From the IMG/VR virus record IMGVR_UViG_3300029985_000137, positions 1-28,603 of that record: a stretch of 28,603 nt of DNA, one strand, 5' to 3'. Shown piece by piece: positions 1-28,603 of this stretch; within the stretch, counting starts at the first letter, position 1, and each line of letters opens with the position of its first letter. This DNA is from a virus. Below the pieces are notes generated by a model. It saw only the letters and a program-made list of their open reading frames with translations. It made no database searches and had not been told where the DNA came from. Both the position numbers and the translations under genes were made by a program.

Positions 1-314
1 GATTTAGTTCTTAAACCTACCTGCGCTTCTGTAAAAGAAGCATCAAAGTTTGTAAAGGTTCCAGAACCATTATCAAACTGAAGGATATCATTGAAATGAC
101 GAAGAATACGAAGCTTATAACTGAATAATTGTTTGGCTACATCTGAAATCGAACCAAAAGAATCGCCATATAATTGGAATCCCCGACGAGGTTCAACAAC
201 ATCTGACCGTGTAATATTAACATTATTGGCAACAGAAAGCGATCCTGGGGGAGTTTCCAGTTGATTAGGTTGGGTCATTAACCCTAATGCTTTTAAATTA
301 AAAATACTAGCCAT
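1..314 (-). CDS. Tail-tube/DNA-stabilisation-type protein, N-terminal part
   Basis: An open frame starts at ATG 314-312, directly after the TAA of the endonuclease gene, and runs off the window edge after about 104 codons. The N-terminus contains QPNQLETPPGSLSVANN followed by VVEPRRGF. This 'few residues, then P-G-S-L, then ..EPRRG' opening is typical of podovirus tail proteins that follow the head-to-tail adaptor (P22 gp10-like stabilisation proteins or tail tube B-like proteins). The position just downstream of the adaptor gene supports that. The family call is from memory of such N-termini; only the first part is visible, so the exact class is uncertain. Its ribosome site would lie inside the end of the upstream endonuclease gene. 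Confidence 0.6.
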   Translation of the reverse strand, partial: MASIFNLKALGLMTQPNQLETPPGSLSVANNVNITRSDVVEPRRGFQLYGDSFGSISDVAKQLFSYKLRILRHFNDILQFDNGSGTFTNFDASFTEAQVGLRTK

Positions 315-1031
315 TTAAGAAGCCCTCTTTAAAGTTCTTCCTAAAATAGGACGATTATTATATAAAGCATACTGAACTTTATTAATAGTAGTATTCCATT
401 TATCAGCAAAATCACCCACTGATTCATAGAAATTACCCAAATCATCAAAGAACTTAGAACCGCGAACTTTGCGACAAGTTTCCTTAGATTTTTTCTGAGC
501 TTCTTTATTAATATTCACTTTCTTACTCATTCTTTCCCGCATTTCGGGATCTGCCCATTGCTTTTTAGTTAATTCTGAAAGATGTGCTTTAACTTCTGGA
601 CGATTTAAACCTTCTTTAACTCGTTCACGATGAATTCGCTTAGTTTCAATAATATCAAACCTTCCTCTAGTCGCTCTTCCGCCCAATTCATGGTTTAATA
701 AATTAGCGCCTAACCCCTTAAAATAAGCAATCCAAAAAATTTCAGCTTCGTCGATTAATTCAGAATCTTTATCAAAATATTCTAAAAAAACAACATCAAA
801 TATCTTTTTACGATCCTGTTTTAATTCTTTTAACCACCATTTAACCGCAGTTTTATTATTTCTACTCACTGATTTCCAATGAGTAAAGAATCTTCCATTT
901 CCAGTTGTAGATAATCCAACGTATTTAATTTCTTTATTGTCTGGATCTATAAGTCCATATATAAAATATGGAGTTTCAGATTTAGGTAAAGTATGAATTA
1001 GCGATTCATTTTTTCTTTTATTTATATTCAT
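315..1031 (-). CDS. GIY-YIG homing endonuclease (free-standing)
   Basis: A 238-residue protein if started at ATG 1031. The GIY-YIG core is at the N-terminus: FIYGL (residues 23-27), YVGLS (37-41), a conserved-type Arg (R47), an acidic region DEAEIFW (94-100) that should hold the catalytic Glu, and the LLNHELGG block (111-118). The C-terminus is Lys/Arg rich and ends in a NUMOD1-like helix-turn-helix (about 190-238), as in I-TevI-type phage homing enzymes that cut DNA to spread their own gene. The frame is open further up to a GTG at 1067. I chose 1031 because the repeated promoter-like motif at 1032-1046 ends exactly at this ATG. The gene sits between two tail genes and interrupts neither. 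Confidence 0.88.
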   Translation of the reverse strand: MNINKRKNESLIHTLPKSETPYFIYGLIDPDNKEIKYVGLSTTGNGRFFTHWKSVSRNNKTAVKWWLKELKQDRKKIFDVVFLEYFDKDSELIDEAEIFWIAYFKGLGANLLNHELGGRATRGRFDIIETKRIHRERVKEGLNRPEVKAHLSELTKKQWADPEMRERMSKKVNINKEAQKKSKETCRKVRGSKFFDDLGNFYESVGDFADKWNTTINKVQYALYNNRPILGRTLKRAS

Positions 1032-1046
1032 ACTATAGTTGTTAAA
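1032..1046 (-). promoter_or_regulatory. Phage promoter-like motif TTTAACAACTATAGT
   Basis: One of seven copies of the WWTAACAACTWWWDT motif. Its last T directly abuts the ATG at 1031 of the GIY-YIG gene. It also lies inside a possible longer reading frame (GTG start at 1067), where it would encode FNNYS. I read it as a promoter or initiation signal because the same arrangement occurs at 3655, 12244 and 27002. Confidence 0.55.
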
Positions 1047-1092
1047 TTTTTCTAAATTATCCTCCACTATCTGTAAGTATATGATTTTATTA

Positions 1093-2397
1093 TTAAATAC
1101 GTCGTCTTATCCCCATGCGCATCCAGGAGAGCGGAGATTTGCGTTGATTAACTTTTACGCTAGAACCATCCACACGGTTTGCAGCTAAAATACCTTCTGC
1201 TCGTTTAATATCTGCAAGTTTAGCAGTTACAGACTGAGCACCAGTTTGATCACCTTGAGCTTCAAGAATACGAGCACAAACTCGTTCAGCTAGACCGTTA
1301 TGTAGATCAGTAGGAAGATATGGAATAATACACTCGTACTGAGAAGCAACATAATCACCTACTACCATTGTAATTGGAACTTGATGATAATGAATCATAA
1401 TAGAATTAGTCGAAACTGAATTAGTTGCTAAAGTAATATCTTTAGCATAAATTTTATGTCCAGCAGCAGTTTGCATTAAGTCTACAAGACTACCCGAAGT
1501 AATATTTGCCGGAACACCACCAGAAATAACTAGACCAATATTATTTGATACATTCATTCCTGCTGGATTTGACGAAATTAGAGTAGTTTTCTTTTCAATA
1601 ATTGGAGAATAATCATCAAATTCTTCTTCATTATATACTAATTGTTGTTCAGTAAGATAATATAATTGAGTTAAATCGGTATAACCAACTGAAACAATAT
1701 TATTTGCAACTGTTGCGGTAAAAGCTCCGTCAGTATTAATTGCATTTGCTAAATTAGTGGCGGTTAAAGCATCTGTTGCACCAAGTAAAAACTGATCAGC
1801 AGTGGGAGATCCAGAAACTGCAGTAAATGTTTTATAAATACCGACTTGAAGAGTATCTCCAACATTCATATTGGCAACAGTTACGGTTACATTTGTAAAA
1901 AATGAACTAATAATTGCTGCTCTACTATTATCTACAAGCTGATTAGGTCGAATGAAGTAACTCATTCTTAACCAACCAGTTACATTTGTAATGGTTTGTG
2001 GAGCAAGAACAATATCGTTCCCTTCCATATAATATTTTTGCATAATATTAATGGTTCCACTTTCGCGCTGCCAGTATGCTTTATCATCAGCATTAATCCT
2101 GGACATCTCAAATAGGTTTCCATTAAGGTCTTTGTAATAAATATCACGCAACTTCATGCCCATAGCTCTGTCAGGAACTTGGTAACGAAGTTGATTAGCA
2201 ACCATTACAATATCTTCAGACCAAACATAATATTCTTGATGATATGTAAGTAAATCAGGCACCTGTGATATTGCCATCTCTTCATTCGCGAAACTTAAAA
2301 TATCATCAGAACTAAATGTTTTCTGACTAAGAGGCAAAGCAATTTTACGTTGAACTGCTTCAACTAATGTCTGGCTAGTATACCATGGGGTGGCCAT
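1093..2397 (-). CDS. Head-to-tail adaptor (P22 gp4 / T7 gp11-like)
   Basis: A 434-residue protein; ATG 2397 is preceded by AAAGGGG. Residues 1-160 resemble podovirus adaptor proteins that ring the portal exit: an N-terminal helical segment, then VPDRAMGMKLRDIYYKD (74-90) and SRINADDKAYWQ (99-110), blocks I recognise from this family. The C-terminus is helical (YLPTDLHNGLAERV..., AKLADIKRAEG) and ends in basic residues (MRMGIRRRI). Between them lies an apparent insertion: about residues 168-240 (TVTVANMNVGDTLQV... DALTATNLANAINTD) look like the small beta domain often found in phage baseplate and fibre proteins. Gene order (adaptor next to a tail-tube-type gene) fits. The adaptor role is fairly secure; the insertion boundaries are approximate. 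Confidence 0.72.
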   Translation of the reverse strand: MATPWYTSQTLVEAVQRKIALPLSQKTFSSDDILSFANEEMAISQVPDLLTYHQEYYVWSEDIVMVANQLRYQVPDRAMGMKLRDIYYKDLNGNLFEMSRINADDKAYWQRESGTINIMQKYYMEGNDIVLAPQTITNVTGWLRMSYFIRPNQLVDNSRAAIISSFFTNVTVTVANMNVGDTLQVGIYKTFTAVSGSPTADQFLLGATDALTATNLANAINTDGAFTATVANNIVSVGYTDLTQLYYLTEQQLVYNEEEFDDYSPIIEKKTTLISSNPAGMNVSNNIGLVISGGVPANITSGSLVDLMQTAAGHKIYAKDITLATNSVSTNSIMIHYHQVPITMVVGDYVASQYECIIPYLPTDLHNGLAERVCARILEAQGDQTGAQSVTAKLADIKRAEGILAANRVDGSSVKVNQRKSPLSWMRMGIRRRI

Positions 2398-2414
2398 TGT
2401 TTACCCCTTTCTTA

Positions 2415-2924
2415 TTATGCTAAACCGGCTTTTTTCTTATGCTTTAGAGCAGTTAGTTTCTGGATATGCGCGTCTAATTCCTCAGGGGATTTATCGGCAT
2501 GTTCGGCTTCTAGATCGCCATCTTCTTCTGAATCAGCAGGAGATACATCACCTTCATCAAGAGCTTCTGAAACGGGTTCATTAGCTTCTTCTTCAGGAGA
2601 CCCTTCATGTTCATCATGTCCTTGATCTGCTTCAACTTCTTCTTGTTCGGCATGAGGAAGATCAGTACCAGTATGATCACGAACGCTATCTTCACCCCCA
2701 GAATGTTTAAGAAGTTCATCGGCTTTTAATAGACCATGATGAAGACCTTCTTTAGAATTGGAAGCAACGGTAACTTTTCCAGCGGGATGTACTTTACCAT
2801 GAAGCATAGCAGACGCTTGCTTATGAAGCTCGCCTACGATGCCCATTTTAGCATCCTTTTCCATAGGACTTAGATCTTTAGCACCTTTTTTAGCAAGATG
2901 CTTCATTAACTTATCTTTTAACAT
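2415..2924 (-). CDS. Highly acidic phage protein, function unknown
   Basis: 169 residues; ATG 2924 follows a good Shine-Dalgarno (GGAAGGA). The N-terminus is basic and helical (MLKDKLMKHLAKKGAKD). The middle (about 75-150) is dominated by Glu, Asp, Ser and His, for example EQEEVEADQ and SEEDGDLEAEHADKS. A short basic tail (KHKKKAGLA) ends it. The charge layout resembles disordered phage structural or chaperone-like proteins, but I recognise no family. It lies between a small structural-type gene and the adaptor gene, so a virion or assembly role is likely by context only. Alternative frames over the same DNA are shadows. Confidence 0.7.
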   Translation of the reverse strand: MLKDKLMKHLAKKGAKDLSPMEKDAKMGIVGELHKQASAMLHGKVHPAGKVTVASNSKEGLHHGLLKADELLKHSGGEDSVRDHTGTDLPHAEQEEVEADQGHDEHEGSPEEEANEPVSEALDEGDVSPADSEEDGDLEAEHADKSPEELDAHIQKLTALKHKKKAGLA

Positions 2925-2942
2925 TTTAAGTATCCTTCCTTC

Positions 2943-3173
2943 TTATGAATATGAAACTTGTTCTGAGCCAGAACCGCTAGTAGCAACAGAGGCAGTAGCG
3001 TTACGGCTAGTTAGCTGTACAGTACCAGACTGAGCACCGGCTTCAAGAGCAGCTAAAGCGTTAATTGCTTGGTTAAGAGCATCAGCTTTATCACCACTAT
3101 TTAGACCAAATTTATCGTTTACATCCGCGATTTGAAGACCGGGGAAATTAAGTTCAATTACTAGATATGCCAT
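2943..3173 (-). CDS. Small phage protein, probably structural
   Basis: 76 residues; ATG 3173 follows AAAAAAGGAT at good spacing. The sequence opens MAYLVIELNF, has a helical middle rich in Ala and Asn (DALNQAINALAALEAGA), then a Ser/Thr/Ala-rich beta-type end (VQLTSRNATASVATSGSG). Short proteins with a helix followed by such a segment are common next to adaptor and decoration genes in phages. I do not know a named family. It sits in line with the neighbouring minus-strand genes with a gap of under 20 bases. Confidence 0.68.
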   Translation of the reverse strand: MAYLVIELNFPGLQIADVNDKFGLNSGDKADALNQAINALAALEAGAQSGTVQLTSRNATASVATSGSGSEQVSYS

Positions 3174-3180
3174 GTTTATT

Positions 3181-3654
3181 TTATCCTTTTTTTAGAATGT
3201 TTGTTAATAGTAACGCAAAATAAAGAGCGGTTTGTATAATCATACAGACCTTAAAATATCCTGGCATTACCGGAACTGTTTTTTCGATTACTTTTATTTC
3301 AATTTCTTTTACAATTACTGGTTTTTCAACTTCAATTACCTGAATTTCTCTAATTACAACAGGAACTTCAATCGTTTTATATTCAACTTCTTTAATAATT
3401 ACAGGAACTTCTACTTTTTGTATTTCTTTTACAATAACTGGAACATTAATTTGATGAATTTCAGTTTCTTTAATAATTACAGGAACTTCTAGAGTCTTTT
3501 GTTCTGGAAGTTTTAACTCAGGAAGATTGATAGCTTCTGCATTAAGCGTAATACCATCAACAACAGTCATTCTAAATGCCTGTTTTTCAACATCAAATGC
3601 CATATTATCCATTTGATATTGATCAAAATTTCCTAAAGGTTTCACATTATTCAT
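3181..3654 (-). CDS. Membrane-anchored VPVIxKE-repeat protein
   Basis: 157 residues. After a roughly 50-residue N-terminal part come five spaced copies of a nine-residue unit: VPVIIKETE (57), VPVIVKEIQ (71), VPVIIKEVE (83), VPVVIREIQ (97) and KPVIVKEIE (111), at 12-14 residue spacing. The alternating hydrophobic and charged pattern suggests an extended beta-strand stalk. A hydrophobic segment follows at about 133-152 (KVCMIIQTALYFALLLTNIL), ending in KKG, so the protein should be C-terminally anchored in a membrane. ATG 3654 has no Shine-Dalgarno but directly follows the 15-nt motif at 3655. No family recognised; a span of the periplasm or an envelope function at lysis or infection is a guess. 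Confidence 0.78.
   Translation of the reverse strand: MNNVKPLGNFDQYQMDNMAFDVEKQAFRMTVVDGITLNAEAINLPELKLPEQKTLEVPVIIKETEIHQINVPVIVKEIQKVEVPVIIKEVEYKTIEVPVVIREIQVIEVEKPVIVKEIEIKVIEKTVPVMPGYFKVCMIIQTALYFALLLTNILKKG
3370..3500 (-). repeat. DNA repeats encoding VPVIxKE units
   Basis: The repeat units of the stalk gene are also near-identical at DNA level. The stretch reading TTTAATAATTACAGGAAC on the plus strand occurs both near 3390 and near 3470, with matching bases on both sides. This suggests growth by tandem duplication and allows length change by slippage or recombination. Confidence 0.7.
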
Positions 3655-3669
3655 ATATTAGTTGTTAAA
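3655..3669 (-). promoter_or_regulatory. Phage promoter-like motif TTTAACAACTAATAT
   Basis: A copy of the WWTAACAACTWWWDT motif ending exactly at ATG 3654 of the repeat-stalk gene. It overlaps the stop codon of the upstream 1348-residue fibre gene (TAA at 3667-3665). The 15 bases are identical to the copy at 12244. There is no Shine-Dalgarno between motif and ATG. Confidence 0.62.
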
Positions 3670-6600
3670 CTGACAGTGTTAATGCACGGAAATGTATATT
3701 AGCGGTAGAACCTGTGCTAGAACTAGTATATTGTACCTGACCGGCAGAAGTGACCGTAAAAGTCAAGCCAGTCGCATCTCCAGCATATTCTTGATCAATA
3801 TACCAAGAAGAAGCTCCTTGAACTAGTGAAATCTTATATTGTGCATAGGTAGATCCGCGAACAATACTAAGAAGAATATTAGCAGATCTGACCGTAGCAT
3901 TGGCAAAAGCTAATCCTGTAACATTAGCAGGAGAAGATTGGTTATCCGCCGCCGTGAACTGGGTTTCATTAATATCTCCACTAGATGCAATCGGATAATT
4001 ACCGGCGGCTTGGTAATCCACACCTGCAGTTGCAGCAGAGATTGCTGTGCCATTGCCTTTTAATAGACCAGTTACAGTAGTAGAAAGAGTAATAGCTGGG
4101 GTAGAAGTAGCATTGGCTACAGTTCCAGCTAGGCCGTTAGCAGATACCACTGAAACAGTCGTAACTGATCCGCTAGTTACCGGGGACCAACTAGCTGCTG
4201 TACCATTAGTTGTAAGGAATTGCCCGCTATTACCCGTTTGTGAAGGTAATAGAGCATTAATTGCATTAGTTGCTGTAGTTTGACCAGTGCCGCCATTGGC
4301 AATAGCAATCGTTGTTCCATTCCAAGTACCAGAACTAATAGTTCCAACACTTGTTAGACTTGATGCTGTAACTGTGCTATTTAAAGTAGTTCCAGAAAGA
4401 GTTCCAGCAGGAGCGATTACCGCATTAGACGAAGCAGCCGTGATCAATCCTTTACCATTTACAGTAAAAGAAGGAATAGAAGTCGAAGAACCAAATGATC
4501 CTGTATTGCTATTTACAGTAGCTAGAGTTGCAGCTTCCGATTGTGATCCAGAGGCAGCAGAAGTAGTAACGTCACCAGTTAATTGATTAATTGCATTAAC
4601 TGTAACTACACCTTGAGCACCATTTACGGAAGTAACACCCGCAGCTGGAGTAGTTAATTCCCACTGAGTGCCATTATATAATACTAAATCACCAATTTCA
4701 AAATTAGTCATTGATGGATTAGATAATCCAACTACTGTACCAGAATAAGCCGCACTTACCCAATATACATAACCAGCAGTACCAGTTCCATCTATTAATA
4801 CTGGGGTGTTTGTATTAGGATTCCAAGTTCCCTGATAAATAAATACATCAGCAGGAAGATACCCTATATCAATTTTACCAGAAGCGCCTAGAGGAGCAAC
4901 TCCATTATTAGCGCCAACCTCAGACTGAGTTACATAAGTTGTAGATAAACTTGGAATATCAGCAGCAACTAACGATCTAAACGTGGGTTGAGCAGCAGAT
5001 CCAGTTGAAGGACCAGCAAACACTTTATTAGCAGATTGGGTATTAAGGGTTAAATCAAGAGTTCCAGCACCAGTTACAGGACTATTAGTAACTGTATAGA
5101 TTGGAGTGGTGCTTGTATCAGCTAATCCAACAGAAGTAACAGTTCCGCCTGAACCGGTTGCTGCAATAGTAATAGTTCCATGACCATTAGTAATTGAAAC
5201 ACCAGATCCTGCAGTAATAGTTGAAGGAGTTAATCCGGAAGTTGAACTGTTTCCAATTAAAAGTTGACCATCTGTATAAGTGCTTTGACCAGTACCACCG
5301 TTTACTACTGGTAGAATACCAGATACATTAGAAGTTAATGATACTTGTCCAGTAGAAATTACCCCGGCTGCACTATTAAGAACAACACCTGATGTATTAA
5401 GAGAAGCAACCGTTAGATTTGCCGCAGTAGTATCACCGAGAACAGGATTTAAATCTGGTTGAGCAAAAACGGCAATACCACTATATCCGCCAGAAACGCC
5501 ATAGTCTGCACCAAAAATATAACCACTATTGAGTGCAATTCCACCAAATACATCATTTGGAACACCAGTATAAATGCTTTTTACTTTAAAAGGAGCAGCG
5601 GGATTAGTAACATCGAATAAGTCAACTGCCCCGCCATTTGTTGCATTATTTCCCGATGGAACATAGATATAATTACCATTAGATGCAGCAACTGTAACTA
5701 CTGTTTCTAATGAATTATCTACTAGGGTATAAGAAGGGGTAATATATGTTAAATAATTAGGGGATGTTGGAGTAGTTATATCAATAATATCGATGGTGCC
5801 TTGATTACCATCGGTAACATATGCAGTAGTTCCAGAAGGACTAATCGAAACACCAAGAGGTTTTGTAGAAGTTCCAGTAGGTCCGCCAGAAATTGTATAA
5901 GTATTAGCTAGAAAAGGAACTGCTAAAGTACCCCCTCCAGCCGCTACTTCCCAAGTCTTTAAATAACGAACGGTTGCAGGAAATGTAGTTTGATAATTAG
6001 TTGTGTAAACATAATTACCAAAAACCGCAACGCCACCAGTTCTATTAGTAGTTCCGCCTTCTTGATATGATTGAACAGGAACAGTAATTGTTCCACCCGC
6101 TAGACCACCACCAACATCTACAACTGTTAATCCTTTATTTTGAGTAGCAATATATACATAACCATTTGCATATACACAACTATATAACGACCCAGGACTA
6201 CCACTAATTGTTAAACTGGATGTAGTGGTTAATGAATAGGGATTTGTAATATTTATTGTATAAAGGGTAGTTGCACCAGAAGAAGGAATAAAAGCATAAA
6301 TAGCCCCAGAAATCTTTGCAATTGAAAGATTATATGCCCCAGATAGTACAATAAAAGAACAAAGAACTGGAATTCCTGGATCTGTTATATCCCAAATAAA
6401 TAAAGTACCAGCTCCTCCGCCCGCGACAATGGCAGCATACTGTTTGTGCCCATCAATTCCAGTATATGTTGCAATATTTTCAAATTTAGCCGAAGTACTT
6501 CCAGTCCAAGGAGTAATTCCAATAAAAGAAAATGGATTATAAAGAGGAGTAGATTGATCTACATAAGCCCAAGTGCCATTTGCAGAAAGAAAATCTCCAG

Positions 6601-7711
6601 CCGCACGTGTACCAGCAGCGGGAGCGGGAACAAGACCTTGAGTTCCTCCAGAACCTGTATCCCCAACAAAGGGATTTAGCATTGCTGTAACTTGTGTAGC
6701 AGTTAAATCTGCTGCATTTGCAGTAGAGCCAGTATTATTACCGAGAATAGTATTAGCAGGCATTTGTGCTAAATTACTATTAGTAATTACATTAGTTCCC
6801 GAAACACTTCCAGCAGAACCTGCAATATTGCCGCTAACTTGTGAACCAGGAAGAACAAGAGAAGGAAGACTTGTTAATGTATTATTAGAAGTTGCAGTAA
6901 TATTAGCGGCATTACCAGAAATATTACCAGTTACTTGAGATCCTGGAAGAGAAAGAGAAGGTAAAGAAGTGAGAGTGCTATTACTAGTTGCAGTAATATT
7001 AGCTGCAGTTCCAGTAGTATTCTGATTCCAAGTTGGAACAGTTCCAGAAAGTTGTGAATATGGAAGATTTAAAGAAGAAAGAGTTGTAAGAGTTGAGTTG
7101 GAAGTTGCAGTAAGAGAAGCAACAGCAGAACCAGGACCAGAAGCAGTTACATCGCCGGTAAGTGCAGTAATATAATTACCGGATGTTTGTTTATTATTAA
7201 AAGTATTCCAGTCGGCAGCATCGAGCAATCCGGATTGAGTCGCAGAAGCAGTTTGTACATTAACAGTAACATTAGGACCAACAGTAGAACTAGAACCATT
7301 TCCAACAGTAACGCCTGTAGTAGATGTACTGATAGAACCGGGCGTTAGAGCCGGTTGTAAGGCATTTAATTGAGTTTGAATTGCAGAAGTTACACCATGA
7401 ACATACCCAAGTTCAGTAGATGTAGTAGGAGATGAGGCTAATTGACTCCCGCTATCAGCATAAACTGCTGTATTAGGAGTTAAACCTTCGTCAATTATTT
7501 CAGCAGCAGTAACGGTTCCGGGAGTTACAAGATTACCAGAACTATCAATAGTTGCTGGAGTTGTTTGAATTACTGAACCAGAAGTACCGGAAAAGGTAGC
7601 AACTTCATTATTAACTGAAGATCCGGAACCAGATGTGACAGTTCCTGGAGGGATAGTTACTGAATTAACTAAGTCTAACTGACCCGTAAGAGCATTAAAG
7701 CGAAATGCCAT
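3665..7711 (-). CDS. Large tail fibre/receptor-type protein with a beta-propeller
   Basis: 1348 residues, rich in Gly, Ser, Thr and Val. The start MAFRFNALTGQLDLV is a common fibre N-terminus. Residues about 190-300 carry tandem roughly 32-residue units (ITATSN.TLTSLPSL.LPGSQV.GNI). Residues about 390-750 look like a beta-propeller: repeated blades such as GYVYIATQNKGLTVVDVGGG and AYVTDGNQGTIDIIDITTPT, of LVIVD/YVTN type. After that come fibre repeats (VVNGGTGQST, IANGGTGQTT). The last about 85 residues form a domain also seen in the 161-residue protein at 11758. ATG 7711 overlaps the stop of the HNH gene by one base (TAATG), behind GGTAGGG. Likely a host-binding or appendage protein. Confidence 0.75.
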   Translation of the reverse strand: MAFRFNALTGQLDLVNSVTIPPGTVTSGSGSSVNNEVATFSGTSGSVIQTTPATIDSSGNLVTPGTVTAAEIIDEGLTPNTAVYADSGSQLASSPTTSTELGYVHGVTSAIQTQLNALQPALTPGSISTSTTGVTVGNGSSSTVGPNVTVNVQTASATQSGLLDAADWNTFNNKQTSGNYITALTGDVTASGPGSAVASLTATSNSTLTTLSSLNLPYSQLSGTVPTWNQNTTGTAANITATSNSTLTSLPSLSLPGSQVTGNISGNAANITATSNNTLTSLPSLVLPGSQVSGNIAGSAGSVSGTNVITNSNLAQMPANTILGNNTGSTANAADLTATQVTAMLNPFVGDTGSGGTQGLVPAPAAGTRAAGDFLSANGTWAYVDQSTPLYNPFSFIGITPWTGSTSAKFENIATYTGIDGHKQYAAIVAGGGAGTLFIWDITDPGIPVLCSFIVLSGAYNLSIAKISGAIYAFIPSSGATTLYTINITNPYSLTTTSSLTISGSPGSLYSCVYANGYVYIATQNKGLTVVDVGGGLAGGTITVPVQSYQEGGTTNRTGGVAVFGNYVYTTNYQTTFPATVRYLKTWEVAAGGGTLAVPFLANTYTISGGPTGTSTKPLGVSISPSGTTAYVTDGNQGTIDIIDITTPTSPNYLTYITPSYTLVDNSLETVVTVAASNGNYIYVPSGNNATNGGAVDLFDVTNPAAPFKVKSIYTGVPNDVFGGIALNSGYIFGADYGVSGGYSGIAVFAQPDLNPVLGDTTAANLTVASLNTSGVVLNSAAGVISTGQVSLTSNVSGILPVVNGGTGQSTYTDGQLLIGNSSTSGLTPSTITAGSGVSITNGHGTITIAATGSGGTVTSVGLADTSTTPIYTVTNSPVTGAGTLDLTLNTQSANKVFAGPSTGSAAQPTFRSLVAADIPSLSTTYVTQSEVGANNGVAPLGASGKIDIGYLPADVFIYQGTWNPNTNTPVLIDGTGTAGYVYWVSAAYSGTVVGLSNPSMTNFEIGDLVLYNGTQWELTTPAAGVTSVNGAQGVVTVNAINQLTGDVTTSAASGSQSEAATLATVNSNTGSFGSSTSIPSFTVNGKGLITAASSNAVIAPAGTLSGTTLNSTVTASSLTSVGTISSGTWNGTTIAIANGGTGQTTATNAINALLPSQTGNSGQFLTTNGTAASWSPVTSGSVTTVSVVSANGLAGTVANATSTPAITLSTTVTGLLKGNGTAISAATAGVDYQAAGNYPIASSGDINETQFTAADNQSSPANVTGLAFANATVRSANILLSIVRGSTYAQYKISLVQGASSWYIDQEYAGDATGLTFTVTSAGQVQYTSSSTGSTANIHFRALTLSV
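6815..7110 (-). repeat. Tandem repeats in the fibre gene, shared with the second fibre
   Basis: Three related units of roughly 100 bases encode ATSNSTLT.L.SL.LP.SQ(V/L).G modules. Very similar DNA occurs at about 11265-11420 in the other fibre gene: the plus-strand stretch GCAATATTGCCGCTAACTTG is found in both. This gives homology for recombination between the two genes. Confidence 0.72.
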
Positions 7712-8361
7712 TAGGATACCCTACCTTTAACTGCTTTAAACGAATAATTATCGGTAGTTTTATGACAATCTTTACATAAAGTTCTCATGTTAGAAATTTC
7801 ATACCTTAATTCTGGGTAATTACACCATTCTTTAATATGATCCATCTCTAAATTACCCCCGCGAATATTACATATTTGACAAGTATAATTATCACGATTA
7901 AAACATTCTTTTCTAAGAGCTTTATAATTATCTCTTGACATTAATAATATTCGTTCAGAGGTTTTACCACCTGCCCAAGCATTAGAATCTTCACTAAATT
8001 TATTTAATTTAGCATTTCTCTGTTTTTCTTTAATTTCTTGAGTAAAAACTATACCACCAAATGTATTAATTATTTCCATTCTAACCTTATCTTTTTCATA
8101 AGATTTATTTGATTTATAATTAATACCTTTATTCCAAGTAAAATGACCAGATTTAAATGCAGTTAAATCTGAATTAGGATTTCTATCTTTACAATCTAAA
8201 CAATGATTTTTATATTTACCAGTTTTAATATTCCAAGCTTGAGCATAACCAATAACTCGTTCACATTGGCAAGATTCACATACAGCAATCCATTTAGATT
8301 CTTTCATTTTCTTAGAAGAATCTATTTGAACTAACTGAAATTTAAAATCTTCCCAACCCAT
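7711..8361 (-). CDS. HNH homing endonuclease (free-standing)
   Basis: 216 residues; ATG 8361 follows a perfect AAGGAG. N-terminal zinc-binding Cys pairs are at C28/C31 and C54/C57. A linker with HFTWNKG and NAWAGGK motifs (NUMOD3-like wording) follows. The C-terminal HNH core has C161-x2-C164, DH at 174-175, N191, C196-x2-C199 and H200, so a zinc-braced HNH nuclease with its catalytic His at 175. Such genes spread by cutting DNA lacking them. It lies between a complete small gene and the large fibre gene and interrupts neither. Its stop codon overlaps the fibre start (TAATG), so fibre translation is probably coupled to it. Confidence 0.88.
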   Translation of the reverse strand: MGWEDFKFQLVQIDSSKKMKESKWIAVCESCQCERVIGYAQAWNIKTGKYKNHCLDCKDRNPNSDLTAFKSGHFTWNKGINYKSNKSYEKDKVRMEIINTFGGIVFTQEIKEKQRNAKLNKFSEDSNAWAGGKTSERILLMSRDNYKALRKECFNRDNYTCQICNIRGGNLEMDHIKEWCNYPELRYEISNMRTLCKDCHKTTDNYSFKAVKGRVS

Positions 8362-8370
8362 TATTGCTCC

Positions 8371-8628
8371 TTAAGCTGTTCTAGTTACAGAAAGTAGATT
8401 AGCTTTAGTAGAATCAGTATAAATAACCGTTAGAGTATAAAGAAAACGAGTTCCTTCATAGTAACTATAAGTTTCTGTTGTAGCGTTCGGATAAGCAGCT
8501 TGAACATTATTACCTAATTCAGCACCAACAAAAGAACCTACTGCAATAGTAGCATCAGCAGGATTATACGCTTTTTGAAAAATTTGTTGATGGTCGTAAT
8601 CGGTAAATGGTTTATTTGAATCGGCCAT
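8371..8628 (-). CDS. Small virion-type protein, family unknown
   Basis: 85 residues. The N-terminal piece DHQQIFQKAYNPADATI resembles the N-terminus of the 770-residue protein at 18894 (QEQIIQQVFDPANNTI), so both may share a docking segment used in virion proteins. The rest is beta-rich (TETYSYYEGTRFLYTLTVIY). Its ATG overlaps the TAA of the upstream gene by one base. I recognise no named family. Confidence 0.7.
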   Translation of the reverse strand: MADSNKPFTDYDHQQIFQKAYNPADATIAVGSFVGAELGNNVQAAYPNATTETYSYYEGTRFLYTLTVIYTDSTKANLLSVTRTA

Positions 8629-8786
8629 TATTTTTTCTCCGGAAGTTTATTAAAAGCCATTTTTCCCTTATTATGGGAAACATATTCTTTGGCTGCAGCA
8701 GAACTCATTCCCTTTTTCTTAGCTTTTTCTGGGTTATTTTCCAACATTTTAAAAAAGCGAAATTGAGATTTACTATTTGCAGGAAT
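8628..8786 (-). CDS. DUF3008-like small basic protein, probable ATT start
   Basis: About 52 residues: (M)PANSKSQFRFFKMLENNPEKAKKKGMSSAAAKEYVSHNKG.... The pattern 'PAxSxxQ.RFF...NPEKA...GMS..AA.E..' matches small phage proteins of the DUF3008 type, which normally begin PAKS. In this frame no ATG lies near that point. The codon at PANS-1 is ATT (8786-8784), 7 bases behind AAGGAAGGG, an excellent Shine-Dalgarno. The alternative TTG at 8816 has no ribosome site. I therefore propose a rare AUU start. Its stop overlaps the next ATG (TAATG). Function unknown; family assignment is from memory. Confidence 0.65.
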   Translation of the reverse strand: MPANSKSQFRFFKMLENNPEKAKKKGMSSAAAKEYVSHNKGKMAFNKLPEKK

Positions 8787-8790
8787 ATAA

Positions 8791-9024
8791 TTACCCTTCC
8801 TTATCTTTTTTAGCAAGATTTGAAACGTGATTTTGTAAAGAATAAATTCCGCCTAGTGAAGCAATTGCCATACCAAAATCACTGCCACCAAATAGAGGAA
8901 CTTTAATAAATGACATATCAAATCCACTAAAGGCTAATTTACCAACACAAACCAAGCAACCATAAAAAAAGATTGTTTCAGTTAATGAAGGATTTCCATC
9001 TTTATCTTTAATAAGTAAATTCAT
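8791..9024 (-). CDS. Small membrane protein, holin candidate
   Basis: 77 residues from ATG 9024; an in-frame extension to 9048 would overlap the upstream gene and has no better start. After a polar N-terminus (MNLLIKDKDGNPSLTET) comes a hydrophobic stretch at about 18-34 (IFFYGCLVCVGKLAFSG), then a second, weaker one (about 45-61, GGSDFGMAIASLGGIYS), and a basic C-terminus (NLAKKDKEG). Proteins with this 'KDxxGxPSLT + membrane segment + DFG/A..G.LGG.Y' form recur near phage fibre and lysis genes and are often listed as putative holins. Membrane location is well supported; the lysis role is not proven. Confidence 0.68.
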   Translation of the reverse strand: MNLLIKDKDGNPSLTETIFFYGCLVCVGKLAFSGFDMSFIKVPLFGGSDFGMAIASLGGIYSLQNHVSNLAKKDKEG

Positions 9025-9026
9025 AA

Positions 9027-9299
9027 TTAAACCGCCGTTACAATCCAAGAGCCAGAACTAGTAAAGGTCCACACATCAGTGGTTGTAGTTGTGGTATGAG
9101 TTCCACCAGTAGCAGTAATAATACCGATTGGAGCTTGTATAACAACACTTCCACCCCCCGCTATTGTAATTGTATAAGTATTAGGAATAATCCCAGAAGA
9201 ACCAGATAATAGCCCATTAAAACTGCTACCGGTTCCTGTAACTAGATAACTAGCAAAAACGGTATATCTTGGTTGTGGAAGAAATCCTATAGAAAACAC
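9027..9299 (-). CDS. Small fibre-tip-like beta protein
   Basis: 90 residues from GTG 9299, one base after the stop of the upstream fibre-assembly gene; a longer open frame (to 9344) would overlap that gene. The protein is Gly/Ser/Thr rich and ends TTDVWTFTSSGSWIVTAV, a pattern common at the C-terminus of phage fibre and appendage proteins. It may be a small tip or a leftover C-terminal fragment of a fibre. No catalytic motif is visible. Confidence 0.6.
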   Translation of the reverse strand: MFSIGFLPQPRYTVFASYLVTGTGSSFNGLLSGSSGIIPNTYTITIAGGGSVVIQAPIGIITATGGTHTTTTTTDVWTFTSSGSWIVTAV

Positions 9300-9300
9300 G

Positions 9301-9759
9301 TTAAACCACCTGCAACCTAGCCGCCGCTCTAGCAGCCTTAACATCTGAAGGACATGCAGTTCCGCCCTCGACTTCTCTGATTACCATCCAATCAGTAGAA
9401 GCTAGATAAGCACGAGCAGTAGCATTTACTACTGCTTGAGCTTCTAAAGCAACCGCTGCTGCATGGGAAGGAATTACCACAGGTAGAACAATCAATACAT
9501 GAGTTAATTTTTGAACTGGAGTAGTTGTATAGACAACATTTCCATTAACATCTAAGACGGGTTGATTATTAGAGTCTAATTGTGGTAAAAATTGACCAGG
9601 AACGTCTTGCATTACATCAGAAGCTTCCATGAAGCCTAAAGTAACTGCTGGCATAGGACCATTAATTGATTCATCCCAGAGGATTTGAGCATCAGAAGTA
9701 ACTCCAATGCATTGTTCTAAATATTGTTGACCATTAAGGTTGTATAAGATTTTATTCAT
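9301..9759 (-). CDS. Probable tail fibre assembly protein
   Basis: 152 residues. The C-terminal half has the signature YLASTDWMVIREVEGG followed by P-x2-V-x2-ARAAAR, the usual wording of tail fibre assembly/chaperone-like phage proteins (Caudo_TAP/DUF4376-like). The N-terminal half has a beta-rich region ending PVLDVNGNVVYTTTPV. It directly follows the 660-residue fibre gene, with TAATG overlap of stop and start, as expected for a chaperone translated with its client. The family role is known for fibres in general; the client here is inferred from adjacency. Confidence 0.7.
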   Translation of the reverse strand: MNKILYNLNGQQYLEQCIGVTSDAQILWDESINGPMPAVTLGFMEASDVMQDVPGQFLPQLDSNNQPVLDVNGNVVYTTTPVQKLTHVLIVLPVVIPSHAAAVALEAQAVVNATARAYLASTDWMVIREVEGGTACPSDVKAARAAARLQVV

Positions 9760-11741
9760 TAGTTTGAAACCTTTACAATAGTGAATGATGTTTGATAATC
9801 AGAACCGGTCATCTGTGACACAGCATGTGTTGTAACAACATCACCAACATTTAAATTTCCTGTCCAACCTAAGGACACAGAACCTCCAGATGAATTATCC
9901 CGTTGAAAAACTCTTGCCCCTTGGGCATAAGTAGGAGGCCCAGCGCTAGAAGGAATACTATCATTTACGCATATAGATAGGTTAATATCGCCAACCCCAT
10001 CCCAATCAGATGCGGTTATAGCATATATACCTGCGGTATTAATTGTAAAACTGGCACCTAAAGTAGCACTATCTGCGTATGTTATATCAGACCCTATATT
10101 TTTACGAATATTACTATAACGTCTCAATCTTGTGTTAGTTGATCCATATCCATTTCCAGTATCAACAGTTACCTCACTCCTAGGTGCGGTAATACTACCT
10201 TGTGATGTTGAGGTCCAGCCTGAGATTGGAACGCAAAAATGAAAGCTTGCAATTTGCCCAGTAGAATAACTGCTATTGACATTTATGCCAACCATGTCAT
10301 TGGTGGTAGAGCCATTGCCCACGTTGGTTAGGGTGACCGTATTTCCGCCACCAGAAAGCCAAGTTAGCGGGGCGAAGTTTGGAACCCCAGATCCTGTAGT
10401 AGCTCCAGTGTTTGCCCACCCAACTGTTTGCCCGATAGATGCAAGCTTCGTAGTGTCGATATTAAATCCGCTTGGGATCGTAAAAGTCGCAAGGACCGCA
10501 GACACTGTGCCGGTTGTGAAAGACCCCTGGATCTCCATAGAATCGCCAACGCGACGATAGAATGCGCTCAAATTGGTGATCGTGCCAAATCCAGCACTAA
10601 ATGTCGGGGTGCAAGAAGTCCAGTCACTTAATGAAAGATTAATAGAATTAACCCCAGTACCAATTACATCCCAAACGTTCGCGGCAGTCTGCACTAGCGT
10701 AGCAGCAGAATACTGGCCGAGCATGGTCAATCCACCAGATAAGCTATTCAGGGTGACGCCCGCACCAGCAGCAAAGGTAACTAGTCCAGCACCTAGTTGG
10801 GTTACATCAATCTGTGTGCCAACTGGAAAAGCCACAGAACTATTAGGTGGAATTGTATAGGTTTGAGCAGCAGAGTTTGTAGCAGTTACTAGAGGGTTAC
10901 CATCTGTTGCAGAACCATCTGCAAGAACGAATGTATAAGTAGTTCCGCTTTGATTATTAAGAGTACGACCAGAAGTAATCCACTTTACTCCTAATGTTTG
11001 AGTAGAATCTACTGAAAGATGTTGCCCATTAGTACCAACGGGAAGGCGCGCATTAGTGGTACTATAACCGTATAAATCGCCCTTAGTAGTAAGGGGAGAA
11101 GCAGTGCCAGCAGCTTGCCAAGTAGGATCAGAAGATGCACCGTTAGAGGTAAGTACTTGCCCAGCAGTACCGGGAATAGTTACGTTAACTGCACCTGTTC
11201 CATTACCAATTAGAACGCCATGAGCAGCAAGGCTTGTATCTCCAGTCCCCCCATTTGCAACTGAAATAGTTCCGGTAACGTTAGCTGCATTACCTGCAAT
11301 ATTGCCGCTAACTTGTGAACCAGGAAGAGAAAGGGAAGAAAGAGTTGTAAGGGTACTATTTGAAGTAGCAGTAATATTAGCGGCAGTTCCAGTGGTATTC
11401 TGATTAAGGGTAGGAATATCTGAAACCTGGATTGCAGACATTGTTACATTTGTACCATTACCACGTAAAACATCACCAGAAGTAACAGCTCCAGCAAGGG
11501 CATTAAGTGCTGTTTGCTGCGTAGATTGACCAGTACCGCCAGAAGAAATTGGAACTGTTCCAGTAATAGCTCCAGTAGTTAGATTATTTTCGGTAACAAG
11601 AGGAGATTCTACTGTTCCATTATTGTAATAGATCTTACTATCAGTAGTTAATACTTCTAATTCTCCGCGAGTTGTACTCTGAAGAGAAGTGTTAGGAATT
11701 AAACCTAAACCAATGAGAAATTTTCTGATATTAACTGACAA
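9759..11741 (-). CDS. Tail fibre protein with C-terminal C1q-like region
   Basis: 660 residues. The start is TTG 11741 behind AGGGG. The N-terminal piece MSVNIRKFLIGLGLIPNTSL looks like a fibre attachment segment. Fibre repeats follow (SSGGTGQST, VANGGTGDT) with the ATSNSTLT...LPGSQVSGN unit shared with the 1348-residue fibre. Residues about 370-520 (SDWTSC... YRRVGDSMEIQGSF ... FHFCVPISGW) form a widespread phage appendage domain. Residues about 550-660 (TFTINTAGIYAITAS... GDVVTTHAVSQMTG) resemble C1q/TNF-like jelly rolls that often bind surface sugars. The DNA at 10270-10860 is clearly richer in G+C than its surroundings, suggesting an imported segment. Confidence 0.72.
   Translation of the reverse strand: MSVNIRKFLIGLGLIPNTSLQSTTRGELEVLTTDSKIYYNNGTVESPLVTENNLTTGAITGTVPISSGGTGQSTQQTALNALAGAVTSGDVLRGNGTNVTMSAIQVSDIPTLNQNTTGTAANITATSNSTLTTLSSLSLPGSQVSGNIAGNAANVTGTISVANGGTGDTSLAAHGVLIGNGTGAVNVTIPGTAGQVLTSNGASSDPTWQAAGTASPLTTKGDLYGYSTTNARLPVGTNGQHLSVDSTQTLGVKWITSGRTLNNQSGTTYTFVLADGSATDGNPLVTATNSAAQTYTIPPNSSVAFPVGTQIDVTQLGAGLVTFAAGAGVTLNSLSGGLTMLGQYSAATLVQTAANVWDVIGTGVNSINLSLSDWTSCTPTFSAGFGTITNLSAFYRRVGDSMEIQGSFTTGTVSAVLATFTIPSGFNIDTTKLASIGQTVGWANTGATTGSGVPNFAPLTWLSGGGNTVTLTNVGNGSTTNDMVGINVNSSYSTGQIASFHFCVPISGWTSTSQGSITAPRSEVTVDTGNGYGSTNTRLRRYSNIRKNIGSDITYADSATLGASFTINTAGIYAITASDWDGVGDINLSICVNDSIPSSAGPPTYAQGARVFQRDNSSGGSVSLGWTGNLNVGDVVTTHAVSQMTGSDYQTSFTIVKVSN
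10270..10860. other. G+C-rich patch inside the fibre gene
   Basis: Base composition changes within the fibre gene. The 60-base line starting at 10501 contains 33 G or C, while flanking gene DNA is mostly about one third G+C. Long reading frames also open on the other strand here, an effect of the composition. It covers the widespread YRRVGD-type appendage domain and part of the linker before it, so I read it as a recently acquired domain-coding block. Confidence 0.6.
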
Positions 11742-11757
11742 AGGGCACCCCTATTAT

Positions 11758-12243
11758 TTAGTTAGGTAAAGCACGAGCATCAAAGGAAATTACTCCTGTG
11801 TGCCCAGATCCGGCTAACGCCGTAGTTGAAAATTGAACTTGACCACCATCGGTCACATTAAAGCTAATTTGACCACCAATCCCTGTAATATTACCTTGAG
11901 AAAGGGTCCATTTAGAACCAGTAGCATTATTTGGATTATAAAGTAGAATAATATCACCAGCTTCTGATGCATTTGCAGAAGAAGTAGTGCGATAAACTGC
12001 ATAATGAATAAAAACTGCTAATACTGTAGCAGTTGGAAAAGATAATGCAGGAATGCTTATATTAGAAGCGGAATTATATGAATTTATTGAGAAAACTTGA
12101 GGAAATACGTCAGATGGATTGACGACGTTGCCTAATGAGTTTGCAACTGCCACAGCAAAAGCAATAACTGCTGGCGCCCAGTCTGGAGAAGCTGCATCGT
12201 TTGGAAATGCAATTGGAATGTTATTGATTATAAGAGTTGGCAC
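11758..12243 (-). CDS. Short fibre-like structural protein
   Basis: 161 residues starting at GTG 12243, which directly follows the 15-nt motif at 12244 and has no Shine-Dalgarno. The N-terminus (MPTLIINNIPIAFP) is hydrophobic but polar residues follow, so it is not a clear signal peptide. The last about 90 residues match in pattern the C-terminus of the 1348-residue fibre: 'LSFPTATVLAVFIHYAVYR' against 'LAFANATVRSANILLSIVR', and GGQVQFSTTALAG.. against AGQVQYTSSSTG... with a closing F-x-AR/RAL. It is probably a free-standing version of that tip domain. Function is inferred as virion surface. Confidence 0.65.
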   Translation of the reverse strand: MPTLIINNIPIAFPNDAASPDWAPAVIAFAVAVANSLGNVVNPSDVFPQVFSINSYNSASNISIPALSFPTATVLAVFIHYAVYRTTSSANASEAGDIILLYNPNNATGSKWTLSQGNITGIGGQISFNVTDGGQVQFSTTALAGSGHTGVISFDARALPN

Positions 12244-12258
12244 ATATTAGTTGTTAAA
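12244..12258 (-). promoter_or_regulatory. Phage promoter-like motif TTTAACAACTAATAT
   Basis: Identical in all 15 bases to the copy at 3655. It abuts the GTG start of the 161-residue protein. It lies just downstream of the Vsr-like endonuclease gene and would restart transcription for the fibre block. Confidence 0.62.
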
Positions 12259-12275
12259 AATGTGCTAGAAAAGTG

Positions 12276-13715
12276 TTATTTGTTTGACTTTTTTAACTTA
12301 ATCTTACCACAATCATATATACGCACCAGACCGTCCAAAAGGGCATGTTCGTGTTCTGTCATCTCTTCTGAAGTATTAACTACTGATTTTTTACGAGATT
12401 GTTTACTAATTATTTCATTATTTTTTGTATTATAATAAAAGTAATCCGGCGATAATTGATGAATAAATTCCCATCCATTCTTAATCCAAGAATCGCCATT
12501 TGAAATACGCAAATCAATCCAAGTAGTTAATTCATTAAATTCTTTTAAAGCATTAGAAGTCAACTTAGAAAGACCGCCCCTAACCGTAACATTATTTTTA
12601 CCACAGTAACGGGATAATACAAACTCATCTATCCCTCTATGATGTTTTCCTATTGTTATTAAAGCGACTAATCCTTCATTAATATCAACTAATCCAAATG
12701 CTTTTGTAAAGTTAGTTGAACCTAAAATATGATACTGATCTAAAAATTGATTAGCATCTTTTTTAGGAATTTCTTTAAATTCTAAAGATCGAGCATTAAG
12801 ATAGATTTCATTACAATTCAATGCTGAACGAATAAAACTTTGAACTTGTTTTTTTCTATTTTCCCATTCAAAATCAAATATTTGAATTAAACGCATTCCT
12901 TTATCTTTACAAGCTATCCATTTATCAAGATGATACCTTGGATATATTTGTTTATTAGCCTCACTATGCCAATATGCCCCATTATATTCAATTGCTAAAT
13001 TCTTCTCTTTAATGAGAATATCTAATTCTATTCCCTTTATAGTTAAACGATCATTGATTTCTTGAGTTTTAATATTTAAATCATTTTTTATAAAATCAAT
13101 CAATTCCTGATGCCCTGTTGAAATTGGATTATAATAAATTAAATCATTACTTTTATTAACTTTTTCCCAACTTCTTAGAAATTCTCTTCCTTGATTATCT
13201 TTCCATCTATAAATATCATTACATTTTGTATATTTATTACTTAAACATGTGCCACCAAATTTTTTCGCATGATCTTGTAGATCTTTTAGACAATATAAAG
13301 TCTTTAATGATGAAAGTTTCTTTCGTTTTTCAAAAGGGGACCATTGACCGGATAAAATACAATCCCATGTCATGTCAAATTTATTATTTTCAGAATCAAC
13401 CCAAGAATAATATGTTTTAGTATTAATATATACATCAGAAAGACATTTACCACCTTTATTTTGGGCGAATTTTTGTAAATCTTCAATATTATATTTTAGA
13501 TTTGCTTCTCTCTGTTTTTCTTTAACTAAAAATGGAGACCATTTGCCCTTAAGAATTGCATACCATTTAGCTTCCCATTGATTTCCTAAATGATCTTCCC
13601 ATAAATATTTTGTATGGGCATTAATGTATTTATCAGAAATACATTTGCCATCCTTTAATTCTGCAAATTTTTTTAAATCTTCAATTAAATATGATTTTTT
13701 CTCAGCCATATACAT
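12276..13715 (-). CDS. Vsr-like homing endonuclease (I-Bth0305I type)
   Basis: 479 residues. Three copies of a roughly 53-residue module open the protein (about 10-62, 76-128, 142-193), each with 'DL..FA...GGKCLS..Y.N....Y.W......F...W..IL.G.WSPF'; the third is the most divergent. These are likely DNA-binding modules. Residues about 197-300 form a Vsr/EDxHD-type nuclease: GIELDIL (E230, D232), AIEYNGAYWHS (E243, H250), HLDKW (H262) and LIQIFDFEW. A C-terminal domain (about 305-479, GKHHRG, FVLSRYCGKNN, WIDLRISNGDSW) follows, as in related phage enzymes. The gene stands between the capsid terminator and the next promoter, with its own sigma-70-like promoter. ATG 13709 (MAEKK) is an equally good start. 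Confidence 0.85.
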   Translation of the reverse strand: MYMAEKKSYLIEDLKKFAELKDGKCISDKYINAHTKYLWEDHLGNQWEAKWYAILKGKWSPFLVKEKQREANLKYNIEDLQKFAQNKGGKCLSDVYINTKTYYSWVDSENNKFDMTWDCILSGQWSPFEKRKKLSSLKTLYCLKDLQDHAKKFGGTCLSNKYTKCNDIYRWKDNQGREFLRSWEKVNKSNDLIYYNPISTGHQELIDFIKNDLNIKTQEINDRLTIKGIELDILIKEKNLAIEYNGAYWHSEANKQIYPRYHLDKWIACKDKGMRLIQIFDFEWENRKKQVQSFIRSALNCNEIYLNARSLEFKEIPKKDANQFLDQYHILGSTNFTKAFGLVDINEGLVALITIGKHHRGIDEFVLSRYCGKNNVTVRGGLSKLTSNALKEFNELTTWIDLRISNGDSWIKNGWEFIHQLSPDYFYYNTKNNEIISKQSRKKSVVNTSEEMTEHEHALLDGLVRIYDCGKIKLKKSNK

Positions 13716-13744
13716 ATCATACTCTAAATTAAATAAAAAAACAA
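13716..13744 (-). promoter_or_regulatory. Sigma-70-like promoter of the Vsr-like endonuclease
   Basis: Minus strand: TTGTTT (13744-13739), 17-base spacer, TATGAT (13721-13716). With usual spacing, transcription would begin near 13709, the A of the second in-frame ATG, giving a leaderless message. The DNA is A+T rich, so chance matches are possible. Confidence 0.42.
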
Positions 13745-13835
13745 TCGGTTTATATGAAAATAAGAAAAAATTAGCCGGGTCTGTATAGTTTAATTAAATA
13801 CGGAAAATAGCGTGATTGGTATACATTAATATAAG

Positions 13836-13864
13836 AAAAAGGCCGGGAAATCCCCAGCCTTTTC
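13836..13864 (-). terminator. Rho-independent terminator after the capsid gene
   Basis: The minus strand reads AAAAGGCTGGG (13863-13853), a short loop, then CCCGGCCTTTT (13847-13837) with a further T: an 11-pair stem with one G-U pair and flanking A and T runs. It lies about 20 bases past the capsid stop codon. The A run on the other side means it could also stop plus-strand transcripts. Confidence 0.9.
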
Positions 13865-13883
13865 CTCTATTTATGTATTATTA

Positions 13884-15110
13884 TCAGGTTGAATTAACAA
13901 TGCCCGAAATAAACGTACTACGACCCGGCGCCATGCAAAACACCGCTTGGTCCGTATACAAACGCAGCTCATACCCGGCAGCGTTCTCTAGATCACGGAA
14001 GAATTCTTCGCCTTGACCAGGACGTTTGAAGGAAACGTCTTGTGAACCAACGCGCATCCAGTCTTCTACGTTAAGAAGGAAAGCATAACCTTGTTTGATA
14101 TAAATTGAAGGTTGAATTTCAATTTCACCATTTTGGCTATGGAAAAGGATTGATTTAGAACCCATTTCAGCTTTTTCTTTAGAGTAGCTACCGTCATACC
14201 GACGAAGAGCGGCTTGATCGTTCATCATGTTTGACCATGCGCGAGGATTTACCATCGCAACGAGCTTACCGTCTTGACCTTTTTCAACACCACGAGCAGC
14301 GGCTAGATTAAGTTTATTAAAACTTAAAGCAGCGCCACCGGCTGGATAGTTGTTACCTTTGAAAAGGTTATAAACGCCAGCGTTAATGTTGAAGATAGTA
14401 CCAGTATTTTGGAGGATGAAATGAATCCCGGGGAATTCATTACCGTAAGCGCCTTTATGCCAAATCACATCACCAGCAGTAAGTGGTGTAGGATCTTCAT
14501 TAAGGGTTACAGTTTGGTTATCCATGCTCACTGAAGCAACAGTGAATACACCACGAGAAACTGCGCCGCTTACGCTGCGAATTTCTACAGGCATACCTTC
14601 AGCGCCAGCCCAAATACCAGGAGCCCACTCTGAAGTGGTAATAGTAAGTAGAGGACCTACGTTTGAAGCTACTGTAGCATAGCCAAGTTGACCATAAAGC
14701 ATTTCGATTTCAAGCTTTTTGGTAACTGAACGTAGCATGTTGCTTACTAGATACTTGGTAGCATCCATGAAAGCTTGTTTTCCACCCTGAGCGGCACGGC
14801 TAGCGGCAGTGTAACCAAGAACTGAACGAAGTACCATGGGGTAGCCACGTACTTGAGCATCTTTGATTACGCCAGCGATAGGAGCATTTAGGTTGAAAGC
14901 ATCTTCGTCAGAAGAAGCGAACGTTACACCATGCTCTAGGCCTAGGATTACGGGTTGGTGGTAAAGATTACCAGGTTGTTTATCTTTGGGCATGAACTTA
15001 ATCATGTTAAGGACTTTAACGCCATCCGGAATTAGATCTTCGATCTTATCCGCATAGTTTTCCTTGAACATTGCATTCAATGACCCAGCAAATGTATTAT
15101 TAGCAGCCAT
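13884..15110 (-). CDS. Major capsid protein
   Basis: 408 residues; ATG 15110 follows AAAGGAATAAAATAAC, a strong ribosome site. The sequence opens MAANNTFAGSLNAMFKENYA and has features of phage coat proteins: a helical N-arm and P/A-type segments such as MVNPRAWSNMMNDQAALRR (about 289-307) and VEDWMRVGSQDVSF (352-365). The G+C content is a little higher than in neighbours, as in strongly expressed genes. Context is decisive: scaffold gene upstream, probable decoration gene directly before it, strong terminator directly after. An HK97-like fold is assumed for tailed phages but not shown here. Confidence 0.82.
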   Translation of the reverse strand: MAANNTFAGSLNAMFKENYADKIEDLIPDGVKVLNMIKFMPKDKQPGNLYHQPVILGLEHGVTFASSDEDAFNLNAPIAGVIKDAQVRGYPMVLRSVLGYTAASRAAQGGKQAFMDATKYLVSNMLRSVTKKLEIEMLYGQLGYATVASNVGPLLTITTSEWAPGIWAGAEGMPVEIRSVSGAVSRGVFTVASVSMDNQTVTLNEDPTPLTAGDVIWHKGAYGNEFPGIHFILQNTGTIFNINAGVYNLFKGNNYPAGGAALSFNKLNLAAARGVEKGQDGKLVAMVNPRAWSNMMNDQAALRRYDGSYSKEKAEMGSKSILFHSQNGEIEIQPSIYIKQGYAFLLNVEDWMRVGSQDVSFKRPGQGEEFFRDLENAAGYELRLYTDQAVFCMAPGRSTFISGIVNST

Positions 15111-15133
15111 GTTATTTTATTCCTTTCGAGAGA

Positions 15134-15661
15134 TTAAGAGAAAAGTGCAGTAGGATCAACGAGTTCGCTGATTACATATTCACACTCAAGCGTACCGTTA
15201 AAAACGTTAGCGCTTGTATTTAGAGCTAGATCGCCCACACATGATACGATGATGCAATCACCACCGTTAGTACCAAAGGGAGTTACTAGAGCTGTATCAA
15301 GAACGATACCAGTGCCACCATTTTCTAGTTGACATTGATATTGTTTATTTGCTACATCTGTACGAACTACGCGAGCAGACATTACCCGGCCCACTGGTTC
15401 TTGAATAAGAAGAAGTAGGTTAAAGATACCGGATGCATCGTTAGCGGTTTGAGCGAGTGTAGGAGCTACGTCAGTAGCACTTAAAGCAGGAGTAATTTGA
15501 TCTACGCCTTGAGTTTTGAGGGCTAGGATTGATGGTGCTTCTCGTGTAATTGCGACAGATGCTGGAGTAGCATTGCCGGTAATTTGGAAAGGAACTACCA
15601 AGCGCTGAACCTTGAGTTGTTGATCTTGAACAAGACCATTCCTCGAATTATAATTAGACAT
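15134..15661 (-). CDS. Probable capsid decoration/head protein
   Basis: 175 residues; ATG 15661 follows GAAAGGCAAATAA. It is mostly beta-rich with small residues and has no membrane segment: PFQITGNATPASVAITRE near the N-terminus, VGRVMSARVVRTDV and NGGTGIVLDTALVTPFG in the middle, ending ELVDPTALFS. It is separated from the capsid gene by only 23 bases and belongs to the same short transcript, which starts after the promoter-like motif at 15777 and ends at the terminator. Co-transcription with the coat gene suggests a virion head protein made in large amounts, such as a decoration protein. I do not recognise the exact family. Confidence 0.6.
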   Translation of the reverse strand: MSNYNSRNGLVQDQQLKVQRLVVPFQITGNATPASVAITREAPSILALKTQGVDQITPALSATDVAPTLAQTANDASGIFNLLLLIQEPVGRVMSARVVRTDVANKQYQCQLENGGTGIVLDTALVTPFGTNGGDCIIVSCVGDLALNTSANVFNGTLECEYVISELVDPTALFS

Positions 15662-15776
15662 TTATTTGCCTTTCATAAGGTTATTGTTATTTACTATTTT
15701 GCCAGCGCTTGAATGCTATTTACGATGTGCGGATGTCTGTTATGATAATCTGCGGTCTTCATAGAACAGCACTAAC

Positions 15777-15791
15777 ACTATAGTTGTTATT
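15777..15791 (-). promoter_or_regulatory. Phage promoter-like motif AATAACAACTATAGT (capsid operon)
   Basis: A copy of the repeated motif in the 186-base gap between scaffold and decoration genes. Here it does not touch a start codon: about 115 bases of leader separate it from ATG 15661. The gap also holds A+T-rich DNA next to the scaffold stop. A separate promoter for the decoration-capsid pair would allow high coat protein output. Confidence 0.58.
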
Positions 15792-15847
15792 TTTTTCTTG
15801 ACTTTTTAATAATATTTTTAAATAAATTAAAAGATCAATAAAATCAA

Positions 15848-16807
15848 TTAGATTCCAAAGAAGTCCTTGAAGCTCTTTTTCTCACCAGATTTCTTTTCTT
15901 GACTTTTTCCTGAAATTCCAGTATCTTTAATAGGAGCTTTACCAATTGCTTGTTGAGCAGCTTGAGCTTTAGCTACACGCTTTTTACGAAGCTTATTAAG
16001 CATTTGTTCACCAATGAGCTGTTCAACTGCATCTTCGGGAAGAGAGGCAAACATTTCTTTGAGATCGTTATGCATTTCTTCACGAACAAGAGGAATTACA
16101 TCATCAGGAGATACATCTTTACCGGCTTGAAGTGCGGCAAGCATATAATCTGCAATCTTTTTAACTGTATAGGGGGTTTTTGGAAGATCAGACTTAGCTA
16201 GCGATTGTTCCATTTGAACATCATATTGTTTGAAAGCTTGTTCCTGAAGACGATCGAATTCTCGTTTTTCAGATTCTTTCTTTTCATTATCACGTTCAAA
16301 TTTAATGCGCTGAAGTTCTTGTTCTAGCTGTTCTGCTCTAAGTTGTTCAGGAGTTTTCTTGGCATTTTCCATTTGTTTATTGATATATTGATCAATAACT
16401 TCTTCAGGCTTCATCCCGAGTTGGGACATAGCATGAAATGGATCTTTTCCAAAATCTGTAAAGAAAGCACGGACTTGTTTTTCAAGATCGGCGTGTTGTT
16501 GGGCGCGTTTTTGGCCCATTTTTGACATTTGAAGTTCACGAATTAAACGATCTTCATCATCTAAATCAATTTCTTCTTCAATTTCTTTACCATCTACTTT
16601 AAGTTTAAGCTTTTTGAGACGTTTTTCATTCTCTTTAGCTTTTTTTGGATCAAGTTTGGTAGTTTTAGCAGGTTCTGCTACAACTTCACCCTCTTCAGCA
16701 GCTTCTGCTGCATCAAGCTCTGCGTTTTCTTGGGAAGAATCGCCAGTTTCGGCTGAAGTTGCGGGGGTATTAACGACTGGTGCTACTGCAGCGGCTGAAT
16801 CACTCAT
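15848..16807 (-). CDS. Head scaffolding protein
   Basis: 319 residues; ATG 16807 follows AAAGGAAA. The N-terminus (1-50) is Ala/Glu rich and disordered; residues about 52-80 are strongly charged (KENEKRLKKLKLKVDGKEIE). A long coiled coil lies at about 135-205 (EQLRAEQLEQELQRIKFERD). The C-terminus is basic and ends GEKKSFKDFFGI, like the coat-binding basic helix of podovirus scaffolds. The acidic-then-coiled-then-basic layout and its place just before the coat gene are classic for scaffolds. I see no protease motif. Confidence is from layout, not from a sequence family. Confidence 0.75.
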   Translation of the reverse strand: MSDSAAAVAPVVNTPATSAETGDSSQENAELDAAEAAEEGEVVAEPAKTTKLDPKKAKENEKRLKKLKLKVDGKEIEEEIDLDDEDRLIRELQMSKMGQKRAQQHADLEKQVRAFFTDFGKDPFHAMSQLGMKPEEVIDQYINKQMENAKKTPEQLRAEQLEQELQRIKFERDNEKKESEKREFDRLQEQAFKQYDVQMEQSLAKSDLPKTPYTVKKIADYMLAALQAGKDVSPDDVIPLVREEMHNDLKEMFASLPEDAVEQLIGEQMLNKLRKKRVAKAQAAQQAIGKAPIKDTGISGKSQEKKSGEKKSFKDFFGI

Positions 16808-16848
16808 ATTTTCCTTTAAACCGTCCTAATGGATAGGTTTTATAAGTT

Positions 16849-16872
16849 AATCCGCCCGAAATGGGTAGGATT
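16849..16872 (-). other. Hairpin in the leader of the scaffold gene
   Basis: The minus strand can fold AATCC-TA-CCC / GGG-C-GGATT with a five-base loop. No T run follows, so it is not a simple terminator; an RNA processing or stability element is possible. It lies in the 82-base gap between the 127-residue gene and the scaffold gene. Confidence 0.35.
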
Positions 16873-16889
16873 TCATGCGATCATGAACT

Positions 16890-17273
16890 TTATTGGTCTG
16901 AATTTCCGCCAGAATTCTGAAGATTTTGAAGATAACGCATTTTTAATTGAAGTTTAGCTTTATCATCATCAGACATTTGAGGTTGTGGACTGAAATACGG
17001 CATACCAGTATCTGGATTGATGCCGTTAGAAGTTGGAGGCATTGCTCCTTTATAACCACCAAGAGGTTGAGCTACACCACCTTTGGTTGCCGCATTACTA
17101 ATTTGTGAATTAGCTACTGCTTCTGGATCTGGTTTACCAGGGGCAACTGTTAGCTCATTAGGATTAGCGGGTGGTAAAGTCGGAATATTGGGAAGATCTT
17201 CTTCATCTTTTCCGGGATTATTTTTACGAATAGCTTTGGATATTGCATTTAAAAATGCTGCTTGATCTGCCAC
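16890..17273 (-). CDS. Pro/Asn-rich phage protein, function unknown
   Basis: 127 residues from GTG 17273, which has a strong Shine-Dalgarno (AGGAGGG) inside the end of the upstream gene. A short N-terminal helix (QAAFLNAISKAIRKN) is followed by a Pro/Asn/Gly-rich disordered middle (NIPTLPPANPNELTVAPGKP) and a C-terminal helix (DDDKAKLQLKMRYLQNLQ). Two helices joined by a flexible linker suggest a binding protein in head assembly. I recognise no family; it lies directly before the scaffold gene. Confidence 0.7.
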   Translation of the reverse strand: MADQAAFLNAISKAIRKNNPGKDEEDLPNIPTLPPANPNELTVAPGKPDPEAVANSQISNAATKGGVAQPLGGYKGAMPPTSNGINPDTGMPYFSPQPQMSDDDKAKLQLKMRYLQNLQNSGGNSDQ

Positions 17274-17275
17274 GA

Positions 17276-17425
17276 TTAATACCCTCCTGGGGTAGGTACT
17301 TTAGGAACTTTAACTCCGCCCACATTTTGAGCTTTTGGCTTCTTAGGAGCACGAAGCTTCTTAGGAGCAAAAGTTTCTTTTAGCTCTGGCGTTAAAACTT
17401 TAAATTGACCCCATTGACTAGCCAT
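17276..17425 (-). CDS. Small basic protein (49 aa)
   Basis: MASQWGQFKVLTPELKETF, then a Lys/Pro-rich stretch APKKLRAPKKPKAQ and VKVPKVPTPGGY, ending TAA at 17278-17276. The ATG overlaps the TAA of the upstream 50-residue gene (TAATG). Its end carries the Shine-Dalgarno of the next gene. Highly basic, so nucleic acid or scaffold binding is possible, but function is unknown. Coding is supported by tight packing with both neighbours. Confidence 0.68.
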   Translation of the reverse strand: MASQWGQFKVLTPELKETFAPKKLRAPKKPKAQNVGGVKVPKVPTPGGY

Positions 17426-17577
17426 TATTTACCCGGATTCTTTTTAAGATCTTTTGCTTTAGAAACTTTTTGCGCAGGTTTGGGCATATGTGGAGGAGAT
17501 ACAAACCCTTGTTTTGGTTGCATTTTTGAAGGAGTTTTATCCTTCTCTTTTAACATATTAAATACATTAAATCTCAT
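17425..17577 (-). CDS. Small basic protein (50 aa)
   Basis: MRFNVFNMLKEKDKTPSKMQ, then PKQGFVSPPHMPKPAQKVSK and AKDLKKNPGK. ATG 17577 overlaps the stop of the upstream gene as ATGA, and its own TAA overlaps the next ATG. Basic and Pro-rich like the following 49-residue protein; the two may have related roles. No family recognised. Confidence 0.65.
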   Translation of the reverse strand: MRFNVFNMLKEKDKTPSKMQPKQGFVSPPHMPKPAQKVSKAKDLKKNPGK

Positions 17578-17906
17578 ACGTAATTTTTACCACTAACCCA
17601 AACGTTTAAAGTGCCGGTTCCGCTTGTAAAAGAATACACTACCTGTAAATAGTTGTAATGTATACCATCATTATTACTGAGTAAGTTACCAGAAGCGCCA
17701 CTAGCGGCAGTGGAAGAAATCTGATGGAGATTTTTAGGATTATTACCTCCATAGATAATAACATTACCAACGGGAGCGCCAGTCCATTCTGCATCTACAC
17801 ACCATCCAAGAACATTAGATAAATCAATAAGTTGACTAGTAATAGTTGAAGTCATTGCTTGGTTAGCAATAACTGGATTATTAAATTGTAAAGCAATTTC
17901 TGACAT
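17574..17906 (-). CDS. Beta-rich virion protein (110 aa)
   Basis: The protein contains LGWCVDAEWTGAPVGNVIIYGGNNP in its middle and ends NYLQVVYSFTSGTGTLNVWVSGKNYV. The 'sample-like' wording (W-x-G-x-P-x-G, then YLQVVY.. GTGTLNV...GK) is common in small phage structural or decoration proteins. ATG 17906 lacks a clear Shine-Dalgarno; the motif at 17922 ends 15 bases upstream. The stop codon overlaps the next ATG (ATGA). A virion role is inferred from pattern and position. Confidence 0.68.
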   Translation of the reverse strand: MSEIALQFNNPVIANQAMTSTITSQLIDLSNVLGWCVDAEWTGAPVGNVIIYGGNNPKNLHQISSTAASGASGNLLSNNDGIHYNYLQVVYSFTSGTGTLNVWVSGKNYV

Positions 17907-17908
17907 AA

Positions 17909-18094
17909 TTATATAAATCTCATAATAGTTGTTAAAATTAAGCCGATATTTAAAATAAAACTTGCAATTAAGATTTTCTTATATTTTGAATGTTGAATCT
18001 TAAATTGATTATTTTGAATCACATAGGATAATTGCTTAATTGTCATTTTTTTATTAAGGGTTTGATCTTTAGATTTTACAGTTAGTTTAGCCAT
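17909..18094 (-). CDS. Small single-pass membrane protein (61 aa)
   Basis: The N-terminal two thirds are strongly basic (MAKLTVKSKDQTLNKKMTIK ... HSKYKK). The C-terminus is one hydrophobic segment (ILIASFILNIGLILTTIM) ending RFI, so it is a tail-anchored protein with a positive cytosolic part. Its start overlaps the preceding stop (TAATG). The end of the gene contains the promoter-like motif at 17922. It might belong to lysis or to membrane-attached assembly; no family recognised. Confidence 0.65.
   Translation of the reverse strand: MAKLTVKSKDQTLNKKMTIKQLSYVIQNNQFKIQHSKYKKILIASFILNIGLILTTIMRFI
17922..17936 (-). promoter_or_regulatory. Phage promoter-like motif TTTAACAACTATTAT
   Basis: A motif copy inside the last codons of the small membrane protein gene, 15 bases before ATG 17906. 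It would start a transcript covering the small virion genes and the scaffold. Confidence 0.55.
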
Positions 18095-18540
18095 TATACC
18101 CCATCATCCCATTCGATGTTAATATAAAATGTATCAATAATTTCAGAGCCCTTTTGTACTGCGATATTTAAATAGAGTTGGGAAGGTATATTATTTTTTC
18201 CTTCTTCAGGACATAAATTAGTTACTGAATTAGGGTATAAATATAACCCCTGATCACCAGTTGCTATACCAGTATCGCTCCATGTTGCTAAAATTGGATA
18301 GCTAGGAATAGCGGCTTGTAGTGGGGTTGGCAAAACCCCAGTAGTATCAGTAACAGTAAATGATGTAACACAATCGCCAGATATTGGACTAGCAAACCAT
18401 AAGTTTACATTTTTTATTAATCTGCCAGAATAACTAACTTGCGTTTTATCTATACCCCCAAAAGTTCCGGGAATTTGAAATGAAATACTGCCAACCCCGG
18501 AAGAATTTGTTAAAAATGATAATCTACAATATTTTAACAT
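18094..18540 (-). CDS. Virion-type protein, family unknown (148 aa)
   Basis: Begins MLKYCRLSFLTNSSGVGSIS at ATG 18540, which directly follows the TAA of the upstream gene. It is beta-rich with repeated Gly/Ser/Thr: FQIPGTFGGIDKTQVSYSG, FTVTDTTGVLPTPLQ, YLNIAVQKGSEIIDTFYINI, ending EWDDGV. There is no signal peptide or membrane segment. Its place downstream of the 770-residue structural gene suggests a partner of that protein. No named family recognised. Confidence 0.65.
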   Translation of the reverse strand: MLKYCRLSFLTNSSGVGSISFQIPGTFGGIDKTQVSYSGRLIKNVNLWFASPISGDCVTSFTVTDTTGVLPTPLQAAIPSYPILATWSDTGIATGDQGLYLYPNSVTNLCPEEGKNNIPSQLYLNIAVQKGSEIIDTFYINIEWDDGV

Positions 18541-18894
18541 TTAGATATTCTCCGCTTGAATTAATTCAATAAGTTTATTTATTTGCGCTTTTTCTATATT
18601 TTTAATAATGTGTTGTTTATCTTGTGTATCTTTAGCAGCGTTAGATAATTGAGTTTTAGCTGCTTCCAAAGCCGTTTCTCCACCACCACAAAAATCAATA
18701 AATGATTTTAATACTGTTTGTGAAACTAGATCTGGACGTAAAATAACCCAAAGTCGATCATGTGCGGGAATAAATTCTTTTTGTAATAATTCAATAATTG
18801 TATAGTTATAATTAGAACCTTCATTACGAATATGTCTGCTTGGTTCATAACACGGTTTTAATGATCTGATATATTCAGCGGTTATTGTTTTCAT
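18541..18894 (-). CDS. Mostly helical phage protein (117 aa)
   Basis: MKTITAEYIRSLKPCYEPSR at ATG 18894, overlapping the TAA of the 770-residue gene by one base. The sequence contains IIELLQKEFIPAHDRLWVIL and a long helical C-terminus (LEAAKTQLSNAAKDTQDKQH, then IIKNIEKAQINKLIEL). 'IPAHDRLWVILR' is a phrase I associate with small phage proteins of unknown function. Translation is probably coupled to the gene before it. Confidence 0.65.
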   Translation of the reverse strand: MKTITAEYIRSLKPCYEPSRHIRNEGSNYNYTIIELLQKEFIPAHDRLWVILRPDLVSQTVLKSFIDFCGGGETALEAAKTQLSNAAKDTQDKQHIIKNIEKAQINKLIELIQAENI

Positions 18895-21206
18895 TATAAA
18901 TATACTACTGTTATATTTCCGCTAGATAAACCTGCAGAAACAACTGTTAAACCGGTAGTAAATTCGCAATCAAATACAACTGTTGTACAAGCAGAGTTGG
19001 CAATCGGACTTAATAACGCGATTGAAGTTCCACTAGCTGCGGTATTATCGTAAATCGTTACAGTCATCGATCCTGAAGTAGTTCCTAAAATAATTTTTGA
19101 AAGGACGCCTCTTCCGGTTTTAATTGTTTTTGTTAAAATTCCTGGTATATTAGAATAGTTATTTCTTGATCTAACTGCTATTTCCCCGGATATATTAGAT
19201 TGTGCATCAATCCTTTCTCCAGAAACCGCAACTGGCATTGTTGTATTAAATACCGCACCTATTTTAATTGGATTTCCAGTATCGGCAGTTAAACTTGCAA
19301 CATTACCTGTTATTCCCCAAGTTCCTAATTGAGCGCTAAAAATAGTCTGTTGTGAAAGTGAACCATCTAAAGAAACATTTATGGTACCAGAAGTATAGGC
19401 AGATGCTAGAATTCTAACATTTAAATAACCGCCACCGGTTATAATGACAGTAGTAGGTGTTGTTGCTGTAAAAGTTTGTGGATAAGGAGTTGTGGTTTGA
19501 ATAATATACATAGGTAATTGAACCCATGTATTATCAGCTAATTGTCCTTGTGCAATTAAAGTAGCCACAAATGTGCCGGTAATAGATGCTGTTACTGTAT
19601 AAATACCTTGACCGGTAATTGATACTGAACCATTAAGCGCGGTAATTGTTCCAGTTGCTGTGAAATCTGTTGCCGATGCTCCAGTATTCGTTGCAATTGT
19701 TGATAAAATAGCATTTGCTGAATTTAAATTAATTCCAACACTTGAATCCCAAGTCGCATTTAATGTTCCTGAAGTCCAAATCCCTAAATAGGGAGTTAAT
19801 TTAACTTGTTGAAATCCTCCACAAGGAACGATGTATGTTCCATTGGTAGAAAATCCGGCAGTCATTGCCCCATTCGCTATATTAAAATTTATTGGGGCCC
19901 AGTTTGTTCCATCAACCGTCCCTTCTACTAACATCGCCGCAGTAGACCAAGTTCCTGTTGTTGTAAATACTACAGTAGAACAACCGTTAGTTGTTGCAAT
20001 TATTGTTCCAGTTCCACTAGAAATACTACCAGATCCTTGATGATCTAGATGTGTATTTGAACCATTTTGTAACGCAAGTCCAGTAGTATTAGTAACAATT
20101 GAGGAAAGAGAAGTATTACTGGTGGTTTGTAATGCTGAAGTTGAAGCTCCGGTCGGTAATGAAACCGTTCCTGAAATATTATTAAGGTTCCAAGTTCCGG
20201 ATTGAGTAGATGCAAAACTTGTATTTCCAATCGAGCCGCCAGCTTGAAAGGGAGTACCGAGTGTAGTATTTATAGTAGTAAGGCCCGCCGCTGTAGAGGC
20301 GCCGGTTGGAAGTGGAAGAGAGGTAGCACTAATTGCTTGAGTTGCAGGGAAATTTGATACACTAACTGAGCCAATAGCATTTGAACCCGCAGCAAGTGCT
20401 GGTAAGGTTGCAAGGCTTACGGGTTGAGTTGCTGGAAAGTTATCTATATCAACATGAAGATTACTACCTAAACTCTGAGTTACTGTAACTGTAGTAGGCG
20501 GGGTGAGTGTAGTAATTTGTGAAGCTGGTAAAACAACTGGCATAGATGCCGATGTTAATGCTTGACCTTTAGCCGGAATATTCCCAGTATTTGTTGCTAT
20601 GGTAGAAAGGGATGTATTTCCAGAAGTTTGAAGTACAGAAGTCGCAGCTCCTGTTGGTAATGGAAGTGCAGAAGCAGACACTGAGAATGTACCAGTTCCG
20701 GCATTAGCGGTAACTGTTCCAGTTACTAGTTGAGTTGATGGAAAATTTTGTACATTTACACCTACTTGATTATTTACATCAACACCAATATTTCCACTAG
20801 AATCTAGTGTTAAATATTGAGCATTACCATTTGAATCTAAAACCCCAACCATATCAACATTTGAATTCGCTGGAGGAGTATTTATTGTTGCAATTGTTGT
20901 ATTTAAATTTTCTAAATTTGAAATTTCAGTTAATTGATTTGCCGATGTAGACGCCCCATTAGGCAAAGCAATGCCGCTAATGGTAGTATTAATAGAACCA
21001 TCAGTGTTAATTGCTAAAAAATTAGTTCCAGTTTTATCCGCAATTGCAGTATTATCACCGGCAGCAGCACTAAATTCGACATTAACTTCCCCATCAATAG
21101 TAACACCAGCCGTGATACTAGTATTAATAGTATTATTAGCAGGATCAAATACCTGCTGGATGATTTGTTCTTGACTTAATTGCGATGCATTAGGATTAAA
21201 TGACAT
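18894..21206 (-). CDS. Large repetitive virion protein (770 aa)
   Basis: The N-terminus SQEQIIQQVFDPANNTINT matches the opening of the 85-residue protein at 8371 in pattern. The body is built from two alternating phrases: 'NFPATQPVS' type (VQNFPSTQLV, DNFPATQPVS, SNFPATQAIS) and 'LPLPTGASTSALQTTSNTSL' type, at least four rounds between residues about 150 and 375. Later regions are beta domains (STAAMLVEGTVDGTNWAPIN, residues about 420; SGGYLNVRILASAYTSGTIN type, about 590). Such proteins occur as head fibres, baseplate or appendage parts in many phages. ATG 21206 has only a weak GAAG upstream. The exact place in the virion cannot be told. Confidence 0.7.
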   Translation of the reverse strand: MSFNPNASQLSQEQIIQQVFDPANNTINTSITAGVTIDGEVNVEFSAAAGDNTAIADKTGTNFLAINTDGSINTTISGIALPNGASTSANQLTEISNLENLNTTIATINTPPANSNVDMVGVLDSNGNAQYLTLDSSGNIGVDVNNQVGVNVQNFPSTQLVTGTVTANAGTGTFSVSASALPLPTGAATSVLQTSGNTSLSTIATNTGNIPAKGQALTSASMPVVLPASQITTLTPPTTVTVTQSLGSNLHVDIDNFPATQPVSLATLPALAAGSNAIGSVSVSNFPATQAISATSLPLPTGASTAAGLTTINTTLGTPFQAGGSIGNTSFASTQSGTWNLNNISGTVSLPTGASTSALQTTSNTSLSSIVTNTTGLALQNGSNTHLDHQGSGSISSGTGTIIATTNGCSTVVFTTTGTWSTAAMLVEGTVDGTNWAPINFNIANGAMTAGFSTNGTYIVPCGGFQQVKLTPYLGIWTSGTLNATWDSSVGINLNSANAILSTIATNTGASATDFTATGTITALNGSVSITGQGIYTVTASITGTFVATLIAQGQLADNTWVQLPMYIIQTTTPYPQTFTATTPTTVIITGGGYLNVRILASAYTSGTINVSLDGSLSQQTIFSAQLGTWGITGNVASLTADTGNPIKIGAVFNTTMPVAVSGERIDAQSNISGEIAVRSRNNYSNIPGILTKTIKTGRGVLSKIILGTTSGSMTVTIYDNTAASGTSIALLSPIANSACTTVVFDCEFTTGLTVVSAGLSSGNITVVYL

Positions 21207-21209
21207 AAA

Positions 21210-21362
21210 TTACTTCAATATATGTAACATTAAAAACATTATATTAAAACTTAAGGATACCCAGAATAATGGAGCGAAATAATTAAAATTTCGCATATAA
21301 GCCCGCATATATCTTCGATTGCGCGGATAGAAGTTAAGAACTTTTCCATTACTTTGTTCCAT
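21210..21362 (-). CDS. Small membrane protein overlapping the lysozyme-like gene (50 aa)
   Basis: The reading frame starts at ATG 21362, inside the last codons of the upstream gene, and ends TAA 21212-21210, three bases before the next ATG. The protein is MEQSNGKVLNFYPRNRRYMR followed by AYMRNFNY and a hydrophobic segment FAPLFWVSLSFNIMFLMLHI, ending LK. A basic first half and one C-terminal membrane segment resemble the 61-residue protein at 17909. A competing frame (ATG 21349, 32 residues) is shorter and ends midway. Function unknown. Confidence 0.55.
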   Translation of the reverse strand: MEQSNGKVLNFYPRNRRYMRAYMRNFNYFAPLFWVSLSFNIMFLMLHILK

Positions 21363-21801
21363 TTAAAACTCTAAAACTTCTAACTCTTCCAGAATTTTCT
21401 AGTTCATCCGGTGTCGGTTTGCTATATTGTCCGTGTTCCCAAGAATAGGCGGCTTCTTCAGGGGTTTTTTTAATTAATAATTTATCTGCTAATGATGAAG
21501 CTAGTTGATCTTGTAATTCAGGATCTTCTTTTAATTTATCTGAAACTTCATTAGGTTGCATATCTTGTAATTTATTAATTTTAAATTGTCTATCAAGATC
21601 TTGTGCGGTTAAAGGCATTAAACCATATTGACCAACCGCAGCAGTTCCAGAATGCATCCCAGAATTAACCATTTGATGATTAGTATTAGTTCCACTAGAA
21701 CTTTCTAATGTACTAATTTTCTTTAAAAAATCTTGTACTTGTTGGGCATGGTAGTCCCGAGGATCAACATAAGATGAAGGCGGTGGAGTATAATCAGGCA
21801 T
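21349..21801 (-). CDS. Lysozyme-like (transglycosylase) virion protein
   Basis: 150 residues. Residues 27-70 read KKISTLESSSGTNTNHQMVN...GTAAVGQYGLMPLTAQDL: the E-S-S-x-G-x-N cluster with catalytic-type E33, then G.YG.MP.TA, is the core of SLT/lysozyme-like domains that cut peptidoglycan glycan strands. A later SWEHGQY (about 119-125) fits the usual W-x-x-G region. At 150 residues it is close to a bare catalytic domain. It follows the portal gene after two bases, so it is likely a virion-associated enzyme helping DNA entry or assembly rather than the lysis endolysin, which is at 27017. Confidence 0.75.
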   Translation of the reverse strand: MPDYTPPPSSYVDPRDYHAQQVQDFLKKISTLESSSGTNTNHQMVNSGMHSGTAAVGQYGLMPLTAQDLDRQFKINKLQDMQPNEVSDKLKEDPELQDQLASSLADKLLIKKTPEEAAYSWEHGQYSKPTPDELENSGRVRSFRVLNGTK

Positions 21802-21803
21802 AA

Positions 21804-24094
21804 TTATTTATTAGATACATTTCCTAATGAGGATTCTTGAGCCGCAGGATTGGGTAATAGGCTTGCTTTAACTGTTGGAGTTTTGGGCATGCCTTTAACC
21901 ATTGGTGGACTCTGTGGAGAAGCCATAGGATGAGGAGCATGTTTACCATGATGAGATGGCCCTTGCTGTTGTGGAGGCCCCTGAGGCGCAGGGCCTTGAG
22001 GTCCAGCAGGAGGAGCGCCTTGTTGACCAGGAAGAGGCTGGCCAGGAGGCGGGATAGGCTGCTGGCCAGTAAGGGCTAGGAGCCTAGGATCTGTATTTTG
22101 TAAAGCATCCATATGTTGTTGTATATGATCCATTACAGTTTTAACTGTATTGACATCCGTACGAATATCTGTATCATCTAATACAGAACGATGTTCTTGA
22201 ATATGGAATGCATGAATATCTGTTGGCGCTGTAATAGGATTCTTACCTTCTGAAAGCCATTCATTTTCTTGACGAACAAGAAGTTGTTGGCTAACTTCAC
22301 CTTCAAACATAACATCAATACGTCCAGTATTAAGAACTTGAAAATATTGAGTAGGTTCTTTAATAATGCCCATTTGCATCATCTGTTCAGCCATTTGAAC
22401 ACGGCCAGCAATTGTACGAGAAAGAGCATTACCAACATCTACTACTACTCTATTAATAGCATGAAGATCTTCACCTGTAAACTCTTTAAGTAACATTTTC
22501 TGATTTTTACCGACAAGAGCAGCTACTTTAGGAGTATTAGCATAATCTTTAAGAATATTAATAATACCAGTACCACAATCTTCAATTAAACGAACATAAG
22601 ATTGTTGAAGGCCAGAGACATATTGAAGAGCCATCGATTGAACTAGAGCAAGAGCGGCACCAGACTTAAGAGAAGCTTCAGGATTACCACGAGCTACAGA
22701 GTTAACGCCGGAAATAGTTTCAGCGGATTCAATAAGCATTTCAAGAAACTTAAAGATTTCAGCAGGAGTTTGTGTTAAATTCAATGGAACAGGAGCAGAA
22801 TTAGCTTCAATAATATTCATGCCACCATGAAACTGGTCTACAGAAATATCTGCACCACGCTGTACATAAATATTCTGCACACCGAATGCTGACTGGTTAG
22901 ACATAATAGTAGAATAAAGCGCGTCAATACCCTGTTGAATAGGAAAGATGTCAAACATGCCTGAATAGCCATATGGAGTTCCGAGGATTTCACCAGCAGA
23001 AACCCGGAAGATAGGCATTACGCGATAGGGAAGCGGAGTATCAAGCATCACGCTATTAGTATCACAGAATAGCATATAACGCCCCTGAGGCATTGATTCT
23101 GTGCGTTTATGAAAGAACTCATATACTGGAACATCATCTGTATTATCATTAGACATTAAAGCCATACGATAAATACCGGCATCTGATTTAGAAGGAATAC
23201 CAGCTAATTGATCTTTAAGTTCAGGGTATTTGGCCATGAGATCGAACCGATTTTGAAAGGTTCTGATCATATACCAATCTAATTTCGCATTCTCTTTAGA
23301 TCCGTCGAATACGACATCAAATGGTGATAGATTAGTAAATTCAATTTCGCCTTCTTTAATTTCCAGACCATTCTCATCAATATCATAAACATCGCCAGCT
23401 GTGGCATTCCACTCCATTTTAATAAATCCAGCACCAAGAACAATAGCCATTTCAGCAGCAGTGATTAGAGACTTCTCTAAATGCTTCTCTCGCATATAAT
23501 AATCTAGAATACCATTAGCAAGATAGGTTTGTGCAATGGATTTATAATCACTATTAATAGCCCGAGCTTCCATTATTGGGCGATTGGAAGTAATCATTAC
23601 AAGAATGTTCTGAGCCAAGTTACGGAAGTGATTAACATGAAGACTTACAAACTCTTCTTGTTCTCCAGTAAACATAATCTGGTGGCCACCGCCAACGGAA
23701 GTATCAAAACAGCCATGATCAATTTTGTTACTCTTCTTTCGAAGGGAAGAACCTCTTCGGATTCTTCTCTACCTCTTTTTTTGTTATAAGGTAGTTCAGA
23801 CTATCGCACCCTTTTTCAAGGCCCACTCACTTAGTCGTTCAGGCTGGCTATTCGCCTTGCCCCTTGTTGTCCTCTACAGGAGTTCCAAGTCAATCAGAGT
23901 AGGTTTATAGAACGCAAAATTTACGTTCTCCACATCAGAGTTAATTTCTCTAGATATGCATTGGCTTCTAATACATTATAAAATGATTTTGATTTTGCTA
24001 AAAGAATAGATGCGGTATCATTTGCTTCTTTTGCAGCAAAATAGGTGGTTGTATCTCCACCATTATTACCGAACATTCCAGATGTAGTACTCAT
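21804..24094 (-). CDS. Portal protein, gene split by a group I intron
   Basis: Exon 1 is 24094-23923 (172 bases) and exon 2 is 23719-21804 (1916 bases); joined they give 695 residues in one frame. Exon 1 ends YLEKLTLMWRT, exon 2 continues YHGCFDTSVGGGHQIMFTGE, the wording expected in P22-type portals before VNHFRNLAQNILVMITSNRP (N-terminal wing). Also seen are DYYMREKHLEKSLITAAEMA, GAGFIKMEWNATAGD and a Pro/Gln/Gly-rich tail (about 615-695). Portals form the ring through which TerL pumps DNA. Unspliced, exon 1 stops two codons after MWR at TAA, and exon 2 alone (ATG 23675) would lack its N-terminus. ATG 24094 overlaps the HNH stop (TAATG) behind AAGGAAG. Confidence 0.88.
23720..23922 (-). ncRNA. 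Group I intron without ORF, in the portal gene
   Basis: About 203 nt on the minus strand. P1: exon GAACGT pairs with GCGTTC in the intron, leaving the diagnostic U-G pair at the 5' splice site (after 23923). P3: CCTACTC (23903-23897) with GAGTGGG (23828-23822). P7: GACTA (23836-23832) with TAGTC (23803-23799), inside R- and S-like elements CTGAACGACTAAG and GCGATAGTCTGAAC. P8: CCTT-GAAA-AAGG. P9: CTACCT (23794-23789) with AGGTAG (23774-23769), then two more hairpins, one capped GAAA. The last intron base is G 23720 (omega G). Splicing joins T with AT into a Tyr codon and restores the portal frame exactly. P4-P6 pairing is less certain. Confidence 0.9.
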
Positions 24095-24684
24095 TATTCA
24101 CTTCCTTTTTTCCAGGTCTTATTTTCATAAGTTCCATCAAATTTATTATTTTTACTAGAGTTTTCACTTTTTGTAATATATTGTAAATTCCAAGGAACAT
24201 GTAAACCGCAGACTATACTACCCTTTAAAGGGATAATATGATCTACTGTTAAATTTTTAGGGCATAACGCATAAATATTTTCTATCTCTACTAGTAAGTT
24301 GTTAAAACCCGCCAGTTTTCGTTGTTGAATATATCTTTTTGATTTTAAAAAACATTTTGCTTTATTTTTTTGATAATAATTTTTATATGCATTAGGTCGA
24401 TTAAGCCTATCTTTTTTTCCAAAGCATATATTACATAAAGATCCGGGTCTATTATGTACTATTTCACATTCTTTACAAACATGTTCTTTTGATTTTTGTT
24501 GTTTATATGATTCTGTACTTCTACATTTAATGCATTTATTAAAAATATCAATATGTTCTTTATTACAAAGGGAACAGATTCTGTTAATATTTTTTAAAAT
24601 TCGGCGTTCTTTATATCGGCATGAATTACATTTATTATGTCTAGAATTAAAATAATGAACATCACATTTTATACAGATTTTCAT
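24094..24684 (-). CDS. HNH endonuclease with zinc ribbons (free-standing)
   Basis: 196 residues; ATG 24684 follows AAAGGAAATAAAC. The N-terminal half has repeated Cys pairs of zinc ribbons: C4/C7 with C19/C22, C37/C40 with C51/C54, C70/C73 with C84/C87. The C-terminus holds an HNH core: LTVDHIIPLKG (D148, H149), GLHVPWNLQYI (H162, N166) and NSSKNNKF, the common phage 'VDHIIPL.G..V.GLHVPWNLQ' type. It lies between TerL and portal exon 1, not inside the intron, and its stop overlaps the portal ATG. Its closeness to the intron suggests it may drive the intron's spread. Plus-strand GTTGTTAAAA at 24299 is a poor motif copy within this gene. Confidence 0.9.
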   Translation of the reverse strand: MKICIKCDVHYFNSRHNKCNSCRYKERRILKNINRICSLCNKEHIDIFNKCIKCRSTESYKQQKSKEHVCKECEIVHNRPGSLCNICFGKKDRLNRPNAYKNYYQKNKAKCFLKSKRYIQQRKLAGFNNLLVEIENIYALCPKNLTVDHIIPLKGSIVCGLHVPWNLQYITKSENSSKNNKFDGTYENKTWKKGSE

Positions 24685-24687
24685 TGT

Positions 24688-26160
24688 TTATTTCCTTTTT
24701 TGACCAAAAATTTTCTGAAAAGCCGCAACAGCTTTAGATTGCCGTTGAGAGTTATATAAATCCCTATTAGGAATAAATACATCCCCCGTTCCCCCTAAAT
24801 CATAATGGGCAGGGTATGGATTTTTATTAAAATGAACATTACGACAAAGATAGATTAATGCATCTACACAATCATAATGCCCATTATCTGGGGAACGGCC
24901 GAACATCGTTTTATTTTTATTAGAAGCCCAAATTACATTATCAAGGTGTTTAATCAAATGAGTACACTTTGGATTAATAATAATCTTATGTCCACCAAGA
25001 AGAGCGCGCATATGGTTAATAGCAGATTCTTTATCATCTTTTCTAGTAGTAGTAAAAAAGATTTGTCCAAACGATTTAACTGCTATTTCTTGGGTAACAA
25101 TAAAGTTAATATCACTAACCCGAAGATAGGGCTTCTTAACTTCATTTGTTAACTGATTAGTCCAAAGAGATTCTTCCTTCTCTTTAATCAGTTGAGTAAG
25201 TCGTTCGATATTCATATCTTTTTTAGAGAAGTCTACAACTAGTTCATCTTGAACAATAAGTTTACTAGCTCTAAAATCAAAATAAGCAAATAAAACTGCA
25301 GTTAAATCCACTGCACCTAGATCCATTGATACATAACCATCGAAAAAGGGAGGAAGAGACCATTCTTTAATAATATCTTTTTTAAGATCTTCATTAAATT
25401 CTGGAATCACAGAGCGATTCTCATCTTTAATAATTTCGCAAAGAAACTCACGGCGAAAGGCTTCGGCTTTATCGCGTTGAGGATATTGACTTAAGATTTG
25501 TTTTTCCAACTGCTCCGGAGTAATACGAGGATTATCGTAAACAGTTCTACGAATAAGAGAACCTTTAAACTCGGCATCTTTAATATAATTAATAAACTCA
25601 TGATCCATTTCTTTAGGAGGAGTTCCAGCCATTAAGATCTTACCATTAGTTGTAAGAGTTGTAGGAAGCAATACAGAATTAATAGCGTAATCTAAATCAC
25701 TAACATCCTGAGTTTCATCAATAATAGCAATAGCGCACTCACCACCGCGAAGTTTATCTACATTCTTATTTTCAGAACCGGCTAATTGTAATTCAGAACC
25801 ATTGGGAAAATAATAAATAAAGTCTTGAGTTTTAAATTCTGGTCTTAAATCTTCTGGACAATCTTCTGTAATTTGTTGAATAAGAGGACGAATAATTGTA
25901 GTAACTTGTAAACGAGTAGGGGCTAAAAACTTAACAATAGTATTTGGTTTTTTAAGAAGAGCTTCAAATGCTAATACAAGAAGGGTATATGTTTTACCCG
26001 AGCGGCGAGCTAGTAACCATGTTTGAATGATGTGTTCTGAATTATGAAAAAGACTATAAAGATCTTTCTGATTCTTATCTAGTTTCCAAGATAAATCAGC
26101 ACGACGCCAAAGCTCATGCTTAGCTTCGATCTTTGAAATTTTAGGTTTAGTCGTTTCCAT
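24688..26160 (-). CDS. terL: Terminase large subunit
   Basis: 490 residues. ATPase: Walker A-like ARRSGKTYT (51-59), Walker B AIAIIDE (143-149, catalytic-type E149), coupling motif LMAGTPP (176-182). RNase H-like nuclease: GYVSMDLGAVD (275-285, D280) and HYDCVDALIYL (428-438, D430/D433). This enzyme cuts concatemeric phage DNA and drives it through the portal using ATP. The length is normal for the family. The start overlaps the end of the putative TerS gene by 14 bases, with only a weak ribosome site, so translation is probably coupled. The C-terminus is basic (FQKIFGQKRK). Confidence 0.96.
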   Translation of the reverse strand: METTKPKISKIEAKHELWRRADLSWKLDKNQKDLYSLFHNSEHIIQTWLLARRSGKTYTLLVLAFEALLKKPNTIVKFLAPTRLQVTTIIRPLIQQITEDCPEDLRPEFKTQDFIYYFPNGSELQLAGSENKNVDKLRGGECAIAIIDETQDVSDLDYAINSVLLPTTLTTNGKILMAGTPPKEMDHEFINYIKDAEFKGSLIRRTVYDNPRITPEQLEKQILSQYPQRDKAEAFRREFLCEIIKDENRSVIPEFNEDLKKDIIKEWSLPPFFDGYVSMDLGAVDLTAVLFAYFDFRASKLIVQDELVVDFSKKDMNIERLTQLIKEKEESLWTNQLTNEVKKPYLRVSDINFIVTQEIAVKSFGQIFFTTTRKDDKESAINHMRALLGGHKIIINPKCTHLIKHLDNVIWASNKNKTMFGRSPDNGHYDCVDALIYLCRNVHFNKNPYPAHYDLGGTGDVFIPNRDLYNSQRQSKAVAAFQKIFGQKRK

Positions 26161-26569
26161 TTACTAACATCTTTAAATCTTCATTCTTAAGAATTTTAAT
26201 ATTAGCCTTAAGAGGTTTATCATCTTCTTGAACTTTATCAATTAAGATTTTATTAAATAGGTCCACACGCTTAGCTTCATCAAGCGTTAATTCACGCTCG
26301 AAGGCTAGATCTTTAAGAAGCTTTAATTGTACTTGTGCAATCTGCTTAGCATCTTCTTGTCCTTTAATATTTCCAGCTTCAAGAAGAACAGGAGAGGAAG
26401 ACATTTCTTTTTTAACAAGTTCTTTAGATTCTTTTTTAACTTCGAGAAGTTTATCTTCTAGCTCTTTATTCTTTTTAGAAAGTTGAAGTACTTGCTTAAA
26501 CTGTCCCTCGCAGAAGACTTTAAGTTCTTCCATTGATTTAAAATTTTCAATTAAACCATTAATATTCAT
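26147..26569 (-). CDS. Putative terminase small subunit
   Basis: 140 residues with a coiled coil at about 13-60 (LKVFCEGQFKQVLQLSKKNK, ELEDKLLEVKKESKELV), then a helical part QVQLKLLKDLAFERELTLDEAK, and a short C-terminal piece (ILKNEDLKMLVNGND). It precedes and overlaps TerL. 'LLKDL.FERELTLDEAKRV..F.KIL' resembles a conserved stretch in TerS-like proteins of several phages. No classic helix-turn-helix is obvious, so the call rests mainly on position, size and coiled coil; DNA recognition at the packaging site would be its role. Confidence 0.6.
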   Translation of the reverse strand: MNINGLIENFKSMEELKVFCEGQFKQVLQLSKKNKELEDKLLEVKKESKELVKKEMSSSPVLLEAGNIKGQEDAKQIAQVQLKLLKDLAFERELTLDEAKRVDLFNKILIDKVQEDDKPLKANIKILKNEDLKMLVNGND

Positions 26570-26572
26570 AAA

Positions 26573-26854
26573 TTATCGCGTTTGACGCATTCCGCCAGCA
26601 AGTTTAAGGCTAGCGCCCATTGTCTTGAGGTCTAGAATTTCTTTTGTATGAAGATCTTGTAATTCTTTAAATTTAGAAAGCTCTTGTTTTAATTGAGTAA
26701 TTTCTTTATTTTCAATCTGTAGGTTATATAAAAAGTGAGCAGCAGCTAATACAAGAATAACGGCAGCATCAGAAGGGCTAGCTCCCAGTACTGCAGCTTT
26801 AATTGTGTAACCCCCGAATAGGGTCAAAAGAAGGCCTTTGTCGATTTTTTTCAT
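26573..26854 (-). CDS. Membrane plus coiled-coil protein (93 aa)
   Basis: ATG 26854 follows TGGAGA. Residues about 7-45 are hydrophobic (GLLLTLFGGYTIKAAVLGAS, AAVILVLAAAHFLYNL), likely two membrane passes. Residues about 46-80 form a coiled coil (IENKEITQLKQELSKFKELQ), and the end is basic (GGMRQTR). It is the first gene of the packaging operon, after the promoter-like motif at 26953, and ends three bases before the putative TerS gene. The form would suit a holin or spanin-like lysis protein, or a membrane-bound assembly factor. No family assigned. Confidence 0.68.
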   Translation of the reverse strand: MKKIDKGLLLTLFGGYTIKAAVLGASPSDAAVILVLAAAHFLYNLQIENKEITQLKQELSKFKELQDLHTKEILDLKTMGASLKLAGGMRQTR

Positions 26855-26952
26855 AAATCTCCAGATATATAATCTAACTAATGAAACATTAAAATCGTGA
26901 TGGCCTATTATTAATTACCGTTATACGGCTGTGCTCATTGATTTACGCTTCT

Positions 26953-26967
26953 ATAATAGTTGTTAAT
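26953..26967 (-). promoter_or_regulatory. Phage promoter-like motif ATTAACAACTATTAT (packaging operon)
   Basis: A motif copy in the 162-base divergent gap between 26854 and 27017, on the minus strand, about 98 bases before the first gene of the packaging block. The leader contains a small CCGTATAACGG hairpin. A plus-strand copy lies 35 bases away at 27002. Confidence 0.58.
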
Positions 26968-27001
26968 TAAACTAGAAATTGAGGTAGAAATTAAGGTTAT
27001 T

Positions 27002-27016
27002 TTTAACAACTTTATT
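27002..27016 (+). promoter_or_regulatory. Phage promoter-like motif TTTAACAACTTTATT (endolysin)
   Basis: The only good plus-strand motif copy, and the only plus-strand gene follows it: ATG 27017 begins at the next base. This strand match is strong support for a directional, functional signal. Confidence 0.62.
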
Positions 27017-27493
27017 ATGCAACCAGAACGCATATGCTCGACATGTCTATCTTATATGCGATTAGATGACCTACAAGGCTGGTTAAGATGCCCATCATGT
27101 GGTTTCTGTAAGAAAGAGAGAAAATCAATGATCGCTAGAAATGAAATTTTAATGGGTAGGGATGTCCAATATCCCCTAACACAAGAACTAGAAGATAATC
27201 TATCTAAGTTATTAGAAGCAGTTAATAAACTTAGAACTTTATATGGTAAACCAATGTACGTCAACTCAGGTTATAGGCCTGGGCATTATAATTCTGATGC
27301 AGGTGGAGCACTCAATAGCGCACATCAGTTATGTGAAGCTGTTGACTTTAAAGATGATGATAATGCGCTTAAGAACTGGATTACAGTAGAGATTTTGGAA
27401 CAATGTGGACTATATCAAGAAAGTCCAGCAAGTACGCCCACTTGGCTGCACGTCCAAGTAAGACCAACTATTAATCGGGTATTTATTCCTTAA
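27017..27493 (+). CDS. Endolysin, M15-type peptidase with N-terminal zinc-ribbon-like segment
   Basis: 158 residues from ATG 27017, the ATG that abuts the motif; an in-frame extension to 26960 has no support. Residues 7-28 have two Cys pairs (CSTC at 7-10, CPSC at 25-28), like a zinc ribbon. Residues 38-158 are an M15 peptidase: VNSGYRPGHYN (82-92), SAHQLCEAVDF (101-111; ligands H103, D110) and WLHVQ (143-147; H145). Such enzymes cut peptidoglycan stem peptides at lysis. Many relatives begin near M38 (MIARNEILM), so a second start at 27128 may make the bare enzyme. It is the only plus-strand gene, divergent from packaging. Its stop overlaps the stop of the convergent gene at 27490. Confidence 0.85.
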   Translation: MQPERICSTCLSYMRLDDLQGWLRCPSCGFCKKERKSMIARNEILMGRDVQYPLTQELEDNLSKLLEAVNKLRTLYGKPMYVNSGYRPGHYNSDAGGALNSAHQLCEAVDFKDDDNALKNWITVEILEQCGLYQESPASTPTWLHVQVRPTINRVFIP

Positions 27494-27768
27494 TAAGCAG
27501 CCTTCAATTGTTTATAAAGCTTTCGGAATGAAAAGTCTGTAGGAATACTATTCTTCTGTTCTACATCAAAATAACATTCAAGAAGAACTCGTAGTCTATT
27601 AACACTGCTTTTATATCGATCAATAACTTCTTGCATAAGAAGCTTATTTTCATCGGTAGAATTCTTAATAATTTCGGCATCCATATCTTTAATAACTTTA
27701 GTTAAATCATGTAGTTCATATACATAAGCAGAGATTTCAATGCCTAGATCGTTAAGTTCCTGATTCAT
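27490..27768 (-). CDS. Helical phage protein (92 aa), function unknown
   Basis: MNQELNDLGIEISAYVYELH from ATG 27768, behind AGAGAGAACCTA; a longer frame to 27873 would lie over the upstream gene. It is helical throughout (LTKVIKDMDAEIIKNSTDEN, YKSSVNRLRVLLECYF) and ends LYKQLKAAY. The start lies inside the end of the zinc-ribbon gene (17-base overlap). The stop overlaps that of the plus-strand endolysin. No family recognised. Confidence 0.65.
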   Translation of the reverse strand: MNQELNDLGIEISAYVYELHDLTKVIKDMDAEIIKNSTDENKLLMQEVIDRYKSSVNRLRVLLECYFDVEQKNSIPTDFSFRKLYKQLKAAY

Positions 27769-27973
27769 TAGGTTCTCTCTTCTGCGCCCGTAATCTGCGC
27801 ATATTAACTTTAGCTGTATCTGCTTGACACTGTGGGCATTTGCGCCCATTCCATTGCCGCCCATCTTCACCAATCCAACGCTTAGAAGACTTCTTTGTAT
27901 AAGTTCCTACATTAGCTCTAATAGATTCTTTAGAACAAACCTTACATTTACGTTTCTGAACTTCAACACTCAT
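27752..27973 (-). CDS. Small zinc-ribbon-type protein (73 aa)
   Basis: Two Cys pairs, C10/C13 (CKVC) and C46/C49 (CPQC), are separated by 32 residues with KRWIGEDGRQWNGRKCPQC. The C-terminus is Arg/Lys rich (MRRLRAQKREPNE). It is probably a nucleic acid or protein-binding zinc ribbon. ATG 27973 overlaps the preceding stop as ATGA. Small early-region phage proteins of this build are common; a specific role cannot be given. Confidence 0.72.
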   Translation of the reverse strand: MSVEVQKRKCKVCSKESIRANVGTYTKKSSKRWIGEDGRQWNGRKCPQCQADTAKVNMRRLRAQKREPNESGT

Positions 27974-28332
27974 AGTCGTCCCATAAATTTAAGAACCGCA
28001 ACACAGGTACAATGGGCTGGATCTATACCACAATGCTCGGCGCAATCAATGTAGTTCCCAAATGAAGCTTTCCAATGATCATCTACCAAATATGTAAGAA
28101 CAAAAGTATAGTTATTCTTATCCGCAATACGTTTAGCAGCATCTAAAGCTAGAGAAACATCTGTAGAGTAATCATTAAATTCGAGAGTTTTAACAAGAAC
28201 CTTTTTAAAATATGCTTTACTTTCTGGAAGAAATCCATTGTAATTATCTACAAAACTACTCTCCTGTAGATAATATACTTCAGCATCACCTGCTAATTCT
28301 GCAATCTTTCTATTAATATCTTTATTTGTCAT
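27970..28332 (-). CDS. Phage ABA-sandwich-like protein
   Basis: 120 residues from ATG 28332, behind AGGAA with a seven-base spacer. It contains DYSTDVSLALDAAKRIADKN, then LVDDHWKASFGNY and a final CVAVLKFMG. This 'P..YSTD...AL.....' to 'W.A.F......A......A.....' arrangement is that of the Phage ABA sandwich domain, a small fold frequent in phage early or middle regions with no known activity. It overlaps the upstream membrane protein gene by 11 bases and is followed by an ATGA overlap. Confidence 0.68.
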   Translation of the reverse strand: MTNKDINRKIAELAGDAEVYYLQESSFVDNYNGFLPESKAYFKKVLVKTLEFNDYSTDVSLALDAAKRIADKNNYTFVLTYLVDDHWKASFGNYIDCAEHCGIDPAHCTCVAVLKFMGRL

Positions 28333-28489
28333 TGAAAAATTCCTGATATATACCAAACCAAACTACACAAAATACACTAATTCCTAATATAAAAAACAAC
28401 ACATTAGGAAAAAAGGATATTAAAAACACTAACCCAGAGAATAAACCAAAGTATAGTAAAGTTATTAAAAACGATTTAAAATATTTCAT
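28322..28489 (-). CDS. Small two-pass membrane protein (55 aa)
   Basis: MKYFKSFLITLLYFGLFSGL, then VFLISFFPNVLFFILGISVF and VVWFGIYQEFFNDK: two hydrophobic passes. I start it at ATG 28489, not at 28504, because 28504 lies inside the promoter -10 region. The predicted transcription start falls on this same ATG, so the message may be leaderless. First gene of the small cluster; function unknown. Confidence 0.62.
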   Translation of the reverse strand: MKYFKSFLITLLYFGLFSGLVFLISFFPNVLFFILGISVFCVVWFGIYQEFFNDK

Positions 28490-28495
28490 TCTTTT

Positions 28496-28524
28496 AATAT
28501 ACATGAGTTTCTAGTATTTGTCAA
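28496..28524 (-). promoter_or_regulatory. Near-consensus sigma-70 promoter
   Basis: Minus strand: TTGACA (28524-28519), exactly 17 bases, TATATT (28501-28496). The -35 is perfect and the -10 matches five of six consensus bases. With standard spacing, transcription begins at about 28489, the A of the membrane protein ATG. It points to early expression by host polymerase. The -35 overlaps the stop codon of the upstream gene. Confidence 0.75.
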
Positions 28525-28603
28525 TCACTTCCCGAAGGCAGCTCCCTAAAATATATAATACCCTGAGCAATAACTAATACGCAGAATATTAATACATACT
28601 TTA
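28521..28603 (-). CDS. Membrane protein, C-terminal end only
   Basis: From the window edge, 26 codons are open to TGA 28523-28521: KYVLIFCVLVIAQGIIYFRE then LPSGSD. One hydrophobic segment with a short polar tail. It is too short for a family call, and the frame is supported only by its hydrophobic pattern and close fit to the next promoter. Confidence 0.4.
   Translation of the reverse strand, partial: KYVLIFCVLVIAQGIIYFRELPSGSD

Follow-up and report, generated by a model that had tools for sequence, protein, structure and literature searches.

A probable AUU start codon behind a strong Shine-Dalgarno sequence in a small phage gene, with a second case in the same family

AUU start codons in phages and bacteria

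The closest described system to the locus presented here is orf28 (terS) of the S. thermophilus phage TP-J34, which has a predicted AUU start behind AAGGAGGTggatgtATT and was resequenced (PMC3952083). A phage AUU behind a strong Shine-Dalgarno sequence has thus already been predicted. In the open-access literature searched, as far as its texts were accessible, no other phage AUU start was found, and the recurrence of such a start within one family was not found described; for terS itself, the accessible part of the TP-J34 report was not found to mention recurrence in its family (PMC3952083).

In bacteria, one of 61,358 ancestral AUG starts became AUU (Belinky et al., PMC5622118). In the same study, genes starting with GUG or UUG more often carry a strong Shine-Dalgarno sequence, and the accessible part of its text gives the association between Shine-Dalgarno strength and the start switches themselves as not significant (Belinky et al., PMC5622118). 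Non-canonical starts are repressed by IF3 (PMC5472188). The AUU and AUA starts of S. aureus that have an extended Shine-Dalgarno sequence give about 10% of the AUG output in poor medium, and in the AUU case the medium was without effect (PMC13009471), which argues against these starts acting in general as a growth-state switch. It has also been described in E. coli that re-initiation drops with the distance between stop and start, that a Shine-Dalgarno sequence aids it, and that with mutant initiator tRNAs it could proceed from non-AUG codons (PMC2268962).

The DNA analysed here is the virus record IMGVR_UViG_3300029985_000137, the whole of which (28,603 bases) is called the window, its relatives being named by L-numbers. 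The minus strand of the window carries a phage structural region, with profile matches to terminase, portal and major head protein. A small gene on this strand shares with terS the location in a head/packaging region and an AUU placed close behind a very strong Shine-Dalgarno sequence (AAGGAGGTggatgtATT in terS), whereas its protein family is a different one and terS is one predicted case (PMC3952083). It resembles S. aureus cvfC1 (AUU, 61 aa) and ccpN (AUA) in joining a weak start codon to an extended Shine-Dalgarno sequence, and cvfC1 also in being small; however, these two genes are bacterial, conserved in staphylococci and shown by ribosome profiling and reporters, and cvfC1 is the first gene of its operon, with no nearby stop before it (PMC13009471). 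The AUU start is also shared with E. coli infC (PMC5472188) and pcnB (PMC13009471), in both of which it limits synthesis, but infC and pcnB belong to cells, IF3, the product of infC, regulates its own gene (PMC5472188), and, unlike the setting of both, the relatives of the window gene use AUG.

We consider it quite probable that the window gene (8786-8628) is translated from AUU, which would be made usable by the strong Shine-Dalgarno sequence, and that the switch of start codon was tolerated or favoured and was repeated in a second viral lineage, L171. Two probable switches in one small family would constitute a natural test of whether the strength of a ribosome site permits or compensates weak codons, and the same pair could test whether phages set protein dose by initiation checking. 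There is also a consequence for annotation, where gene finders limited to ATG, GTG and TTG miss AUU starts, so that such genes become truncated or absent. The open reading frame lists indeed mis-start both genes, that of the window at a TTG and that of L171 at an ATG 11 codons in. The features of the region are collected in Table 1.

Table 1. Features of the region; positions refer to the window, except where the number of a relative is given
Feature	Position	Strand	Basis or remark
ATT codon, proposed AUU start	8784..8786	-	family start position by homology
Shine-Dalgarno AAGGAAGGG	8794..8802	-	7 bases upstream of ATT; duplex -8.9 kcal/mol
Gene with proposed AUU start, 52 codons + stop, PHROG 25121/16759 family	8628..8786	-	profile match
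TTG, sole canonical in-frame start upstream of ATT; judged unused	8814..8816	-	duplex +1.2 kcal/mol; added residues unconserved
Upstream gene, 77 aa	8791..9024	-	weak match to membrane-protein PHROG, E 0.012
Downstream gene, 85 aa	8371..8628	-	start ATG shares bases with the stop of the AUU gene (TAATG)
HNH ORF, like free-standing homing endonuclease	7711-8361	-	PF01844, E 1.1e-7
ORF resembling free-standing homing endonuclease	24094-24684	-	relative in L067
Two ORFs resembling free-standing homing endonucleases	12276-13715; 315-1067	-	read from translations
Relatives of the portal insert in the capsid gene, examples	L077 8952-9130; L069 8859-8998; L023 9213-9294; L050 10144-10259		blastn

The start position by homology and the alternative starts

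On the minus strand, the frame at the start reads ATA AGG AAG GGT AAT TAT ATT CCT GCA AAT AGT AAA, and the conserved part of the product, (I)PANSKSQFRFFKMLENNPEKAKKKGMSSAAAKEYVSHNKGKMAFNKLPEKK, is encoded by 8786-8628. By profile, the product belongs to PHROG 25121 (E 1.1e-6, positions 1-46 of 263), annotated as virion structural protein, and to PHROG 16759 (E 1.3e-4, positions 2-46); all the relatives but L171 begin with ATG or GTG. The first position of the PHROG 25121 profile falls on the ATT codon, where the preliminary description of this DNA, made from the sequence alone, had placed the family N-terminus (8786-8784), and the Shine-Dalgarno sequence that it had noted seven bases before ATT is likewise seen on the minus strand, at 8802-8794. 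Its label for the gene, DUF3008-like, is without support, since no family was matched at E<=1 either in Pfam, with the window protein or five relatives as queries, and hence none named DUF3008, or in NCBIfam, with the window protein; the term DUF3008 was not found in the open-access literature searched. The predicted structure of the product consists of three helices (mean pLDDT 82, pTM 0.60, from an alignment of 48 sequences), and its comparison with the PDB gave 0 matches at E<=0.001 and 36 at E<=10, the best with E 3.0.

Most relatives were collected by patterns that omit the start codon (SKxQ...) and were therefore not selected for ATG. They constitute a sample, two of the pattern searches having given 80 of 219 and 80 of 205 matches. 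From 172 matching frames, 104 distinct DNA contexts were obtained, window included, with identical contexts counted once; L002-L005, which are copies of the window and of L001, were left out of the counts, as were, in the tally of 104 contexts, three second matches in which the start of the profile was displaced (L122, L195, L196). Among the matches listed, the codon at the family start is ATG in 97 of the 104 contexts, GTG in three (L102, L180, L230) and ATT in two (the window and L171), the remaining two being off register, with their own ATG one codon upstream (L186) or downstream (L055). A further tally, by tblastn with the window protein as query, which did not yet include L171 and was used for 8786 alone (many rows for other genes were out of register), gave 71 ATG and 1 GTG at the ATT codon.

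The residues around this codon lead to the same position. S at +5, K at +6 and Q at +8 are invariant (100%) in the 102 in-register members, among which are the window and L171, and P at +2 is present in 98% of them, and at positions -5 to -1 the commonest residue accounts for 17-38%. Conservation thus sets in at the ATT codon and not before it, which indicates that the conserved protein begins there. The other way of starting this frame would be TTG 8816, adding ten residues before the conserved part. This codon is canonical and in frame, with no stop in between, but the added stretch holds no conserved residues, L171 has no such alternative, and, as the preliminary description had maintained, TTG 8816 is without a ribosome site, its duplex of +1.2 kcal/mol being matched or beaten by 88% of 2000 random positions; we regard a start there as very improbable. 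The same description had stated that no ATG or GTG is near. This stands for the upstream side, where none occurs in frame back to the stop, but not for the downstream side, where ATG 8747-8745 follows 13 codons on; a start at this ATG (codon 14) would lose the most conserved motif.

The Shine-Dalgarno duplex of the ATT codon is reached by 0.9% of 2000 random positions, and the site ranks second of the 31 listed starts of the window, with only GTG 17273 being stronger (-10.8 kcal/mol). One of these 31 starts (17578) was placed one base off, which leaves ATT 8786 and TTG 8816 unaffected. As a separate observation, the gene at 17273-17275 (minus strand), whose GTG stands behind CCCCAGGAGGG, again presents a weaker codon with a strong site.

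The stop of the upstream 77-aa gene (TAA 8793-8791) lies 4 bases before ATT, so that re-initiation is possible, and the TAA of the AUU gene in turn overlaps the ATG of the 85-aa gene. The upstream 77-aa protein, used as query, gave no viral relative. The frame of AUU is +1 to the upstream gene and a purine-rich stretch precedes the upstream stop, as would suit a +1 frameshift at the end of this gene and the production of a fusion protein. However, the two proteins are encoded by separate genes in the relatives compared, no slippery codon is evident before the stop, and TAAT is an efficient stop context, so that such a fusion is hardly credible.

Under the preferred reading, initiation at AUU itself, the strong Shine-Dalgarno sequence AAGGAAGGG would hold the ribosome in place, allowing AUU to be accepted by fMet-tRNA, and initiation would probably be increased by ribosomes arriving from the end of the upstream gene. 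The strength of the ribosome site would then account for the change from AUG to AUU having been tolerated or favoured. We infer from the sequence that initiation at AUU occurs in this phage gene. By analogy with the systems described above, its output would be well below the AUG level and modulated by IF3, and re-initiation after the upstream gene would help AUU.

A second probable AUU start and the strength of the ribosome sites

The viral contig IMGVR_UViG_3300007169_000279 (L171) carries ATT at the same family codon, behind CCGGAGGTGGGTT, whose duplex of -10.8 kcal/mol is the strongest of the 104 contexts. The stretch from the upstream stop to this site lacks ATG, GTG and TTG; CTG, ATT and ATA stand farther up. 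As in the window, the start of the next gene lies in a TAATG overlap. The wider setting differs from that of the window: by eye, the L171 gene lies between a portal gene and a gene like that at 15848..16807 of the window, and not in the tail region. In a tree built from 61 columns of 98 proteins, with many forks left open, two changes are needed for the two ATT rows, and the two genes are joined in 0% of 200 bootstrap trees. Taking into account that the ATT genes stand apart on the tree, the switch from AUG to AUU probably happened twice, separately in the window and L171 lineages.

The whole viral collection was scanned for ATT, ATC or ATA followed by a form of the family motif, which returned two records, those of L171 and L251. 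In L251 the match falls inside a protein that is not related to the family. The pattern fits only part of the sequence variety of the family, the record of the window not being returned, and its ATG form was found in 76 distinct contexts among the collected loci. No unusual RNA folding was detected around either AUU start (z 0.33 and -0.86). The minimum-energy fold of L171 1481-1500 is a 7-bp stem with the Shine-Dalgarno sequence in the loop, one arm holding the upstream stop codon and AUU ending the 3' arm; its z of -0.86 against shuffles is not significant.

Among the 104 contexts, the Shine-Dalgarno sequence of L171 ranks first and that of the window about third, with L242 (-9.2 kcal/mol) between them and L173 tying with the window at -8.9 kcal/mol. 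The median of the other 103 contexts, L171 included, is -4.7 kcal/mol, and 3 of these 103 relatives are at -8.85 or lower (in an earlier, smaller set, 0 of 75 were as strong as the window). For two given genes, the probability of both ranking among the top three is 5.6e-4, or about 1e-3 counting the tie, figures which are indicative only, since the comparison was framed after seeing the first case. For all the families collected, 42 of 618 ATG starts reach -8.85. Close relatives of L171 that start with ATG (L173, L175) also have strong sites, and thus the strength of the site may precede the switch rather than compensate for it.

As a control, 1.87 Mb of collected loci yielded 721 frames whose start position is supported by at least four homologues, 103 of them belonging to this gene family according to a motif test. 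These starts comprise 621 ATG, 24 GTG, 3 TTG and 73 others, many of the latter being register errors or shadow frames. ATT, ATA or ATC is found in 23 of the 721. Inspection by eye led to the rejection of eight plus-strand rows, which have an ATG or GTG within 9 codons, and of 13 minus-strand rows, which appear to be shadow frames. Twelve further rows, with other codons and no canonical start near, include pieces of the major capsid gene in L058 and L070. The only AUU, AUA or AUC starts of the 721 judged credible are those of the window and L171, both from one family.

These results bear on the reading that the true codon of the window is ATG and that sequencing or assembly introduced one wrong base. 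Each ATT is known from one metagenome contig, and no other copy of the window region was found: a DNA pattern spanning the start, in which any third base was allowed in the codon, gave no second copy of the window lineage (near records are perhaps excluded from that search), and nothing was returned from phage records by blastn of the 1.4-kb region or by tblastn of the AUU-gene protein. The predominance of ATG among the relatives listed would also agree with an error. Nevertheless, an identical base of this gene would have to be wrong in both records, each time behind a top-ranking ribosome site; the 721 supported starts hold no other credible case of the AUU type; and in the AUU case of TP-J34 an error was ruled out through resequencing by the authors (PMC3952083). 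An error in the window is thus unlikely, and errors in both ATT cases are much less likely than one in the window alone.

If the mutation is real, the gene could still have lost its start and be silent or nearly so, as an early pseudogene. AUU is weak in the bacteria tested, at about 10% of AUG (PMC13009471), and the neighbours have ribosome sites of their own, so that the loss would be harmless to them. However, the reading frame is intact, the invariant residues of the family are kept, and strong ribosome sites are common to both ATT cases, which makes the loss of the gene improbable. In the comparison of L171 with four ATG relatives, pS is 0.51-0.65 and pN 0.12-0.16; the window gives pS 0.80 and pN 0.33 against L083, and pS 0.63 and pN 0.31 against L059 (33 codons). 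From these values, the protein looks to be under constraint, mostly older than the switch.

It has to be distinguished from translation at AUU, which we favour, whether this codon represents a selected and recurrent setting, in which a strong site combined with a weak, IF3-checked codon would provide a low dose, dependent on the state of the host, of a small structural-region protein, at which at least two lineages would have arrived independently. This stronger proposal is doubtful.

Insertions and putative homing endonuclease genes

The portal gene of the window (24094-21804, minus strand) is split by a stretch of about 205 bases that holds no long ORF (23923-23718), and the coding parts flanking this insert correspond to residues 4-59 and 61-694 of the portal protein in L007. 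The insert looks like a group I intron; against Rfam, no family reached the gathering score and no intron family appeared at E<=1. ORFs resembling free-standing homing endonucleases are also present on the minus strand (Table 1). The 17 loci with a blastn match to the insert (E<=1e-6; some near-copies) all have it between two pieces of the major capsid gene, the break corresponding to about residues 43-58 of the window protein. An intron family seems to interrupt the portal gene of the window and, in many of its relatives, the capsid gene.
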